Source: an uncultured Candidatus Binatia bacterium (GTDB lineage: Bacteria > Desulfobacterota > Binatia > Bin18). Taken from it: DNA of 64,000 nucleotides. Below, piece by piece: positions 1 through 64,000 of this stretch (positions within the stretch are counted from its first letter, which is position 1; each line of letters begins with the position of its first letter). The position numbers and the translations under genes were made by a program. The stretch covers positions 248,001-312,000 of the forward strand of contig OY282457.1 in NCBI GenBank assembly GCA_958296235.1, given 5' to 3'. The notes below the pieces were generated by a model. That model was given only the letters and a program-made list of their open reading frames with translations. It made no database searches and was not told the DNA's origin.

Positions 1-1
1 A

Positions 2-1318
2 TCCGGTCCTGCGGCTGGTGCATTGGCTGCGGCCGGCCTGGCGCGGGAAATCGGCCTGGCTCAGGCGGTGGCGTTTGATATGGGCGGGACAACCGCCAAA
101 GGCTGCCTGATAGAAAATGGGCAAGCCGTTGAAACCGCGGAGGGCGAGGTCGGCGCGGGAATCAACCGAGCCGGGCGACTGAGCAAGGGTGCCGGTTATG
201 CGCTGCGCGTCCCCGCCTACGATATTGTCGAGGTCGGTGCGGGAGGAGGGAGTCTGGCCTGGGTAGACGCCGGCGGCGCTTTGCGCGTCGGTCCACGCAG
301 CGCCGGCGCCGTCCCCGGACCGGCCTGCTATGGCCGCGGCGGAACCGAGCCGACCATCACTGATGCCAACGTGGCCCTGGGATATATGAACCCGAACAGT
401 ATCGCCGGTGGCGCCGTCCCTATTGATGCCGCGGCCGCGCAGACTGCAATCGAGACGCGGCTGGGCGCCCGCCTCGGTCTATCGGTCCACGAGCTTGCCT
501 TCGGGATTCATCAGGTGGCTGACGCGACCATGACGCGCGCCATCCGGGCGGTCACAACCGAGCGGGGCCGTGACCCACGCGAGTTTACTCTGATTGCTTT
601 CGGGGGCTCAGGCCCGCTGCACGCGGCGACGCTGGCCGACAATCTGGGTATGTCGCGGGTGTATATTCCGCTCTTTCCCGGGGTATTCAGTGCGTTGGGC
701 CTGTTGGTAGCCGACCTGCGCTCTGACTACGTGCAAAGTGTGCCGCAGGATTTGGACGGGGTTGACCCCGCGGCGCTACTCCAGGAATTTGACACTCTGG
801 CAGACCGCGCAGCGCAGGAGGCCCGGCATGAGCGGCGCGAGCGGCCTGGGCTTACCTATGAGCGCCTGCTCGATTTACGCTATAAGCGCCAGTCATCGGA
901 GCTGACCCTGCCGCTCCCGGCTCAGGTTGAGGCGGCTGACATCCGGCAGGTTTTGGCCGAGAGCTTTCATGCTGCGCATGAACAAACGTATGGATATCGA
1001 CGCGAAGACGATACTATTGCCATCGTCAGCGTCCGCCTGAAAGCAACCATTCGGACACAAAGCCTGTCCTTCAGCGAGTTGGGCGGGTCTTTCAGCCAAG
1101 CGGCAGAAAAGACCGCGCAGCCGGGCTCTCGCCGCGCCTATTTCGGCCGGCAACAAGGTGAGCTCAATACCCGTATTCTGAGCCGCAGTGACTTGGTCGA
1201 ACATGCCGTCGCCGGTCCTCTGATTGTCGAAGAGTTTGACGCCACGGTCGTCGTCCCTCCGCGCTGGCAGGCGAGTGTCGATGCGTATGGAAATATTGTC
1301 TTGGCCAAAAACGGATAA
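2..1318 (+). CDS. hydantoinase/oxoprolinase subunit A, 5'-truncated
   Basis: C-terminal part of a HyuA/OplA-type subunit (ASKHA-fold ATPase that, with a B subunit, opens hydantoin, 5-oxoproline or similar amide rings using ATP). The frame is open through the left edge. The first residues, SGPAAGALAAA, match about residue 250 of the full-length paralogue at 5077, so roughly the first 250 residues lie outside the window. The second phosphate motif FDMGGTTAK is visible, followed by VEVGAGGGS, a PGPACYGRGG segment and FGGSGPLHA, all shared with the paralogue. Ends 14 bp before the B-subunit gene, so the two are surely co-transcribed. Family is clear; the substrate cannot be told from sequence. 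Confidence 0.93.
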   Translation, partial: SGPAAGALAAAGLAREIGLAQAVAFDMGGTTAKGCLIENGQAVETAEGEVGAGINRAGRLSKGAGYALRVPAYDIVEVGAGGGSLAWVDAGGALRVGPRSAGAVPGPACYGRGGTEPTITDANVALGYMNPNSIAGGAVPIDAAAAQTAIETRLGARLGLSVHELAFGIHQVADATMTRAIRAVTTERGRDPREFTLIAFGGSGPLHAATLADNLGMSRVYIPLFPGVFSALGLLVADLRSDYVQSVPQDLDGVDPAALLQEFDTLADRAAQEARHERRERPGLTYERLLDLRYKRQSSELTLPLPAQVEAADIRQVLAESFHAAHEQTYGYRREDDTIAIVSVRLKATIRTQSLSFSELGGSFSQAAEKTAQPGSRRAYFGRQQGELNTRILSRSDLVEHAVAGPLIVEEFDATVVVPPRWQASVDAYGNIVLAKNG

Positions 1319-1332
1319 ACGAGGAAGAGTTC

Positions 1333-3078
1333 ATGGCCGGCGTATTTGACCCCATTCTGATCGAAGTCATGAAAAACGAGCTGATCGCGGTTGCCGAAGA
1401 AATGGGCATTACCATGAAGCGCACGGCGCGCTCGCTGGGGGCCAAGGAAGGCTCTGATTTTTCGACTGCGTTGGTCGATGCCCAGGGCCGGTTGATCGCC
1501 CAGGGTCTGACCATCGGCGTCCATCTGGGCTACATCATGGGGGTCATGCCGTGGGTGCTGAAGAAATTTGGCGACGACCTCCACCCTGGCGATGTGATTG
1601 TCTCAAATGATCCCTACGGCGGGGTGTCCCACTTCCCGGACATCGTTCTGGTCATGCCCATTTTCTGGCAGGAACAACTGGTCGGCTTTTCGGCTATTGT
1701 GGAACATCATACCGATATTGGTGGGCGCTTCCCCGGCGGCATGGGCATAGCCAGTGCCGAAGTCTACGAAGAAGGGGTGTGTATTCCGGGGGTCAAGCTC
1801 TTCAGTCAAGGCGAGCTGAATCACGACCTGGTTGATATGATTGCCGCCAATGTCCGCGCGCCTGAGGATGTGCGCGGTGACCTGGATGCCCAGGCCGCGG
1901 CCTGTCGGCGCGGCGCCCAGGGAGTGCAGGAACTGCTCGGCCGCCACGGGCTGGAACAATTTGCAGCCTGTAACGAACAGTTACGCCAGTACAGCGAACG
2001 GGCCATGCGAGCCTGCATTGCTGCCATCCCGGATGGCGCGTATGTGTGTACGGACCTGTTTGAAGATGACGGCCTGGGCGGGGAAGGGGTCAATCTGCGT
2101 CTGGTGGTGACCGTCGGCGGCGAGTCTGTCCGGGTTGACTTCGACGGAACCGGCCCACAGGTGCGCAGCGCGATTAACGTTCCCTTCAATCTCACCCGCG
2201 CCTGTGTGTACGTGGCCTTTCGGTCCATTCTTGAGACGGACGCGCCGGCAAACTCGGGGCTGATGGCTCCCATTCAGGTAACTGCTCCCGAGGGCTGTGT
2301 GGTCAATCCCAAATTTCCTGGCGCGGTCGGTGCGCGCGGAATGCTGATGTGGCGGATTATCGACATGGTGTTTGCCGCCCTGGCTCAGGCCATTCCGGAC
2401 AAAGTTTATGCCGCCGGCGAGGGCGGGGCGAATCTGCTGGTGTATACGCCCCGGGTTGATGCCGGAGTGCCATCCATGCTGCTGGATATTTACACCTCGG
2501 GCTGGGGCGCGCGGCCCGATAGCGATGGCGTGGAAGGGGTCACTCCTATGGCCGCGGGTGGCGCCATGCGCAGCATTCCCGCGGAAATGATTGAGCGGGA
2601 ATGTCCGGTCATGCTGGAGGGCTTCGGCTTTTTGCCGGATACCGGTGGGGCGGGACAATATCGCGGCGCCCTGTCCGTGTACCGCCAATGGCGCTTTCTG
2701 GGGGAAGGCCGAGTCATGCTCCGAACCTGTCGGGTCAAATCCGTTCCCTATGGGTTGGCCGGCGGAAAAGACGGCACCCCGTTTGCCGCCAGACTGCGCT
2801 CGGGCGAAGCAGAAACCCAGCTTCCACACGAAATGCTGATTGACACGGAAGTGCGGTCTGGAGAAACCCTGCTGCATATCCAACCGGGCGCGGGCGGCTA
2901 TGGCGACCCGCTCGCGCGTGACCCCCAACTCGTCCTGGACGACGTGTTGGACGAGAAAATCTCGCCGGCGTACGCCGAGCGGGAATACGGGGTCGCTATT
3001 GACGAGCGCGCGGAGCAGGTTGACTGGAACCGGACGGCGCAACTTCGCGCGACCTTGCAGTCTGACCCAGGGACATGA
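1333..3078 (+). CDS. hydantoinase/oxoprolinase subunit B
   Basis: HyuB-type subunit of 581 residues, the usual family length. It starts FDPILIEVMKNEL, the conserved opening of HyuB, and contains the family segments NDPYGGVSHFPD, HHTDIGGRFPGG and DGTGPQVRSAINVP. The ATG follows a GAGGAAGAG ribosome site 14 bp after the A subunit. HyuA and HyuB form the catalytic complex. About half of the positions visibly match the second B subunit at 3139, so these are paralogues serving two related enzymes or one mixed complex. Substrate unknown. Confidence 0.95.
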   Translation: MAGVFDPILIEVMKNELIAVAEEMGITMKRTARSLGAKEGSDFSTALVDAQGRLIAQGLTIGVHLGYIMGVMPWVLKKFGDDLHPGDVIVSNDPYGGVSHFPDIVLVMPIFWQEQLVGFSAIVEHHTDIGGRFPGGMGIASAEVYEEGVCIPGVKLFSQGELNHDLVDMIAANVRAPEDVRGDLDAQAAACRRGAQGVQELLGRHGLEQFAACNEQLRQYSERAMRACIAAIPDGAYVCTDLFEDDGLGGEGVNLRLVVTVGGESVRVDFDGTGPQVRSAINVPFNLTRACVYVAFRSILETDAPANSGLMAPIQVTAPEGCVVNPKFPGAVGARGMLMWRIIDMVFAALAQAIPDKVYAAGEGGANLLVYTPRVDAGVPSMLLDIYTSGWGARPDSDGVEGVTPMAAGGAMRSIPAEMIERECPVMLEGFGFLPDTGGAGQYRGALSVYRQWRFLGEGRVMLRTCRVKSVPYGLAGGKDGTPFAARLRSGEAETQLPHEMLIDTEVRSGETLLHIQPGAGGYGDPLARDPQLVLDDVLDEKISPAYAEREYGVAIDERAEQVDWNRTAQLRATLQSDPGT

Positions 3079-3138
3079 TGGCGAAATGCGACGGCCCGTG
3101 TCCTGTCCGTTGCCGGCGCGTGAACCGGGAGGAGAGCT

Positions 3139-4881
3139 ATGGCATTTGATCCTATTCTGGTTGAGGTGGTGAAAAACGAGCTGGCCGCCATTACCGAAGA
3201 AATGGCGATTGCGGTCTGGAAAACCGGCCGCTCGGCCATGGTCAAAACGGGAGATTTTGCCACTGCCATCTGTGACGGCCAGGGGCGACTGATCGGTCAG
3301 GGCTATGCGGCTCCGTTTCAACTGGCGTTCTTTATTGCGGTGATGCCGCATATCCTCAAAAAATACGGTGACGCATTCGCGCCCGGCGACGTGATTGTGG
3401 TGAACGACCCGTATGCCGGTGTCACTCATATGCCGGATGTGATGATTATTGCGCCCACGTTCTGGAAGGGGCAGCGGGTCGCTTTTACCTTAGCCTATTC
3501 GCACCACACCGATATTGGCGGGCGCTTTCCGGGTGGGTTCAGCAGCCAGTGTACCGAGACCTTTGAAGAGGGTCTCCGCCTGCCGCCAATCAAGCTGTAC
3601 CAGGCTGGGGAGCGCAACGACGCCCTCCTGGAGACGATTCTGGCCAACGTCCGGGTGTCCGACGAATGGCTGGGCGATGTTGAGGCAAAAATCGCGGGCT
3701 GCTGGCGCGGCGAGCAAGAGCTGAAAACAATGCTCGAAAAATACGGCTTGGACACCTTCAACTCGTGCTGCGACTATTTGATTACCTATGCGGAAAAGGC
3801 TACGCGGGCGGCCATCAAAGAGATTCCTCCGGGCGAGTATGTGTATGAGGACGCCTTTGAGGACGACGGTTTTGGCTCCGACGGTGTGGCCCTGCCGCTC
3901 AAGGTGACCCTGCGCGCCCAAGGGGAAACCTTGCGCGTTGATTTCACCGGAACCGGACCCCAGGCGCGCGGCGCCATCAACCTGCCGTTGAGCATGACGC
4001 AAGCCACCGTATATGGCGCGGTCAAGAGCATTGTCAGTCCAGAGGTGTTGACCAATGTCGGCTTCATTCGGCCCATACAGGTCGTTGCGCCGGTCGGCAG
4101 CCTGGTGAATCCACGCTTTCCTGCCGCGGTCGGTGGCCGCGCCCCGTTATTCTTTCGGGTTTTTGATATGCTATTTCGCGCCCTGGCCCAGGCGCTGCCC
4201 GACCGGGTTCCCATCCCCGGAGAGGGGGGGGATGTGTTGCACTTCACCGGTGAGAAAGAAGACGGGACACCGTTTGCGGTGATGGATATTTTCTTTGGCG
4301 GCTGGGGCGGACGGCCACACAAGGACGGTATTGATGGTGTGGCGCCTATGGCCTTCGGGTCCTACGGAACGATTCCGGCGGAGATGCTCGAACGTGAGTT
4401 TCCGCTGGTCGTTGACGGGTTTGGCTATGTGCCGGATACGGGCGGCGCCGGCAAGCATCGGGGCTCGGTGTCCATCTATAAACAGTGGCGCTTCCTGAGC
4501 CCCGGAAAAGTCATGGTCCGCACCAATCGCCTCATTCGCGCCTCCGGCGGGCTGGCCGGCGGCGCGTCCGGCTCGCTGTCCAAGAATATTCTGAATCCCG
4601 AAACAGAGAACCGGGAACTGCCGCGCAAGGCCCATATGCACATGGATGTCAAACCGGGCGATCGCATTCACCACATCGTGTCCGGCTCGGGCGGGCACGG
4701 CAATCCTCTGGAGCGCGACCCGGCCCAGGTGCTGGCCGACGTACAGGACGAAAAGTTGTCTGTCGGCCAGGCACTTGGGCAGTATGGAGTGGTGATTGAT
4801 GCGGCCACGGCCGAGGTCAAGCTACCGGAAACCGAGGCGGTACGGGCCACCCGCTTGCAACCGGCTGCGGCAGCAGACTGA
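3139..4881 (+). CDS. hydantoinase/oxoprolinase subunit B, second copy
   Basis: Second HyuB paralogue, 580 residues, with the same landmarks: FDPILVEVVKNEL at the N-terminus, NDPYAGVTHMPD, HHTDIGGRFPGG and GTGPQARGAINLP. The ATG is preceded by GGGAGGAG. The 60-bp gap from the first B gene encodes nothing obvious. It is followed by a second A subunit, so the locus reads A-B-B-A, as if two A/B modules were joined in opposite gene order. Whether each B pairs with its adjacent A cannot be decided from sequence. Confidence 0.94.
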   Translation: MAFDPILVEVVKNELAAITEEMAIAVWKTGRSAMVKTGDFATAICDGQGRLIGQGYAAPFQLAFFIAVMPHILKKYGDAFAPGDVIVVNDPYAGVTHMPDVMIIAPTFWKGQRVAFTLAYSHHTDIGGRFPGGFSSQCTETFEEGLRLPPIKLYQAGERNDALLETILANVRVSDEWLGDVEAKIAGCWRGEQELKTMLEKYGLDTFNSCCDYLITYAEKATRAAIKEIPPGEYVYEDAFEDDGFGSDGVALPLKVTLRAQGETLRVDFTGTGPQARGAINLPLSMTQATVYGAVKSIVSPEVLTNVGFIRPIQVVAPVGSLVNPRFPAAVGGRAPLFFRVFDMLFRALAQALPDRVPIPGEGGDVLHFTGEKEDGTPFAVMDIFFGGWGGRPHKDGIDGVAPMAFGSYGTIPAEMLEREFPLVVDGFGYVPDTGGAGKHRGSVSIYKQWRFLSPGKVMVRTNRLIRASGGLAGGASGSLSKNILNPETENRELPRKAHMHMDVKPGDRIHHIVSGSGGHGNPLERDPAQVLADVQDEKLSVGQALGQYGVVIDAATAEVKLPETEAVRATRLQPAAAAD

Positions 4882-5076
4882 TTGAGGGTCAGGAGCGCCG
4901 TAGCAAGCAGGTCGGATGAGCGGAGCGTCATCCGCCAAGGCCGGGCTGGCGGGTTATGCCCGCGGCTGACCCGATCTGCAAGGCTGCCGTTCCTGCCGGC
5001 GTCATTCGCTATCCAGGAGGAGAATGAGAAAGCCTGCGCCGTTTGGATAGACGATTCGATATGGTATAGGCTCCCC

Positions 5077-7128
5077 ATGCGTATAGGCTTTGATATAGGC
5101 GGAACGTTTACCGATGTTATTGTGGTTGGCAACGACGGACGCCTGTTTACCACTAAGGTGCTCTCGCTGCTTGATCGGGTTGGCGAAGATATTGTCCAAT
5201 GTGTGCGCGAAGTCGATACGCAGGCCCAGGTCGAAGGCTTCGTCCACGGTACAACCATTGCCTCGAACGCGGTGATCGAAGAGACCACCGCGCGGACCGG
5301 ACTGATTACCACCCGGGGCTTTCGGGACGAACTCGAAATGCGCGGGCAGCGCCGGCCCAATATCTATGACGCGGACTGGGACCGGCTGCCCCCTCTGGTG
5401 CCCCGTTCCCTGCGTTTGGAAGTTCAGGAGCGCATCCTGGGCACTGGTCGGATTGAGCGTCCGCTCGACCCAACGCAGGCCAGGACGGTGATCGACCAGC
5501 TTGTGACCGCGGGTGTCGAAGCGATTGCTGTTTGCCTGGTGAACTCGTATCTCAATCCGACGCACGAACAGCAGTTGGGACAGCTTATCGCTGAGGTGGC
5601 CGCGGATACGGTGGTGTGTCTGTCGTGCGATATCCATCCCGAGATTCGCGAGTACGAACGCACCAGCACGACGGTCATTAATGCGTCGCTGATTCCGGTT
5701 GTTGATCGCTATCTCACCCGACTGGAACAGCACCTCTCGGCCTATAGCGAGCGCGTCCTGATTATGCAGTCCAACGGCGGCATCATGAGTGCCCAGGCCG
5801 CCCGCCGCCGACCCGCGTATATGATTGAGTCGGGGCCGGCTGCGGGTGTGCTGGCCGCGGCGCGCTTCGCCCAGGAGACGCAGCAGGATCGGGTGCTCTC
5901 GTTTGACATGGGCGGGACGACCGCCAAAGCCTGTTTGATTGAAAACGGCGTGCCACTTGAAAAGCCGGGAGGAGAGGTCGGGGGGGGCGCAACCACGACC
6001 ACGCGCTTGTTCGGTGGGGGAGGACATGCGCTGCGCGTCCCCTCGCTCGATATCGTCGAAGTGGGTGCTGGAGGCGGCAGTATTGCCTGGATAGATGACG
6101 GGGGCGCATTACGGGTCGGCCCCCAGAGCGCGAGTGCGGACCCTGGTCCGGCCTGTTATGGCCGGGGCGGAACCGCGCCGACGGTGACTGACGCCAATGT
6201 GGCGCTTGGCTATATGAATCCTGACGCGATCGCTGGGGCAACGCTGACCATAGACCGCCAGGCCGCCTGGACCGCGATTGAGCAAAAAATCGCTCAACCG
6301 CTCAATGTGGAAGTCCTGGCCGCGGCCTATGGCATCACTCAGGTAGCAAATGCGACCATGATGCGCGCCCTGCGGGCCGTCTCGACCGAACGCGGCCGGG
6401 ACCCGCGGGATTTTACCCTGATCGCGTTCGGTGGAGCCGGACCGATGCACGCCGCCGCGCTGGCGGACAGCCTGAGTATGACGCGGGTTCAGATTCCGCT
6501 CTACCCCGGCTTGTTCAGCGCCCTTGGGTTGTTGCTGGCGGATTATCGTCACGACTATATTCGCAGCGTAGCCGTAGCTTTGGACCAGATCGACCCGCAG
6601 GCCGTGCTGCGTCACTACCGGGAGCTTGAGACCCAGGCCCGGGCTGAGCTGGTCGAAGAAGGTATTGCTGCGGAGCGGATTCGCTTCGAGCGCCAGGTCG
6701 ACCTCAAATATGGCTATCAGGTGGCCGAGCTGAGTCTGCCGTTTCCTGAAGTGACTGCCGCTGACTTGCAGGATCGCTTGGCCCAACTCTTCACCCAGGC
6801 GCACCGCCAGGCATTTGGCTATGATCGAGCTGATACGATTGAGCTGGTCAGCGTTCGGCTGCGGGCCTTGGCCTCCTCCGGCCATCTGCGCTTTACCGAG
6901 CTGACCGGCACTGGGAGCGTGAGCGCTCCTGCGCCTCCAGCCTCGCGCATGGCGTATTTCGGTCCACAGCTGGGCGAATGCCAGGCTGCGGTCTACCAGC
7001 GCACCGCTCTTGAACAGGCCCGGAACGGCCCGCTCATCGTGGAAGAACCGGATACCACGGTGGTTGTACCGCCTGGCTGGACAGTCCAGTATGACGTGAG
7101 CGGGAATCTTCTCTTGCAGCATGAATAG
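5077..7128 (+). CDS. hydantoinase/oxoprolinase subunit A, full length
   Basis: Full-length HyuA of 683 residues. I start it at the ATG giving MRIGFDIGGTFTDV because this is the conserved family N-terminus with the first phosphate-binding motif; the frame is open 195 bp further upstream but that part looks non-coding. Landmarks: GTTIASNAVIE (about residue 65), ESGPAAGVLAAARF (about 250), FDMGGTTAKACLI (about 275) and FGGAGPMHAAALADS (about 450). No good ribosome site precedes the chosen ATG; a strong GGAGGAG lies at 5017-5023, ahead of an 8-codon reading frame, so a leader peptide or a translated upstream region is possible. Closes the A-B-B-A cluster. Confidence 0.93.
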   Translation: MRIGFDIGGTFTDVIVVGNDGRLFTTKVLSLLDRVGEDIVQCVREVDTQAQVEGFVHGTTIASNAVIEETTARTGLITTRGFRDELEMRGQRRPNIYDADWDRLPPLVPRSLRLEVQERILGTGRIERPLDPTQARTVIDQLVTAGVEAIAVCLVNSYLNPTHEQQLGQLIAEVAADTVVCLSCDIHPEIREYERTSTTVINASLIPVVDRYLTRLEQHLSAYSERVLIMQSNGGIMSAQAARRRPAYMIESGPAAGVLAAARFAQETQQDRVLSFDMGGTTAKACLIENGVPLEKPGGEVGGGATTTTRLFGGGGHALRVPSLDIVEVGAGGGSIAWIDDGGALRVGPQSASADPGPACYGRGGTAPTVTDANVALGYMNPDAIAGATLTIDRQAAWTAIEQKIAQPLNVEVLAAAYGITQVANATMMRALRAVSTERGRDPRDFTLIAFGGAGPMHAAALADSLSMTRVQIPLYPGLFSALGLLLADYRHDYIRSVAVALDQIDPQAVLRHYRELETQARAELVEEGIAAERIRFERQVDLKYGYQVAELSLPFPEVTAADLQDRLAQLFTQAHRQAFGYDRADTIELVSVRLRALASSGHLRFTELTGTGSVSAPAPPASRMAYFGPQLGECQAAVYQRTALEQARNGPLIVEEPDTTVVVPPGWTVQYDVSGNLLLQHE

Positions 7129-7137
7129 CCGCGGAGC

Positions 7138-9456
7138 GTGTTGCGCTTCAGGCCGGGTGGGTTTCTGCCGTACGGAAGGACATCTTTTGTGAGGCCGACA
7201 TCCACGCCAGTAGTCAAAGATCTGGTCCTGATTGGCGGTGGCCACAGTCATGTCGCGGTGCTGAAACGCTTTGGGATGCAGCCGTTGCCGGGCGCGCGCA
7301 TGACGCTGATCTGTCGCGATATCCATGCGCCGTATTCCGGTATGTTGCCCGGCTATATTGCTGGACATTATACCTTTGATCAGGCTCACATCGATCTTGG
7401 ACCGCTGTCCCGGTTTGCCGGGGCGCGATTTTTTCACGATGAAGTGATCGGCCTGGACCTGGCGAACAAGCAGGTTGTGTGTCGCGCCCGGCCGCCCGTG
7501 GCCTATGATGTACTGTCCATTAATATCGGGGCGACGCCTGCTATTGGGCATATCTCCGGCGCTGCGCACACCGGTGTGGCCGTCAAGCCCATAGACGGTT
7601 TTTGGCGGCAGTGGGAAAAGCTCCGTGAGCGCTGTCTGGCTCGCACCGAACGCACGACTATCGGTGTCATCGGCGGCGGAGCCGGGAGTGTGGAACTCTT
7701 GCTGGCCGTCCAATATCGCCTCAAATGCCTGCTCGCCCAGCAAAAACGGTCAGCCGACCACCTCGTTTTTTCCCTCATCAGTGCGGCGTCTGAGATTCTG
7801 CCAACCCACAACCCGCGTGTCCGCGCCGCGTTTCAGCGCATTCTCAGGCAGCGTGGAGTTGAGGTCCGAACGGATTGTCTTGTCACCGGCGCTACCGAGG
7901 GCTCCATTCGTTTTGCCGATGACACCCAACTTGCTCTGGATGAGCTTCTGTGGGTCACTACGGCCGGTGCCGCGGACTGGCCAGGAGCGTCCGGGCTGGC
8001 CACAGACGAGCAGGGTTTTATCGCGGTGGAGGATACGCTCCAGTCCGTTTCCCATCCTGAGGTCTTTGCCGCCGGAGATATCGCCGCGGTCGTCAACCAT
8101 CCCCGCCCAAAATCGGGCGTGTTCGCCGTGCGGCAAGGCCCGCCGTTGGCGAAGAATCTGCGCCGCTCCCTGCGCGGCCAAGCGGTCAAAGCCTTTGTGC
8201 CGCAAAAGCAGTTTCTGAGCCTGATCTCTACCGGAGACCGCTATGCCGTAGCCTCACGTTCGCGCTGGGCGGGTGAAGGCAAGTGGGTCTGGAGGTGGAA
8301 AGACTGGATCGATCGGCGTTTTATCCGCAAATACAATGAGCTGCCGGATATGCCCGAAGAGGAGCCGGCTCAGGTAGAGCAGGGTCTGGCTGACACGCGC
8401 GTCCTCAAAGAGATTTCCGCTTTTGCCATGCGGTGTGGGGGGTGTGGCTCCAAGATCGGCAGTACCGTCCTGAACCGGGCCCTGGCGCGTCTTGAGCCGG
8501 TTGACCGTTCCGACGTTATCGTTGGCTTGCACGCGCCGGACGATGCGGCTGTGGTCACTGTTCCGCCCGGAAAAGCGGTGGTGCAGACGGTTGATTTTTT
8601 TCGAGCCTTTATTGAAGACCCGTTTGTCTTTGGCCAAATCGCGGCCACCCATGCCCTGGGTGACATATTTGCTATGGGCGCCGAGCCACAGACTGCTCTG
8701 GCTATGGTCACCATTCCGTACGGGTTGGAAGACAAGGTACAGGACCAGCTTACCCAGCTCATGGCTGGAGCCTTGGAGGTCCTCAACCGTGAACACACCG
8801 CTCTTGTTGGCGGGCATACCAGCGAGGGCGGCGAACTGGCGCTGGGATTTGCCATCAACGGCCTGGCAAACCAGGAGGCGGTGCTGAAAAAAAGTGGCCT
8901 GCAGCCGGGACAGGCGTTGATTCTGACCAAGGCGCTGGGAACCGGCGCGCTGTTTGCCGCGGACATGCGCCACAAAGCCAGGGGGCGCTGGGTCGAAGCC
9001 GCGCTGGCCTCCATGCGACAGTCAAATCGGGCCGGAGCGGACTGTCTGCGCCAGCACGGTGCAACCGCCATGACCGACGTGACCGGATTCGGTTTGCTGG
9101 GACATCTGGTCGAAATGGTCCGCGCCTCCGCGGTTGACGTGACCCTCAATATGGAACGGCTGCCGCTTCTGCCCGGCGCGCTGGAGGTCGTTCAGCAGGG
9201 CATTTTTTCGTCCCTGCAACCGCAGAATATTCGGCTGCGGCGGGCCATTCGTGAGGTGGAGCGGGCGGCCCGGCACCCGCGCTATGCCCTGCTGTTCGAC
9301 CCGCAGACCGCCGGCGGGCTGCTGGCCAGCGTCCCTGCCGGGCAGGCCCAGGCGTGTATACGCGAGCTTCAGGCTCTCGGCTATCAGGATGCGGCCATTA
9401 TCGGCGCGGTGCAGGAGCAGAGTGATACGCTTGAGCCGATTACGCTGCAAGCATGA
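7138..9456 (+). CDS. selD: NADH dehydrogenase-like / selenide, water dikinase fusion
   Basis: 772-residue fusion. Residues about 25-390 are a pyridine nucleotide-disulfide oxidoreductase of the NDH-2/SQR kind: [14 protein letters not shown] for [19 protein letters not shown] for NAD, and [10 protein letters not shown] near the end. Residues about 420-770 are SelD, which makes selenophosphate from selenide and ATP for selenocysteine or selenouridine. The catalytic loop reads CGGCGSKIG; aligned to E. coli SelD it keeps the catalytic Cys and the following Lys, while the second Cys of E. coli is Ser. DDAAVV and GHTSEGGE are further SelD landmarks. This fusion architecture is known in other bacteria. 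The start is a GTG at 7138; a GTG at 7189 is equally possible. The UGA-containing gene at 55950 is a likely consumer of its product. Confidence 0.95.
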
Positions 9457-9461
9457 CCGCC

Positions 9462-10001
9462 TTACGCATAGGCCCTGAGAAAAAAGAAGACGAGCACGCC
9501 GGTGACCGAGACGTAGAGCCAGATCGGGAAGGTAAAGCGCGCTATCTTTTTGTGTGGCCCAAACTGTCCGCGGGCTGCATAGTACAAGGTCGTAAAGACC
9601 AGGGGCAGGGCGACAATGGAGAGAACGATGTGGCTGATTAAGATGAAAAAATACAGTAGCCGAATCGGCCCCTGGCCGGGAAAGGCGGTATCGCCATGAA
9701 AATGGTGATACACGATATAACTCACCAGAAAGAGGACTGAGAACCCAAGCGCGGCCAGCATGCAGCGCATATGTCGTTCCCGGTTGCCGCGTTTGATATT
9801 GACAAACCCCGCAGTCAAACAGCACGCGCACAGAGCGTTAAAGCACGAGTTGGCCGCTGGGAGATACGTCACCCAGTCTCCCTCTGCCGTGGCCGCCGGC
9901 TTATAGTAGATCAACCAGATCAAAAATCCGCTCACAAGCAAGCCGAGCAGAAAAAACCAGGACAATGGATTGCGTGTTATGGCCTGGGTGGGCATGGGCA
10001 T
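9462..10001 (-). CDS. DUF420 membrane protein (YozB/CtaM-like)
   Basis: About 179 residues with at least four hydrophobic segments: SWFFLLGLLVSGFLIWLI near the N-terminus, then stretches around LGFSVLFLVSYIVYHHF, LLYFFILISHIVLSIVALPLVF and FPIWLYVSVTGVLVFFFL. The HHFHGDT and ISHI histidines and the spacing fit DUF420, a family tied to cytochrome c oxidase assembly in Firmicutes. I start at the ATG at 10001; the frame extends to a TTG at 10031. Convergent with selD, leaving only 5 bp between the two stop codons. No oxidase genes are nearby, so the role here is inferred from family only. Confidence 0.8.
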   Translation of the reverse strand: MPMPTQAITRNPLSWFFLLGLLVSGFLIWLIYYKPAATAEGDWVTYLPAANSCFNALCACCLTAGFVNIKRGNRERHMRCMLAALGFSVLFLVSYIVYHHFHGDTAFPGQGPIRLLYFFILISHIVLSIVALPLVFTTLYYAARGQFGPHKKIARFTFPIWLYVSVTGVLVFFFLRAYA

Positions 10002-10114
10002 GAAGCTAACGGCAGGCCAGGCGAAGATCAAGCCTCGGCCTGGCCTGCGTGTCGCGCTTGACGCGGTATTCCTGTAGAATGCCGCTTGGTCAGAACGAAG
10101 ACAAGGAGGATAGT

Positions 10115-10897
10115 ATGAAGTTTGTGAGCCTGGAAGAAGCCAAGCAGGCGTCGGGTCTGCGCCTGACGTTTGTAGCCAATGCGCCGAGTCCGTGGGGGGA
10201 AGCCGTCAAAGGCATGCTCAAGACCAAAAATATTCCGTTCACCGCAACGCTCTACAATTCAGGTGATCCGGCGAACAAAGCCCTGGTGGAGTGGACGGGT
10301 GAAGATAGCGCCCCGTCCGCCATGTATGAAGACGAAGCGTCCCGGTCGGGGTGGGCGGAAATCCTGCTCCTGCTTGAACGCCTCCAACCCGCACCGAGTC
10401 TCATTCCGACTGACCCCGAACAGCGGGCGCTCATGTTTGGCCTCTCGCATGAAATCTGTGGTGAGATGGGCCTGGGCTGGTCGGTCCGGTTGCTGATGGC
10501 TGATTTCGCGCTTGACCCGCATGTGGACTATCCCATTCCGCCAGAGATGGGCCAGTATTTGGGAGCGAAGTATGGCTATCGCCCCGGGATAGGGCCGGAA
10601 GCAACCAGACGGGTAACGGATGTTCTTACGATGTTGTCCACCCGCCTCAAAGATCAACAGGCACAGGGCAATCGATTCCTGATGGGTGAAAACGTTACGG
10701 CGCTCGATTTCTATTGGGCCACGTTTTGCGCCCTGATGAAACCGCTGCCGCCTGAGCAGTGTAAAATTATGGATGTCTTACGCGCCGCCTTCGAGTTCCC
10801 AAATCCAGCTATTGAACAGGCCCTTGATCCAGCCCTGATTGAACACCGGGACTTTATGTATGACGAGTATCTCGGGCTGCCGATGGTGCTTGCGTAG
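10115..10897 (+). CDS. glutathione S-transferase-like protein
   Basis: 260-residue protein with an N-terminal thioredoxin-like half (RLTFVANAPSPWGEAVKGML, then IPFTATLY) and an all-helical C-terminal half containing ALDFYWATF, the pattern of soluble GSTs. The start is the ATG 4 nt after AAGGAGGATAGT; an upstream in-frame start lacks a ribosome site. A close paralogue lies at 35032 (same length, same EEQQAQG-type segment and the same HRDFMYDEYLGLPM-type C-terminus). No CPxC or catalytic Cys is seen in the first loop. Role probably detoxification or small-molecule conjugation; substrate unknown. Confidence 0.75.
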   Translation: MKFVSLEEAKQASGLRLTFVANAPSPWGEAVKGMLKTKNIPFTATLYNSGDPANKALVEWTGEDSAPSAMYEDEASRSGWAEILLLLERLQPAPSLIPTDPEQRALMFGLSHEICGEMGLGWSVRLLMADFALDPHVDYPIPPEMGQYLGAKYGYRPGIGPEATRRVTDVLTMLSTRLKDQQAQGNRFLMGENVTALDFYWATFCALMKPLPPEQCKIMDVLRAAFEFPNPAIEQALDPALIEHRDFMYDEYLGLPMVLA

Positions 10898-10948
10898 CGC
10901 TGCCGGGAGACGCCTGAGTCTCCCGACTCATTTTCATGCCCCGAGCGT
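10883..10948. repeat. 66-bp direct repeat, copy 1
   Basis: Identical over 66 bp to 11404-11469. It begins inside the last codons of the GST-like gene (ATG GTG CTT GCG TAG), covers the hairpin after it and ends in CCCCGAGCGT. The two copies bracket the small repeat-protein gene at 10991. Beyond the exact match there is weaker similarity up to both following start regions (GCAGG.GAAAC). Confidence 0.95.
10904..10925 (+). terminator. hairpin after GST-like gene
   Basis: Perfect 7-bp stem CGGGAGA/TCTCCCG with an 8-nt loop, 6 bp after the stop codon and followed by a T-containing tract (CTCATTTTC). The same hairpin recurs inside the second repeat copy at about 11425-11446. Probably a modest intrinsic terminator. 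Confidence 0.6.
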
Positions 10949-10990
10949 TATAATATGCCGTTCAGGCGTTGAGCGCAGGAGAAACCCGCT

Positions 10991-11398
10991 ATGGAACCGC
11001 AAACCGTAGAGCTGGGAGAAAAGACCCTCTATGCCTTGGCCGCTATCGCCAATCCCGGCATGATGCCTGGTGACTGGATAGCGCTCGGGGTGGGGCTGTC
11101 CCAATGCGCCTTGATTGCCTGGGGGATTCACAGAATGAGCATGGGAAATGAGGCAAGAGAGGCGCAAACGGAACTGTTGAGAGAACAAACCCGTGCCTTG
11201 AGAGAACAGTCAAACGTGTTGGCTGGTGTTGGTGAGGGGATAAGAGAACAGTCAAAAATGTTGGCTGGTGTTGGTGAGGGGATAAGAGAACAGTCAAAAA
11301 TGTTGGCTGGTGTTGGTGAGGGGATAAGAGAACAGTCAAAAATGTTGGCCGGTGTTGGTGAGGGGATTCAGGTTTTACTCGCTGACAGGAAGAACTAG
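10991..11398 (+). CDS. small membrane/coiled-coil protein with 14-residue repeats
   Basis: 135-residue hypothetical protein. Residues about 28-48 (DWIALGVGLSQCALIAWGI) form one hydrophobic segment. The rest is polar and predicted coiled coil: QTELLREQTRALREQSNV, then a 14-residue unit LAGVGEGIREQSKM in three full copies and one partial, coded by perfect or near-perfect 42-bp DNA repeats (11219-11371), so copy number may vary. A TATAAT-like box (TTATAATATG) stands about 40 bp upstream of the ATG. The gene lies between the 66-bp repeats. Not recognised; a membrane-anchored, phage- or cassette-type small protein is a guess. Confidence 0.65.
   Translation: MEPQTVELGEKTLYALAAIANPGMMPGDWIALGVGLSQCALIAWGIHRMSMGNEAREAQTELLREQTRALREQSNVLAGVGEGIREQSKMLAGVGEGIREQSKMLAGVGEGIREQSKMLAGVGEGIQVLLADRKN
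11219..11371 (+). repeat. 42-bp in-frame tandem repeat
   Basis: Three full 42-bp units and one partial unit, in frame, encoding LAGVGEGIREQSKM. The first unit differs slightly upstream (QSNV in place of QSKM). The near-identity of units at DNA level indicates recent expansion by slippage or unequal exchange. Confidence 0.93.
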
Positions 11399-11403
11399 AC
11401 TAC

Positions 11404-11469
11404 ATGGTGCTTGCGTAGCGCTGCCGGGAGACGCCTGAGTCTCCCGACTCATTTTCATGCCCCGAGCGT
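11404..11469. repeat. 66-bp direct repeat, copy 2
   Basis: Exact copy of 10883-10948, including the orphan last codons and terminator hairpin of the GST-like gene. It starts a few bases after the stop codon of the repeat-protein gene. Marks the right edge of a duplicated or inserted segment of about 520 bp. Confidence 0.95.
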
Positions 11470-11575
11470 GATGCTACCCTGCGAACGCAGGCGAAACGCT
11501 TATGAACATGAAACTCACGCCACAAAGCAGGCTATTTACAAACAGAGGGGAAGCGTATGATTTAAGGAGGCCGTG

Positions 11576-11806
11576 ATGAACACCCTACAAGCTGCTCACG
11601 ACCTGGAGAACGCGGGATTCCCCACAGAACAAGCCGAAGCGCTGACGAATGTACTCCATGAGGCCCTACAGTCGGATGTGGCGACAAAGGCCGATTTGAA
11701 CGAGCTTGAGGCAAAAATTCTCAAGCTCATGGTTGGTCAAACCCTGACTATTGTGGCGTTGGTCTTTGCCCTACTCAAGTTCATGTTGCCCCAGGCCACT
11801 CCGTAA
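11576..11806 (+). CDS. small DUF1640-like coiled-coil/TM protein
   Basis: 76 residues: an N-terminal helical part (HDLENAGFPTEQAEALTNVL), a short coiled-coil segment ATKADLNELEAKILKLM and a C-terminal membrane helix (TLTIVALVFALLKFML). This layout is that of DUF1640/CCDC90-like small bacterial proteins, which often carry the ATKxDL motif. The ATG at 11576 follows AAGGAGG with ideal spacing; a GTG one codon earlier is too close. A related 54-residue protein stands at 38346 beside the HEPN gene. Function unknown. Confidence 0.75.
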   Translation: MNTLQAAHDLENAGFPTEQAEALTNVLHEALQSDVATKADLNELEAKILKLMVGQTLTIVALVFALLKFMLPQATP

Positions 11807-11844
11807 AAATTGTGGCCCTAGCAGCACGGTCCCGCTTCATTTTC

Positions 11845-12333
11845 ATGCCCATCCCCGAACGGTATAACCGTGGTTACAATCTTGGCGTTGGTGGTGCGGT
11901 CGTGCGTGACAACCGTCTCCTGCTCGTGCGCCGGGCCTCACGACGGGGCAGGGGGAACTGGCAGGTGCCGGGGGGCTTTGTCGAGCCGGACGAAACCATT
12001 GAGCAGGCCGTTGTGCGTGAGGTCCGGGAGGAAGCGGGCGTGACCGGAGAGGTGCAGGGCGTCATTGGTCTGCGCAATCGGTGTGATCCCGACATTGGCA
12101 ACAGTCTGTATATCGTCCTGCTGATGACACCGCTGAGGGGTGAACCTACACCTGACATGGAAGAGGTTGACCGCGCCGAGTATCTGACCCTGGAGCAGAT
12201 TGAGCGATTGGAGCAGGCGCCGGCCATCAACCGGGAAATCGCCAGCCGGGCGCTCTCCCAGGAAAAACGTCTGCTGGAGCCGCAAGAACTCATCCATCTG
12301 AACGGCAAACCCTACACCCTCTTTGTTGGATAG
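11845..12333 (+). CDS. NUDIX hydrolase
   Basis: 162-residue NUDIX protein. The NUDIX box is complete: GGFVEPDETIEQAVVREV followed by REEAGV, matching GX5EX7REUXEEXGU, the divalent-metal site that cleaves a nucleoside diphosphate linked to another moiety. An N-terminal NLGVGGAVVRDNRLLLVRR strand precedes it. Resembles ADP-ribose or NADH pyrophosphatase-type members, but the substrate is not defined. I start at the ATG giving MPIPERYNRG; a GTG at 11812 would add 11 residues. Monocistronic. Confidence 0.9.
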   Translation: MPIPERYNRGYNLGVGGAVVRDNRLLLVRRASRRGRGNWQVPGGFVEPDETIEQAVVREVREEAGVTGEVQGVIGLRNRCDPDIGNSLYIVLLMTPLRGEPTPDMEEVDRAEYLTLEQIERLEQAPAINREIASRALSQEKRLLEPQELIHLNGKPYTLFVG

Positions 12334-12371
12334 TGAGAATGTGCCATCTCTTTTTCATGAAAATTGCTGGG

Positions 12372-12400
12372 TATAGTCAAAAACAAATATTCCAGGCTAT
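12372..12400. promoter_or_regulatory. conserved AT-rich motif, copy 1
   Basis: TATAGTCAAAAACAAATATT followed by CCAGG, repeated with two mismatches at 53820-53845. Lies 47 bp upstream of the catabolic operon that starts at 12447. Position and conservation suggest a shared operator or promoter element; the regulator is unknown. Confidence 0.4.
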
Positions 12401-12446
12401 AGAACTGCCTATCTTGTGCTAACCCTGGTCACAAAAGAGGAAATCT

Positions 12447-13265
12447 GTGGACATGACTCCGCAACAAGAAACGCTTGAGTTGCGTGGAGATGGCGCGGCG
12501 CGGGCCACTATTCAATTTTGCTACCATCAGGCTGGCCAGGGCCTGCCGCTGGTATGGCTCCACTGGTTGTGGGGCGAGCCGGGCTGGATGGACTACCACC
12601 AGCGGTTAGCCGAACGTTTCCAGGTATTTGTGCCTGACCTGCCGGGCTATGGACAATCCGCATTGCCGGAGTGGGCAAAGACACCGCATGACTTAGCAGT
12701 GTTGCTGCTGCAATTCTTTGATGCGCTGTCACTCAAACAGCCGATTGTCGTCGGCTCATGCCTGGGTGGATGGGTAGGGGCTGAGCTCGCTCTGCTCAGA
12801 CCGGAGCGGATTGCCAAGCTGGTCTTGATTGGCCCGCTCGGCTTAGTAAAGGACTGGACCAAGGTCCCTAATCTCTTCTATACGGACCCGGCGCGCTTGC
12901 CGCGGTATCTTTTTACGGACGCAGTGCCGGAGCGGACCTCACTGTATGTTCCTGACCTGAGTAACTGGACCGACGCATTTATCAACAACCGAAACGCGAG
13001 CATCCGACTGGTGTTTGACCCTTACCTGCACAGTCGCAGCCTGCGCCATTACTTACATCTTTTGACCACCCCAACGCTTGTCATTTGGGGCGAGCAAGAC
13101 CCCCTCCTGGCCCCGGCGCACGCCGCGTTGTGGACTGTAGCGTTACCGCGCGCTCACAGCGTGATAATTCCGCGGGCCGGACATCTGCCATATGTGGAAG
13201 AGTGCGAGGCTGTTATCCAGGCGATTAACGCCTTCATTCCGCCACAGGAGAGGGGAGGAGCATGA
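12447..13265 (+). CDS. alpha/beta hydrolase with Cys at the nucleophile position
   Basis: 272-residue alpha/beta-hydrolase fold protein. The nucleophile elbow reads VVGSCLGGWVGAE; aligned with VMGHSLGGMLAAE of the operon partner at 17119, the catalytic Ser is replaced by Cys, as in dienelactone hydrolases. The acid (WGEQDPLLAP) and His (AGHLPYVEE) positions are present near the C-terminus. The start is the GTG 6 nt after AGAGG; an ATG two codons on is an alternative. First gene of an operon with LLM oxidoreductases, MFS and VOC proteins, overlapping the next by ATGA. Likely hydrolyses a ring-opened or ester intermediate. Confidence 0.9.
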   Translation: MDMTPQQETLELRGDGAARATIQFCYHQAGQGLPLVWLHWLWGEPGWMDYHQRLAERFQVFVPDLPGYGQSALPEWAKTPHDLAVLLLQFFDALSLKQPIVVGSCLGGWVGAELALLRPERIAKLVLIGPLGLVKDWTKVPNLFYTDPARLPRYLFTDAVPERTSLYVPDLSNWTDAFINNRNASIRLVFDPYLHSRSLRHYLHLLTTPTLVIWGEQDPLLAPAHAALWTVALPRAHSVIIPRAGHLPYVEECEAVIQAINAFIPPQERGGA

Positions 13266-14419
13266 GAGTCTTTAATATGGCGCTGTTTGGCTGGCCACAC
13301 CTGCCTGACGACGCTCCTGTTGGTACGCCTGGATCATATCCCCTTTCGAACAGGTATTTTGATCCTGTTCGGGGAAACGCATTACTGCAACAAGAGTTGG
13401 ACCGGATCACGCTCAGTGATGAGCTTGGGTTGGATGGTTTCACCTGTCAGGAGCATCATGGCGGTGGCGGATTTTGTGCCATGGTGCCCTCGACCCACCT
13501 CATGGCGGCAGCTGTCTCACAACGCACGAAACATCTTCAGGTGGCGGTCACTGGCACGTGCATTCCGTTACACCACCCGCTTGCCATTGCGGAAGAGGTC
13601 GCCATGCTGGACCACCTCAGCAATGGGCGTTTTATTTGGGGGGCGTTGCGTGGTTTTCCGACTGAATACCTGTCCTATAATGTCAATCCAGCGGAATCTC
13701 AGGCTCGGTTTCGGGAAGGTTTTTCCTTAGTCCTGAAAGCGCTTTCGAGTGAGGGGCGGTTTGATTTTGATGGTCAGTTTTACCGTGTCCGGGACTACAA
13801 TATCTGGCCGAAGCCCTTGCAGCAGCCCTATCCGAAAATCTGGATGGCGGCCAATAGCCTGGACTCGCTCGATTTTGCGGTCAGGAATCGCACCTATATT
13901 GCTACGCCGTGGGTCAGCATTGAGCGGACGCGCTCGGTGCACGAGACGTATTATCGGCTGGCGCAAGAGCAAAGCCTCACCATCCCCGAGGATTTTGATG
14001 ATATGTTTGCCTCGATCTGCGCGTTATACGTTGGCGAGAGCGATAAAAAGGCGCGCCAAGAGGCTGAAGCGCATTTAGAATACCACTTCTTTCGCGCGCT
14101 GGCGTCATTTGATATCGGCACTGTCTCGCTTATCCCCGGACATATGAGTGTCAATGGTATGCGTGATTGGCTGAAGAACGTCACGAGTAAAGAGACGGGC
14201 AAGGCCATGGGCTATAGCGTTGATGAGGGAATTGAGAATGGGACGGTCATTTTGGGTGGGCCGGAAAGTGCGGTCGCTCAAATCAAACGTCAACGCGAAG
14301 AGGGCAAACGCGGAACCTTACTGGCTATGTTTCAGTTTGGTTCCCTCCCCGATGCGCTCGCCACGCAGAGTCTGCGACTCTTTGCCCAAGAGGTATTGCC
14401 CAAGATTCGCGCTATTTGA
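13262..14419 (+). CDS. LLM-class flavin-dependent oxidoreductase
   Basis: 385-residue luciferase-like TIM-barrel protein. Landmarks: FTCQEHHGGGGFCAMVPS (active-site His region), GNxIPLHHPLAIAEEVAMLD-type strand, SNGRFIWGALRGFPTEY (phosphate-binding region) and PYPKIWMAANS. The family uses FMNH2 or F420H2 for monooxygenation or hydride transfer. Its ATG overlaps the stop of the hydrolase by 4 bp (ATGA), so translation is coupled. It resembles the operon partner at 15869. Likely catalyses an oxygenation step before hydrolysis; substrate unknown. Confidence 0.92.
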   Translation: MRVFNMALFGWPHLPDDAPVGTPGSYPLSNRYFDPVRGNALLQQELDRITLSDELGLDGFTCQEHHGGGGFCAMVPSTHLMAAAVSQRTKHLQVAVTGTCIPLHHPLAIAEEVAMLDHLSNGRFIWGALRGFPTEYLSYNVNPAESQARFREGFSLVLKALSSEGRFDFDGQFYRVRDYNIWPKPLQQPYPKIWMAANSLDSLDFAVRNRTYIATPWVSIERTRSVHETYYRLAQEQSLTIPEDFDDMFASICALYVGESDKKARQEAEAHLEYHFFRALASFDIGTVSLIPGHMSVNGMRDWLKNVTSKETGKAMGYSVDEGIENGTVILGGPESAVAQIKRQREEGKRGTLLAMFQFGSLPDALATQSLRLFAQEVLPKIRAI

Positions 14420-14469
14420 GGAGGCGACCGCCCTGGACGGATAGGCGGCCGGGCCTCTATCGTGGCAGC

Positions 14470-15747
14470 ATGTCAGGCAGGGACGGAGGACGGAGCGAGG
14501 GGTCGTCCGCGTTTTTCTACGGCTGGTGGGTCGTTATGGCATGCTTTGTCAGCATGGCGATGGCGGGTAGTATTGGTAATCTGTCCTTTCCCGTCTTTCT
14601 CAAGCCGTTGACCGCAGAGTTCGGCTGGACCCGGGCTCAGGTATCAGGCGGGATTTCGGCCTTTATGTTGGCCATTGCGCTCACCGCCCCCTTTGTCGGG
14701 CGGGCGGTGGGTCTGTACGGGCCGCGGGCGGTGATGATTCCGGCGGCCGTCTTGATGGGCCTGTGCCTGATGCTGCTGTCACAGCTGACGGCTTTGTGGC
14801 AACTCTATGTGCTGCGTCTTGGGGTGGGGGTCGGGTTTACGGCCCTGGCCCATGTGCCGGTCAATATCACCATTTCGCGCTGGTTTGCGCGCAAGCGCGG
14901 TCGGGCTATGGGCACGGCCATGATCGGCGCTCCCGTGGGCGGACTGCTGATGACGCCCTTTGCCTCGTCTTGTGTCGAGTGGGTCGGCTGGCGTCCAACC
15001 CTGTTGATCCTGGGCGGGCTGCTGTGGCTTATCCTGGTTCCGGTGTTGTGGGGACTGCTGCGAGATACGCCCGCGGACCTGGGTCTGCTGCCGGACGGCG
15101 AGACGAGACGCGCCACAGACGACGCGCCGGTCGGCGTTGAAGGAGGGGCGGGGATATCTGCCCGCGATACGGTCCGGACCGGCCGTTTCTGGGCGCTCAT
15201 CGGTATCTATTTTCTGGCCTATGCTTGTCTCTTTTCCGTTATGGTTCACCAGTATCCCTATTTTACGGATCAAGGCTTTTCCGCTCAGCAGGCGGCCCTG
15301 CTGGTGAGTGTGCTGCTCAGCGCGTCCGTGCTCAGCGGACTGGGTTTTGGCTGGGCGAGTGAGCGCTATGATCCGCTGCAACTGGCGGCGACCTGTTATG
15401 CCCTGGGCGGCATTGGCATAGCCCTGCTCTTATGGGCTCCCCCCAGGCTTGCCGTAACCGGCTTTGTTGCGTGTTTTGGCTTCTTCTTTGGCGGCACCAC
15501 TCCGCTGACCGCGCTCGTGACTGGGCGCATGTTCGGTATGAAAGCGCATGGTGTGATTTACGGCTTCTATCAGACCGTTATCTGTTTGAGCGGCTTTGTT
15601 GGTCCAACCGTGATGGGCTTTATTTACGATACGACCGGAAGCTATCAACTCGGGTTTAGCGGTATTGGTATCGGTCTGCTGTGCGCTGCAGCGCTGATGT
15701 TGGTCGTGCGGGCGAGAACCATGCTTCTTCCCTTATCTGGAGTCTGA
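14470..15747 (+). CDS. MFS transporter, monocarboxylate/OFA-like
   Basis: About 425 residues with some twelve hydrophobic segments. FFYGWWVVMACF and FPVFLKPLTAEFGWTRAQVS are the typical opening of oxalate/formate-antiporter and monocarboxylate-type MFS members; RWFARKRGRAMG is the loop 2-3 motif, and the second half opens with GRFWALIGIYFLAYACLF. The start is taken at an ATG; the frame is open back to 14416, overlapping the upstream gene. Inside a catabolic operon, so it probably imports the organic-acid-like substrate of the neighbouring oxidoreductases and hydrolases. Confidence 0.9.
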   Translation: MSGRDGGRSEGSSAFFYGWWVVMACFVSMAMAGSIGNLSFPVFLKPLTAEFGWTRAQVSGGISAFMLAIALTAPFVGRAVGLYGPRAVMIPAAVLMGLCLMLLSQLTALWQLYVLRLGVGVGFTALAHVPVNITISRWFARKRGRAMGTAMIGAPVGGLLMTPFASSCVEWVGWRPTLLILGGLLWLILVPVLWGLLRDTPADLGLLPDGETRRATDDAPVGVEGGAGISARDTVRTGRFWALIGIYFLAYACLFSVMVHQYPYFTDQGFSAQQAALLVSVLLSASVLSGLGFGWASERYDPLQLAATCYALGGIGIALLLWAPPRLAVTGFVACFGFFFGGTTPLTALVTGRMFGMKAHGVIYGFYQTVICLSGFVGPTVMGFIYDTTGSYQLGFSGIGIGLLCAAALMLVVRARTMLLPLSGV

Positions 15748-15802
15748 TTTTCCTCTTGTGGCTCAAATCTCCGACTGATACAACTTTTTGCACTCTGGAC
15801 AA

Positions 15803-15833
15803 GCAGGGCATCCATCTCCAAGTGGATGCCTGC
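15803..15833 (+). terminator. hairpin between MFS and LLM genes
   Basis: GCAGGGCATCCA pairs with TGGATGCCTGC (one bulged G) around an 8-nt loop, followed by TGTTCGTTCT. It sits about 55 bp after the MFS stop and 35 bp before the next ATG, so it may be an internal terminator or attenuator or an mRNA-stabilising hairpin. Confidence 0.5.
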
Positions 15834-15868
15834 TGTTCGTTCTGAGCCGTCAATGAGGAGGGCCTGTT

Positions 15869-17086
15869 ATGAAATGCCATTGGTTCCATTTGATGCCGTA
15901 TCAGGATCTGCCCGAGGACTTTAAGGAAAAACATCCGAGTGTCTGGGTGGATGTTTCAAGTGAATTATTCGATCCCGCTCGGGGCCATCAATTTTACAAT
16001 GAATATTTGGATCAACTGGAGTTTGCGGACAGCCTGGGGTTTGACGGTATTTGCGTGAATGAGCACCATGCCAACGCCTATGGTCTGATGCCGTCCCCCA
16101 ATCTCATTCTGGCCTCGCTCGCCCGTCGGACTTCCAATTCCTCACTCATTGTGCTGGGCAACTCGATTGCGCTGTATAACCCGCCTATTCGCATTGCCGA
16201 AGAAATGGCCATGCTGGACTGCATATCGGGGGGCCGTTTCGTGGGCGGCTTTCCAGTTGGGACGTCGATGGACACCAATTTTGCGTACGGCCAGACCCCC
16301 CTGACGCTGCGCGAGAAATACCGGGAGGGGCATGATCTGATTATTAAAGCCTGGACCGAGCCGGAACCGTTTGTCTTTAACGGAAAATACAATCAACTCC
16401 GGTATGTGAACATCTGGCCGCGCCCGATCCAAAAGCCGCATCCGCCGGTGTGGATTCCGGGCGGTGGCAGCGTCGAAACCTGGGACTGGGTGGCCGAGCA
16501 TGACTATATGTATGCCTTCCTGAGTTACTTCGGCTACGAACCGGCCACGCAAGTGATGCAGGGCTATTGGGAAGCGGTAGACCGGGCCGGCCGGGACCGG
16601 AACCCCTACCGCGCCGGCTATCTGCAACTCATTGGAGTATCCGAGACGGACGCCCAAGCGGAAAAGGACTATGCCGAGGCGGCTTCGTATTTCTACCATC
16701 GCTGCCTGCACGTGCCCGATCATTGGGCCGCCGCACCAGGTTATCTGACGCTCAAGACCATCAAGTCGCTCAAGTCGCCCTTCAGTTTCGAGCAGTTGGC
16801 CGACCTCAAATGGAAAGATTTTGTTGAGCAGGGCTACGTCGTTGCCGGCTCTCCGGCAACCGTGCGCGACCGGCTGGTGGAAGTCATTAAGGAAATGAAC
16901 GTCGGCCAGCTCTTCTCCCTGCTCCACTTCGGCAACCTGAGCGCCGAGCTGACCCGCAAGAACACGGAACTGTACGCCAAAGAGGTTTTACCCTTTCTGC
17001 GCGAGCAGTTGTGGAACGAATGGGAAGACCGTTGGGCGCCGCGCCCACTGAAGGAAGAAGACCGGATGCCGGTCGCCGCCCTCTGA
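15869..17086 (+). CDS. LLM-class flavin-dependent oxidoreductase
   Basis: 405-residue luciferase-like protein. Landmarks: FDGICVNEHHANAYGLMPSP, RIAEEMAMLDCISGGRFVGG and KPHPPVWIPGGG. Conserved AEEMAMLDxxSxGRF and the paired histidines match the operon partner at 13262, so the two may act on successive or alternative substrates or form a heteromer. A GAGGAGGG site precedes the ATG. FMN-dependent monooxygenation is the likely chemistry. Confidence 0.92.
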   Translation: MKCHWFHLMPYQDLPEDFKEKHPSVWVDVSSELFDPARGHQFYNEYLDQLEFADSLGFDGICVNEHHANAYGLMPSPNLILASLARRTSNSSLIVLGNSIALYNPPIRIAEEMAMLDCISGGRFVGGFPVGTSMDTNFAYGQTPLTLREKYREGHDLIIKAWTEPEPFVFNGKYNQLRYVNIWPRPIQKPHPPVWIPGGGSVETWDWVAEHDYMYAFLSYFGYEPATQVMQGYWEAVDRAGRDRNPYRAGYLQLIGVSETDAQAEKDYAEAASYFYHRCLHVPDHWAAAPGYLTLKTIKSLKSPFSFEQLADLKWKDFVEQGYVVAGSPATVRDRLVEVIKEMNVGQLFSLLHFGNLSAELTRKNTELYAKEVLPFLREQLWNEWEDRWAPRPLKEEDRMPVAAL

Positions 17087-17118
17087 GGCGCTGGACCCCT
17101 GAATGGAGAGCGTTTGGA

Positions 17119-17892
17119 ATGCAAGAAGTGAAGGTTGCTATTCGGAATGGAAAATTTACCACCTCAATGCAGTGGGGCGGCAGCGGCGAGCCGCTGCTGT
17201 TTCTGCACGGCGCTGGCGGCCCCATGCTGGGGGCGCCGTTTCTTGAGGAACTCGCTCAGGTTTTTACCGTCTACGCTCCGGCCCATCCCGGCTTTGGAGC
17301 TGGAACAGGGATTGAGCATATTGATGACGTAATTGACTTCGCCCTGTACTACCACGATTTTCTTGACGAACTACAGATCGATAGCCCGCATGTCATGGGT
17401 CACTCACTGGGCGGCATGTTGGCCGCAGAGGTCGCCGCGCTCGCCCCGTACCGGATCAATCGCCTGGTGCTGGTCTGTCCGGCAGGACTCTGGCTTGAGG
17501 ACAATCCCATTCCCGATTTCTTTACCTTTAACCCGCAGCAGATGGTCGAACATGTGTTTCATGACCCCAGCGGTCCCATGAGCCAGATGTTCACCGAACA
17601 GTTGCAATCTCCAGAAGCCCAGCTTGAGATGTATAAATGCCTGGCCTCAACCGGGAAATTCCTGTGGCCGATTCCTGACAAAGGGCTCAAGAAACGTATC
17701 CATCGGCTGCAACTGCCCACCCTGTTGCTGTGGGGAGCATCCGATAAGCTTATTCCGCCGGTCTATGGGGAGGCGTTTCAGCGCGCCATTCCCGGTTCGC
17801 GTCTGGTCCACTTCGCGAGTTCGGGCCACATGATTATGCTGGAGGAACAGGACGCTTTTGTCGAAGCCGTGTCAGATTTTTTATTGGAGTAA
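17119..17892 (+). CDS. alpha/beta hydrolase
   Basis: 257 residues. Oxyanion segment FLHGAGGPMLG, nucleophile elbow MGHSLGGMLAAE with a normal Ser, acid region LLWGASDKLIPP and His in SSGHMIMLEEQ, i.e. a complete catalytic triad. The ATG at 17119 is preceded by GGAGAG at moderate distance; the frame also runs back into the LLM gene, which I discount. Pairs with the Cys-variant hydrolase at the start of the operon. Probably a C-C bond or ester hydrolase in ring cleavage. Confidence 0.92.
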   Translation: MQEVKVAIRNGKFTTSMQWGGSGEPLLFLHGAGGPMLGAPFLEELAQVFTVYAPAHPGFGAGTGIEHIDDVIDFALYYHDFLDELQIDSPHVMGHSLGGMLAAEVAALAPYRINRLVLVCPAGLWLEDNPIPDFFTFNPQQMVEHVFHDPSGPMSQMFTEQLQSPEAQLEMYKCLASTGKFLWPIPDKGLKKRIHRLQLPTLLLWGASDKLIPPVYGEAFQRAIPGSRLVHFASSGHMIMLEEQDAFVEAVSDFLLE

Positions 17893-17909
17893 CCCGAAAG
17901 GAGGGGAGC

Positions 17910-18290
17910 ATGATTAAAGCGAAATCGATCCGCCATACTGGGGTGCCGGTCTCGGATGTGAGAAAGGCCAAGAGATTTTATGGAGACATTCTGGGCTTTG
18001 ACGAGATTGAGCGGCCCAAGATCAAGGGTGTTCCTGGGGCCTGGTATGAAGTGGATGGAACCCAGGTGCATATCATTGGCCAACGTAACGCCATGGCCGA
18101 CAAGGATATTCCCGGCATCGGGACTCACATCGCAGTCCAGGTCGAAGACCTTGAAGAGGCCAAGCGCGTCCTCAAGAAGAGACGGGTGAAGTTCCAGGAA
18201 TTTGCGCCGCCGCCGAATCTTGGTTTGGCTCCGGTGGTCTTTGTCCGCGACCCGGACGGCAATGTGGTCGAGCTGCGGACGGAAGCCTAA
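17910..18290 (+). CDS. VOC-family (glyoxalase/dioxygenase fold) protein
   Basis: 126-residue single-domain VOC protein: RHTGVPVSDVRKAKRFYGDI opens the first beta-alpha-beta unit and FVRDPDGNVVELRT closes the second, with metal-ligand-type residues His (RHTG), His (GIGTHIAVQV) and Glu (VVELR). AAGGAGGGG precedes the ATG. Last gene of the 12447-18290 operon. Acts on a vicinal-oxygen substrate, possibly as extradiol dioxygenase, isomerase or lyase; not resolvable here. Confidence 0.9.
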   Translation: MIKAKSIRHTGVPVSDVRKAKRFYGDILGFDEIERPKIKGVPGAWYEVDGTQVHIIGQRNAMADKDIPGIGTHIAVQVEDLEEAKRVLKKRRVKFQEFAPPPNLGLAPVVFVRDPDGNVVELRTEA

Positions 18291-18386
18291 ACATATTTGA
18301 GCGGCATACAGCGGAGAGGAACCCACCCCGCTGCTTCGCAGCACCCCTCCAAGGAGGGGATGTGTTCTGCTCAACTCCTTGGACTT

Positions 18387-18602
18387 GTGATGCAGATTAC
18401 ATTATTCGGCGACCCCCCGTTCCCCTGCGCTGTGCCTGTCTGCGCCAGGGGGCCAGGAGGGCGGGCTTCCCTCCCTGGGAGAGCGGGCTTCCAGCCCGCA
18501 AGCGGCCAAGATGGCCGCTCTCCCAGGCAGCGGGCGGGCGAGCGGCCCGAGGCGGGGGCCGCCGGCCCGGTCCCGGGAGGCTTACGCCACAATATGCATC
18601 AC
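18387..18602. repeat. GTGATGCA-ended repeat element, copy A
   Basis: Bounded by inverted GTGATGCA...TGCATCAC, with arms extended outward (TTGGACTTGTGATGCA versus CCAAGACATGTGATGCA). Interior is GC-rich with nested hairpins. A second member of the family lies at 30691-30870; both are followed by GGAGGGGGTGGCCGAAGGCC-type sequence. Occupies the gene-free 18291-18672 stretch. MITE-like or a dispersed intergenic repeat; no coding capacity. Confidence 0.6.
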
Positions 18603-18672
18603 ATGTCTTGGAGGGGTGGCCGAAGGCCGGGGTGGGCTCCTTTTATCGAGGCATAAACAGGGAGAGGGTCTC

Positions 18673-19161
18673 ATGCTGATCGAAATCTATCCCAAACCCG
18701 ACGGCATGCAGCATATCAATCTCATGTTCTGTGAGGCTGAGCCCGAGCCTGAGGACGGCTGGGTCCGCGCTCATATTGACGCGTTTCCCACTCCGCCCAA
18801 GCGGATTTTTGAAGAGGAACGGGCCGGCCGGACGTATACCACGCTCCAGTACGGCCAGTGTGTTATCGGGCATTCCATGTTCTATATCGAAAAGCACAAG
18901 GGCGTGGTGGACCAACTGCTCGGGGTCTGCGCGAGCGAGCTTGAGCGGGCTGCCCTGGACCGTCCGACGCGCAATGTGATTGTCTCCCGCCTGGCCCTGG
19001 AACTGAATAAAAACGCCCGATTTTCAGTTGACGAGCAGGGCAATCTGACCATTGCTCTGAAAGAGATAGATGAGGCCGAGATTCACAAACGCCTGGGTGA
19101 GCTGATAACCGAAGAAACTCCTGTCCGGCAGGTCGAAGTCGTAGGAAGTGAGACATCCTGA
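18673..19161 (+). CDS. hypothetical protein
   Basis: 162 residues, acidic, soluble, no signal peptide or membrane helix. It begins MLIEIYPKPDGMQHINLMFC and contains EDGWVRAHIDAFPTPPKRIF and YIEKHKGVVDQLLG. The ATG follows GGGAGAGGGTCTC; the longer frame upstream runs into repeat DNA. Not recognised. Its 3' end (VEVVGSETS) forms the left copy of a direct repeat found again just before the SDR gene at 19804. Confidence 0.75.
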   Translation: MLIEIYPKPDGMQHINLMFCEAEPEPEDGWVRAHIDAFPTPPKRIFEEERAGRTYTTLQYGQCVIGHSMFYIEKHKGVVDQLLGVCASELERAALDRPTRNVIVSRLALELNKNARFSVDEQGNLTIALKEIDEAEIHKRLGELITEETPVRQVEVVGSETS

Positions 19162-19163
19162 TG
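19133..19163. repeat. direct repeat flanking small-gene cassette, copy 1
   Basis: TCGAAGTCGTAGGAAGTGAG followed by ACATCCTGATG. The copy at 19777-19804 reads TCGAAACCATAGGAAGTGAG followed by GCCTGATG. The exact core is TAGGAAGTGAG. This copy overlaps the end of the gene at 18673. Confidence 0.7.
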
Positions 19164-19220
19164 ACATCACGACGGAATATAAGACGATTAAGACACCCTA
19201 TGGATTAGCATCCATTGGAG

Positions 19221-19391
19221 ATGGGAATGTTCAAGTGGCTACAACGGTTAGCTTCCTGGATTCTTTCAATTTGGCGAAGAATCCCGCCGGAAACAAAAAG
19301 AGAAATAATCGACGCTATCGTAGACCTTTTTGAAGAGATTCTTAGAGAATATTATCGCCGGTGGAAAAGAAAAAACGGAAAGGAAGAATGA
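19221..19391 (+). CDS. small basic amphipathic protein
   Basis: 56 residues, starting MGMFKWLQRLASWILSIWRR, then IPPETKREIIDAIVDLFEEI and a basic end. A tryptophan-rich amphipathic or membrane-binding N-terminus is followed by a charged helix. TTGGAG lies just before the ATG; an ATG two codons on is an alternative. Six bp separate it from the 98-residue gene downstream, so they form a pair in an AT-richer segment. Membrane-active toxin or docking peptide are possible readings; I do not recognise a family. Confidence 0.6.
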   Translation: MGMFKWLQRLASWILSIWRRIPPETKREIIDAIVDLFEEILREYYRRWKRKNGKEE

Positions 19392-19397
19392 TAGGCC

Positions 19398-19694
19398 ATG
19401 TCTGACTTAAAAAGTTTCATCTTGGACTCAGGATTGCCGTCAAGATTGTCATCAACTGAACTTAAAACTCGAATGAGCAGGCTTTTACCTGCAGCAGGCA
19501 TTCTTCCTCCTGGTCGAGATGAGTTTGAACGAGATAGGTTTATTAGCGAAGTAGCGAATTTAGCTCACAGTGAGAAAATCATCACTTCGCTTAGTGAAGA
19601 AGTTGGACAGCCAAAAGAAAACGAATCAGAAGATGAATTCGTAAACAGGGCAAAATCAACTCTGGCAAATCTGCTTTGGCGGGAAATACAGTAG
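19398..19694 (+). CDS. hypothetical 98-residue protein, cassette partner
   Basis: Soluble, mostly helical, starting MSDLKSFILDSGLPSRLSST. No recognisable motif. Codon use is AT-richer than that of the metabolic genes on both sides (for example AAA, GAA and TTA are common). With the 56-residue gene 6 bp upstream it forms a two-gene unit between two copies of a short direct repeat. Possibly an immunity or antitoxin partner, purely from layout. Confidence 0.65.
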   Translation: MSDLKSFILDSGLPSRLSSTELKTRMSRLLPAAGILPPGRDEFERDRFISEVANLAHSEKIITSLSEEVGQPKENESEDEFVNRAKSTLANLLWREIQ

Positions 19695-19776
19695 TGCATG
19701 ATCTAGTAAAACCTATCAAGCACTGTGCCCTCCGCTTCGTTCGAACACTGAGGGTCGGCATTACAGAATATATACC

Positions 19777-19804
19777 TCGAAACCATAGGAAGTGAGGCCT
19801 GATG
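19777..19804. repeat. direct repeat flanking small-gene cassette, copy 2
   Basis: Second copy of the 19133-19163 sequence, immediately upstream of and overlapping the SDR start region. Shares TCGAA, TAGGAAGTGAG and CCTGATG with copy 1. Confidence 0.7.
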
Positions 19805-20556
19805 TGGCAGGGGTGGAAGGAAGAGTCGCGCTTATAACCGGAGCCGGGTCGGGTATTGGACGCGCGACTGCGCGGGTCTTAGCCACAGGCGGCGCCGATA
19901 TTGTGGTGACCGATATCAACCTGGCTGGGGCTGAGGAAACGGCCCAGACCGTCACGGAATGCGGCCGCAGGGCGCTCGCGCTCCAGGTCGATGTGGCAGA
20001 CCTGCATGCCGTGGAAACGGCGGCGACGCAGACCCGCCAGGAGTTGGGCGCGATTGACATTCTGTTCAGCAACGCCGGCATAGGAACCCAGGTCGCGTTT
20101 GCAGACATGACAGAGGAGGACTGGGATCGCATGTTCGATGTTCATCTCAATGGGACGTATCACTGCTTTCGCGCGGTCTTACCCGAGATGAAAACCGCGG
20201 GCTGGGGCCGGTTGATCAGTACCTCCTCTATGGGTGCCTTTACCGGAGGGGTCCGTCTGGCCCACTACTGTGCGGCCAAGGCCGGTATTGCCGGGCTTAC
20301 GGTTGCCATGGCAAGTGAGCTGGCGCGAACGGGCATTACGGTCAACGCGGTTGCTCCCGGTGTGATCGATACGCCAATGGTCCGGCAGAGTCCTGAGCGC
20401 TGGGTCAAGAATATGACCAAGACCATTCCGATGCGCAAACTGGGACAACCCGAGGACATCGCCCATGCCGTCGCCTATTTGGCCTCGGAGGAAGCCGGAT
20501 TCATGACAGGCCAGATTCTCAGTCCGAACGGCGGCTCGTATATGAAGTGGTGTTAA
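19804..20556 (+). CDS. SDR-family oxidoreductase
   Basis: About 250-residue short-chain dehydrogenase/reductase. Cofactor motif TGAGSGIG at the N-terminus, NAG motif (SNAGIGTQ), catalytic Ser (SSMGAF) and YCAAK (Tyr, Lys), then the substrate loop. The acidic residue after the second strand (VVTDINLAGA) favours NAD(H). Possible GTG starts are 19792, 19804 and 19813; 19804 is chosen for spacing from AGGAAG. One bp from the next SDR. FabG-like 3-oxoacyl or alcohol dehydrogenase role; substrate open. Confidence 0.92.
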   Translation: MAGVEGRVALITGAGSGIGRATARVLATGGADIVVTDINLAGAEETAQTVTECGRRALALQVDVADLHAVETAATQTRQELGAIDILFSNAGIGTQVAFADMTEEDWDRMFDVHLNGTYHCFRAVLPEMKTAGWGRLISTSSMGAFTGGVRLAHYCAAKAGIAGLTVAMASELARTGITVNAVAPGVIDTPMVRQSPERWVKNMTKTIPMRKLGQPEDIAHAVAYLASEEAGFMTGQILSPNGGSYMKWC

Positions 20557-20557
20557 G

Positions 20558-21313
20558 ATGCGACTGTCAGGAAAAACCGCGCTGATAACCGGCGCCGGGT
20601 CGGGCCTGGGCCAGGCGACCGCTCAGCTTTTTGCTCAGGAGGGCGCGCAGGTCGTTGTGGCCGATATCAGCCAGCGTCGCGCAGCCGCGGTCGCTGCCGA
20701 GATCAATCAAACCAAGGCTTCTCCGGCCATAGGTCTTCAGGCTGATGTAACACAGCGTCAGGCCGTCAACGCTCTGGTTGATCGGGCCAAGAGCGAGTAT
20801 GGACCAATCCATATTCTTGTGAACAACGCCGGGATTGCCCAGATCAAGGACCTGCTCGATATCACGCCTGAAGAGTGGCAGCGCATGATCGACGTCCACA
20901 TGAAGGGAACCTTTCTGTGCACGCGGGCCGTGATCGGAGATATGCTAGCCGCACAGTGGGGGCGGGTGATTAACACGGCTTCTGTTGCCGGCATGACCGG
21001 CGGGCCGCAAAACGCGCACTACGCTGCGGCAAAGGCCGCCATTATCGGTTTTACCCGCTCGTTAGCTTTGGAGTACGCGCGGTCGGGCATCACGGTGAAC
21101 GCGGTTGCCCCTGGATTGATTGAAACACCCATGGTCAAACAAGGCACCGGACCTGCCGCCGAAAAGGTGGTGGACTTCTTTATCCGCCGCATTCCCATGC
21201 GCCAAATGGGTACGCCCCGAGACATTGCCGCGGCCCATTTGTATCTGGCCTCAGACGATGCCGCCTATGTGACCGGGCAAGTGCTGAGCCCGAACGGCGG
21301 CTATCTGGTGTAA
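20558..21313 (+). CDS. SDR-family oxidoreductase, second copy
   Basis: 251 residues with TGAGSGLG, NNAGIAQI, catalytic Ser in NTASVAGM and YAAAK. Strongly similar to the gene just upstream (both end in GQVLSPNGG or GQILSPNGG), so a tandem duplication. VVVADISQRRA indicates an acidic residue for NAD binding. Begins 1 bp after the preceding stop. Probably a paired dehydrogenase acting on acyl or alcohol intermediates. Confidence 0.92.
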   Translation: MRLSGKTALITGAGSGLGQATAQLFAQEGAQVVVADISQRRAAAVAAEINQTKASPAIGLQADVTQRQAVNALVDRAKSEYGPIHILVNNAGIAQIKDLLDITPEEWQRMIDVHMKGTFLCTRAVIGDMLAAQWGRVINTASVAGMTGGPQNAHYAAAKAAIIGFTRSLALEYARSGITVNAVAPGLIETPMVKQGTGPAAEKVVDFFIRRIPMRQMGTPRDIAAAHLYLASDDAAYVTGQVLSPNGGYLV

Positions 21314-21359
21314 GGCGTTTTTCCTTGACGTTTACGGATGCTGGTTATAGCGTGGCGGT

Positions 21360-22295
21360 GTGAACGAAGCCTTTGAACACCGTTCGTTACTTGACCGCAC
21401 CCTCTTGCGCACTCTTCAGCAGCGCCAAGACTGGCCCTCTATTATCCGGCTGACCCTCCATCTGTCCGCTTTCCTGCTGGGTGCGTATGGCGTGCTGCTC
21501 GTCACGCCGCATTCTCACGTTGCGGCAGGTCTGCTTTCGGTCGTGCTGAGTGGGATTTGGGCTTCGTTGTTCGCTCCCTTTCATGAGTGTACACATCAGA
21601 CCGCCTTTAAGTCTGCCTGGCTGAACTCCCTGGGCGCGTGGCTCAGCGGCTTTCCCTTTGGTATGGCGCCGGCGGCGTACCGAGCCTTCCATTTTGATCA
21701 TCATCGCTACACTCAATATGTCGACAAGGACCCGGAGCTGTTGTTTTTGGGTGGGCAACCGGTGTCCTGGCCAAATAAATGGAAAAATTGGCTGCGTATG
21801 ATTAGCGGCTGGGGCATTCTCCTCTTCAAAATAGGCCCTTTAGTGCGCTTTCCTTTCCTGGCCTATGAGAAATGGGAATCCTTCGCTCCCTGGGCCTCGC
21901 TCGACCAACGTCCCACACTGGCCTGGCAATCGGGGGTGATCGCCCTCTTTTGGGTCGGGCTGATTATTGCTGCCTGTAGCGGTCCCGCGGGTATGGGCTG
22001 GCTGCTGTTTGCGGGTCTTCTCAGCCATATGTTTCAAGCCATATGGGTGACTACCGAGCATACGGGATTGCCGAACGAAGGCTCTATTCTGGCGCGCACG
22101 CGGACCATGCAGACCTGGCCGTTTTTCAGCTGGTGGCTGTGGAATATGAACTTTCATGCCGAGCACCATGCCTGGCCGGCGGTCCCGTGGTATGAACTGC
22201 CCGCCCTGCACCAGGAAGTGGCAGAACACCTCGACGCCACGGAGCGCGGATATGCCCGACTCCAGTTCAAGGTCTGGAGCAAGGTCGGTGTGTAG
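21360..22295 (+). CDS. membrane fatty acid desaturase
   Basis: 311 residues with the three histidine boxes of the non-haem di-iron desaturase/hydroxylase family: HECTH (about residue 76), HFDHH (about 115) and HAEHH (about 262), embedded among hydrophobic segments such as LHLSAFLLGAYGVLLV. The start is a GTG; a TTGACG box lies 30 bp upstream with a suboptimal TATAGC spacing. It ends inside the first copy of the 83-bp repeat that precedes the gasdermin cassette. Introduces a double bond or hydroxyl into an acyl chain, or acts on a related lipid such as a carotenoid. Confidence 0.9.
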   Translation: MNEAFEHRSLLDRTLLRTLQQRQDWPSIIRLTLHLSAFLLGAYGVLLVTPHSHVAAGLLSVVLSGIWASLFAPFHECTHQTAFKSAWLNSLGAWLSGFPFGMAPAAYRAFHFDHHRYTQYVDKDPELLFLGGQPVSWPNKWKNWLRMISGWGILLFKIGPLVRFPFLAYEKWESFAPWASLDQRPTLAWQSGVIALFWVGLIIAACSGPAGMGWLLFAGLLSHMFQAIWVTTEHTGLPNEGSILARTRTMQTWPFFSWWLWNMNFHAEHHAWPAVPWYELPALHQEVAEHLDATERGYARLQFKVWSKVGV

Positions 22296-22373
22296 GGCCT
22301 GACCCCTGCTCGCCTTGACCACCCGAAACCCAGCGTCTAGGCTCACGTCAACAGCAGCTCAGGAGGTTAGGAA
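22291..22373. repeat. direct repeat bordering gasdermin cassette, left copy
   Basis: Includes the desaturase stop codon, a promoter and a ribosome site. The last 65 bp (22309-22373) match 24826-24890 with one mismatch; the first 18 bp are more diverged. The pair encloses the 2.4-kb AT-richer two-gene insert. Confidence 0.95.
22315..22343 (+). promoter_or_regulatory. sigma70-like promoter, left (duplicated) copy
   Basis: TTGACC, 17-bp spacer, TAGGCT, then a 30-nt leader with AGGAGG. It would drive the gasdermin operon. The same boxes occur at 24832-24860 ahead of the acyl-CoA dehydrogenase gene. Confidence 0.55.
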
Positions 22374-22385
22374 GGGGAGAGCGAA

Positions 22386-23189
22386 ATGAGCTTCTACTCT
22401 ATTTGTAAATCGGATCCTGTCTTGGATTTTATTCGTGATACCTACGACGCAACTCCGTTGAAAATTCCTGATACTCGAATCAAACCTCTTACTTTATTTA
22501 CTACTGTAAAACGCCGCTTCCGGTATATTGGGCCTATCAAGGATATTGCTGCGGACAAGGCGTGGAAAAAACTGCGTCCAGAATCCCAAAAACTGTCAGA
22601 TATCTCGAAGGTCGAGTCACGAAAACTATCTTGGTCTATTGCCATAGACTTATTGAGCCCATTTCTCGCCCAGAGTCTAACACCCTCTCTGACTGACACG
22701 ATGACGAGTCTAAAAGCTTTTCGGAGTACAAGCGTTTGCGTTTCCATTAAGGGCGTGAGGCGGCACTTTATCGCTCCCAGCAGGGTAGCAAATTTATTGA
22801 AATCCGCCCCCATTAATCTAAGAACAATAGATAGCTCAGGGACTCTCCATTTGGTCGACTCCATCCTGGTCGCCCGTAAGATTACATTAAACATGAATTG
22901 CCCTTCTGCAGTTGAGGTCGCAACAAAGCTCGAAAACGCATTGAGTGGTAAGTTTTCGACCGATGCAATCCTTCGCAGTCAATCGTGTGTCTCTATAGCG
23001 GGAAATAAGTTTGTGCCCTTCGCATTCACATGTTTTCAACTACAGATCGACGAATCTGGACGCGCTTCTAGAATAGAATTTCCATCTTCGGGAGGTCCAC
23101 AGATCGGAGCTACACCGATGGGTGTAGATTTGCCGCCCACTCACGTCATGCTTGGAGAACCCAATGAATTCGTTAAAATCGATTCCTGA
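22386..23189 (+). CDS. probable bacterial gasdermin (bGSDM)
   Basis: 267 residues, the length of bacterial gasdermins. A Cys at residue 7 (MSFYSICKSDP) fits the acylated N-terminal Cys of that family. The opening DPVLDFIRDTYDATPLKIP, then TRIKPLTLF and RRFRYIGPIKDI, follows the pattern (DPxLxxLRxxGYxxxxLPxxxIxPLxLL...LG.L..I) I associate with bGSDMs; later ITLNMNCPSAVEVATKLENA and KFVPFAFTCFQLQID fit the central and final strands, followed by a short C-terminal tail that would be the inhibitory peptide. Gasdermins form membrane pores after cleavage by a partner protease and cause abortive death on phage infection. The overlapping downstream gene is a peptidase, which supports the call. AT-richer than neighbours; not confirmed by search. 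Confidence 0.72.
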   Translation: MSFYSICKSDPVLDFIRDTYDATPLKIPDTRIKPLTLFTTVKRRFRYIGPIKDIAADKAWKKLRPESQKLSDISKVESRKLSWSIAIDLLSPFLAQSLTPSLTDTMTSLKAFRSTSVCVSIKGVRRHFIAPSRVANLLKSAPINLRTIDSSGTLHLVDSILVARKITLNMNCPSAVEVATKLENALSGKFSTDAILRSQSCVSIAGNKFVPFAFTCFQLQIDESGRASRIEFPSSGGPQIGATPMGVDLPPTHVMLGEPNEFVKIDS

Positions 23190-24723
23190 CATCACGACAG
23201 CCAGAGATTGGATGGAATGTGAGCAAACTAAGATATACAAACAGATGGCGATTCCTGTTCCCGATTCTAAATCCGTAAATTTCTCACCGGAATGGCTCGA
23301 AAAGTATCTAAAGTCGAATCCTGACTATACGCCTGAGCAACGAGCTTCGTTCGCCAAACAATACAGTGATAGAGACCCATTGCAAGACCGCTCTGATGTT
23401 GGTCGAGTCGGCAAACCTATAAGCGTTTTGATTCTAACTAACCGAGTCGATAATTTAAAGAATGCATGCAAAAGGCTAAATCTACCAGGAGTGGTTGATA
23501 ACGTCGTTTTTGGCAACACTCCAGCAGGCGGATTGGGAGTATCTACATGTAGGATTGAAACATCCGACCATTATTCGGTCTTCATTCCGGACGGATTTTA
23601 TCACTTAATCAACCTATTCAGTAAATTAGTTGTTCTCTTGCAACCGTTTACCCTTATAGAGGAGGGGGTGGTGTATCAACCAGCGGCATCCTTCGATCAG
23701 TTTCGCCTCGCCCGGCACCCGTATATTCAATTCCGCCGCCGTGACCTCCTAAGAGCGTTTTTTATCCATGGAGATGTGGCAGCGGCACTTCCGTACCCCG
23801 CGGCAGTGCCGTTTCAAGATCGTTTGGCGTATTTGCTTGAAGGAACCGAATTATTTGTGATCGCACACGAAGTCGCGCACGTCATTCTCGGACATTTGGA
23901 TAGAGATATCTCAAAATTCACACCAGATGACGAGTTGGAGGCGGATAAACTTGCATTGGAGATTCTCACTGAACATTTTGACACCGAGATGGACCTCCCC
24001 GACGTCCGTGCTGCCCTGTGTATGTTTATGTTCCTCTCGATAGTCGATATATGGGAACAATCACTGCCTGCTCTTCTGTCGGTCGAGAATGAGTCACAAG
24101 TTGCTTCGCATCACCCTAAATTCGAGCAAAGGTTCAAACATTATCTTTCCTTACTTGAAGACTTTGCCCGCCGTCCGAAATTGGAGGAAGCGACAGTACC
24201 ATGGTACATATTCGTACACCGCGCGATAGGACTTGCTACGGAGGAGTCGGAACGTATTGTATTAGATATTGTCGATCAAGCGGGTGGTATAGCTGGAATT
24301 AGTGCATCAGTATTAGGGCCAGACAAGCACATGGGGCACTCGAAACCTGCGCCCCCGGACGTTTGGTATCGTACTATTGCCGAGTTGATTTTGTCAGATA
24401 TTTCAGCCAACCGCCGTCTTGGCTTGTGGTTCTTCCTAAAATTGTCTCTCAATTCCTCGATAGCCTTCTACGATGGCCTATTAGATGACGATGAACCGGA
24501 AGTTCAGAGTCTCTATAGGCAGGCATTGATTTCGATAGAGCCGATGTACGAATGGTATTTGCCGAGGCTCTTTGAGCGAATTCGTGAAGAGACAAGAGAC
24601 GGACAACAAAAGCAATACAAAGAGCAGATTGCTCAGCATCTTGTATTCAAGGCTTCTCTCGAACTTGGGGGCCGTTTTGACATGGATCCCATGCATCCTG
24701 ATTTTTTCAATGATCTTGATTAA
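23164..24723 (+). CDS. HExxH metallopeptidase, gasdermin partner
   Basis: 519 residues. Zinc site IAHEVAHVILGH (about residue 235) with a third ligand in DELEADKLALEIL about 24 residues later, as in M48-like peptidases. The N-terminal 200 residues are unassigned and could sense the trigger; the C-terminal half is helical without a known domain. No signal peptide, so cytosolic. The ATG at 23164 has GGAG 6 nt before it and overlaps the gasdermin gene by 26 bp, implying coupled translation. Most likely cleaves the gasdermin tail. Most bGSDM operons I know of use caspase-like or serine proteases, so a zinc enzyme would be a variant. Confidence 0.85.
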   Translation: MNSLKSIPDITTARDWMECEQTKIYKQMAIPVPDSKSVNFSPEWLEKYLKSNPDYTPEQRASFAKQYSDRDPLQDRSDVGRVGKPISVLILTNRVDNLKNACKRLNLPGVVDNVVFGNTPAGGLGVSTCRIETSDHYSVFIPDGFYHLINLFSKLVVLLQPFTLIEEGVVYQPAASFDQFRLARHPYIQFRRRDLLRAFFIHGDVAAALPYPAAVPFQDRLAYLLEGTELFVIAHEVAHVILGHLDRDISKFTPDDELEADKLALEILTEHFDTEMDLPDVRAALCMFMFLSIVDIWEQSLPALLSVENESQVASHHPKFEQRFKHYLSLLEDFARRPKLEEATVPWYIFVHRAIGLATEESERIVLDIVDQAGGIAGISASVLGPDKHMGHSKPAPPDVWYRTIAELILSDISANRRLGLWFFLKLSLNSSIAFYDGLLDDDEPEVQSLYRQALISIEPMYEWYLPRLFERIREETRDGQQKQYKEQIAQHLVFKASLELGGRFDMDPMHPDFFNDLD

Positions 24724-24806
24724 ACAGCAAATGTTTCTGTGACCGGAACAGTGAATTGACTCCCGGTTTAGTTGGTTTCCACATTCAACTGGGTAGTGTT
24801 ATAGCC

Positions 24807-24890
24807 TGTAGGGCTTCCCCACCTTCTCGCCTTGACCACTCGAAACCCAGCGTCTAGGCTCACGTCAACAGCAGCTCAGGAGGTTAGGAA
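24807..24890. repeat. direct repeat bordering gasdermin cassette, right copy
   Basis: Right-hand partner of 22291-22373, ending 5 bp before the acyl-CoA dehydrogenase ATG. The 65-bp core differs at one base from the left copy. The 24724-24806 stretch before it shows nothing further. Confidence 0.95.
24832..24860 (+). promoter_or_regulatory. sigma70-like promoter of acyl-CoA dehydrogenase gene
   Basis: TTGACC, 17-bp spacer, TAGGCT, then AGGAGG ahead of the ATG at 24896. Identical boxes to the left repeat copy. Probably the ancestral promoter of this gene. Confidence 0.5.
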
Positions 24891-24895
24891 TTACG

Positions 24896-26059
24896 ATGCT
24901 CACTGCACCGACGCGCTTTTTTACCGAAGACCATGAGATATTCCGCGAACAGGTTCGGAATTTTGTGACCAGGGAAGTCCATCCTCATATTGACCAGTGG
25001 GAAGAAGAGGCTCTTTTCCCCAAGTCGCTCTACCAGCGCATGGGTGAACTCGGGTTTCTGGGTATTCGCCATCCCGTAGAGTATGGGGGCAGTGCCGGGG
25101 ATATCTGGATGACGCTCGTCTTTTGTGAGGAGTTGTGTCGTTGCCGGGCCTTGGGCCTCCCCACGAGTGTTTTGGTCCATACCGATATGTCCTCGACCCA
25201 TATCGCCCGCAACGGCACGCCGGAGCAGAAAGAAAAATACCTGCGACCCATGATTACGGGCGAGGCGGTCTGCGCCATAGGCGTGACTGAACCTTCGGGC
25301 GGCTCCGATGTCGCCAGCATACGCACCACGGCAGTGAAAGACGGCGATTCCTACGTCATTAACGGCTCCAAGATTTTTATCACCAACTCCGTCCACGCCG
25401 ACGTCTTTTGCGTGGCTGCCAAAACCGACAAGGATGCCCAGGCGCGCGGCATCTCCATATTCCTTGTCGAGCGTGACACTCCTGGGTTCAGCCTGGCTAA
25501 AAAGCTGGACAAAATGGGCTGTCATAGTTCGGATACCGGCGAGTTGGTCTTTGAAGATGTTCGCGTTCCACGTCACAACCTCTTGGGACAGGAGGGCAAA
25601 GGGTTTTATTATATTATGCAGAACTTCCAGGACGAGCGCCTGATTGCGGCCAGTATGGCCGTGAGTGCGGCCCAGCAGGCTCTTGAAGATACGCTCACCT
25701 ATACACGCGAGCGGGAGACGTTTGGCAAGCGCATATTTGACCATCAGGTCGTGTCGCATCGCCTGGCGGACATGGCGACCGAATTGGAAGCCGCCCGTCA
25801 GTTGACATATTACGCGGCTGATGTGCTGGCCAGCGGGCGTGACTGTAGTACCGAAGTCTCAATGGCAAAGCTGTACGGCTGTAATATAGCCAACAAGATC
25901 GCCTATGAGTGCGTCCAACTGCACGGTGGCTACGGCTATATGAAAGAGTTTGCGGTTGAACGGTTCTACCGGGACATCCGTCAGAGCACGATTGCCGGAG
26001 GGTCCGCCGAGATTATGAAGGAAATCATCGTTAAGCGCGGGCTGGACCGGGACCTGTAG
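24896..26059 (+). CDS. acyl-CoA dehydrogenase
   Basis: 387 residues, full family length. Signature 1 is CAIGVTEPSGGSDVASI, and the C-terminal signature covers CVQLHGGYGYMKEF followed by YRDIRQSTIAGGSAEIMKEI. Catalytic Glu is expected in the loop before the C-terminal helix. FAD-dependent alpha,beta-dehydrogenation of an acyl-CoA. The ATG follows AGGAGGTTAGGAATTACG. Before the gasdermin cassette was inserted it presumably followed the desaturase directly. Confidence 0.96.
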   Translation: MLTAPTRFFTEDHEIFREQVRNFVTREVHPHIDQWEEEALFPKSLYQRMGELGFLGIRHPVEYGGSAGDIWMTLVFCEELCRCRALGLPTSVLVHTDMSSTHIARNGTPEQKEKYLRPMITGEAVCAIGVTEPSGGSDVASIRTTAVKDGDSYVINGSKIFITNSVHADVFCVAAKTDKDAQARGISIFLVERDTPGFSLAKKLDKMGCHSSDTGELVFEDVRVPRHNLLGQEGKGFYYIMQNFQDERLIAASMAVSAAQQALEDTLTYTRERETFGKRIFDHQVVSHRLADMATELEAARQLTYYAADVLASGRDCSTEVSMAKLYGCNIANKIAYECVQLHGGYGYMKEFAVERFYRDIRQSTIAGGSAEIMKEIIVKRGLDRDL

Positions 26060-26283
26060 GCTGGGAGAGGGCTCACAATCCCCCTGCGCTGTCGCGCCTC
26101 CCCCTTGAGAAAGGGGACTGCGGAGGGTCGTCCTCTGAGACATGCAAACGGACTAATGCTACTTTACTTTCAATCTGTTATATTCTACTAAAGACGAGCA
26201 ACGCCTCTGGCGGTGTCGTATGTGGATGTGTGGAATGGATCCGTTGTGTGGTGGTGGATTGGTGGTATGTGGAGGAGGAATCC

Positions 26284-26769
26284 ATGGGAGTGGTGCTGGA
26301 GGTCGAAGTCCCACAAAGAGCGTTTAATCGCCGTATCCAACCGTTTGCTATTGCCCTTGCCGAAGTCTCCTGGCGCGTAAAGATGTTTACGCACGAAGGA
26401 GTTGTTCTGGCGGCCCTCTATCTTGAAGAGCCCGACCTCATTCTCGCCCTGGCGCTGTGGCCGAATGCCGACTCCGCGCGGCGTCTGTTTAAGGGACGTT
26501 TTGAAATCTGTTTGTGCTCGGCCGCAGACCCGGTGGGACGGGTGCGTCTTGCCGTACAGATTGATCCTGCCATGGTCGAGGAACTCTTTGTCGCCGCTGA
26601 GCTGATTAACGCCAAGCCGTCAAAGGCGAGTGCGAAGCGGGCCGAAAAATATTTTACCGAGTTCCTGGCATTGGGCTTCCCAGACTCTCAAGTCGTCTGG
26701 GCCCGGTCGTGTCGATGGCAGGATGCGCCCGAGTACCTGGAGGCGACGACGCCTATCCGGGTAGGCTAA
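26284..26769 (+). CDS. hypothetical protein
   Basis: 161 residues beginning MGVVLEVEVPQRAFNRRIQP. Soluble, no recognised motif; RWQDAPEYLEATTPIRV closes it. GGAGGAGGAATCC precedes the ATG, which sets the start. A TATATT-like box lies around 26178 in the upstream 224-bp gap. Monocistronic between acyl-CoA dehydrogenase and DAHP synthase. Not recognised. Confidence 0.75.
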   Translation: MGVVLEVEVPQRAFNRRIQPFAIALAEVSWRVKMFTHEGVVLAALYLEEPDLILALALWPNADSARRLFKGRFEICLCSAADPVGRVRLAVQIDPAMVEELFVAAELINAKPSKASAKRAEKYFTEFLALGFPDSQVVWARSCRWQDAPEYLEATTPIRVG

Positions 26770-26895
26770 AGACCTGTCCTGAGCGGACTTCGACCTCGCC
26801 CCTCTGGGGCTACGCTCAGCACGAACGGCGGCAAAGGGCCGGGCTCGCATTCGGAGAAAAGACGTGGTATGCCGTGAGCTTCACTCATCTCCCGG

Positions 26896-28035
26896 GTGAC
26901 TGAAGTTCAGATGCCACTATACGGAAAGGCCGGCAATGCGCCCGCTTTTCCACTGGAAAACTACATGCCTGAGCGAATCGAAAATTCCCATCTCACTGAG
27001 ATGACCCCCTTAGTATCCCCTCGGGCAATCAAAGCCAAACTTCCGCTGACCGAAGGCGCGGCTGGCCTGATCATGCAAACGCGCCACGCTATCTGTGATA
27101 TCCTGCACGGTCGGGACCGCGACCGTCTGCTCGTCGTCACTGGCCCATGCTCCATCCATGATCCCCAAGCGGCCTATGAATACGCCGAGTGTCTCAAACC
27201 GGTGATTGACGCAACACGTGATCAGCTCGTTGTGGTGATGCGAACCTATTTTGAAAAGCCGCGAACAACGATAGGCTGGAAGGGTCTGATCAACGATCCG
27301 CATCTTGACGGGTCGTGCGATATTCCGACTGGCCTGGAACTGGCCCGCGAGATTTTACTCCGCATTAACCATATGGGCGTGCCCTGTGCGAGTGAAATGT
27401 TAGACCCGGTGACACCGCAGTATGTGGCCGACCTGCTCAGTTGGGCGGCCATAGGAGCGCGGACAACCGAGAGCCAAACGCATAGAGAAATGGCAAGCGG
27501 GCTCTCTATGCCGATCGGTTTCAAGAATACAACCGGTGGGGAGGTGTCCGGGGCGATCAACGCTATGATTTCAGCCGGTCACCCGCATAGTTTCCTGGGC
27601 ATTAACGCCGACGGCATGACCTCGGTCATCAAGACCTTGGGGAATCCCGACCGTCATATTATTTTACGGGGTGGGGGAGGGCGACCCAATTACCGCCAGG
27701 AGGATATTGCGCAGGTGACGGAAATGGTTGCCAAAGAAGGGATCGCCCGCCCGATTATGGTGGACTGCTCCCACGGCAATTCAAACAAGGACTATACCCG
27801 TCAGGCCGCGATCTGTCGTGACGTGTTGCGTCTGCGCCAAGAGCAGGAGTACGATGTCATGGGTATTCTCCTGGAGAGCAATTTGAAACCGGGGAATCAG
27901 TCTTGGAAAGAAGACTCCACGCTCGAATATGGAGTGTCGATTACCGATGCCTGTATCGGCTGGGAAGAGTCTCGCGACTTACTGTATGAAATGGCTGAAG
28001 TGGTCCAGTCCAACCCGTGCGCCATTCCCACCTGA
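26896..28035 (+). CDS. aroG: 3-deoxy-7-phosphoheptulonate synthase, class I
   Basis: 379 residues. First step of the shikimate pathway: phosphoenolpyruvate plus erythrose 4-phosphate to DAHP. Landmarks VTGPCSIHDPQAAYEYA, RTYFEKPRTTIGWKGL, IGARTTESQTHREMASGLS and DCSHGNSNKD (metal His) are those of AroF/G/H-type enzymes. Which isozyme is not decided, so the symbol is by closest type. The start could be GTG 26896 or ATG 26911; neither has a strong ribosome site. Confidence 0.95.
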   Translation: MTEVQMPLYGKAGNAPAFPLENYMPERIENSHLTEMTPLVSPRAIKAKLPLTEGAAGLIMQTRHAICDILHGRDRDRLLVVTGPCSIHDPQAAYEYAECLKPVIDATRDQLVVVMRTYFEKPRTTIGWKGLINDPHLDGSCDIPTGLELAREILLRINHMGVPCASEMLDPVTPQYVADLLSWAAIGARTTESQTHREMASGLSMPIGFKNTTGGEVSGAINAMISAGHPHSFLGINADGMTSVIKTLGNPDRHIILRGGGGRPNYRQEDIAQVTEMVAKEGIARPIMVDCSHGNSNKDYTRQAAICRDVLRLRQEQEYDVMGILLESNLKPGNQSWKEDSTLEYGVSITDACIGWEESRDLLYEMAEVVQSNPCAIPT

Positions 28036-28378
28036 TGAACGGCACCCGGGGTCCGTCGGAAGACCGCTCCTCCGCGTCTTCTGTCTGTACAGCCTGCTGG
28101 CCGTCGTTGCCGGAGGTACTGCCTCGTGTACCTATGCCGAACGCAAGTGGAATCAGAAAATTGCCGAGTTCAATAGGGGCATTGATCAACAAATGGCCCA
28201 AGCCGAAGGGAAGGCTGGCCGCTGCCAGGCCCGAGGCGGCGTCCTCTACAATGAGCAATGCTATATGCCCGATAGGAACCCGGCCGTTCGGGATGAACAG
28301 ACCTGCCGTCTGCACGGCGGCCTGTTCATCAATCAGGAATGCCTGACCGACCAGCGCCGGAAGGCCTCCTTTCAATAG
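27986..28378 (+). CDS. small lipoprotein
   Basis: About 130 residues if started at the ATG at 27986; this overlaps the DAHP synthase gene by 50 bp, so the start is uncertain. A hydrophobic stretch VFCLYSLLAVVAGGTASC ends in a lipobox Cys, followed by YAERKWNQKIAEFN and two CxxxxGGxxxNxxC modules (CQARGGVLYNEQC and CRLHGGLFINQEC), suggesting disulphide-bonded repeats. Outer- or inner-membrane lipoprotein of unknown role. Confidence 0.65.
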   Translation: MKWLKWSSPTRAPFPPDERHPGSVGRPLLRVFCLYSLLAVVAGGTASCTYAERKWNQKIAEFNRGIDQQMAQAEGKAGRCQARGGVLYNEQCYMPDRNPAVRDEQTCRLHGGLFINQECLTDQRRKASFQ

Positions 28379-28437
28379 CAGCCGGCAGCGGATGACTGGG
28401 GTAGCGGTCAACTCATATCTCAAAAGAGGAGGAAGTC

Positions 28438-28917
28438 ATGGACGAAGCTGAGGGAAAAACAGCACTGGTTCGCGGAAGCTGTTTTTGTGGCAGCGTCCGG
28501 TTCGAGTTTGCCCTACCGACGCTCTTCTGTGCTCACTGTCACTGCTCGATGTGTCGGCGCACGCATGGGGCCGGCTATGTGACCTGGATCGGGGTGCCCA
28601 CACCAAAATTCAGTCTGACTGCGGGGCAGGAGCAGCTTGCCGTTTTCGTCTCTTCGGAGCATGGCAAACGGTCGTTCTGCCATACCTGCGGCAGTTCGCT
28701 GTTCTGTCAGTCGAGCCGACATCCAGAGGTCATGGATATTGTCCTGGCGAATCTGCACGATGGCATCGACCGCGAACCGCAGGCCCACTACTATTTTTCT
28801 GATCGCGCGGCCTGGGTTGCCATAGGAGATGCCTTGCCCCGCTTTGGCGGACAAACCGGGACTGAACCCCTGGCAGGAGAGTCTGCCAGCCATATGACAA
28901 CGGAGAAACACGCATGA
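28438..28917 (+). CDS. GFA/CENP-V family zinc protein
   Basis: 159 residues. Zinc ligands: CFCGSVRFEF, CAHCHCSMCRRTHGAG and FCHTCGSSLFC, the GFA signature (glutathione-dependent formaldehyde-activating enzyme family). AGAGGAGGAAGTC precedes the ATG. Its stop overlaps the enoyl-CoA hydratase start (ATGA), indicating one operon. Likely a thiol-adduct or dehalogenation-type reaction; the family name overstates what is known. Confidence 0.92.
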   Translation: MDEAEGKTALVRGSCFCGSVRFEFALPTLFCAHCHCSMCRRTHGAGYVTWIGVPTPKFSLTAGQEQLAVFVSSEHGKRSFCHTCGSSLFCQSSRHPEVMDIVLANLHDGIDREPQAHYYFSDRAAWVAIGDALPRFGGQTGTEPLAGESASHMTTEKHA

Positions 28918-29750
28918 GTTACGAGCAGATTTTATACGAGGCCCAAGACGGTATTGCGACGCTTACACTGAATCGGCCGGACAAGCTCAACGCCTGGACA
29001 AACGTGCTGGAGCAGGAAGTCCGCCACGCCCTGACCGCGGCGACCGCGGATGCAGCCATCCGGGTGATTATTCTCACCGGGGCCGGACGTGGATTCTGTG
29101 CCGGAGCGGATATGGCCTTGCTGAACGCGGTCCGAGAGCGGTCCGAAACCGCCGCGGCGACCGCAAGCCCGGTGGCCTTTCCCGGACCGGTCCCGGGCGG
29201 ACTCGACCTGCCCCAGGCATTCTCCTATCGATATGCGTATTTCCCCACCGTACCGAAGCCCATTATTGCCGCCATCAACGGTCCGGTCGCCGGCCTGGGG
29301 CTGATCCTCTCCCTGTACGCCGATCTCCGCTTCGCGTCAGATACGGCGGTCTTCACCACTGCCTTCTCGCGTCGCGGACTCATTGCCGAACACGGGGTTG
29401 ACTGGATTCTGCCACGGGTTGTCGGTCTGCCGAATGCCCTCGACCTGATGCTCTCGGCCCGAAAAATAACCGCCCAGGAAGCCCTCCAGATGGGCCTGGT
29501 GAACCGCCTCTACCCGGCGGACTCTTTTATGTCGGAAGTCCGGGCCTATGCGCTCGAACTGGCACGCATGGTTTCGCCCCGTTCCATGCGGGTCATGAAA
29601 TCCCAGCTCTTTCGGGCTCAGGACGTTGATTTTGCAACCTCACTACAGGCCGGTCTGACCGAGATGAGCGCGAGTTTCAGCAGCGAAGATTTTAAGGAAG
29701 GGGTGGCGCATTTTGTGGAAAAACGGCCACCTGAGTTTTCCGGCAAATAG
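28914..29750 (+). CDS. enoyl-CoA hydratase/isomerase
   Basis: 278-residue crotonase-fold protein. Oxyanion-hole strands TGAGRGFCAGADMALL and AINGPVAGLGLILSLYADLR are both present; FSRRGLIAEHGVDWILPR is the segment carrying the catalytic acid (Glu in AEHG). Translationally coupled to the GFA gene. Hydrates or isomerises an enoyl-CoA; substrate open. Confidence 0.93.
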   Translation: MSYEQILYEAQDGIATLTLNRPDKLNAWTNVLEQEVRHALTAATADAAIRVIILTGAGRGFCAGADMALLNAVRERSETAAATASPVAFPGPVPGGLDLPQAFSYRYAYFPTVPKPIIAAINGPVAGLGLILSLYADLRFASDTAVFTTAFSRRGLIAEHGVDWILPRVVGLPNALDLMLSARKITAQEALQMGLVNRLYPADSFMSEVRAYALELARMVSPRSMRVMKSQLFRAQDVDFATSLQAGLTEMSASFSSEDFKEGVAHFVEKRPPEFSGK

Positions 29751-29786
29751 GGCGCTCATAGAGTGCGGAGGCCCACGGAGGACACG

Positions 29787-30647
29787 ATGAGAGTCGGGAC
29801 GATCAAACAGGTCTGGCGCTATCCCTTCAAGAGCATGCTGGGCGAGTTGCTGGAGCAGGCCGAGGTGAACCCCCAGGGTGTCGTGGGCGACCGGGGCTGG
29901 GCGGTGCGGGATGAGGTCCGAGGGGGAATTGGCAGCGCCAAAAAAATCCCGACTTTGATGCACTGTCAGGCCCGCTATCCAGACGGTCCTACGAAAGAGC
30001 AGATCGGACCGGCTGAAATTACCGTCCCGGATGGAACGACCTTCTTGTCCAACGACCCGAACGCCGCGGCCCAGCTCAGTCAAGCCCTGGGCCATCGGGT
30101 TTCCATCTGGCCGATTCAGCCGGCTGAAAACCTTGAGCACTATCGACGCGGAAAGCCGACGCACACCAATCCGGCAGAAGAGTTAAGAAGCCTCCTCGGT
30201 TTGGAGCCAGACGAACCCCTGCCGGACTTATCTATCTTTCCCAAAGAGATTCTGCAATACGCCTCGCCGCCGGGCACCTATTTCGATGCCTTCCCGCTGC
30301 TGCTGGTGACTGAGGCCTCGTTGCAGCGTTTGCAATCGCTGAGTCCGACTTCGCAGATTGACGCCCGGCGCTTTCGTCCGAATTTTTTGGTTGAGACGGA
30401 AGAGGCGACCGGTTTTGTTGAGGCCACGTGGCCGGGCAAACAACTCCGCATCGGGAATATGACCCTCGACGTGACAATGAACTGTCTGCGCTGCGTTATG
30501 ACAACGCTCGGCTGCGCAAACCTGCCCAAAGACCCGAAGATCATGCGCACCCTGGTGCGTGAGGCCAACCAGAATTTTGGGGTCTATGCTACCGTGAAAA
30601 CCCCCGGGCAGGTCGCGGTTGGCGACCCGGTCGAGATTGTAACTTAG
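29787..30647 (+). CDS. MOSC domain-containing protein
   Basis: 286 residues. An N-terminal beta-barrel part (VWRYPFKSMLGELLEQAEVN, then GDRGWAVRD) and a C-terminal MOSC domain with RRFRPNFLVE and the NCLRCVMTT Cys, which in this family contacts the molybdenum cofactor. Similar layout to mARC/YcbX-type molybdenum proteins, but no ferredoxin domain is attached. The ATG at 29787 follows GGAGGACACG. Possibly reduces N-hydroxylated compounds. Confidence 0.88.
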   Translation: MRVGTIKQVWRYPFKSMLGELLEQAEVNPQGVVGDRGWAVRDEVRGGIGSAKKIPTLMHCQARYPDGPTKEQIGPAEITVPDGTTFLSNDPNAAAQLSQALGHRVSIWPIQPAENLEHYRRGKPTHTNPAEELRSLLGLEPDEPLPDLSIFPKEILQYASPPGTYFDAFPLLLVTEASLQRLQSLSPTSQIDARRFRPNFLVETEEATGFVEATWPGKQLRIGNMTLDVTMNCLRCVMTTLGCANLPKDPKIMRTLVREANQNFGVYATVKTPGQVAVGDPVEIVT

Positions 30648-30690
30648 CCCTATCGCCGGAATAGCCGCCGCTTGTCCCCTCTGGGGACGT

Positions 30691-30870
30691 GTGATGCACA
30701 TTGTATCGCAAGCGGCCCGTCGGCCCCCTCACCCGGCCCTTCGACAGGCTCAGGGCCACCCTCTCCCTCCAGGGGAGAGGGAAAGAAAAGAGCCTCTCTC
30801 CCGCTGGGAGAGGGGGTGGGGTGAGGGCGAAACAGCGCCCTGGGCCGCTGAACAACTTAATTTGCATCAC
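30691..30870. repeat. GTGATGCA-ended repeat element, copy B
   Basis: Inverted ends GACGTGTGATGCA...TGCATCACACGTC with further arm similarity, same family as 18387-18602. The interior contains CCCTCTCCCTCCAGGGGAGA-type hairpins and differs from copy A. Fills the 30648-30932 gap; no gene seen there. Confidence 0.6.
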
Positions 30871-30932
30871 ACGTCTGGGGAGGGGGTAGCCGAAGGCCGG
30901 TGTGGGTTCAGGCTCCCTGGGCGCGCCCTGCC

Positions 30933-32009
30933 TTAATAATGCTTCATCACTTTGTCCGTAAAATCGGTCAGCACTTTGCGGGCGCTGGCCATCGGGGGGA
31001 GCAGGCTGACTTCTTTGAGGCCGTTTTTCTCCGCGGCGCGCAGCTTGTCAATGACCTCGTCCGGCGTGCCCACGATGCACGAACCCTCAATGGCTTTAGG
31101 CGTGATAAAGCGCCGCTCCTCGGGCATCAGAAACGTGCAGTGGCCATTGTGAATCTGGAGATAGCGTTTCTCCGCCGGAGTCTCCATTTTTTTCACATAG
31201 GCGCAGTATTCGTCCCAGATATCGTGGACGGACGGCGGAATCATCTCTTCCTTGCCGGTGAACTCGTAGATTTCATAGGCAAAATGCAGGACCGCGGACA
31301 CCCATGAGCCGCATTCGTCTATGACGCGCTCCGAGGTCAGGTCCTCACCCGGCTCCAGCACAACAACAGAGGTGAGCGAGACCGTATGATAGTCGCTCAG
31401 GTCCCGGTCAGCCCTGGCGGCCCCCTGACCCACATAGTCCATATTCAGATTCAGAACAGCCTCTTGCTCGTTCAGCACCGAGATCAGACCATCCCCAAAT
31501 TCTCCCGCGGCCTTGAGGGCGAGCGGTCCATTGGCGGCCACAATAATCGGAATGGGATGCTCCAGGTCGATGAACTTCAGGTCCTGGTGCAAAAACCGAA
31601 TGGTCCGCGTTGTGTCATGAAAAGTATACTCAACTTCTTCCCCCTGCAGGAGCGTCCGGACGACGCGCAGGTATTCGCGGAAGTCTCGGATTTTCATGGG
31701 ATTCATGCCCATGACGCGCATAGCGGTATGGCCTGTCCCGATACCGAGAAAGGCGCGGCCCGGCGCAATCCGATTGATCGAAGCGATCGAGTGGGCAGTG
31801 ACCGGAGCGATCCGGGTACCGGGAATGGCGACGCCGGTGCCGAGTTTTATCCGTGAGGTGTTGTGCGCTGCCAGCGCCAGCGTGGCGTAGCAGTCCGACC
31901 AGATCATCTGGGAATCCGGCACCCAAGCCCGGTCATAGCCCAGGTCTTCCGCAAATTTAATGAGCTGCCAGTCTCCGATATTGGTTGCCACCGTGACACT
32001 GAATTCCAT
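30933..32009 (-). CDS. LLM-class (F420-type) oxidoreductase
   Basis: 358 residues, starting MEFSVTVATNIGDWQLIKFA after GAGGAGGAATCC. Landmarks: LGYDRAWVPDSQMIW, RIKLGTGVAIPGTRIAPVTA, GRAFLGIGTGHTAMRVMG. The GTGVxxPxTRxxPVTA and GxGTGHTAMR patterns resemble F420-dependent members (methylene-tetrahydromethanopterin reductase-like). Divergent from the FAD oxidase at 32200; the 190-bp gap between them holds their promoters, with a TTGACA at about 32104 facing the plus strand. Substrate unknown. Confidence 0.9.
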   Translation of the reverse strand: MEFSVTVATNIGDWQLIKFAEDLGYDRAWVPDSQMIWSDCYATLALAAHNTSRIKLGTGVAIPGTRIAPVTAHSIASINRIAPGRAFLGIGTGHTAMRVMGMNPMKIRDFREYLRVVRTLLQGEEVEYTFHDTTRTIRFLHQDLKFIDLEHPIPIIVAANGPLALKAAGEFGDGLISVLNEQEAVLNLNMDYVGQGAARADRDLSDYHTVSLTSVVVLEPGEDLTSERVIDECGSWVSAVLHFAYEIYEFTGKEEMIPPSVHDIWDEYCAYVKKMETPAEKRYLQIHNGHCTFLMPEERRFITPKAIEGSCIVGTPDEVIDKLRAAEKNGLKEVSLLPPMASARKVLTDFTDKVMKHY

Positions 32010-32199
32010 GGATTCCTCCTCACCGTGCGAGATTCTCTTGGGGACCACCGGAGGCATACCACACCAGGGTGTCTTGCGCCATGTCCGAAGTCGGGCAAAA
32101 CAATTGACAAAGGGTAGGACTGAATGAGACAACCGCCTACAGGGCTGACCGGAGGAGAGCGGTGACGAGAGACGCTGGGCAGGCGAAGGGAGGCGTCAA

Positions 32200-33345
32200 A
32201 TGGAAACGTGCGATTTTCTCATTATCGGAGCCGGCATAGCTGGAGCGTCGGTTGCCTTTGAGCTGGCCACTCATGGTCGGGTCATTGTCCTTGAACGCGA
32301 AGCCGTGCCCGGTCATCATTCAACCGGCCGGTCAGCCGCCGTCTTAACCGAGAATTACGGCAACTCCATTATTCGCCGCCTCACCCTGGCGACCCGTCCC
32401 TTTTTGGAACATCCGCCAGACGGGTTTACCGACTACCCGCTGACCACCCCGCGCCAGATGCTGTGGATCGCGCGCGCAGACCAAAAGGCTGGGCTGGAGG
32501 CAACGCTCGGTGAGGCGCGGCGGCTGGTGCCCACTATTCGTGCGGTTGAGCCCACACAGGCATACGCTCTCTGTTCTGCCTTACGGGCTGGCTATGTCGC
32601 CTACGCAATTTTGGAGCCCCACGCTTTGGATCTCGATGTGCATGCGATCCATCAGGGTTTCTTGCGGGGATTGAGAAACCGGGGCGGAACGATAGTCACA
32701 CAGGCCGAAGTGGTCCGGTTTCGGCAGACGGACGCGAGCTGGGAAGTCCATACGCCTCAGCAGCAATACGCGGCTGCGATCGTTGTGAATGCGGCTGGCG
32801 CGTGGTGTGATGTCATTGGTCGGCTGGCAGGGGCGCGGCCAGTCGGCTTGGCGCCGAAACGCCGCACGGCCTTTACCTGTAATGGCCCTGCCGGGATAGC
32901 GCCGCAAGAGCTCGCGGCCTGGCCGGTTATCATAGATAGTGATGAAGAGTTCTACTTCAAGCCTGAGTCCGGAGGGATTCTTGCCTCTCCCGCGGATGAA
33001 ACCCCGATGGAACCGTGCGACGTGTTTCCGGACGACTACGATGTGGCGCTTGCCATAGACCGTATTCAAAAAGCCACGACGTTGTCCATTGCCCATATTA
33101 ACCGCAAATGGGCTGGATTGCGCAGCTTTGTCCGGGATAAAACACCGGTCGTGGGCATGGATAGCGAACGCGCCGGACTGTTCTGGTTAGCCGGGCAGGG
33201 CGGCTATGGCATCCAGACCTCGGCTGCGATGGGCCGCACCGCGGCAAGCCTGATAGTGAATCAGTGTTTACCCCAAGACTTAACCGATATGGGGCTCTCG
33301 CCTGAGGATCTGGCGCCGATTCGGGTCCAAGCGGAAAGCGACTGA
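32200..33345 (+). CDS. FAD-dependent D-amino acid oxidase-like (DAO) enzyme
   Basis: 381 residues. N-terminal dinucleotide site DFLIIGAGIAGASVAFELA, then GHHSTGRSAAVLTENYG near the flavin, and a C-terminal GLFWLAGQGGYGIQTSAAMG loop, all typical of glycine/D-amino acid oxidase-type proteins. Cytosolic. Followed 9 bp later by a substrate-binding protein, so the pair may take up and oxidise an amine or amino acid. Confidence 0.92.
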   Translation: METCDFLIIGAGIAGASVAFELATHGRVIVLEREAVPGHHSTGRSAAVLTENYGNSIIRRLTLATRPFLEHPPDGFTDYPLTTPRQMLWIARADQKAGLEATLGEARRLVPTIRAVEPTQAYALCSALRAGYVAYAILEPHALDLDVHAIHQGFLRGLRNRGGTIVTQAEVVRFRQTDASWEVHTPQQQYAAAIVVNAAGAWCDVIGRLAGARPVGLAPKRRTAFTCNGPAGIAPQELAAWPVIIDSDEEFYFKPESGGILASPADETPMEPCDVFPDDYDVALAIDRIQKATTLSIAHINRKWAGLRSFVRDKTPVVGMDSERAGLFWLAGQGGYGIQTSAAMGRTAASLIVNQCLPQDLTDMGLSPEDLAPIRVQAESD

Positions 33346-33354
33346 GGAGGGCAG

Positions 33355-34554
33355 GTGCGGAAGAAGGACAACCGAATACAGAGACGTGCCGCGCTGAAAT
33401 GGATTGCCGCTTCAGGCGCCGCAGCGCTCCTGGGACGCCCTACATCCGTATTGCCGGTCTTTGCCAGGGAACAGACCGTCCATATTGGAGCCTTAATCCC
33501 CCTGACCGGAGACGGCGATGCGTATGCCCGGCAAATGCGGCTTGGTATTGACACCGCGGTCGCTGAGATCAATGGAACCGGCGGGGTCCTGGGCCGGAAG
33601 ATAGCAGTCGAATACCGCGACTCGGAAACAACTCCGGCAGTCCTGCCCGAGCGCTGTCGGGAGCTGATTGACGCATGGGGGGTAATTGCCCTTATCGGAC
33701 CCTGGGCCGCGGCCGGTCGGAAGTATGCGGCCCGTTTTCTTGCCGAGCGCAACATTCCCCTGGTGAATGCGAGCAATCACGCCGGCGGCTTTTGTTCGCC
33801 CGTTCTGTTTTCTCTGGGCCCGACCACGAGTCAGGATGGCCATGCCCTCGTCCGCTACCTGGATGAAGAAGAACAGATCAAAAATTATTTCATGCTGGGC
33901 TCGTATCCCAGTTGGCAAAACACGATGTTCCGCCAACTGCGCTTCCCCATGTATCAACACGGCCTCCACGTCCACGGTCAGGCCCTGACCGCAACCGGTG
34001 AGCGGCAGTTCCGGCCCATCATCCGCTGGATTCAGGAGACGAATACGGCCTCGGTGTTGTTTTGCGTGATGCGGAAACACGGTCAAGAATTCCTCCATCA
34101 GGCCCGTGAGCTCGGTCTGCTGAACAAGCTCACCGTCGGTTGGATTGGGTTTAACGACACTCTGGTTGACGGGCTCACGCCTGAAGAGCTGAAACAGATT
34201 GTCACCACAAGTCCGTTTGTCGCGAGTGACCCTGAAGACGGCGTGCCCGATTTCGTTTCGCGAGTCCGTTCCCAGCACGGCGGACCTCTACCCGTTGGCT
34301 ACCATGCCCTGACGCACTATAACGCCGTGAAGGCGCTCAAAGCGGCCTGGGAAAAAAGCGGAGAGGTCAGTGCCGAAGCGGCCCTGACGGGACTGCGTGG
34401 GCTGAGATTCGAGTCGCCGACAGGTCAGGTCAGCATAGACCCGGAGAGCCAGCATGCGACCATGCCTATCGTGGTTGCCCGAGGCAGCAAGCAGGGGCTA
34501 CAGGTCGTCAAAAGACTCGGGCCGATTGACCCCGACCCGGGTTGCGTCATCTGA
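33355..34554 (+). CDS. periplasmic ABC substrate-binding protein, branched-chain amino acid type
   Basis: 399 residues with a twin-arginine-like signal: RRAALKWIAASGAAALLGRP before a mature part that opens VHIGALIPLTGDGDAYA. Type-1 periplasmic fold with DTAVAEINGTGGVLGRKI, the hallmark of Leu/Ile/Val-type binding proteins. GTG start after GAGGGCAG. No permease or ATPase genes are adjacent, so it is an orphan receptor or works with a transporter elsewhere. Linked to the oxidase just upstream. Confidence 0.9.
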   Translation: MRKKDNRIQRRAALKWIAASGAAALLGRPTSVLPVFAREQTVHIGALIPLTGDGDAYARQMRLGIDTAVAEINGTGGVLGRKIAVEYRDSETTPAVLPERCRELIDAWGVIALIGPWAAAGRKYAARFLAERNIPLVNASNHAGGFCSPVLFSLGPTTSQDGHALVRYLDEEEQIKNYFMLGSYPSWQNTMFRQLRFPMYQHGLHVHGQALTATGERQFRPIIRWIQETNTASVLFCVMRKHGQEFLHQARELGLLNKLTVGWIGFNDTLVDGLTPEELKQIVTTSPFVASDPEDGVPDFVSRVRSQHGGPLPVGYHALTHYNAVKALKAAWEKSGEVSAEAALTGLRGLRFESPTGQVSIDPESQHATMPIVVARGSKQGLQVVKRLGPIDPDPGCVI

Positions 34555-34568
34555 ATGCGGAGGAATGT

Positions 34569-35009
34569 ATGCCTGACTCAGAACTGATGGCTCCGAGAAG
34601 ATTCCTGCGTCGCTATGGCTGGCTGATTGCGTTTGGACTCCTGGGCGCGTGCGCTCCGCGATCGCACGGCGACCTTGCGGCGCTGCGGCGGGCTGAAATC
34701 CCGAGCGGCATATCGGACGCGCGTGGTCGAGCCGTCTCAGACCGCGCGCTACGAGCCTATAAAACCTCTCAAGTCCGCACAATCGAAAGGCAGCATACAA
34801 CGGCTGACCACGCCCTGTCGCAACTGCCGGGGGTCGTGGCGGTTCGACCCGGCTATGGGGTCATGTACGTCTATACCAGTCGTCCTGCGGAACTGCCGGC
34901 GGAATTTGAAGGGACTCCTATCAGGGCCTTACCGCCGGAATTTGTGAATGGCATCTCCGAAGATTGGGTGACGCCGGACCAGCTTCCGCGGCCCGGTCAG
35001 GGCAATTAA
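34569..35009 (+). CDS. putative lipoprotein
   Basis: 146 residues. The N-terminus FLRRYGWLIAFGLLGAC ends in a lipobox Cys, so a lipoprotein. The remainder contains LPGVVAVRPGYGVMYVYTS and PPEFVNGISEDWV; no family recognised. GGAGGA precedes the ATG, 14 bp after the binding-protein stop, so co-transcribed with it. Confidence 0.75.
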   Translation: MPDSELMAPRRFLRRYGWLIAFGLLGACAPRSHGDLAALRRAEIPSGISDARGRAVSDRALRAYKTSQVRTIERQHTTADHALSQLPGVVAVRPGYGVMYVYTSRPAELPAEFEGTPIRALPPEFVNGISEDWVTPDQLPRPGQGN

Positions 35010-35031
35010 CAGCAGCAAAAGGAGAAAATCT

Positions 35032-35811
35032 ATGGCCGAATATGTCAGTGTTGCAGAAGCGAGAAAGCAATCCGGGATGCGGATTGTCCTGGGCCAGGGC
35101 ATTCCCGGCCCGTGGGCAGAGGGGATTCGCGGCATTCTGGACGTGAAGAAAATTCCGTACACGCGCGGGCTGTTTGAGATCGGCTCCGACCACGCCGACC
35201 TGATTGCCTGGACGGCGCAGGCCTCCGCGCCGGCGATTGCCTGGAATGATGAACTCCCGAAATCAAACTGGGCCGAGCAGCTCTATCTGGCGGAACGCAT
35301 TCAGCCTGAGCCTGCGCTTATTCCGGCCAATCAAGCCGACCGGATCAAAATGTTTGGCTACGCAAGTGAACTATGCGGCATGCACGGTTTTGGCTGGAGT
35401 CGGCGTTTGATGATGGTGCATCAGGGCCTGTCCACGCCGGACCTGCCGGAAGAACAACGGGCTTTTTTCCACGCCTTTGGCGCAAAATACGGCTACTCGC
35501 CCGAGGCCGGGGAAGCGGCTCCCGCGCGGGTGATCGAAATCCTGAACGCCCTGAGCAACCTGCTTGAAGAGCAACAGGCCCAGGGCAGTCAATATTTTAT
35601 TGGCAACGCGCTGTCAGCCCTGGACATTTATTGGGCCGGCTTCTCGCATCTGATCGAGCCTCTGCCGCCCGATGAGTGCCCGATGCTCGAAGATTTCCGT
35701 CCGCTCTATCAAAACCATCATCCCGGCGTGGCCGCCGCGGCAACGCCGATACTCATGGATCACCGGCATTTTATCTACGCAGAGCATTTGGGTCTGCCTA
35801 TGGATTTATGA
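35032..35811 (+). CDS. glutathione S-transferase-like protein, second copy
   Basis: 259-residue paralogue of the protein at 10115. N-terminal half RIVLGQGIPGPWAEGIRGIL followed by IPYTRGLFEIG; C-terminal helical half with LEEQQAQGSQYFIG and ALDIYWAGF. Ends HRHFIYAEHLGLPMDL, matching HRDFMYDEYLGLPMVL of the other copy. AAAGGAG precedes the ATG. The loop where GSTs carry the catalytic Tyr/Ser/Cys reads GIPGPW here and NAPSPW in the paralogue, so mechanism is uncertain. Confidence 0.78.
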   Translation: MAEYVSVAEARKQSGMRIVLGQGIPGPWAEGIRGILDVKKIPYTRGLFEIGSDHADLIAWTAQASAPAIAWNDELPKSNWAEQLYLAERIQPEPALIPANQADRIKMFGYASELCGMHGFGWSRRLMMVHQGLSTPDLPEEQRAFFHAFGAKYGYSPEAGEAAPARVIEILNALSNLLEEQQAQGSQYFIGNALSALDIYWAGFSHLIEPLPPDECPMLEDFRPLYQNHHPGVAAAATPILMDHRHFIYAEHLGLPMDL

Positions 35812-35825
35812 GCTTCGAGGGAGGG

Positions 35826-35853
35826 GTAGGGGCAATTCATGAATTGCCCCTAC
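35826..35853. terminator. 28-bp perfect palindrome between convergent genes
   Basis: GTAGGGGCAATTCA and its exact complement, no loop, between the GST-like (+) and SMP-30 (-) stop codons. Works as a bidirectional terminator or is a copy of a dispersed GTAGGGGCAA repeat; a partial relative (TGTAGGGGCAACCCCC...) follows the CoA-transferase gene at about 57660. Confidence 0.65.
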
Positions 35854-35857
35854 AGGT

Positions 35858-36799
35858 TTAGCGCTGATGATAGAGCGGATGCCCGCGCGCGCCGGTATGC
35901 ACGCGACTGAAGTGGTCGCCCTCCAAATTCGCAAAATAGAGGTCCTGCAAGTCCGGGCCGCCGAACGCGCAGTTGGTGGGGAAATTCAGCTTTTGCCCTT
36001 CAGGGTCGTCAATCAACAGACTCCACTGACCAGTGGTATCGACCTTGATGATCTGATGGGCCGGGGCCATGTTGACGCCCTGATGGGCGATCCCCTGGAG
36101 GGCGTGTGAGCCACCGATTTTCGCCGGCAGCGTGACGTAAAGATTGCCGTCAACGTCAAAGGCCATGCCGTCGGGCAGGGCGGGAAAGTCCTTGGAGTAT
36201 ATTTCGGGTGGGCCAAAAGTCCCGTCTTTCCTGATTTGAATGCGCAGGCAGTCGTCCCGGGTGCTTTCCAGCACGTAGACCGCGTCTTCATTCGGCGCGA
36301 TGGCGGTGCCGTTGGCCAGGTAAATACCGGTGGCAACGACATCGCCTCGGCCGTCCGGTCGGATACGGACCAGTGCGCCATTCGGGGCCGGCCGGGCCAG
36401 CTCGTCCAGCGCCTTTTCCAGCGTTGGGGCGCTCGAAGAATTGGAGACGTATAAATTCCCCTCGGCATCATAGCTGGCGAAATTCGGCATAGTGAGCTGT
36501 ACGTCGCCCACTTGGTCGGCAATAAGCGAGACCTGGCCGCTCTGGGAAACGCGCAGCACGGCCTGCTTGGCCAAGTCGCAGTAGACGATATTGCCCTCAC
36601 GGTCCATGGTCACGCCGTTGGGCATCGACCCCTCCGGCAAGTGGGCTATTTCGCCGACTGTCCCGTCCGGGGTCACGCGGTACACAGTGCCGTTGCGACC
36701 CGCGCCATAGGCCGCGCCATCTTTGTCAATGACCACGCCTTCGGCCTGAAGAACGCCTGTCCCAAAAATTTCTACCTGGTCCAGAGAAAATGTCGCCAC
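35858..36799 (-). CDS. SMP-30/gluconolactonase-like beta-propeller
   Basis: 313 residues. Repeated blade motifs such as VVIDKDGAAYGAGRNGTVYR, NGVTMDREGNIVYCD, NGTAIAPNEDAVYVLES and DGMAFDVDGNLYVTLP, typical of the SMP-30/gluconolactonase/LRE family of six-bladed propellers that hydrolyse sugar lactones with a divalent metal. Metal-ligand-type Glu near the N-terminus (LQAEGVVID) and the NGTA Asn are present. Divergent promoter region unclear; 34 bp upstream lies the SnoaL-like gene, same strand. Confidence 0.88.
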   Translation of the reverse strand: MATFSLDQVEIFGTGVLQAEGVVIDKDGAAYGAGRNGTVYRVTPDGTVGEIAHLPEGSMPNGVTMDREGNIVYCDLAKQAVLRVSQSGQVSLIADQVGDVQLTMPNFASYDAEGNLYVSNSSSAPTLEKALDELARPAPNGALVRIRPDGRGDVVATGIYLANGTAIAPNEDAVYVLESTRDDCLRIQIRKDGTFGPPEIYSKDFPALPDGMAFDVDGNLYVTLPAKIGGSHALQGIAHQGVNMAPAHQIIKVDTTGQWSLLIDDPEGQKLNFPTNCAFGGPDLQDLYFANLEGDHFSRVHTGARGHPLYHQR

Positions 36800-36833
36800 G
36801 CTGTACGCTCCTTTTGCTGTCCTGATGAGGCCA

Positions 36834-37247
36834 TTACGGCGTCAGGCGTACCCGTTCCCCGCCCAGTTCAAGCGTTGTCTTGGAGTAGGTGAGTTTCTGA
36901 ATGATCTTGCCGTCCTTGAAGTGCAGGACATCAATCCCCCGTCGGGCTTCGTGTTTGTTCTCCTGGCCCTGCTCAAACGAGGGAGAGTCGAGCTGCCAGC
37001 GGTAGAGCATTTTTTGTTCAACTTCGTCGATGAAGGTCTCTTCGTCCGTAAACTTGAAGCCCCCATGATTGGCAAACCAGGGGGTCCAGGCCTGCCGCAG
37101 ATTCTCCTTGCCCCTGACCCAGCCTCCGGTCCAGTTCTCGAAATAAATCTCGTCGTGAAATAAATCCATAACGCCGTCGAGGTCGTGCTCGTTCCAGGCA
37201 CTCCCCCATTGGGCGAACGCGCTGGACATTTCATCTCGTGTCAGCAT
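36834..37247 (-). CDS. SnoaL/NTF2-like protein
   Basis: 137 residues. Begins with helix DEMSSAFAQWGSAWNEHDLD then GVMDLFHDEIYFENWTGG, the classic opening of SnoaL-like polyketide-cyclase/NTF2 fold proteins. The ATG follows AAAAGGAGAAGACC. Small-molecule isomerase, cyclase or hydrolase; no substrate inferred. Upstream of the SMP-30 gene in the same direction. Confidence 0.88.
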   Translation of the reverse strand: MLTRDEMSSAFAQWGSAWNEHDLDGVMDLFHDEIYFENWTGGWVRGKENLRQAWTPWFANHGGFKFTDEETFIDEVEQKMLYRWQLDSPSFEQGQENKHEARRGIDVLHFKDGKIIQKLTYSKTTLELGGERVRLTP

Positions 37248-37267
37248 GGTCTTCTCCTTTTCTCGTG

Positions 37268-37304
37268 CGGGTCTTGTACGGGTCTTGTACGGGTCTTGTG
37301 CGGG
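37268..37304. repeat. 11-bp tandem repeat
   Basis: Three head-to-tail copies of CGGGTCTTGTA (last copy with final G) plus a partial fourth, in the 91-bp gap between two minus-strand genes. Simple-sequence expansion with no evident role. Confidence 0.85.
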
Positions 37305-37338
37305 CAGGCCAGTGCGGGCTGCCGTATTTTTCGTCGGT

Positions 37339-38223
37339 TTACGCTACGTCTTGAACTTGCTTGGCAAACGACCGGACTTCCTGAGCGATGCCATCCGGGT
37401 CGCGGCTGAGCGGCACGGTGTACAAGACTTTCACTCCCAGGTCGCGGTAGGTTTTGATATCGTCCGGCGTGGTCCGGGTCGGGTCGGTCATGGCCGTCAG
37501 TTCGAGATCGTCGTAATTCCGTCCGGCCTCATCCATGAGGCGTTTCAGTTGCTCCAGCATGGGCCGGATCTGGTTAAAGGTCAGCAGGGCAATATGCCAT
37601 CCGTCGCCAAACCGGGCCACCCGTTTCAGGGCGTAGACTGATTCTCCGCCAACCCAGATGGGCGGGTGGGGTTTCTGGAGGGGTCGCGGGAGCACGTTGA
37701 CGTCTTCTTCCAGCGTGACGAACTCACCCGCATAGCGCGGGCTGTCTTCGGTCCACAGCGCCTTCATCATTTCGATATATTCACGGGTGCGTTTGCCGCG
37801 GCGCTGAAAGGGAACGCCCAGCAGGTTGAACTCTTCTTCCAGCCAGCCGACTCCGGTGCCGAGAATGAAGCGCCCACCGGACAGGACGTCGATGGTTGCG
37901 ACCCGCCGCGCCACATCAAACGGGTGGCGATAGGGGACAATCAGGACGCTCAGGCCGAGCCGAATCTTTTCGGTAATACCCGCGACAAAGGCGATGGTAT
38001 CGAAGGGGTCCAGCCATTCCATGCTGGTGTAAATATCGTAATTGGGTTTGCCGTCGTTATACTCCTCATACGGCCATGGAGAGGCAATGGTTTTGGGCAG
38101 GACAATATGATCGCCAATGAGGAGCGAGTCACAGCCTTCCTCCTCGGCAATACGGGCAACCTCCATGAGAACCTTGCGGTCACACACCGAAGCGCCGCCG
38201 GCCAAGTGCAAACCGTATTTCAT
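37339..38223 (-). CDS. LLM-class F420-dependent oxidoreductase
   Basis: 294 residues starting MKYGLHLAGGASVCDRKVLM, preceded by AAAGGAGGGGATTC; the frame extends upstream but without homology. Landmarks: CDSLLIGDHIVLP, IRLGLSVLIVPYRHPFDVAR, LSGGRFILGTGVGWLEEEF and KPHPPIWVGGES. These match the short F420-type subfamily of luciferase-like oxidoreductases. Another member of this subfamily is at 54833. Substrate unknown. Confidence 0.92.
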   Translation of the reverse strand: MKYGLHLAGGASVCDRKVLMEVARIAEEEGCDSLLIGDHIVLPKTIASPWPYEEYNDGKPNYDIYTSMEWLDPFDTIAFVAGITEKIRLGLSVLIVPYRHPFDVARRVATIDVLSGGRFILGTGVGWLEEEFNLLGVPFQRRGKRTREYIEMMKALWTEDSPRYAGEFVTLEEDVNVLPRPLQKPHPPIWVGGESVYALKRVARFGDGWHIALLTFNQIRPMLEQLKRLMDEAGRNYDDLELTAMTDPTRTTPDDIKTYRDLGVKVLYTVPLSRDPDGIAQEVRSFAKQVQDVA

Positions 38224-38345
38224 GAATCCCCTCCTTTTCTGAATATAAAGAGAATGAAACTGCCCACGTCGTAGCGAAAAGATCGGTATCACGCAAGGGA
38301 GAATGCCTGCTTGCCCATTACCAGGAATGGTCCTATATTTGCGCC

Positions 38346-38510
38346 ATGAGCATGATGATGCGGGCGGCTGCTCAGGCCAGGTCAGAAGAAAGTCTGGCGA
38401 CCAGGGCCGACATTGTACGCCTTGAACGGGAATTGTCGGTCGTGAAGTGGATGACCAGCGCGATTGTTGCCGGCGTTGTTGCACTGTTGCTCAAGGCATT
38501 CGCCGATTAA
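38346..38510 (+). CDS. small DUF1640-like coiled-coil/TM protein
   Basis: 54 residues, too short for many gene finders. A charged helix ATRADIVRLERELSVVKWM is followed by a membrane helix TSAIVAGVVALLLKAF. The layout parallels the 76-residue protein at 11576 (ATKADLNELEAKILKLM plus TM). Stops 8 bp before the HEPN gene, so likely in its operon. No clear ribosome site. Function unknown. Confidence 0.55.
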   Translation: MSMMMRAAAQARSEESLATRADIVRLERELSVVKWMTSAIVAGVVALLLKAFAD

Positions 38511-38518
38511 GGCGCAGG

Positions 38519-38932
38519 ATGAGTGAGAGCGAAGAAAATCGCATGTTCATCGAACGCGCCCAGGAAGGACTGGAAGCGGCGCAGCTTTGCTTGGAAAAGA
38601 ACCTCTTCCACTCTGCGACCAGCAGAGCGTATTATGCCACGTTCTGGGCGGCGCAGGTGGCGTTGGCTGCTATAGGGGTCAAGCGTTCGGAGTGGAGTCA
38701 TCCCGATTTACAATCGACCTTTGCGACTAAACTGGTGCGACGACGCAAACGGTATCCGAAGCATTTTGGCCCACGGTTCTACGAGATTTTTCAGTTGCGG
38801 CTTGATGCAGACTATCGCTGGAAAGGCGTTAGCAGAAGAAAAGCAACCCGGGCAGTGGGTTGGGCGCGTGAATTCGTCACAACCGTCATTGCCAAGGAGA
38901 CTTCGCATGACACAGACAGCCCAGACACATGA
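38519..38932 (+). CDS. HEPN-domain protein (UPF0332-like)
   Basis: 137 residues, four-helix HEPN fold. SATSRAYYATFWAAQVALAA and the later LRLDADYRWKG match the SRAYYAxFxAA and RxxADY motifs of UPF0332 proteins. HEPN proteins are often RNA-cleaving or RNA-modifying toxins paired with nucleotidyltransferase (MNT) antitoxins. The ATG follows GGCGCAGG. The downstream gene overlaps by 26 bp. Pairing with an MNT-like protein that also carries a nuclease domain is unusual. Confidence 0.85.
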   Translation: MSESEENRMFIERAQEGLEAAQLCLEKNLFHSATSRAYYATFWAAQVALAAIGVKRSEWSHPDLQSTFATKLVRRRKRYPKHFGPRFYEIFQLRLDADYRWKGVSRRKATRAVGWAREFVTTVIAKETSHDTDSPDT

Positions 38933-39572
38933 TGATTATCGCGAGCGCCTCGGCGCGGCAGTCACCACGTTCAGTCGCTTTATCCGAGACCTGTGCCCCG
39001 AGGCCCGCCTCGACACTTCGTTTTTCCATTACGATGCGGAAGATGCCCTCATCGATATTATTCCGCCGGCAACGCTGACAGAAGAACAGCGTGAGGCACT
39101 GGCCGATAAAGTGGCGGAGAAAGGTATGGACATCCTGCTGAATGAAGGCTTTCTTATCGCCGCCGGCGTCGAAGACCCGGAACTGGCGAACCGCAGGAGG
39201 CCTCAAAGGCAACTCACCTGGATACGGTGTCAGGACGATGCGTGGTGCAAACTCGACTCTGTAGACTTGGCCCACGAGTATTTCAACACTATGTACGGCG
39301 TCTACATCATTTGGGTCGGAGGGGAGGAGCCCCAGGTTGTCGTGTACGTTGGTCAAGGGCATATCAAGGAGCGTTTGGCTGCGCACCGAAAGAATCCCGA
39401 GATATTTCTCTATGGAGATATTCTGGACACGGACCTGTATGTCACGTGGGCGACGGTAGCCCGACAGGACTGTGACGCGGTAGAGGCATACCTGGCTGAT
39501 AAATGGCATCCCAAAGTCGGTGAACGCCATCCGAGAACCCCACATATAGCAGTGAACTCTCCGTGGGAGTGA
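38907..39572 (+). CDS. MNT-like / GIY-YIG nuclease fusion
   Basis: 221 residues. Residues about 8-95 resemble a degenerate MNT-type partner of HEPN proteins: RFIRDLCPEARLDTSFFHYD then LIDIIPPATLTEEQREALAD, with no GSxxxD nucleotidyltransferase site. Residues about 130-221 form a GIY-YIG nuclease: YGVYIIWVGG, VVVYVGQGHIKERLAAH (YxG and Arg), AVEAYLADKW (catalytic Glu) and VNSPWE (final Asn). The ATG with AAGGAG upstream lies inside the HEPN gene, so the two are coupled. Antitoxin, second toxic effector or DNA-targeting nuclease of a defence module are all possible. The N-terminal assignment is less sure than the nuclease. Confidence 0.78.
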   Translation: MTQTAQTHDDYRERLGAAVTTFSRFIRDLCPEARLDTSFFHYDAEDALIDIIPPATLTEEQREALADKVAEKGMDILLNEGFLIAAGVEDPELANRRRPQRQLTWIRCQDDAWCKLDSVDLAHEYFNTMYGVYIIWVGGEEPQVVVYVGQGHIKERLAAHRKNPEIFLYGDILDTDLYVTWATVARQDCDAVEAYLADKWHPKVGERHPRTPHIAVNSPWE

Positions 39573-39681
39573 TTGCGAACGAACGCTTGGAACAGCTCGC
39601 TGGAGCTGTCGGAACGCTCCGCTAATCCGACAGCCGACGCTGGCGTAGAATGGTAAACAATACGACCAGGGGGTGATGAAT

Positions 39682-40437
39682 ATGGTAGGAAAAACATGGC
39701 GTGCGCTGGTTGGCCTGGTGGGTGCCACCGTGCTTTCGGGTATTGCCGCTTTCGCCGAAGTCCACTGGGACTACGAGGGCACTGACGGCCCAAAGCATTG
39801 GGGATCGCTAGACCCGGCGTTTGCGGCTTGCGCCAGCGGGACCGAGCAGTCGCCCGTCGATCTCACCGGCGCGCAGGAGAGCGACCTGTCAAGCCTCGCG
39901 TTCGACTACACGCCGAGCCCAATCACCATCTCGAATAACGGCCACACCATACAGGTGGACTATGCGCCGGGAAGCGGTATCGTCCTTGACGGTGCCCGCT
40001 ATGAACTGCTCCAGTTCCACTTCCATCACGTCAGCGAGCACGCGGTAGACGGCGTCCGGTTTCCGCTGGAGCTGCACTTGGTGCATCGCAACAACAGCGG
40101 CGCCCTCGCGGTAGTCGGCGTTCTCTTCGAGGCTGGCGGCGCCAATGAGGCACTCAAACCGCTGTGGAGCCATCTCCCTGCTAAAGCCGGTCCCGCGACT
40201 ATCGTTGCGGGCGAGGTAGATGCGACGGCGCTCCTGCCCAAGCGTCGAACGACTTGGCGCTACATGGGTTCACTCACCACGCCGCCCTGCACCGATGGCG
40301 TCTCTTGGATAGTCATGACCGAACCGGTGGCGCTGTCGGCTGAACAGATCGAGGCGTTTGGTGCGATCTTTCCTAACAACTCTCGTCCCGTACAGCCGCT
40401 CAACGGGCGCGTTCTGCGGCGAGACGGTGAAGCGTGA
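39682..40437 (+). CDS. alpha-type carbonic anhydrase
   Basis: 251 residues with a signal peptide (ALVGLVGATVLSGIAAFA). Mature part starts VHWDYEGTDGPKHWG. Zinc ligands are the two His of LLQFHFHHVSEH and a third His in LELHLVH; SLTTPPCTDGVSWIV is the conserved substrate-pocket segment (Thr-Thr gate). Secreted or periplasmic CO2/bicarbonate interconversion. The start at 39682 has AGGGGG 8 nt upstream; earlier in-frame starts exist. Monocistronic, wedged between the HEPN module and an IS30 scrap. Confidence 0.95.
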   Translation: MVGKTWRALVGLVGATVLSGIAAFAEVHWDYEGTDGPKHWGSLDPAFAACASGTEQSPVDLTGAQESDLSSLAFDYTPSPITISNNGHTIQVDYAPGSGIVLDGARYELLQFHFHHVSEHAVDGVRFPLELHLVHRNNSGALAVVGVLFEAGGANEALKPLWSHLPAKAGPATIVAGEVDATALLPKRRTTWRYMGSLTTPPCTDGVSWIVMTEPVALSAEQIEAFGAIFPNNSRPVQPLNGRVLRRDGEA

Positions 40438-40508
40438 TGATTCAGACCTACAACAATACGCCGCGCAAGTGTCTGGATTACCGAACCCCGACAGAGATAT
40501 TTTTGGAC
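40437..40508 (+). pseudogene. IS30-type transposase C-terminal remnant
   Basis: About 24 codons reading TYNNTPRKCLDYRTPTEIF, the highly conserved end of IS30-family transposases (NNRPRKCLGYxTPxEvF). Directly abuts the carbonic anhydrase stop; the rest of the element is gone. Indicates a past insertion and deletion at this site. The 40509-40654 stretch after it shows no gene. Confidence 0.7.
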
Positions 40509-40654
40509 AGGGCGTTGCCAGTAAGCGGTCAAATGCCTCGGCGCTGTCGGCTAATCGGAAGGCTTCTGTTGTTGCCGAGACCGGCGCGACATGCAAGCGG
40601 GGCCATAGGGTGCGCGCTGGCAATCGGACTCGGCATCTGTCATAAAGGTATTGC

Positions 40655-41407
40655 ATGAACGAGCAAAGCAAGGTGATGAGACGAACTGCAAGAACAGCCC
40701 TGCAAGGACGGAGCCTGTCGCTTTGGAGCTGTCGCCTGCTTCTCGCGGTTTGCTGCGCCTTTCTGCTTTCTGCCTGCTCGTCTGCCAGTCCGCTTGAGCG
40801 GTTGAAGTCCCAGCTTGCCTCTGCGCCGGAATACGCCATTGTCCTTGACGATATGCGCGAGGAGGGAACATTTTTCTCTTCGTTCTTTCATCAGTATCAA
40901 GTCGTCCAGGGAGAAAACTCCTGGACCACCGACTGGATGCAAGTCCCGGAATCTTTTTATCGTGACAATGAGAATTTTCTGGGTATGACGCTTGCCTCCA
41001 AAACCCCTGACGGGGAGAATAACGTCCCTCATCCGCCCGGCTATGACTATGTTGGCAATCCGCGCTACGGCTCGTGGCAGACGAATAGCAGCGGTATGTC
41101 GTTCTGGGCGTTTTACGGTCAATACGCGCTCATGCGCGACATGCTCGGCCTGGGCCGGGGGTCCATCTTTCGGAATGACTATGATTCCTATCAACGCTCG
41201 CGCTCACAGCAACGGCCGTACTATGGCCGGACGGGAAAAGAGTATGGGACGCGGGGCACGGTCACGCAGCAGAAGAAACCGTCTTTTTTCGCCCGCCGCC
41301 GCGCCAGGGATGTTGCGCAACGACAACGCTTCCAACAGAAATTCAACAATCGCTTGGGACGGAGCAGCGTCCCGGTGCGCTCGCGCGGCTTTGGCTTTGG
41401 CAAATAG
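40655..41407 (+). CDS. lipoprotein of the PspA/DUF350 cluster
   Basis: 250 residues. Signal LLLAVCCAFLLSAC ends in a lipobox Cys. Mature part: DDMREEGTFFSSFFHQYQVV, then VPHPPGYDYVGNPRYG and an Arg/Tyr-rich low-complexity tail (RSRSQQRPYYGRTGKEYG) ending RGFGFGK. Sits 9 bp before the DUF350 gene, as the lipoprotein that often leads DUF350/spermidine-synthase operons. Likely envelope-located; function unknown. Confidence 0.75.
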   Translation: MNEQSKVMRRTARTALQGRSLSLWSCRLLLAVCCAFLLSACSSASPLERLKSQLASAPEYAIVLDDMREEGTFFSSFFHQYQVVQGENSWTTDWMQVPESFYRDNENFLGMTLASKTPDGENNVPHPPGYDYVGNPRYGSWQTNSSGMSFWAFYGQYALMRDMLGLGRGSIFRNDYDSYQRSRSQQRPYYGRTGKEYGTRGTVTQQKKPSFFARRRARDVAQRQRFQQKFNNRLGRSSVPVRSRGFGFGK

Positions 41408-41416
41408 AGGCAGGTC

Positions 41417-42262
41417 ATGACCCTCGACACAGCGATTCTGGCCAGCATCTATCTCCTGTCTGCCTATGTCCTATTCTGGCTGGGGAAGCGCGTTTTTGAT
41501 TTCCTGCACCGCGACTTTCACATTTACGAGGAACTGGTTGAGCGGAAAAACTCAGCCCTGGCTCTGGCCCTGGTGGGCTACTATCTCGGCGTCGTGTTTG
41601 CCATTGGCGGCGCCATTGTGGGTCCGTCGAGCGGCTTGGCTGACGATGTGCTGGATCTGTTTCTGTACGGTATACTGGCCATCATCCTGCTGAATATCTC
41701 AACGCTGGTCAGCGACCGCTTGATTCTCTTCCAGTTCAGCAACACCAAGGAGATCATACAAGATCAAAACGCGGGAACGGGTATCACCGCTGGGGGCGTA
41801 TACGCGGCAACCGGTCTGATTCTGTTTGGTGCCATTTCCGGTGAAGGCGGTACGGTCTGGACGGCCATCGGTTTTTGGGGGTTGGGCCAACTGGCCCTGA
41901 TTCTGACTGGACTCGTGTATGAGTGGATCACGCCCTACAGCATTCATGACGAGATCGAAAAGGATAATGTCGCCGTTGGGGTCAGCTTTGCCGGCGCGCT
42001 GCTGAGCATGGGCAATATCCTGCGCTACGCGGTGAGTGGCGATTTTTATGCCTGGCAGGACAATCTGATGACCTTCTGCTCCCTGGCCGTGGTCGGTCTG
42101 GTCGCGCTGCCGATTATCCGCTGGGCTACGGACAAGGTGCTCTTGCCGGGAACGACGATTACGGCCGAGCTGGTTGAGCATGAACAGCCGAATCTCGGGG
42201 CTGCCTATATCGAGATGTTCTCCTATATTAGTGCGTCCTTTCTCATCACTTGGTGTCTCTAG
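41417..42262 (+). CDS. DUF350 (UPF0719/YjfL-like) membrane protein
   Basis: 281 residues with about eight membrane segments in two DUF350 units: an N-terminal unit with SALALALVGYYLGVVFAIGG and a C-terminal unit with NVAVGVSFAGALLSMGNIL. Tandem DUF350 proteins accompany PspA-family and polyamine-synthase genes (E. coli yjfL lies in yjfIJKLM). The next gene overlaps its 3' end. Probable inner-membrane component of an envelope-stress system. Confidence 0.9.
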   Translation: MTLDTAILASIYLLSAYVLFWLGKRVFDFLHRDFHIYEELVERKNSALALALVGYYLGVVFAIGGAIVGPSSGLADDVLDLFLYGILAIILLNISTLVSDRLILFQFSNTKEIIQDQNAGTGITAGGVYAATGLILFGAISGEGGTVWTAIGFWGLGQLALILTGLVYEWITPYSIHDEIEKDNVAVGVSFAGALLSMGNILRYAVSGDFYAWQDNLMTFCSLAVVGLVALPIIRWATDKVLLPGTTITAELVEHEQPNLGAAYIEMFSYISASFLITWCL

Positions 42263-43784
42263 TCTGCTGAAGCTGTGCCTGTTTGCCACAGGCTGCGCCG
42301 GCATCGTCGCCGAGTTTGTGCTGTGCACGCTGGCGACCTATTTCCTTGGCAACGCGGTGCTGCAATGGACGCTGATGATGTCCTTCATGCTGTTTGCCAT
42401 GGGCCTGGGCAGTCACCTGAGTCGCTATTGCAACGCGCACCTGTTGGACACCTTTACTGTTCTTGAATTCGCGCTGTCTCTGCTGTGCGCCAGCGCCGCG
42501 GCCGCAGCCTATGTCCTGTCTCTTTTTCTCACCAACGTGGGGGTGGTGATTTATCCCCTGGGCATCGCCATCGGCCTGTTGATTGGTATGGAGATTCCGC
42601 TCATTACGCGGGTCAATGCCGCCTATGAAGAACTCCGGGTCAATGTCTCTTCCGTCCTGGAGAAAGACTATTACGGCGCGCTTATCGGGGGACTGTTCTT
42701 TGCCTTTGTGGCCCTGCCGTATTTCGGCCTGACCTATACCCCGGTGGCGCTGGGCGCAGTGAACTTCGGGGTTGCCTCGCTCCTGTTGTTTCGCTTTCGG
42801 TCTCTGCTGAGCGCGCCGCGCCTGCTGAGCGGTCTATGGGCGGCTGTTGGCGCCGGGCTTATCGGACTGTTCGTCCTGGCAGAACCCATTCTCCTGTTTG
42901 GCGAGCAAGCCCTGTATAAAGACACCGTTATCCTGGCCAGACAAACGCCCTATCAGCGGCTGGTCATGACGCGCTGGCGGAATGACTACTGGCTCTATAT
43001 CAACGGCAACCAGCAGTTCAGCAGTTATGATGAAGAGCGTTACCACGAACCGCTCGTCCACCCGGCCTTGGCTCTGACCGGCAATCGTGAAGAGGTGCTC
43101 ATTCTCGGCGGTGGCGACGGGCTGGCGTTACGGGAGGCGCTCAAATACTCCCAGGTCAAAGCTGTGACCCTGGTCGATCTCGACCCGGAGATGACAACCC
43201 TGGCCGCCACCCATCCGGTTTTCCTGCAACTCAACGCGCAGGCATTCGCCGACCCGCGGGTGTCGGTTGTCAATGCCGATGCCTTTTCCTTTCTCCAGGA
43301 CACGTCGCATTTATTCGACGTGATTATCATTGATCTGCCCGACCCCAACTCCGCGGAACTCGCCCGGCTGTATTCGCTCAACTTCTATCGCCTGTGCAAG
43401 AAACATCTCAAACGGGGCGGCAGCCTGGTCACGCAGGCGACCAGCCCGTTTTTCAGTCGTCAGGCTTTTGTGTGCATTCAGAAAACAATGGCGGAGGCCG
43501 GCTTCAGCGTTTTGCCCTACCACAACCATGTCCCGACGCTGGGCGAGTGGGGATTTGTGCTGGGGGTGGATGTTGAACTGCTTGGGCCTGCGGCCCTGAA
43601 GGAAACCGTACAAGAGTTGTCCTTCCAGGAGGTTGAGACGCGCTTTCTCAACCAGGACGCCATGATTGCAATGGCAAATTTTGGGAAGGGCGTCTTTCGG
43701 GACGAAAGCGAGATTGAGGTGAATCGGGAGAGCCGGCCCGTTTTACAGGCGTATTACCAGCAGGGCAGGTGGGAGGTGTATTAG
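42231..43784 (+). CDS. membrane-anchored spermidine synthase-like protein
   Basis: About 517 residues. N-terminal half has some seven membrane segments (LLKLCLFATGCAGIVAEFVL onward); C-terminal half is a polyamine aminopropyltransferase domain with YHEPLVHPAL, ILGGGDGLALREAL (cofactor loop), VTLVDLDPEM and DVIIIDLPDPNS (acidic active-site strand). Transfers aminopropyl groups to putrescine-like amines in related enzymes, here probably at the membrane. The start is uncertain: GTG 42231 overlaps DUF350 by 32 bp; an ATG at 42174 would overlap by 89. Its last 230 bp are duplicated at 45731. Confidence 0.88.
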   Translation: MRPFSSLGVSSLLKLCLFATGCAGIVAEFVLCTLATYFLGNAVLQWTLMMSFMLFAMGLGSHLSRYCNAHLLDTFTVLEFALSLLCASAAAAAYVLSLFLTNVGVVIYPLGIAIGLLIGMEIPLITRVNAAYEELRVNVSSVLEKDYYGALIGGLFFAFVALPYFGLTYTPVALGAVNFGVASLLLFRFRSLLSAPRLLSGLWAAVGAGLIGLFVLAEPILLFGEQALYKDTVILARQTPYQRLVMTRWRNDYWLYINGNQQFSSYDEERYHEPLVHPALALTGNREEVLILGGGDGLALREALKYSQVKAVTLVDLDPEMTTLAATHPVFLQLNAQAFADPRVSVVNADAFSFLQDTSHLFDVIIIDLPDPNSAELARLYSLNFYRLCKKHLKRGGSLVTQATSPFFSRQAFVCIQKTMAEAGFSVLPYHNHVPTLGEWGFVLGVDVELLGPAALKETVQELSFQEVETRFLNQDAMIAMANFGKGVFRDESEIEVNRESRPVLQAYYQQGRWEVY

Positions 43785-43785
43785 G
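43556..43785. repeat. spermidine-synthase 3' end, original copy of direct repeat
   Basis: 230 bp that recur at 45731-45879 with 7 substitutions and an 81-bp in-frame deletion. Here the sequence is a functional gene end (…QAYYQQGRWEVY). Marks the left edge of the inserted peptidase segment. Confidence 0.95.
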
Positions 43786-43798
43786 TGGATCATGGTTG

Positions 43799-43954
43799 AT
43801 GGCTTTTGAGACATTCTGGTGGTGTCTCACTTTGGAAATTGTTCTCCGCGCCGCCGGCTGCATCGCCTTATTTCTCCTCCCGGTGGCGACGCCCTATCTT
43901 TTGCGGCACCTACGTCATTTTTTTGTTCTTCCCTCCCATTTGGATGAGAGATAG
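43799..43954 (+). CDS. possible small membrane protein
   Basis: 51 residues: MAFETFWWCLTLEIVLRAAG then CIALFLLPVATPYLLRHL, one or two hydrophobic segments, basic loop RHLRHF. No clear ribosome site. Begins 14 bp after the spermidine-synthase stop. May be a real small protein of the cluster or a chance frame. Confidence 0.35.
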   Translation: MAFETFWWCLTLEIVLRAAGCIALFLLPVATPYLLRHLRHFFVLPSHLDER

Positions 43955-44032
43955 GATGGCAGCATTGTGATAGGAGTCCTTTCTGAATGTTACAGAATTA
44001 TTACAAAGATGATCAAAATTGGGGAGGTACTG

Positions 44033-45717
44033 ATGCACTTCTTGCCTTACTTGTGTTTTGTCCTCTGTGTCTTGGCTTCGACTCTGGTCCACGCCGCAAC
44101 GCTGGGGAATCCGGGGAATAATCAATCCTATTCGGGCATTGGGGTGATCTCGGGCTGGAAGTGTAGCGCTAATGGACCCCTCACAGTGCGCTTCAATGGC
44201 GGCACCCCTATCCCCCTGGGTACGGCAGCAAGCGGCCCGATGTCCTCGAAGAAGGTGCTTGTGATAGTGCCAATGTTGGCTTTGTGGCCATCTGGAACTG
44301 GGCGAACCTGGGCGATGGGGAACATACGGCTGTTGCCTACGATAATGGGGTAGAGTTTGCGCGGAGCAGGTTTGAGGTGGGGACCTTGGGGGCGGAGTTT
44401 GTAAGGGGGGCGAGTGCCGAGGTGCGGGTGGAGGATTTCCCGTCACCGGGGGAGAGCGCACTCCTTGCCTGGAATCAGAACTCCCAACATTTCGAGGTCG
44501 TCCCGGAGAGCCCTGCTCTGAGTTCACCCCCTCCGACCTGGGTGTTTGCAGGCGATGTGCCGGATGCCTACCGGACCGCAGTGCGCGAGGAGATGGAATA
44601 CGTCCGTACTTGGTTCGCCGATCAATACGGCGTCGCGGCAACGGGCTTTACCGTGCTGGTCGGTGCCGACTCTGGAGCACTCGCCTCGGTGTACCGGGAT
44701 GTAGTCGGCCAGGGAACCATCCCCGATTCGCCTCTAGGCATTCTTGTTATGACTGCCGATAACGGTAGTGCTGTCCTTTTAATAAATCTCGGAAGCAAGG
44801 GACTCGCTTTCTATGGAAGCGAGGGACCCGCTATAGCCAAGGAATCCATCCTTCATGAATACTTCCACGTTCTACAGGGACAACTTGCTTCAGGGTTCGC
44901 ACAATTGCCGGATGGCAAAATAGCTCACAATCTGGATCAGGGACCTTTTTGGCTGGTGGAAGGCTTGGCTGAGTATGCTGACTACGCGTACTCCCAATCA
45001 AGGTTGGGCCGGCGACCCTATTTGGACAGGACCACCCACTACGAAGACTTAGCGGATCTCCAACTGAATGGAGAGTTAAATCCGGGTGATGATTTGATGA
45101 AGCTAGAGGACCAGGGAAATTTTCAATATGGCCCCAGGCACCCCATTTATAACTATGCTATGGCCTTCGCTGCGGCAACTCTCTTGGTTGAGCAATCGGA
45201 GGAGGACTCGTACGTGCAGTACTGGAAGTTACTCCATGACCGCCCGACTTGGCAGCAGGCATTTGAGGAAGCCTTCGGCATTGGCATTGAAGACTTTTAT
45301 GAGATGTTCGATGAGTGGCTGCCTTCCCAGCTACCCTCTTATGTCCAGCTCTCAGTGCATCTCCGCTGGCCAGGCAAGGAAACCCTGTCTCGCGATGCTC
45401 TGAGTCGTCTTAATTGGGCTACCGATGTCGAATCTGAGATGATAGTGCACCCTGAAACATGGTTCTCGGGTGGCCTATCAATACGATCTCCTGCCGGGAT
45501 CCCCTGGACAGGTTATCTAAGCCTTTGGTGGGAGTCAGACCAATGCACGAAGCATCTCCTTGGTTGGTACAAGGATGGCGAACTAACGGATCAGCGTACG
45601 GACGCTACGCTGGTTGAGTTCACTGGTAGGTCCTCAAGCCTCGAGTGGACACTGCCCGCACAACCGGACATGCTTCCTCGACTGTCAGAGAAGACTTTGG
45701 GGAACTGCACTCCTTAG
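44033..45717 (+). pseudogene. secreted HEYFH metallopeptidase, frameshifted
   Basis: Starts at an ATG after GGGGAGG with a signal peptide (FVLCVLASTLVHAA). Reading continues in a second frame from about 44230: the break lies near GCAAGCGGCCCGATG, after which the true frame gives RPDVLEEGACDSANVGFVAI and continues WNWANLGDGEHTAV. N-terminal beta-rich domain (SGIGVISGWKCSANGP), then a gluzincin-like peptidase: ILHEYFHVLQGQ zinc site and WLVEGLAEYADYA (third ligand). About 560 residues if repaired. Either a decayed gene or a sequencing error. Lies between two copies of the spermidine-synthase 3' end, so it is inserted cargo. Confidence 0.75.
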
Positions 45718-45730
45718 TGCCCGTGTGCGA

Positions 45731-45879
45731 TGTGCTGGGGGTAGATGTTGAGCTGCTTGAGTCCGCGGCCCTGAAGGAAACCGTACAAGAGTTGTCCTTC
45801 CAGGAGATTGAGGTGAATCGGGAGAGCCGGCCCGTTTTACAGGCGTATTATCAGCAGGGCAGGTAGGAGGTGTATTAGG
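45731..45879. repeat. spermidine-synthase 3' end, degenerate second copy
   Basis: 149 bp matching 43556-43785 after removal of 81 bp between short repeats (GAGGTTGAG/GAGATTGAG). Encodes VDVELLESAALKETVQELSF, but there is no gene body upstream, and the final Trp codon is now TAG. Right edge of the peptidase insertion. Confidence 0.95.
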
Positions 45880-46033
45880 GCTTGGCGGGATTGTTGAGTA
45901 GAGCGATTGCAGGCCGCTTCCGTCCATACTCCACTTTGGAACATTCACAATTGACATCCCTGATTTGACAGTCCAATTGGGCTGTGAAAAGCATGAAAAG
46001 AGCAGATAATTTAATGTTTTAATAAGGAAAACT

Positions 46034-46324
46034 ATGGTCAATATGACAGACATCCATTCGATCACGGATTTTCAACGAAATGTAAAATCTCATCTCAAAC
46101 ACTTGAAGGAGACGGGAAGGCCCGAGGTCCTTACGGTGAACGGGAAAGCAGCGCTGATCGTACAAGATGCAGAGTCATATCAACGCCTGCTTGACCTTGT
46201 AGAGCGGGTAGAAGCAGTGGATGGAATGCAGCGCGGGCTCGATGATGTAAAGCGTGGACGGACGCGGCCAATGAGGGCGGCAGTGGAAGAGCTCGGGCAG
46301 CGGTATGAAAAAGTATCAAGTTGA
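46034..46324 (+). CDS. Phd/YefM-family antitoxin
   Basis: 96 residues: ITDFQRNVKSHLKHLKETGR then PEVLTVNGKAALIVQDAESY, the Phd/YefM DNA-binding half, followed by a toxin-binding tail (MQRGLDDVKRGRTRP). AAGGAAA precedes the ATG. Two TTGACA boxes (about 45953 and 45965) and an AT-rich GATAAT-like box around 46004 lie upstream, a plausible autoregulated promoter. The toxin downstream overlaps its end and is broken, so this may now be an orphan antitoxin. Confidence 0.88.
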   Translation: MVNMTDIHSITDFQRNVKSHLKHLKETGRPEVLTVNGKAALIVQDAESYQRLLDLVERVEAVDGMQRGLDDVKRGRTRPMRAAVEELGQRYEKVSS

Positions 46325-46611
46325 GATGACCGCTACGGCTGAGGCGGAGTTAAGAGAAGCCTAGGATACAAGAGGATTCACCAGAGCGAGCAGTCCGCTG
46401 GCGGAAAGGACTGCTCAAACAGATTGAGCGATTAGAGACGTTGCCGGAGCGGTGTCCATTTGCTCCCGAGAATGAATTTTTTGCCGAGGATATTCGACAG
46501 TTGCTCCACGGTCAGCGTGGCGGGAGATATCGGATTCTGTTTGTGATCGAGAAAGACACAGTGTACGTCCTGCATATCCGACAGGGGGCACGACAGGTGC
46601 TTCAGGAGTAA
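46305..46611 (+). pseudogene. RelE/ParE-type toxin, frameshifted
   Basis: ATG gives MKKYQVEMTATAEAELREA and then a stop (TAG at codon 20). After a net 5-bp deletion the toxin continues in another frame as PERAVRWRKGLLKQIERLE, GRYRILFVIEKDTVYVLHIR to the TAA. Typical RelE/ParE fold of about 100 residues (ribosome-dependent mRNA cleavage or gyrase inhibition). Overlaps the antitoxin by 20 bp. Loss of the toxin while the antitoxin stays intact is the expected safe decay order. Confidence 0.8.
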
Positions 46612-46629
46612 GCGAAGGGGTGAGTGTCC

Positions 46630-47190
46630 TCAGGAATCCGAGCCCCCCTCCCGTGGCAGAATATGGGAAAACTCGTACTCGTTGACGTATTTGCCGACAG
46701 CAGCTTCAAACTCGTCTTCGCCCCACTGTTCGATGGTCAGGGTGTTGTCCTCCGAGGCATCGCTATAATCCCAATAAATCATCTCATCGCCGGCAACCCG
46801 CCCGTTGGGATGATAATAGCCGGCCCCACTTTCGACTAACCGAAAATGTATCCCCTGATATTCGATTTCCTCAGGCGGGTCGTCATGCTGCTTGATATGC
46901 TCCCGCACGCTTTGACCCAGAGTCGGAAAATCTATTTTGCGTGAGATATTCCATTCGACGCCATCGTCCTCCTCGCGTTCAAGGAAGAACGAGTCGTCTC
47001 CGGCGTCGAGTTCCCACTCTTGCGTTTTGGTGTCGTCAAAGGTGTAGCCGCTCTGACTTTTGACCTGCCAGGTCTTGAGGTCATAATCGACCAGATAGCC
47101 GACTTTCAGATTTGAGAGGGTTAAATCACTCAGCGGGTCGAGGTCCGCTCGCTCGTCTTTTTTGCCAAAGAGTTTTTGCCAGAGAGACAT
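46630..47190 (-). CDS. DUF4178 protein
   Basis: 186 residues, N-terminus MSLWQKLFGKKDERADLDPL, then LKVGYLVDYDLKTWQVKSQS and DDSFFLEREEDDGVEWNISR, the DUF4178 pattern; acidic overall. DUF4178 proteins commonly neighbour PspA-family and polyamine genes. Last gene of the minus-strand run rhodanese-K+ channel-DUF2170-PspA-DUF4178. Cytosolic, function unknown. Confidence 0.82.
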   Translation of the reverse strand: MSLWQKLFGKKDERADLDPLSDLTLSNLKVGYLVDYDLKTWQVKSQSGYTFDDTKTQEWELDAGDDSFFLEREEDDGVEWNISRKIDFPTLGQSVREHIKQHDDPPEEIEYQGIHFRLVESGAGYYHPNGRVAGDEMIYWDYSDASEDNTLTIEQWGEDEFEAAVGKYVNEYEFSHILPREGGSDS

Positions 47191-47211
47191 AGGGGCTCCT
47201 CTGTTGATTAG

Positions 47212-47399
47212 TGATTAGTGACTAGTGATTAGTGGCTAGTGCCGTTTACGCTAGGTTGTAGCCCTGTCGTGACGCTCTTGTCATTCCGGCTTGCGCCGGA
47301 ATGACGGGTAGCTACACAGCATCGTGAAACGCTCTAGTGACTGGAAAAAACTAACCACTAGCCACTAGCCACTAGCCACTAACTCCTGACCACTAACTC
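47212..47399. repeat. inverted simple repeats around the MITE-like element
   Basis: Left: GATTAGTGACTAGTGATTAG followed by TGGCTAGTG. Right: CTAACCACTAGCCACTAGCC followed by ACTAGCCACTAACTCC. The two arms are complementary versions of a TAGTGGC/GCCACTA unit and enclose 47236-47337. Probably slippage-prone palindromic sequence; it separates DUF4178 from PspA. Confidence 0.7.
47236..47337. mobile_element. CTAG-ended MITE-like element, copy 1
   Basis: 102 bp with 26-bp imperfect inverted ends, CTAG...TTTACGCTAGGTTGTAG on the left and CTACACAGCATCGTG...GCTCTAG on the right, enclosing a GTCATTCCGGCTTGCGCCGGAATGAC hairpin. A second copy is at 60508-60658. CTAG at both edges suggests an IS5-like target preference. 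No coding capacity. Confidence 0.7.
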
Positions 47400-48106
47400 C
47401 CAGCCGAAATCCCCATCTTGGCCTTGAGCGCGGCCAGGGAATCATTTGCTGTAGCATTGTCCTGGCTCAGGGCCGCATCAATCTCGTTGTCCACGCTTTT
47501 ATCGATATCGGCGACCTGGCCGTACGCCTGGGCCAAGGACTCGTCTTCTTCAACCTTGTTGCGCATTTTTTCCAGCATGGTGATTGTGCTGGATGAATCG
47601 ACCTTGGCAAGCTGCTGATTGATCTTCTTGGTCGAGGCCGCGGTGCGCGCCCGGGCCTTGAGGGTAATGAGGTCGTTCTCATATTTGGTAATCGTGGATT
47701 TCAGCTTCTCGATCTTGCCCTGAAGCTGGTTGGCCATATTGTCCTGATTTTCCCAGTCTTTCAGCGCTTGGGTAGCCCTCTGGCTGGTCTCTTCTTTCTT
47801 TTTCAGGGCCTCGGTCGCCAGACGCTCGGCTTCGGCCTGGTCCATCTCACCACTCTGCATCTTTTGCAGCAGCAGCATGGCCTTGCGTTCATACTCGGCG
47901 GACAGAGATTTGCTGCTGTCCCCGTCCTTTTTCAGGCGAATAGCCACGCTCTTGACCTCGGCCAGACTGGTCATGCTGGCTTGAAGATCGTTCTTGAGGT
48001 CGCGGATACCCTGCTCGGTCATACGGATAGGGTCTTCCATATTGTCAAGAACGGCGTGGGCTTCGGATTGTCCAATTTTGAATAGGCGTTGAAAAAAACC
48101 TGCCAT
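47393..48106 (-). CDS. PspA/IM30-family protein (YjfJ-like)
   Basis: 237 residues, almost wholly coiled coil. Starts FFQRLFKIGQSEAHAVLDNM then EDPIRMTEQGIRDLKNDL, the conserved PspA/Vipp1 N-terminus that binds membranes, followed by long heptad stretches (ESLAQAYGQVADIDKSV). Forms ESCRT-III-like polymers that maintain membrane integrity. Neighbours DUF2170 and DUF4178 match the yjfI-yjfJ arrangement. The C-terminus ends within the simple repeats noted at 47212-47399. Confidence 0.93.
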   Translation of the reverse strand: MAGFFQRLFKIGQSEAHAVLDNMEDPIRMTEQGIRDLKNDLQASMTSLAEVKSVAIRLKKDGDSSKSLSAEYERKAMLLLQKMQSGEMDQAEAERLATEALKKKEETSQRATQALKDWENQDNMANQLQGKIEKLKSTITKYENDLITLKARARTAASTKKINQQLAKVDSSSTITMLEKMRNKVEEDESLAQAYGQVADIDKSVDNEIDAALSQDNATANDSLAALKAKMGISAGS

Positions 48107-48124
48107 AATATACCTCCAGATTGG

Positions 48125-48523
48125 TTAGTGCGTGGTATAGGAGAGGAGTTCTCCCGCATTCTCGGCCAGGGCCAGACTCAGCGCTTCAATTGAGCCTTCC
48201 AGTTCATTGCTGTCCAGATTCTCGATGCGCAGCGTGTCACGAAAAAGAATGGTCTGCGTCTCCTCGTCCAGCACAAAGGCGCCATGCACCAGGAGCCGGT
48301 TCATTTGCAGCAAACGCCGGAATAGATTCCCGGGCTCCTGCGGAATGGGCAGAATGATCTGCTCCAATACGAGCAGGGGGTCTTCGCAGTCCACGATGAG
48401 GTTGTTGATGCCGCTGTCTTCGTCATTGACGATAAACAATTCCTGGCCCTCGTCCTCGTGCGTAATCGCGTAGTCCAAATCAAGCAGCAGCGCTTTTACT
48501 TTCCCAAAATACTCTGATGGCAT
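48125..48523 (-). CDS. DUF2170 protein (YjfI-like)
   Basis: 132 residues starting MPSEYFGKVKALLLDLDYAI, with GINNLIVDCEDPLLVLEQII and the GAFVLDEETQTILFRDTLRI stretch that marks DUF2170. GGAGGAAGC precedes the ATG, 18 bp after the K+ channel stop. Encoded directly upstream of PspA as in yjfI-yjfJ. Cytosolic partner, probably a PspA regulator; not proven. Confidence 0.88.
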   Translation of the reverse strand: MPSEYFGKVKALLLDLDYAITHEDEGQELFIVNDEDSGINNLIVDCEDPLLVLEQIILPIPQEPGNLFRRLLQMNRLLVHGAFVLDEETQTILFRDTLRIENLDSNELEGSIEALSLALAENAGELLSYTTH

Positions 48524-48541
48524 ACGTTGCTTCCTCCACAC

Positions 48542-49570
48542 TTATCCCTGGTTGGGACGTTCCTGTCCGATAACGATGAGTTGGTCTTCTGCCTGGATTA
48601 TATAGTCGACAGGCGGGTTTGCAAGAAACCTTGCCTGTGCCTGGCTTTCGACGGCTACAAGAAGGAGATTCTGCTCTCTCTTCAGTTCAACCAGCGCATC
48701 CATAAAAGAATGGCCAACACAGGCGGGCGGCACCGGAATGGTGTACAGCGCGCTCCCGAAGCGATTGCTGACGAGTTCGTTGATCAGCAGGGGCACGCCA
48801 CGGTTCAAGGCGGCCTGGACAAGCAGGTTGGTGCTCAACGCACCAGTGACAATCACTTCATCCGCCTTTGCTCGCTTGCCGTGGGCAATGTTTTGCTGGT
48901 TCAGCAGTTCGACGCAAGTATACAGGCTCGGGCAGGTGGTTTTGATGGTGAGCGTATCCAAAATCGTCTTGGCATCCCGCGTATGGACCTCGCCCTGTTC
49001 ATCAGCCAGCACAATGGCGACTTCTGCCTCTTGGGCGTTGGCCCGTGCCAAGGTTTCCGGGCTGACGACCCCGCTGACAAATTGGACCTGTTCGCCGTCC
49101 AAAGGGTTCTCCGGCAAGTCGGCGATCAGTACAATCGAACGGTTGCGGGCCTTTTCGTCGGCCCTGACCTCTTCAATAATTTCCTTGGCTTTATAATTCC
49201 AACCGCACAGCACAATATGATCCGTACTTGAGAGCGGTTTCATCCCTTTTCCCTCCTGCCGCCGGTTTTCAACAAAGGTACTGGCCAGGGTGGCGGTCAG
49301 CATGCCGAGAAAGCCAATGCCGAACAGCATCAGAAAGATGCCGACGACCCGGCCTCCCAACGAGGTCGGATAGATATCGCCATAGCCGACCGTGGTAATA
49401 GTTACGAGCGTCCACCACACTGCGTCCAACATTGATAACTGCGGCTCAAAAAACGAGATGCCCACCATCCCGGTGATGGAGATGACAACCAGCACCAAAA
49501 GGACCATGTCCAAATGGTCTTTCCGTAGCTGCTGGGCGAAGCGTCTCAAAAGGACCAGAATAATGGGCAT
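48542..49570 (-). CDS. potassium channel with RCK/TrkA-N domain
   Basis: 342 residues. Two membrane helices (LDMVLLVLVVISITGMVGI and VGIFLMLFGIGFLGMLTATL) flank a pore loop with the selectivity filter TTVGYGD. The cytosolic part begins DHIVLCGWNYKAKEIIEEV, an RCK/TrkA-N Rossmann unit, and ends in a TrkA-C-like segment. Gated by a nucleotide or ion in related channels. Start chosen at MPIILVLLRRFAQQL; upstream frame is without homology. Part of the PspA cluster, linking K+ flux with envelope stress. Confidence 0.92.
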   Translation of the reverse strand: MPIILVLLRRFAQQLRKDHLDMVLLVLVVISITGMVGISFFEPQLSMLDAVWWTLVTITTVGYGDIYPTSLGGRVVGIFLMLFGIGFLGMLTATLASTFVENRRQEGKGMKPLSSTDHIVLCGWNYKAKEIIEEVRADEKARNRSIVLIADLPENPLDGEQVQFVSGVVSPETLARANAQEAEVAIVLADEQGEVHTRDAKTILDTLTIKTTCPSLYTCVELLNQQNIAHGKRAKADEVIVTGALSTNLLVQAALNRGVPLLINELVSNRFGSALYTIPVPPACVGHSFMDALVELKREQNLLLVAVESQAQARFLANPPVDYIIQAEDQLIVIGQERPNQG

Positions 49571-49580
49571 GGGGAACCGA

Positions 49581-49979
49581 TTATGATTTGTCTGGCTTTT
49601 CCACGAACAGCCCGGCCTCGGCCCAGCCGTTAAACCTGGCGTCCAGATGCGCAATAGTGGGAAAGCCCATATCTTGTCATACGTCAGCCGCCAGTGCGGA
49701 CCGGCCACCTGCGGCACAGTGCACGACAATACGCTTTTCGGGATCAACCTTTCCGCTGCAATACCGGGAGGTTGGGCCAAGCCAGAATTCCAGCATCCCG
49801 CGCGGCACCTGCCTGGCGCTCGGGATCCAGCCCAGCTTCTGCCGTTCACGCAGGTCTCGAATATCGAATAGCTGCGTCTCTCCAGACTCTAATTCTTGTT
49901 GTAATCGTCCCACGGACAGGTTCTCAATACGGGTCTTCGCCCCCTCAACCATCTGCTCCACTGTTTTCGGCTTGAACAT
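49581..49979 (-). pseudogene. rhodanese-like protein with in-frame TGA
   Basis: The frame gives 100 residues: VGRLQQELESGETQLFDIRD and VVHCAAGGRSALAADV, with the rhodanese active-site Cys, then TGA (49677-49679). Past the TGA the same frame continues QDMGFPTIAHLDARFNGWAE to a TAA at 49581, restoring the normal rhodanese C-terminus. The TGA replaces a Leu/Thr-type residue, not a redox Cys, so a nonsense mutation is likelier than selenocysteine, though the organism does use Sec. Ends 10 bp before the K+ channel. Sulfur transferase if functional. Confidence 0.75.
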
Positions 49980-50093
49980 GGAAGTCCTTTCTGCTGCATC
50001 TCTGCCGCAATGCTAAAAGGTTTCCACACAAACGGCTACTCCCTGTCACCACGAACTCGGTTCCGGGCCTGCTGGCTGGGGGCTTAGTGAGGG

Positions 50094-50363
50094 TTACTCC
50101 GGCCTACAGGTTAAGCGGTCCCGGGGAGCGTTCTGACAGGCAATGGTGTCGGTGACGCCCGAGGCGAGCAGGGCGCAGGCATTGGTAATTGCCGCCATCT
50201 GGGCCTCATGCTCTGTCGCCCCATCCACCTCACGGCAGACCTGACGACCGTGGAAGGTAATGCAGACCTCACAACGCACTCCGCCTATCTGAAACGTCGA
50301 ATAGACAACAATCGCCATTACCGCGAGAATCACTCCAAGCGCCACCCAACTTGTCCGCTTCAT
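50094..50363 (-). CDS. hypothetical membrane-anchored protein
   Basis: 89 residues. One N-terminal helix (WVALGVILAVMAIVVYSTF) then an external part with four Cys (RCEVCITF, GRQVCREV and TDTIACQNAPRDRLTC), probably disulphide-bonded in the periplasm. The start Met at 50363 has no strong ribosome site. Not recognised. Divergent from the SpmA-SpmB-like gene. Confidence 0.7.
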   Translation of the reverse strand: MKRTSWVALGVILAVMAIVVYSTFQIGGVRCEVCITFHGRQVCREVDGATEHEAQMAAITNACALLASGVTDTIACQNAPRDRLTCRPE

Positions 50364-50415
50364 AGTCAGGTCATATTCCTTTGTTTATGAGACTGCTATA
50401 TTTCCGCCCGAACAA

Positions 50416-50468
50416 AAGAGTAAACGTGTCCGACATCTGTATGTCTATTGGAGGACATGTTTACTCTT
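50416..50468. repeat. 53-bp inverted repeat, IS-end-like
   Basis: AAGAGTAAACGTGTCC pairs with GGACATGTTTACTCTT (one G-T pair), enclosing an inner GACAT/ATGTC stem. Looks like two abutted insertion-sequence ends (IS481-like TGTCC/GGACATG termini) or a small MITE, between divergent genes. May also affect their expression. Confidence 0.5.
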
Positions 50469-50510
50469 CGGTGTGTAGCATAGCTCCAAACACTCCGCAG
50501 CCGCTCCCGT

Positions 50511-51812
50511 ATGAACTGGATTTGGTTCAGCCTTATTGTCGGCTCTGTTGTGACCGCGGCCTTTAGCGGCAAGATGGCTGCGGTTACGGCTGCCTCAATA
50601 GACTCGGCCAAATCCGCGGTAACACTGGCCATCGGTCTGGTCGGTGTGATGGCTTTTTGGTTGGGCATGCTGCGTATTGTGCAAGTCGGCGGGTTTCTGC
50701 ACACCCTGGCACGCTGGCTGCGTCCCCTCATGGTGCGATTGTTTCCTGACGTGCCGGCCGACCACCCGGCTCTGAGCGCCATGATTATGAATATCGCCTC
50801 CAATATGCTGGGCCTGGGCAACGCGGCCACTCCCTTTGGGATCAAGGCCATGCAGGAGCTTGACAGCCTCAACCCCCACAAAGGCACTGCGACCAACGCT
50901 ATGGTCTTATTCCTGGCCATTAATACCTCGAATGTTGCCCTGGCCCCGCTTGGCGTGATTGCGCTGAGATCGTCGCTAGGGTCAGAAAATGCCGCGGGCA
51001 TTTGGCTACCCACTCTTCTGGCCACCTCGTTCTCGACCTGCGTTGGCATTCTCGCGGCGAAGCTCTTGCAGGGATTGCCGGTGTTCAGCGTGGGCGACCG
51101 AGCGGCTGAGCAGGAAGAAGACGCCCCCGAGCTTGACTTGCCGGATGAGGAAACGCTGGGCGCTGAACAGCCGACCTCCGGGCCGGGCTGTCTGCTGGCC
51201 ATAGCATCTGTTGGAGCGATTGGCGTCGCCTTTCTCCTGTTCCTGCAATCCGGCTTGAGCGACGGTCAGACGCTTGGTCCGCTGCTGCGTAACGCCGTAT
51301 CGACCTGGCTGCTGCCGGCGTTGATCGTGGTGATGCTCGGCTACGGCATTGCTAAAAGAGTGGCAGTATATGATGCCATGATCGAAGGAGCAAAAGAGGG
51401 CTTTCAGGTGGCCATCAGGATCATTCCGTTTCTTGTTGCCATTCTTGTTGCCGCTGGCATGTTTCGGGCCTCGGGTTTATTGGATGTGATGATCGCCGGC
51501 GTGCAGCCCATCCTGAGCCTGATCGGATTTCCCGCGGAGGCGCTGCCGATGGCCGTCCTGCGGCCCTTATCCGGCTCTGGCGCCTATGCCATTATGGCTG
51601 AAATCATGCAGGCCGAAGGGCCGGACGGCCTGGTTGGTTATCTGGTTTCCACACTTCAGGGCAGTACGGAAACGACTTTCTACGTCCTGGCTGTGTATTT
51701 TGGCGCGGTTGGCGTGGTCCGCATCCGCCACGCCTTAGTCGCCGGATTGACTGCAGATATGGCTGGGGTCATCGGAGCGGTCGTCGCCGTCCAATGGCTG
51801 TTATCCTGTTAA
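50511..51812 (+). CDS. SpmA-SpmB-like nucleoside-recognition membrane protein
   Basis: 433 residues with about ten membrane segments. First half resembles SpmA (IMNIASNMLGLGNAATPFGI, KAMQELDSLNPHKGTATNAM), second half SpmB (IRIIPFLVAILVAAGMFRAS, PLSGSGAYAIMAE, STETTFYVLAVYFGAVG). The two Firmicute spore-maturation proteins are here one polypeptide; such fusions occur in non-sporulating Gram-negatives and belong to the nucleoside-transporter gate superfamily. Transport substrate unknown. Ends at a strong terminator. Confidence 0.9.
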   Translation: MNWIWFSLIVGSVVTAAFSGKMAAVTAASIDSAKSAVTLAIGLVGVMAFWLGMLRIVQVGGFLHTLARWLRPLMVRLFPDVPADHPALSAMIMNIASNMLGLGNAATPFGIKAMQELDSLNPHKGTATNAMVLFLAINTSNVALAPLGVIALRSSLGSENAAGIWLPTLLATSFSTCVGILAAKLLQGLPVFSVGDRAAEQEEDAPELDLPDEETLGAEQPTSGPGCLLAIASVGAIGVAFLLFLQSGLSDGQTLGPLLRNAVSTWLLPALIVVMLGYGIAKRVAVYDAMIEGAKEGFQVAIRIIPFLVAILVAAGMFRASGLLDVMIAGVQPILSLIGFPAEALPMAVLRPLSGSGAYAIMAEIMQAEGPDGLVGYLVSTLQGSTETTFYVLAVYFGAVGVVRIRHALVAGLTADMAGVIGAVVAVQWLLSC

Positions 51813-51825
51813 CAGCCATTGGACG
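51788..51825. terminator. bidirectional terminator
   Basis: Perfect 16-bp stem CGTCCAATGGCTGTTA/TAACAGCCATTGGACG around a 6-nt loop TCCTGT, overlapping the 3' end of the SpmA-SpmB-like gene and facing the convergent ammonium transporter gene. No T-tract on the plus side. Confidence 0.8.
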
Positions 51826-51857
51826 GGGTGTGTATTACAGCTTCAGGCAGGCAGGGC

Positions 51858-53279
51858 TTACTCGGTAGATGAGGATGTTTGGGAGCCGGCGCGTAATTCC
51901 TCCACATCGTCCGGGTCGGGCATGACAACAAACTCCGGGTAGGCTTCGATGCCGAGTTCCATGGTATCCTGGCCGACCTCCTCGACGCTCCGCGAGACCC
52001 GGACCCCGACGGTCTTTCCCAACGCCAGCCAGACTGCCCACGAAGTCCCGAAGGCGAACACGCCCACCGCCAGCACCCCGAGGAGTTGTACGCCGATATT
52101 GCCGCCCGCCGCAATACAGACCGCCAGCGTTCCCCAGATACCGGCGAACAAATGGGCTGGAATCGCGCCGACCACATCGTCCAGCTTCATATTCTCCAGC
52201 AGCCTCATGCCGGCCAGACACAGCACCCCGCCAATCGCGCCGATGATGACTGCCCAATATGGCTGCACAATATCCGGTCCGGCGGTAATCGAAACAAGGC
52301 CGCCAATCGCGCCGTTCAGAATGGCAAGGAGGTCGACCCGTCCGAGTAAGGGCCGTGAGGCGCATAAGGCGGCCACAACCCCCGCGGCCGCGGCCAGGTT
52401 TGTGTTCGCAAGCACATTACTCATCGCCACTGCGTCAACCGCGCCAGCCAAAGCGAGCTGTGAGCCGCCGTTAAAGCCCAGCCACCCAAACCACAGAATG
52501 AGAACGCCTAGGGTAACGAATGGGACGTTCGAGGGTGGCGTGGGTTTGACACTGCCGTCGGGTCGGAACTTCCCCGTTCGCGGACCCACGACCATAGCGC
52601 CGGCCAGCGCGGCCCAGCCGCCGGTGGAATGGACGATGGTGGAACCGGCGAAGTCCTGAAACCCCATTTGATCCAGCCAGCCTCCACCCCAGGTCCAGGC
52701 TCCAATAACGGGATAGATAATTGCCGTCAAAACGGTTGTGAAGGCGAGAAACGACCACAGCCTGACCCGTTCGGCCAGGGTTCCGGAAACAATAGAGGCG
52801 GCGGTTGCGACAAAGACCATCTGAAAGAACCAGTCCGACATCGTGGCGTAGCCGTTCTCGATGACCGCGGTCTGGGACTCTGTCTGGCCGGACAACAGGG
52901 CCAACTCATCGGCCGAAGGACCGTAGAGCAAGGTTGCCGAGCCGACCCAGGAGCCGACATCGACGTACATCAGGTTATAGCCGATGAAGTAATAGGCCAG
53001 CCCGGCGACCGAGTACAGCCCGATATTCTTGAGACAGATCACAGAAGCGTTCTTGGTGCGCACCGAGCCGGACTCCAGCATGGTGAAGCCGGCGCTCATC
53101 CACATCACCAGCGCTCCCCAGATGAGAAACGAGAAGGTGTTCAGAACAAACTGTGACTCTTCATCCACGGCCGCCTGCGCAGCATCAGCCTGTAACAGGA
53201 GGCTGAAAGCCACTAGCAACGCTCCTGTTCTCACGACACTCCGACCGGAGCTCCCTCGTCCATCTCTGCCTCTGTTCAT
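51858..53279 (-). CDS. amt: ammonium transporter, Amt family
   Basis: 473 residues: a signal peptide (TGALLVAFSLLLQADAAQAA), then eleven membrane helices. Landmarks: FSFLIWGALVMWMSAGFTML, the DFAGSTIVHSTGGWAAL pore segment with its His, GVLILWFGWLGFNGGS and the YWAVIIGAIGGVL region. Long C-terminal tail with EVGQDTMELGIEAYPEF, a phosphorylation- or PII-contact-like region. Start taken at MNRGRDGRGSS. No glnK next door. Divergence and context suggest nitrogen scavenging. Confidence 0.95.
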   Translation of the reverse strand: MNRGRDGRGSSGRSVVRTGALLVAFSLLLQADAAQAAVDEESQFVLNTFSFLIWGALVMWMSAGFTMLESGSVRTKNASVICLKNIGLYSVAGLAYYFIGYNLMYVDVGSWVGSATLLYGPSADELALLSGQTESQTAVIENGYATMSDWFFQMVFVATAASIVSGTLAERVRLWSFLAFTTVLTAIIYPVIGAWTWGGGWLDQMGFQDFAGSTIVHSTGGWAALAGAMVVGPRTGKFRPDGSVKPTPPSNVPFVTLGVLILWFGWLGFNGGSQLALAGAVDAVAMSNVLANTNLAAAAGVVAALCASRPLLGRVDLLAILNGAIGGLVSITAGPDIVQPYWAVIIGAIGGVLCLAGMRLLENMKLDDVVGAIPAHLFAGIWGTLAVCIAAGGNIGVQLLGVLAVGVFAFGTSWAVWLALGKTVGVRVSRSVEEVGQDTMELGIEAYPEFVVMPDPDDVEELRAGSQTSSSTE

Positions 53280-53391
53280 GCTCGCCTCCAATCCTGTCTC
53301 GACTAACTGGCTGCCACAAGAACTACGCACAAGCAGGTGCATGCCGTCTCGGGCAAGGCCAGACCCAGGCCTTCATTCCGGGTAGGAGTCT

Positions 53392-53697
53392 TCAGACCGA
53401 TAATGCTTCGGACTTCTCTACCGTATATTTCTTGGCATCCAGGGCTCCCGCCAGCAGGCTCGGAGCTTCTTTGAGAAAATTTTGCAGATGCTCGGTCTGA
53501 AAGTGGGCGGCCAGCGCCTCTTCTGACTCCCATTCCTCGAAGAGAAAGAAGGTATGTTCAGCGGTTGCCGCAGTGTGGAATTGATAACTGATGCAGCCTG
53601 GCTCTTTGAGCGTCTCCTCCACCATCTTGGCGGCAAGAGCCTTGGCGTCATTCCAGCGTTCAGCCTTAACCGGGATTGTCCCCGCAATAACGATCAT
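53392..53697 (-). CDS. antibiotic biosynthesis monooxygenase-like (ABM) protein
   Basis: 101 residues. MIVIAGTIPVKAERWNDAKA, then EETLKEPGCISYQFHTAA and FFLFEEWESEEALAAHFQTE: the dimeric ferredoxin-like ABM fold (EPGCxxYxF and EExWxSxxAxxxHxxxxH). GAGGAGACGC precedes the ATG. Quinol or haem-type monooxygenase, or a stress protein; substrate unknown. Same strand as the Amt gene but separated by 113 bp. Confidence 0.92.
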   Translation of the reverse strand: MIVIAGTIPVKAERWNDAKALAAKMVEETLKEPGCISYQFHTAATAEHTFFLFEEWESEEALAAHFQTEHLQNFLKEAPSLLAGALDAKKYTVEKSEALSV

Positions 53698-53819
53698 GCG
53701 TCTCCTCCTTATGCGTTGAGATATCGGGCAGTTTTCAGGCATAGAACTACTGGTAACGTCTGTCAAACGAATAATGGTTGAGCAGGTGATCTGTAGAGAA
53801 TACAAGATAAATAGTAGAC

Positions 53820-53845
53820 TATAGTCAAAAACTAATATTCCGGGA
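53820..53845. promoter_or_regulatory. conserved AT-rich motif, copy 2
   Basis: TATAGTCAAAAACTAATATT followed by CCGGG, a near copy of 12372-12400. Here it is preceded by GACTATAGTC (a 10-bp palindrome) and followed by GGGACTAT, so three GACTAT-type half-sites cluster about 105-145 bp upstream of the enoyl-CoA hydratase gene. Confidence 0.4.
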
Positions 53846-53961
53846 TTTCGGGACTATCCATTTGGCTAAAATGGACATTTTCCAACAGGCCCTCTTCGTG
53901 AACTTCACGAGAAGAGCGGGGAAGGGTACAGTGGGAAGCATATCAGAAGAAGGAGGGCACG

Positions 53962-54831
53962 ATGTCGGATTTTGAATCTGTTTTGTATGAGACCCCTGCG
54001 GAGCACATAGCGCGCATTGTATTGAACCGGCCGGAGACACGAAACGCGCAGGACACCAGGCTGCTGTATGAATTGAACGCGGCCTTTGACCGCGCGGCCC
54101 AAGATGATGCAGTCAAGGTTATTATTCTAGCTGCAAACGGACCGCATTTCTCGTCCGGTCATGATCTACGGGAGCCCAACGTGTATGAGAAAATGTCTGA
54201 ATTCGATACCGTGGGCACGTGGTGCGGGTTTACCTGCGCGGGCGCCGAAAGACAGATGGCGCGCGAGAAAGAAATCTACGTCGGCTTTTGTGAACGCTGG
54301 CGTAATATTCCCAAGCCTACGCTGGCCGCGGTGCAGGGCAAGGTCATTGCCGGAGGGCTCATGCTGATCTGGCCCTGCGATATCATTATCGCCAGCGATG
54401 ATGCGCAATTCTGCGACCCGGTGGTGAACTTTGGTATCGGCGGCGTCGAGTTCTTCGCTCACCCCTGGGAAGTCGGCGCGCGTAAGGCCAAAGAGATGCT
54501 CTTCACCTCGGACTGGCTATCGGTCGAAGAGGCGCAGCAGCTCGGTATGGTGAATCAAATCGTCCCGCGGGAGAAACTCGACAAAACCGTACTGGCTATG
54601 GCCCAAAAAATTGCAAAAAAATCCCTGTTTGCCCTGAAGCTGACCAAAGAGGCGGTCAACGTCGCGGAAGATGCGCAGGGCCGGGTCCAATCCATGCAAA
54701 CATCTTTTGCCTTGCATCAGCTTGCCCATACTCACTGGCTGGAGCAGTACGGCGTTCTCTTGGACCCGACCGGCTTACCGCCTGAGACAGCCAAGGCGAT
54801 AGGCGCAAAACTCAAGCAGAAAGAGACCTGA
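53962..54831 (+). CDS. enoyl-CoA hydratase/isomerase
   Basis: 289-residue crotonase-fold protein: ANGPHFSSGHDLRE and AVQGKVIAGGLMLIWPCDII (oxyanion hole), then FGIGGVEFFAHPWEVGARKA. A long insert around residues 65-95 and the acidic residue pattern differ from classical hydratases, so the reaction may be hydrolysis or isomerisation. AAGGAGGGCACG precedes the ATG. Convergent with an LLM gene, the stops being 1 bp apart. A 25-bp hairpin lies upstream at 53893-53917. Confidence 0.92.
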   Translation: MSDFESVLYETPAEHIARIVLNRPETRNAQDTRLLYELNAAFDRAAQDDAVKVIILAANGPHFSSGHDLREPNVYEKMSEFDTVGTWCGFTCAGAERQMAREKEIYVGFCERWRNIPKPTLAAVQGKVIAGGLMLIWPCDIIIASDDAQFCDPVVNFGIGGVEFFAHPWEVGARKAKEMLFTSDWLSVEEAQQLGMVNQIVPREKLDKTVLAMAQKIAKKSLFALKLTKEAVNVAEDAQGRVQSMQTSFALHQLAHTHWLEQYGVLLDPTGLPPETAKAIGAKLKQKET

Positions 54832-54832
54832 T

Positions 54833-55858
54833 TCAGAGGGCTGTTTTCCAGCCTCCCTGGGGCCGAATATTTTTGGCTTCGGGGATGACGCTGGCGCTGA
54901 ACTGCTGCATCTGGTCTTCAAGCTCGGACAATTGTCCGGACGGACAGTCAAAGAAACACACCATCAGCCCATAGCCTTGTGTGGCAAAGCTGTGGAGGTC
55001 TTCGAGTATTTGTTCCGCTGTGCCCGTACAGATGCGGCGCGGCCGCTCTTGACTAAGAGGATCAGCAGACGAGGTAATGCGGGCGGAACTCACGCCCATC
55101 ATGATAAATTCATCGTGCGGACGCCCGATTGCATCCAGCTCTGTTCGGATTATTGCCTGTTCTCTGGCGTAACGGTCCGGTCGCGCAAACGGGTCAAGAA
55201 AAATCGGATAAAAACCGTCGCATAAGCGCGCGGCCCGCCGGGCGCCGCCAGGGGTGACACCGCCATAGATAATCGGCGGGGGCTGTTGCACAGGCTTAGG
55301 GTCCATAGAGAGAGATGCAAACTCATAGAACTGGCCGTAGTAGTTGACGACGTCATCCGTCCACGAGCGTTTGTAGACCTCTATACACTCGTCGGTCCGC
55401 GGGCCGCGCTCGGCATAGGGAATACCAATTGCGGCAAATTCCTCCTGCATCCAGCCGGCTCCAACTCCGAATAGCAGCCGACCCTTTGAGAGCTGATCTA
55501 TGGTCGCAAATTGGCGGGCGTCGCTGAGAGGGTTACGATAGGGGGAAATGAGGACACTCGTGCCGAGTTTGAGGCTGGTCGTGGTGTGGGCAACGGCGCC
55601 CATCACCACAGCGGCGTCGAACATGGTATGGCGTGGCTCGTAGGCGCGGCTGCCTGAGGCGTTGGCGACATGCTCGCTTTCCGAGGCCATAGGCATACAC
55701 ACATGGTCTGGAAACCACATGGAGTGAAAGCCCAGGCGCTCAGCGAGTTGGGCGGTTTCTACTGGCTGGAGTTGGTCCGCGGGAAGAGAACGGGCCAGTA
55801 CATTCTGGTCATCCCGATAGGCCAGACCGTGCGTAGTCGCATATATACCAATTTCCAT
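54833..55858 (-). CDS. LLM-class F420-dependent oxidoreductase
   Basis: 341 residues starting MEIGIYATTHGLAYRDDQNV. Landmarks: LGFHSMWFPDHVCMP, LKLGTSVLISPYRNPLSDAR, LSKGRLLFGVGAGWMQEEF and QQPPPIIYGGVTPGGARRAA, matching the short F420-type subfamily and the protein at 37339. Substrate unknown. Transcribed toward the enoyl-CoA hydratase; upstream neighbour on the same strand is the selenoprotein gene. Confidence 0.92.
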   Translation of the reverse strand: MEIGIYATTHGLAYRDDQNVLARSLPADQLQPVETAQLAERLGFHSMWFPDHVCMPMASESEHVANASGSRAYEPRHTMFDAAVVMGAVAHTTTSLKLGTSVLISPYRNPLSDARQFATIDQLSKGRLLFGVGAGWMQEEFAAIGIPYAERGPRTDECIEVYKRSWTDDVVNYYGQFYEFASLSMDPKPVQQPPPIIYGGVTPGGARRAARLCDGFYPIFLDPFARPDRYAREQAIIRTELDAIGRPHDEFIMMGVSSARITSSADPLSQERPRRICTGTAEQILEDLHSFATQGYGLMVCFFDCPSGQLSELEDQMQQFSASVIPEAKNIRPQGGWKTAL

Positions 55859-55934
55859 ACGTCTCCCTGTGCCGCAGCTTGAATCTCATCCCGTCCCGGT
55901 TGGGCGGGCGAGGACGCGCCGGCAGCCTTTACCC

Positions 55935-55968
55935 TACGAAGCGGCCCGATTAAGCGGCCCGCTTCGTA
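55935..55968 (-). terminator. hairpin spanning the selenoprotein stop codon
   Basis: TACGAAGCGG and CCGCTTCGTA, a 10-bp perfect stem (14 bases between arms, which can add three more pairs), covering the stop codon of the SelW-like gene. No T-run follows. Terminator or mRNA 3'-end hairpin. Confidence 0.5.
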
Positions 55969-56186
55969 AGTGCGGCTTGGACTTCCCTATTGTCGGGAAA
56001 GACGCCGGTTTCGAGCTTGGAGTAAATTTTTGTCCCATTGACAATGACCTCGAACCGACCGTCGTCATACGGGACCAGGGTCAGGCCCTGAACCTGTTGT
56101 TTATTGTGGGTCAATACATATTCCGCCAAACTGACGGCTTCCGGCTCGTAGCTTCACGCTGCGCAATACTCAATCCGAATATCCAT
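55950..56186 (-). CDS. SelW/Rdx-family selenoprotein (CxxU), UGA read as Sec
   Basis: 78 residues including one selenocysteine. Reads MDIRIEYCAA-U-SYEPEAV, then SLAEYVLTHNKQQVQGLTLV, DDGRFEVIVNGTKIYSKLET and GVFPDNREVQAALTKR. The CxxU (C8, U11) after a first beta strand, followed by a helix and GRFEVxVNGxxIYSKxxTGxFP, is the Rdx family (SelW, SelT and SelH fold), a thioredoxin-like redox protein. The TGA is at 56154-56156; ordinary ORF calling stops there and misses the gene. GAGGAGGT precedes the ATG. The paralogous Cys forms are well known. A bSECIS-like hairpin lies just after the UGA. SelD is in the window. Confidence 0.93.
56123..56144 (-). promoter_or_regulatory. candidate bacterial SECIS hairpin
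   Basis: In the mRNA, 18 nt after the UGA, GCC and GGC close an 8-nt loop GUCAGUUU, with an outer CC/GG pair beyond a bulge. A loop beginning GU at this distance fits the bacterial SECIS rule for recruiting SelB. The hairpin is short, so structure prediction is needed. Confidence 0.6.
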
Positions 56187-56334
56187 AACGACCTCCTCAG
56201 TGTGACCCCTACCATACCGGGAAATCGCACTCAACGAAATGCGCGACGCGAGGCGGACTGACTTTGCTTTCTTGACCCGCGTGGTTTATGCTCCGGCCAA
56301 AGAATCGTAAATTCCTTTTGTTGAGGAGGGGTCT

Positions 56335-57642
56335 ATGAATTGGCGTGATCAATGTGGTGACAAGCTCGTCTCTGCTCAAGAGGCGGTCCGGTGTGTGCAG
56401 AACGGCGACTCGGTGCAGTTCAACTGGCTGCATGCAACCCCACTCTCGCTGTGCGACGCGCTGCTCGCGCGTAAAGAAGAACTGCGCGAGGTGAAAATCG
56501 GAACTATAGGGCCACTCTTTGACTGGGACCAACCGGGCGCGGATCAGGCCTTTACCATTCAGACGCCCTACCTGGGCGTGACCACCCGCCCGCTCATGGG
56601 AAAAAAGAATATGGACTTCATTCCGGTGATGTATTACCGCCGGGGTGAGCTGCCGCCGGGCATCGTCTGCGACGTATATATGACCCCGGTTTCCGCACCT
56701 GATAAGCACGGCTATTGCAGTTTCGGGCATGGCCTGTTCATGTCCAAAACCATGGCGACCGCGGCGCGGACGGTCGTGGTCGAGGTCCAGGACGACCTTA
56801 TCCGAACCGGCGGGGAGAACTATATCCATGTGTCCGAGATCGATTATTTTGTGGAACCCACGCGGCCCGCGGCCAAACTCCCGACAACGCAACGCAACGA
56901 AGAAGAAGTCGCGCTGACGGAGGTCATCTGCACCCTGGTGGCCAACGAACTCATTCACGACGGCGACACCATCCAAATCGGTTTGGGCAGCGTTTCCTCT
57001 CCGCTCGGCCTGTATCTGGGCAACAAGAACGACCTGGGCATTCACACTGAGGTGATTCCGGCTGGCATTGCCCGCCTGGTGCAGGAGGGCGTCATTACCG
57101 GGAAGTACAAGACCGTGAACCCCGGCAAGGTCGTTGCCAGCGCCGGGATCGGGGTGTTCCCGGACGAACTCGCTATTATTGATGGCAACCCGAAATTCGA
57201 GTTTTATGACTTTACCTACACGGATGATTTACGCCTGCTGGTCAATCAGGAGCACTATGTTGCCGTCAATAACGCCCTGGCCGTGGACCTGGGCGGGCAG
57301 GCCTGCTCCGAGTCGTTCGGTCCGTTCATGTATACCGGAACGGGCGGCCAGACCATTTTTACCATTACCGCGGCCTACTGTAATCCGGGTCGGTCGGTAA
57401 TCGTCTCGCCGTCGAGCGCGGTGGTGGGCGGTCGCCGGGTCTCTCGGATTGTGCCCATGCTTGAGCCTGGTAGCGTGGTGACTGCGCAGCGGACCTTTGT
57501 TGACTATGTAGTGACCGAATTCGGGATTGCCGAACTCAAGGGCAAGTCCCTCAAACAGCGCGCCGCGGCCCTCCTGGAGGTTGCCCATCCCGATTTTCAG
57601 CCGGACCTCAGACGGGAAGCCAAGCGCATTTATCATATCTGA
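56335..57642 (+). CDS. acetyl-CoA hydrolase/transferase family CoA-transferase
   Basis: 435 residues. CoA-transferase fold with VSAPDKHGYCSFG and the catalytic-Glu strand DLGIHTEVIPAGIARLVQEG, then FTITAAYCNPGRSVIVSPSS and VVTEFGIAELKGKSLKQRAA, all close to the 4-hydroxybutyrate/butyrate CoA-transferase group. GAGGAGGGG precedes the ATG. Moves CoA from acetyl-CoA or another acyl-CoA to a carboxylate. Neighbouring acyl-CoA genes fit a fatty or short-chain acid role; direction and substrate are open. Confidence 0.93.
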   Translation: MNWRDQCGDKLVSAQEAVRCVQNGDSVQFNWLHATPLSLCDALLARKEELREVKIGTIGPLFDWDQPGADQAFTIQTPYLGVTTRPLMGKKNMDFIPVMYYRRGELPPGIVCDVYMTPVSAPDKHGYCSFGHGLFMSKTMATAARTVVVEVQDDLIRTGGENYIHVSEIDYFVEPTRPAAKLPTTQRNEEEVALTEVICTLVANELIHDGDTIQIGLGSVSSPLGLYLGNKNDLGIHTEVIPAGIARLVQEGVITGKYKTVNPGKVVASAGIGVFPDELAIIDGNPKFEFYDFTYTDDLRLLVNQEHYVAVNNALAVDLGGQACSESFGPFMYTGTGGQTIFTITAAYCNPGRSVIVSPSSAVVGGRRVSRIVPMLEPGSVVTAQRTFVDYVVTEFGIAELKGKSLKQRAAALLEVAHPDFQPDLRREAKRIYHI

Positions 57643-57724
57643 GACCCCTCACCCCGGAAATGTAGGGGCAACCCCCTGTGGTTGCCCGGCAGGGTAGGGG
57701 CTGCATTGTACGGGCTGTACCATC

Positions 57725-59782
57725 ATGAACATCAGCGTCAATCGTTTATCGACAGAGACGAGCCCCTATCTGCTCCAACACGCCCACAACCCGGTGGACT
57801 GGTACCCGTGGGGCGAAGAAGCTTTTGCCAAAGCCAAATCGGAAGACAAACCGATTCTGCTGAGCGTCGGCTATTCGGCCTGCCACTGGTGTCATGTCAT
57901 GGCTCACGAATCCTTTGAGAACGAACATATTGCGGCGCTGATGAATAAACTGTTCGTCAATATCAAGGTTGACCGGGAAGAACGGCCGGATGTTGATGAA
58001 ATCTATATGAATGCGGTCCAGATGTTGACCGGTCGCGGCGGCTGGCCGATGACGGTGTTTCTCACCCCGGATGGCAAGCCGTTCTATGGCGGAACCTATT
58101 TCCCACCCGAGGATCGTCATAATATCCCCGCGTTTCCGCGCGTCCTGGCGGGTATCGCCCAAGCCTATCGGGAGAAACCTGGGGACGTCTCCCAATCGAC
58201 CGCCGAGATTCTGTCCCGGCTTGAGCAACTGGCCCGGCGTGAACAAACGACGCGCCCACTTGAAGTCTCGGTGTTAGAGAAAACGGTCGCAGGGCTGGCC
58301 CAGCATTACGACGAGACCCACGGCGGGCTGGGGCAGGCTCCCAAATTCCCGAACACCTCCGTTTTTTCGCTGTTTTTGCGTCACGCCCACGCAAGCGGCA
58401 CCCAGCGCTATCTGGACATGACCACGCATACGCTACGCAAAATGGCCCAAGGCGGCATGTACGACCATCTCGGGGGAGGCTTCCATCGCTATTCGGTCGA
58501 CGAGCGCTGGCTGGTGCCCCATTTTGAGAAGATGTTGTACGACAATGCCCTCCTGGCCCGGCTCTATCTTGAAGGCTACCAGGCCAGCGGAGACGGCTTC
58601 TTTCGGCAGGTTGTGGAGGACATCCTGGCCTATGTCGAGCGGGAGATGCTCAGCCCGGAGGGTGGATTTTATTCAACCCAGGATGCCGACTCGGAAGGCA
58701 AAGAGGGTAAGTTTTTTGTCTGGGACCGGGACGAAGTGATGCGGATATTGGGCGACGAGGCAGGGGAGGTCTTCTGTCGCTATTACGATGTTACGGATGC
58801 CGGAAATTTCGAGCGGCAGAACATCCTCCATCCTACGCTGGAACTGGAACAACTGGCCCGGCTGTTTCGGCGTGAGGTGGACGATATACAGCAGTTGATC
58901 GGCCAGGCCAAAGACCGCCTCTTTGCCGTCCGTGAACAGCGGGTGAAACCCGGTCGCGATGAGAAAATTCTGACCAGTTGGAACGGGCTCATGATTTCGG
59001 CATTTGCCGAGGCGTATAAGGTGCTGGGCAATCCCGACTATCTCGAAGTCGCCCGACGCGGCATCCGTTTTATTCAGACTTCCCTGCGTCACGAAGGCCG
59101 CCTGCTACGCAGCTATAAGGACGGGCAAGCCAAATTCAACGCCTATCTTGACGACTACGCCTGCTTCGGAGCGGCCTTGCTCGACGTGTATGAGGCAACC
59201 TTTGAGCCAGCCTATCTGGACGAGGCCGTGGCTGTGGCCGACGTGCTGCTAGAGCGCTTTTGGGACGCGCAGGAGGGCGGGTTCTTTTTTACCAGCTCCG
59301 ACCACGAAGCGCTGATCAGCCGCTCAAAGTCCGCTTTTGATGGGTCTGTGCCGTCGGGGAACTCTGTGGCCGCTTCTGTCTTGCTGCGCCTGTATTATGC
59401 CACCTGGCAGCAGGACTATCTGACCAAAGCGGAAACGATCTTCCGCCTGTTCTACGATTCCCTGGAGCAAAACCCCTTTGGTTTCAGCAATATGCTGTGC
59501 GGCCTGGATTTTCACCTGCGCCGGCCCAAGGAAATCGCGCTCCTGGGAAACCCGGCCGCCTCTGAAACCACAGCGCTGCTGAAAAACATCCATGCGCGCT
59601 TTATTCCCAATAAGACGCTGTTGTGTTTCGACCCGGCGCAGCCGCCGCGCGGTGTCCCCGGATTCCTCGCCGGCAAGACGCGGCTTGATGACAAGCTGAC
59701 TGCCTATGTCTGTCATCATTTTGCCTGTTCTTTACCGGCCACAAGTTGGGAAGAGTTACAACCACTGCTTATGCCGGCTTGA
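57725..59782 (+). CDS. DUF255 thioredoxin-like protein (YyaL/SPATA20 type)
   Basis: 685 residues. N-terminal thioredoxin-like domain ([20 protein letters not shown], then [14 protein letters not shown]) with the DUF255 CHWC motif at about residue 57; the rest is a six-hairpin glycosidase-like repeat domain: [20 protein letters not shown] and [20 protein letters not shown] are conserved landmarks. Cytosolic. Function of the family is unresolved (redox or unfolded-protein role). Starts at the ATG after the 57660-57700 GTAGGGGCAA repeat remnant. Followed 41 bp later by DUF1499. Confidence 0.93.
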
Positions 59783-59823
59783 CTGTGATTGGTATGATGA
59801 GACAGACCTGATGGGAGGGGGCT

Positions 59824-60441
59824 ATGCGATTTATGAGTGGGCTCTTGCAGGTTGTTTTTTTTCTGGCTGTGGTGTGGGCGTCTCTCCTGGCTGCCGGGCT
59901 TATTTCCAACGATCTGCCGTGGAGCGATCGCCCGGGGGCGGGAACTCGGCTACTGACCTATCTGACAACGAATGTTGCAGAAACAATACCAGACACGGCC
60001 TTTCCCGAACTCCGGCCACGCACGTATGCCGCGCCGGCTGCTTTGATGTTTGATGTTGCCCGCCGGGCAGCAGAGGCGCTCCACTGGGAGTTAAGTCCGG
60101 TTGAGCCCGAAGCGCGGAAAATAGAAGCCGTGGTGACGACCAGAATCATGAAATTCAAGGATGATGTCACCATCTGGGTCGAGGCGGATGGGGAAGAGCG
60201 GAGTACGCTCTTTGCGCGTTCTGCCTCGCGCGTTGGCAAGGGAGATTTAGGGGCAAATACCCGCCATATCATGAACTTATTTGAAGCCGTGAATCTCATC
60301 GCGCCGGTAACGGCCATCGTGGATGAAGAGGATGTGGATGAAGAATCCCAAGACTTATACGGCTATTCAGACAGCGTTGGACGCGCTCCGCCTGCGGAAG
60401 GTGACGCCCAGTCGGAAACAGAAGACCAGCCACAGGAATAA
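59824..60441 (+). CDS. DUF1499 protein
   Basis: 205 residues. Signal/anchor VVFFLAVVWASLLAAGLISN, then the DUF1499 core: VEPEARKIEAVVTTRIMKFK, DDVTIWVEADGEERSTLFAR and SASRVGKGDLGANTRHIMNL, with the conserved SRxGKGDLGANxxxI motif. Acidic C-terminal tail (EEDVDEESQDLYGY). GGGAGGGGGCT precedes the ATG. Secreted or membrane-anchored; function unknown. Confidence 0.93.
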   Translation: MRFMSGLLQVVFFLAVVWASLLAAGLISNDLPWSDRPGAGTRLLTYLTTNVAETIPDTAFPELRPRTYAAPAALMFDVARRAAEALHWELSPVEPEARKIEAVVTTRIMKFKDDVTIWVEADGEERSTLFARSASRVGKGDLGANTRHIMNLFEAVNLIAPVTAIVDEEDVDEESQDLYGYSDSVGRAPPAEGDAQSETEDQPQE

Positions 60442-60507
60442 CGTAGAAACAATGCCTCCCATACGAGATAGAGTTGCCCCGCACAGGAGCCTGGGCCACA
60501 CGGACCG

Positions 60508-60658
60508 CTAGCGCGTTTTACGCTAGTCTGTAGTCGTGCCGGGGGCTCCCGTCATGCCAGACGTGATCCGGCATCCAGCGGGCGGAAGGGGCTGGGGGCC
60601 TGGATTCCTGCTTCCGCAGGAATGACAGGTGGCTACACAGCATCGTAATTTGCTCTAG
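60508..60658. mobile_element. CTAG-ended MITE-like element, copy 2
   Basis: 151 bp, left end CTAGCGCGTTTTACGCTAGT continuing CTGTAG, right end CTACACAGCATCGTAATTTG continuing CTCTAG; 18 of 26 terminal positions complement. Interior carries a GTCATGCCAGACGTGATCCGGCATCCAG-like stretch and a CTTCCGCAGGAATGACAG hairpin. Relative of 47236-47337. It ends exactly where the DMT transporter frame begins, and so may supply part of its upstream region. Confidence 0.7.
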
Positions 60659-61612
60659 GTGAGGAGGGGCATTCTCACCTCTACGGAATGGCATCCTACC
60701 GTGACCTGGGTTGAAATTTCCATTGCCGCCGGCATTTTCCTGACCCTGCGGAACGCGCTGGCGCGGACCTTGTCCGGCAGGGTTTCTCCCGTCCTTATCA
60801 GTTGGGCGCGTTTTACGTTTAATTTGCCGTTCTCAGGCCCCGCGGCGCTCATGCTGATGGCCGCGAGCGGCGTACCGCAGTTGTCGTTCGCATTCTATGG
60901 ATATTGCTTTTTGACAGGAGTTACCCAGATTCTTGCCAATATCGCCCTGGTTTCCGCCTTTCAGCATACCAATTTTGCGCAGGCCATTGTCCTGCACAAA
61001 CTGGAAGTGCTCTTCACCGCCTTGTGTGGCCTCATGTTTTTTGCAGAGTATCCGTCAACCTTCGGCTGGGTCGGTATCATCGCTTCCAGCCTGGGGGTGA
61101 TGCTGATGAATCTCGGCAAAGAGGGCGGGCCGGCCGGCTGGCGTCGAGCCCTGCATTTTGACCTGGGAGCCTTACTCGCTGGCGCGTGCGCCATCTTTCT
61201 TGTGTTGGCCAGTTTTCTATTAAAAGAGGCGACCTCGGAGTTTGCCGCCCTAAACCCCCACTTTGGAACAAGTCGCTTTGAGGCCGCTGTTCACGCGGTG
61301 TTTCATACCACCTGGATGGAGGTTGTGATTCTGACTGCCTCACTGTGGTGGCTGAAACGTGAGGAATTCCAGCATATTACAACGCACTGGGGCCGAATGT
61401 CGCTCATCGGAGCCACGAGTTTCGGCGGCAGCATCTGTGCCTTTTGGTCATACTCGCTGACTCTGGTGGTGTACGCCAAGGCGGTTGCTCAAATCGAAGC
61501 CGTGGTGGCGATTGGACTGGCTCTTGTTTTGTGGCGTGAACAAGAAGTCTGGCGTCAAATCCCGGGTGTCGTCCTTGTCGTGAGCGGGATAGCGATGATC
61601 CTGCTGGGGTGA
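60659..61612 (+). CDS. EamA/DMT-family transporter
   Basis: 317 residues, about ten membrane helices in two EamA halves: first WVEISIAAGIFLTLRNALAR and TNFAQAIVLHKLEVLFTALC, then FGWVGIIASSLGVMLMNLG; second from LVVYAKAVAQIEAVVAIGLA to GVVLVVSGIAMILLG. Start uncertain: the GTG at 60659 directly adjoins the MITE end, a GTG at 60701 also fits, and GAGGAGGGG lies inside the longer frame. Probable metabolite exporter. Confidence 0.85.
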   Translation: MRRGILTSTEWHPTVTWVEISIAAGIFLTLRNALARTLSGRVSPVLISWARFTFNLPFSGPAALMLMAASGVPQLSFAFYGYCFLTGVTQILANIALVSAFQHTNFAQAIVLHKLEVLFTALCGLMFFAEYPSTFGWVGIIASSLGVMLMNLGKEGGPAGWRRALHFDLGALLAGACAIFLVLASFLLKEATSEFAALNPHFGTSRFEAAVHAVFHTTWMEVVILTASLWWLKREEFQHITTHWGRMSLIGATSFGGSICAFWSYSLTLVVYAKAVAQIEAVVAIGLALVLWREQEVWRQIPGVVLVVSGIAMILLG

Positions 61613-61671
61613 ACGAGTACAACTGTCTCCATCCCCTCCGAGGAGGAGGGAGGAAAGAAACGGAGCGTCGT

Positions 61672-64000
61672 ATGGTAAATCTTCCTTCGCATACGCAGGT
61701 CGTCATTATTGGCGGTGGCATAATTGGCTGTAGTGTGGCCTATCATCTCTGCAAACTTGGCCTCAGCGATGTGGTCCTGCTCGAACGTAAAAGCCTTACC
61801 AGCGGCACGACCTGGCACGCCGCCGGCCTGGTGGGACAGCTGCGGGCCACTCAGAATCTGACCCGACTCGCCCAGTATACGAGTACGCTCTTGCAGGAAC
61901 TCGAAACTGAAACCGGTCAGGCGACCGGCTTTAAGCAGACCGGCTCTGTGTCCATTGCCAATAATGCCGAGCGTTTTGAGGAACTCAAGCGCGGCGCGTC
62001 CATGGCAAAATGCTTTGGGCTTGAGGTTGCCGTCATTACCCCCCGGGAAGCGGCCGACCTGTGGCCCCTTATGAACGCCTCAGACCTGGTGGGCGGGGTG
62101 TATTTACCTGGCGACGGGCAGACCAACCCTACCGATACCACCCAGGCTTATGCCAAAGGCGCCAAAATGCGCGGTGCCCGGATTTTCGAGAATGTGAAAG
62201 TGACTGGCATTCACCAGAAAGACGGCCAAGTCAGCGGAGTTTCGACCGAATACGGCGACATCCAGTCTGAATATGTCGTCAACTGCGCCGGTATGTGGGC
62301 ACGGCAAGTCGGTCGCCTGGCCGGGGTCAGCGTCCCCCTCCATGCCGCGGAACATTTTTACGTTGTCACCGAGCCGATTGCGGGCCTGGCCTCTGGCTTA
62401 CCGACGCTGCGCGACCCTGGGAGCGCAACATATTTCAAGGAAGAAGTCGGCTGTGTCCTGGCCGGTTTCTTTGAACTCCAAGCCAAGCCGTGGGGAAGGG
62501 GAGGCGCAGCCATTCCTGAAGATTTTGCGTTTGGCACCTTTGGGGAAGATTGGGACCATCTGGAGGATGTGTTCAACAAGGCGATGCGCCGGCTGCCGGC
62601 ATTGGAGACCGCGGGTATCAAACTCTTCCTCAACGGACCCGAAAGTTTCACCCCGGACGACCGCTACCATTTGGGTGAAGCGCCTGAGCTCAAGCATTTC
62701 TATGTTGCCGCTGGCTTTAACTCTATCGGCATTCAGTCTTCCGGCGGGGCCGGGAAGGTCCTGGCCGAATGGATTGCGCGCGGACATCCGCCGCTGGACC
62801 TGTGGGACGTGGATATTCGGCGCAATCGCCCCTTTCAGAACAATCGACGCTATTTAGAAAAACGGGTCTCGGAAACCCTGGGCCTCCTGTATGATATGCA
62901 CTGGCCGTTCCGGCAGTATGAAACAAGCCGTAACGTGCGCCTGTCGCCGCTGCACGATCGCCTGGTTGCCCAACGGGCGTGTTTTGGGGAAGTCGCCGGC
63001 TGGGAGCGCGCGCATTGGTTTGCTCCGCCGGGCGTGACACCCACGGACCAGTATTCGTACGGCAAACAAAACTGGTTTGCCTATTCCGCGGCTGAGCACC
63101 GGGCCGTGCGGGAGAATGTCGGCCTGTTCGATCAAACCTCTTTCAGCAAGTTTCTCCTCCAGGGGAAGGATGCGGTGAGCGTGCTCAATCGCGTGTGCGG
63201 GAACCAGATTGACGTTGCTATCGGGAAGGTTGTCTACACCCAAGTGCTGAATGAGCGGGGGGGGATTGAGGCCGATGTCACCATTACCCGCCTGGCTCCG
63301 GATCGCTTCTACATCGTGGATGCGGCGGCGACGCAGACAAAAACCTTTTCATACCTGCAGGCGCATATTGCTCAGGATGAATACGCTTTTCTGACCGACG
63401 TCACCTCAGCCTACGCTGTGCTGAGCGTCATGGGTCCGCATTCCCGGGCGCTCTTGAGCAAATTGACTGATGCGGACTTCTCCAATCGGGCCTTCCCGTT
63501 TGCCAGCTCGCAGGAAATCGACTTTGCTGACGCCTCGCTCCGTGCCATGCGTCTGACCTATGTGGGCGAAATGGGCTGGGAGCTGCACATCCCAACTGAA
63601 TGCGCCCTCTCCATTTACGACGCGATTATTTCAGAAGGAAAAGCGTTTTCACTTCAGCACTGCGGCTATCATGCGCTCAATTCCTTACGCCTGGAAAAAG
63701 GCTATCGCCACTGGGGGCATGACGTGGCCGACGAAGACACCCCGCTCGAAGCTGGGCTGGGGTTTGCTGTTCGGCTGAATAAGGACTCTTTCCTAGGCCG
63801 AGAAGTCCTGCTGGAGCAACACCATAACGGCGTCAAAAAGCGGCTCGTCCAATTTGCATTGGAAGACCCTGGGGCATTGCTCTACCACAACGAACCGATT
63901 TGGCGGAATAATGAAATTGTTGGCTTTATTACCTCCGGTATGTTCGGCCATACCCTGGGCGCGGCCATTGGCCTGGGGTACGTCAACCATGCGGATGGCG
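61672..64000 (+). CDS. dimethylglycine dehydrogenase-like FAD/GcvT protein, 3'-truncated
   Basis: At least 776 residues, running off the right edge. N-terminal FAD domain (QVVIIGGGIIGCSVAYHLCK) with TSGTTWHAAGLVG, the covalent-FAD His motif of dimethylglycine/sarcosine dehydrogenases; then the oxidase core and, from about residue 430, a GcvT/folate-binding part (VLNERGGIEADVTITRLAPD, then LRLEKGYRHWGHDVADEDTP and FLGREVLLEQ). Strong GGAGGAGGGAGG upstream of the ATG. Probably oxidises an N-methyl amine and passes the one-carbon unit to tetrahydrofolate. The C-terminal 40-60 residues lie beyond the window. Confidence 0.93.
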   Translation, partial: MVNLPSHTQVVIIGGGIIGCSVAYHLCKLGLSDVVLLERKSLTSGTTWHAAGLVGQLRATQNLTRLAQYTSTLLQELETETGQATGFKQTGSVSIANNAERFEELKRGASMAKCFGLEVAVITPREAADLWPLMNASDLVGGVYLPGDGQTNPTDTTQAYAKGAKMRGARIFENVKVTGIHQKDGQVSGVSTEYGDIQSEYVVNCAGMWARQVGRLAGVSVPLHAAEHFYVVTEPIAGLASGLPTLRDPGSATYFKEEVGCVLAGFFELQAKPWGRGGAAIPEDFAFGTFGEDWDHLEDVFNKAMRRLPALETAGIKLFLNGPESFTPDDRYHLGEAPELKHFYVAAGFNSIGIQSSGGAGKVLAEWIARGHPPLDLWDVDIRRNRPFQNNRRYLEKRVSETLGLLYDMHWPFRQYETSRNVRLSPLHDRLVAQRACFGEVAGWERAHWFAPPGVTPTDQYSYGKQNWFAYSAAEHRAVRENVGLFDQTSFSKFLLQGKDAVSVLNRVCGNQIDVAIGKVVYTQVLNERGGIEADVTITRLAPDRFYIVDAAATQTKTFSYLQAHIAQDEYAFLTDVTSAYAVLSVMGPHSRALLSKLTDADFSNRAFPFASSQEIDFADASLRAMRLTYVGEMGWELHIPTECALSIYDAIISEGKAFSLQHCGYHALNSLRLEKGYRHWGHDVADEDTPLEAGLGFAVRLNKDSFLGREVLLEQHHNGVKKRLVQFALEDPGALLYHNEPIWRNNEIVGFITSGMFGHTLGAAIGLGYVNHADG

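Follow-up and report, generated by a model that had tools for sequence, protein, structure and literature searches.

Does a pair of overlapping genes in an AT-rich cassette encode a gasdermin and the protease that activates it, and if so, what kind of protease is it and how did the pair reach its present site? The question arises in a 64,000-nucleotide stretch of DNA from an uncultured Candidatus Binatia bacterium, here called the window. A preliminary description, made from the letters of the DNA, had proposed that the cassette carries a bacterial gasdermin (bGSDM) and an M48-like metallopeptidase. The features of the locus are collected in Table 1.

Table 1. Coordinates of the cassette, its two genes and the flanking repeats in the window
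Feature	Positions	Strand	Basis
bGSDM gene, 267 aa	22386..23189 (ATG 22386, stop 23189)	+	PADLOC, NCBIfam and PDB matches; alignment
Lit/U49-like zinc metallopeptidase gene, 519 aa	23164..24723 (ATG 23164, stop 24723)	+	PADLOC, NCBIfam; alignment with E. coli Lit
Left copy of 69-bp direct repeat	22305..22373	.	acyl-CoA dehydrogenase leader; repeat search, congener empty sites
Inserted cassette, ~2.45 kb, between direct repeats	22374..24821	.	empty site in six congeners; lower GC and GC3
Right copy of 69-bp direct repeat	24822..24890	.	leader before acyl-CoA dehydrogenase (24896–26059); collinear with congeners

The gasdermin gene

The first gene encodes a 267-residue protein that is, by profile and alignment, a bacterial gasdermin. 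The PADLOC bGSDM profile matches residues 6–242 with an E-value of 3.1e-33, covering 237 of its 257 positions. The NCBIfam profile prok_gasdermin also matches (1.4e-21), with a score of 77.2 bits that lies under its naming cut-off of 100. In a phmmer search against the PDB, the protein matches the bGSDM chains 7n51 (2.6e-8) and 8sl0 (3.4e-8). The 7n51 alignment spans residues 7–225 and pairs Cys7, whose codon is 22404–22406, with Cys4 of the 7n51 chain.

The protein ends in a short C-terminal tail containing the residues EPNEFVKIDS, which are encoded at 23157–23186. When the protein is aligned with four further gasdermins of its phylum, this tail falls where theirs do. Identity to these four proteins is 20–21%, and the 267-residue gasdermin is therefore a divergent member. 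The gasdermin call of the preliminary description is thus supported by profile and PDB-sequence matches, and the N-terminal cysteine and the short tail that it had pointed out are both present.

In most bGSDMs the N-terminal cysteine is palmitoylated, as stated in PMC9612521, and Cys7 is probably lipidated too. No cleavage site is readable from the gasdermin sequence. An AlphaFold2 model computed from the single sequence, without homologues, has a pLDDT of 34 and is too poor for a fold search. Because this model is uninformative, the gasdermin fold is assigned from sequence.

The partner peptidase

The second gene starts within the first, and the two overlap by 26 bp, which suggests translational coupling. 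An alternative TTG start at 23152 would extend the peptidase to 523 residues. Its catalytic motifs HEVAH (23866–23880), ELEAD (23932–23946) and HP (24112–24117) are intact.

The preliminary description gave the coordinates, the lengths, the overlap and the HEVAH and ELEAD motifs as found here, and it was right in naming a zinc-type HExxH peptidase, but its assignment to the M48 family is rejected. Pfam reports M78 and M48 matches, both sub-threshold, and the M48 match scores 14.2 bits, where the cut-off is 20.3, and spans 20 residues only. The PADLOC peptidase_U41 profile matches residues 143–343 of the 523-residue frame (4.4e-19, 67 bits), and the NCBIfam profile for phage exclusion protein Lit matches 126 residues (3.2e-7, 29.9 bits, with an equivalog cut-off of 274). 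Since these two profiles match a longer stretch than M48 does, the partner is classed as Lit/U49-like rather than M48-like. The PADLOC Lit profile matches at 4.3e-4. Judged by these scores, the partner is a relative of Lit and not an orthologue. For both predicted identities, gasdermin and peptidase, the PADLOC profile matches exclude chance. A PDB sequence search with the peptidase returned nothing significant, and its single-sequence AlphaFold2 model, computed without homologues, is too poor for a fold search (pLDDT 38).

Lit of E. coli K-12 (locus L034), a Peptidase U49 enzyme of the e14 prophage, likewise matches PADLOC peptidase_U41, at 1.5e-10. The partner aligns with it through HE(V/I)xHVxLxH, ExEAD and HP, and the two enzymes share the pattern HExxHxxLxH, ExEAD, HP. 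They differ in that E. coli Lit has 297 residues and the window peptidase 519, with ~26% identity over ~106 residues. The window peptidase is also linked to a gasdermin and falls far under the NCBIfam Lit cut-off.

E. coli Lit cleaves EF-Tu on T4 infection, and it is activated by the T4 Gol peptide together with EF-Tu. Given this established activity and the resemblance in the HExxH, ExEAD and HP motifs, the window peptidase might have EF-Tu or another host protein as its target and not the gasdermin, in which case one operon would carry two independent killing arms. We regard such an arrangement as unlikely. The similarity to Lit does not extend beyond the catalytic region and amounts to 30 bits against the 274 of the NCBIfam equivalog cut-off, and in the bGSDMs examined to date activation is by proteases from adjoining genes (PMC9612521, PMC9079055).

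Insertion of the cassette

The two repeat copies that flank the cassette are 97% identical over 69 nt, and no further copy is present elsewhere in the genome. The repeat is a duplicate of the leader that precedes the acyl-CoA dehydrogenase gene downstream. Within it are CAGGAGG and a weak promoter-like element, TTGACC-17-TAGGCT, which was not reported by a promoter scan because it lies below the threshold of the scan. In six congeners the 69-bp sequence is present as a single copy and the insert is missing; TTGACC and TAGGCT are unchanged there, and AGGAGG is kept. As the repeat is a host leader that congeners possess once, the cassette has come to lie behind one leader copy, with the second left for the displaced gene.

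The GC content of the cassette is 0.45–0.46 and its GC3 is 0.44–0.46, compared with 0.56–0.61 and 0.63–0.70 in the flanking genes. The cassette is a real insertion of foreign DNA and was acquired horizontally. An AT-richer composition, direct repeats and horizontal acquisition had all been noted or proposed before; composition and repeats are confirmed by these values, and acquisition is supported by the empty site in the six congeners. The cassette contains no transposase or integrase, and its structure fits a homology-assisted integration of foreign DNA.

The neighbours of the cassette are metabolic genes, encoding SDRs, a desaturase, the acyl-CoA dehydrogenase and a DAHP synthase, and do not form a defence island. 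Such surroundings would suit a gasdermin module with a role other than phage defence, for example in a regulated lysis or in the release of intracellular material. A strain-specific insertion of AT-rich composition is nonetheless typical of defence cassettes, and, as described in PMC9079055, a bGSDM operon from Lysobacter gave E. coli protection against T4, T5 and T6, so that a non-phage role appears quite improbable.

Other inserts in the window and the genus

A second repeat-flanked insert is found near the start of the window. The segments 10883–10951 and 11404–11472 (69 nt, 99%) are direct repeats that copy the 3' end of the gene upstream. Between them, the insert (10952–11403) encodes a 135-residue protein with 14-residue tandem repeats, and the segment 11473–11829, which follows, encodes a 77-residue CCDC90-like protein. 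Both inserted segments are absent in congeners, which keep a single copy of the repeat. Another insert (43786–45730) lies between the segments 43556–43785 and 45731–45881, which hold long direct duplications of the upstream gene's 3' end (82 nt at 93% and 76 nt at 97%). Its 477-residue ORF shows weak Peptidase_M9 similarity. Congener inserts with flanking duplications of 78 bp or 131 bp (76%) are located at ~8015–9058 of L060 (G003 contig C78) and at G001:C1:3904131-3906540.

Over ~220 kb, long flanking direct repeats with identities of 76–99% accompany three or four of 29 gene-sized indels. A special insertion mechanism of the genus that works through long direct repeats is rejected as a general rule because so few of the indels show them. 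Genes may be gained in the genus with the help of short homology.

Two other segments of the window are also inserts by comparison with congeners. The AT-rich ORF at 19398–19694 (98 residues, GC3 0.33) lies in a ~630-bp insert missing from congeners and matches phrog_2336, of unknown function, at 1.2e-15. Comparison with four congeners shows the segment 38310–40648 to be a 2.3-kb insert. It contains a HEPN-domain ORF (38447–38932), a 283-residue ORF that matches nothing in Pfam and a gene for an alpha-type carbonic anhydrase (39673–40437).

Distribution of the two families

The gasdermin–peptidase pair is present in one of the seven genomes of the genus, the six searchable congeners being without it. 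Searches of the remaining genus and family yielded no relative of the gasdermin or of peptidase_U41. A bGSDM match is present in six of 395 genomes sampled from the phylum, the source genome included. In three of the five others, a gene for a clostripain-like (C11) protease directly follows the gasdermin; one has no recognisable protease adjoining, and in one the match is to a longer predicted lipoprotein.

The three C11 pairs come from genomes of one genus (L024 7875–10060, L025 8970–11164 and L026 8400–10763). They resemble the window pair in having the protease gene directly after the gasdermin, but the partner is an unrelated cysteine protease and gasdermin identity is ~21%. The lipoprotein (L027 6432–7952, genome G253) has 506 residues and an LSTTTC lipobox-like signal. 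A gasdermin-like stretch (residues 72–258, E=7e-9) is accompanied by ~250 further residues, and the protein may be gasdermin-like and exported.

Apart from the gene in the window itself, the phylum and class draws gave no strong peptidase_U41 match. Searches of genome contigs, viral contigs and plasmids gave no relatives of either window protein, and a search of a phage collection, made with the peptidase only, gave none of the peptidase. One bGSDM is carried by a Gloeothece plasmid and was found with a query other than the window proteins. No orthologous gasdermin–peptidase pair was found in the genus, family, phylum and class draws or in the contig, viral, plasmid and phage sets, and conserved linkage of these two sequences is for this reason not demonstrable.

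Restriction to one genome of seven, and the distant position of both proteins within their families, would also be expected of a cassette that has lost its function and is decaying. The two reading frames, however, are intact, the motifs are complete and the genes still overlap, which makes decay highly improbable.

Relation to known systems

The legend to Fig 2 of PMC9612521 lists a 'peptidase (Peptidase U49)' among the bGSDM operon genes of Ideonella, Runella, Oscillochloris and Sphingobium. The operon that bears it is probably that of Ideonella sp. Since a bGSDM operon with Peptidase U49 has already been drawn in this figure, the pairing is not new, and a metallopeptidase partner is less of a novelty than the preliminary description implied. 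The link between U49 and bGSDM was traced to this one published figure only, and the PADLOC peptidase_U41 model is presumably part of the same association. Literature searches, with the primary bGSDM operon papers outside their scope, found no experimental test of a bGSDM and Lit/U49 pair.

The operon in the figure and the window cassette both combine a gasdermin with a Lit/U49-type peptidase. Compared by the description in the legend, the window cassette differs in having only two genes, in their 26-bp overlap and in lying between direct repeats. The Runella and Lysobacter bGSDM systems (PMC9079055, PMC9612521) resemble it in their short gasdermin with an N-terminal cysteine and a short tail, and in the adjoining protease gene. 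They use caspase-like or trypsin-like proteases, whereas the window partner is a predicted zinc HExxH enzyme. The window system lacks caspase-like, trypsin-like and NLR genes.

Proposed function and mechanism

The cassette is likely to be a horizontally acquired, two-gene abortive-infection module in which a gasdermin is activated by protease and a Lit-like enzyme cuts the linker to its tail. If it works like the systems already tested (PMC9079055, PMC9612521), the pair would follow a scheme of cleavage and then pore formation. The short C-terminal tail would hold the 267-residue gasdermin inactive. A trigger, probably derived from a phage, would activate the Lit/U49-like peptidase, which would cut the gasdermin linker between approximately residues 226 and 255 and free the tail. 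The freed gasdermin would then oligomerise into membrane pores, and the pores would kill or arrest the infected cell.

The peptidase contains ~230 residues before HEVAH and ~180 after HP that have no Pfam match, and these regions could hold a sensor. At most, the resemblance to Lit suggests that the peptidase itself could act as the sensor of a phage product. A more specific proposal, which we put forward tentatively and consider doubtful, is that the two genes form a self-sufficient system with the peptidase as its phage sensor. The peptidase would be activated by a phage product, either directly or via a host protein, and would then cut the gasdermin without an NLR, CARD or caspase stage.

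The bGSDMs tested to date use caspase-like or trypsin-like proteases, sometimes in multi-gene sensor cascades. As the kind of pairing described here has been noted before, its value lies in testing it and not in its discovery. A module of two genes with a Lit-like zinc protease would unite Lit exclusion and gasdermin pores, both classic devices of cell suicide, and would allow a direct test of whether the protease senses the phage.
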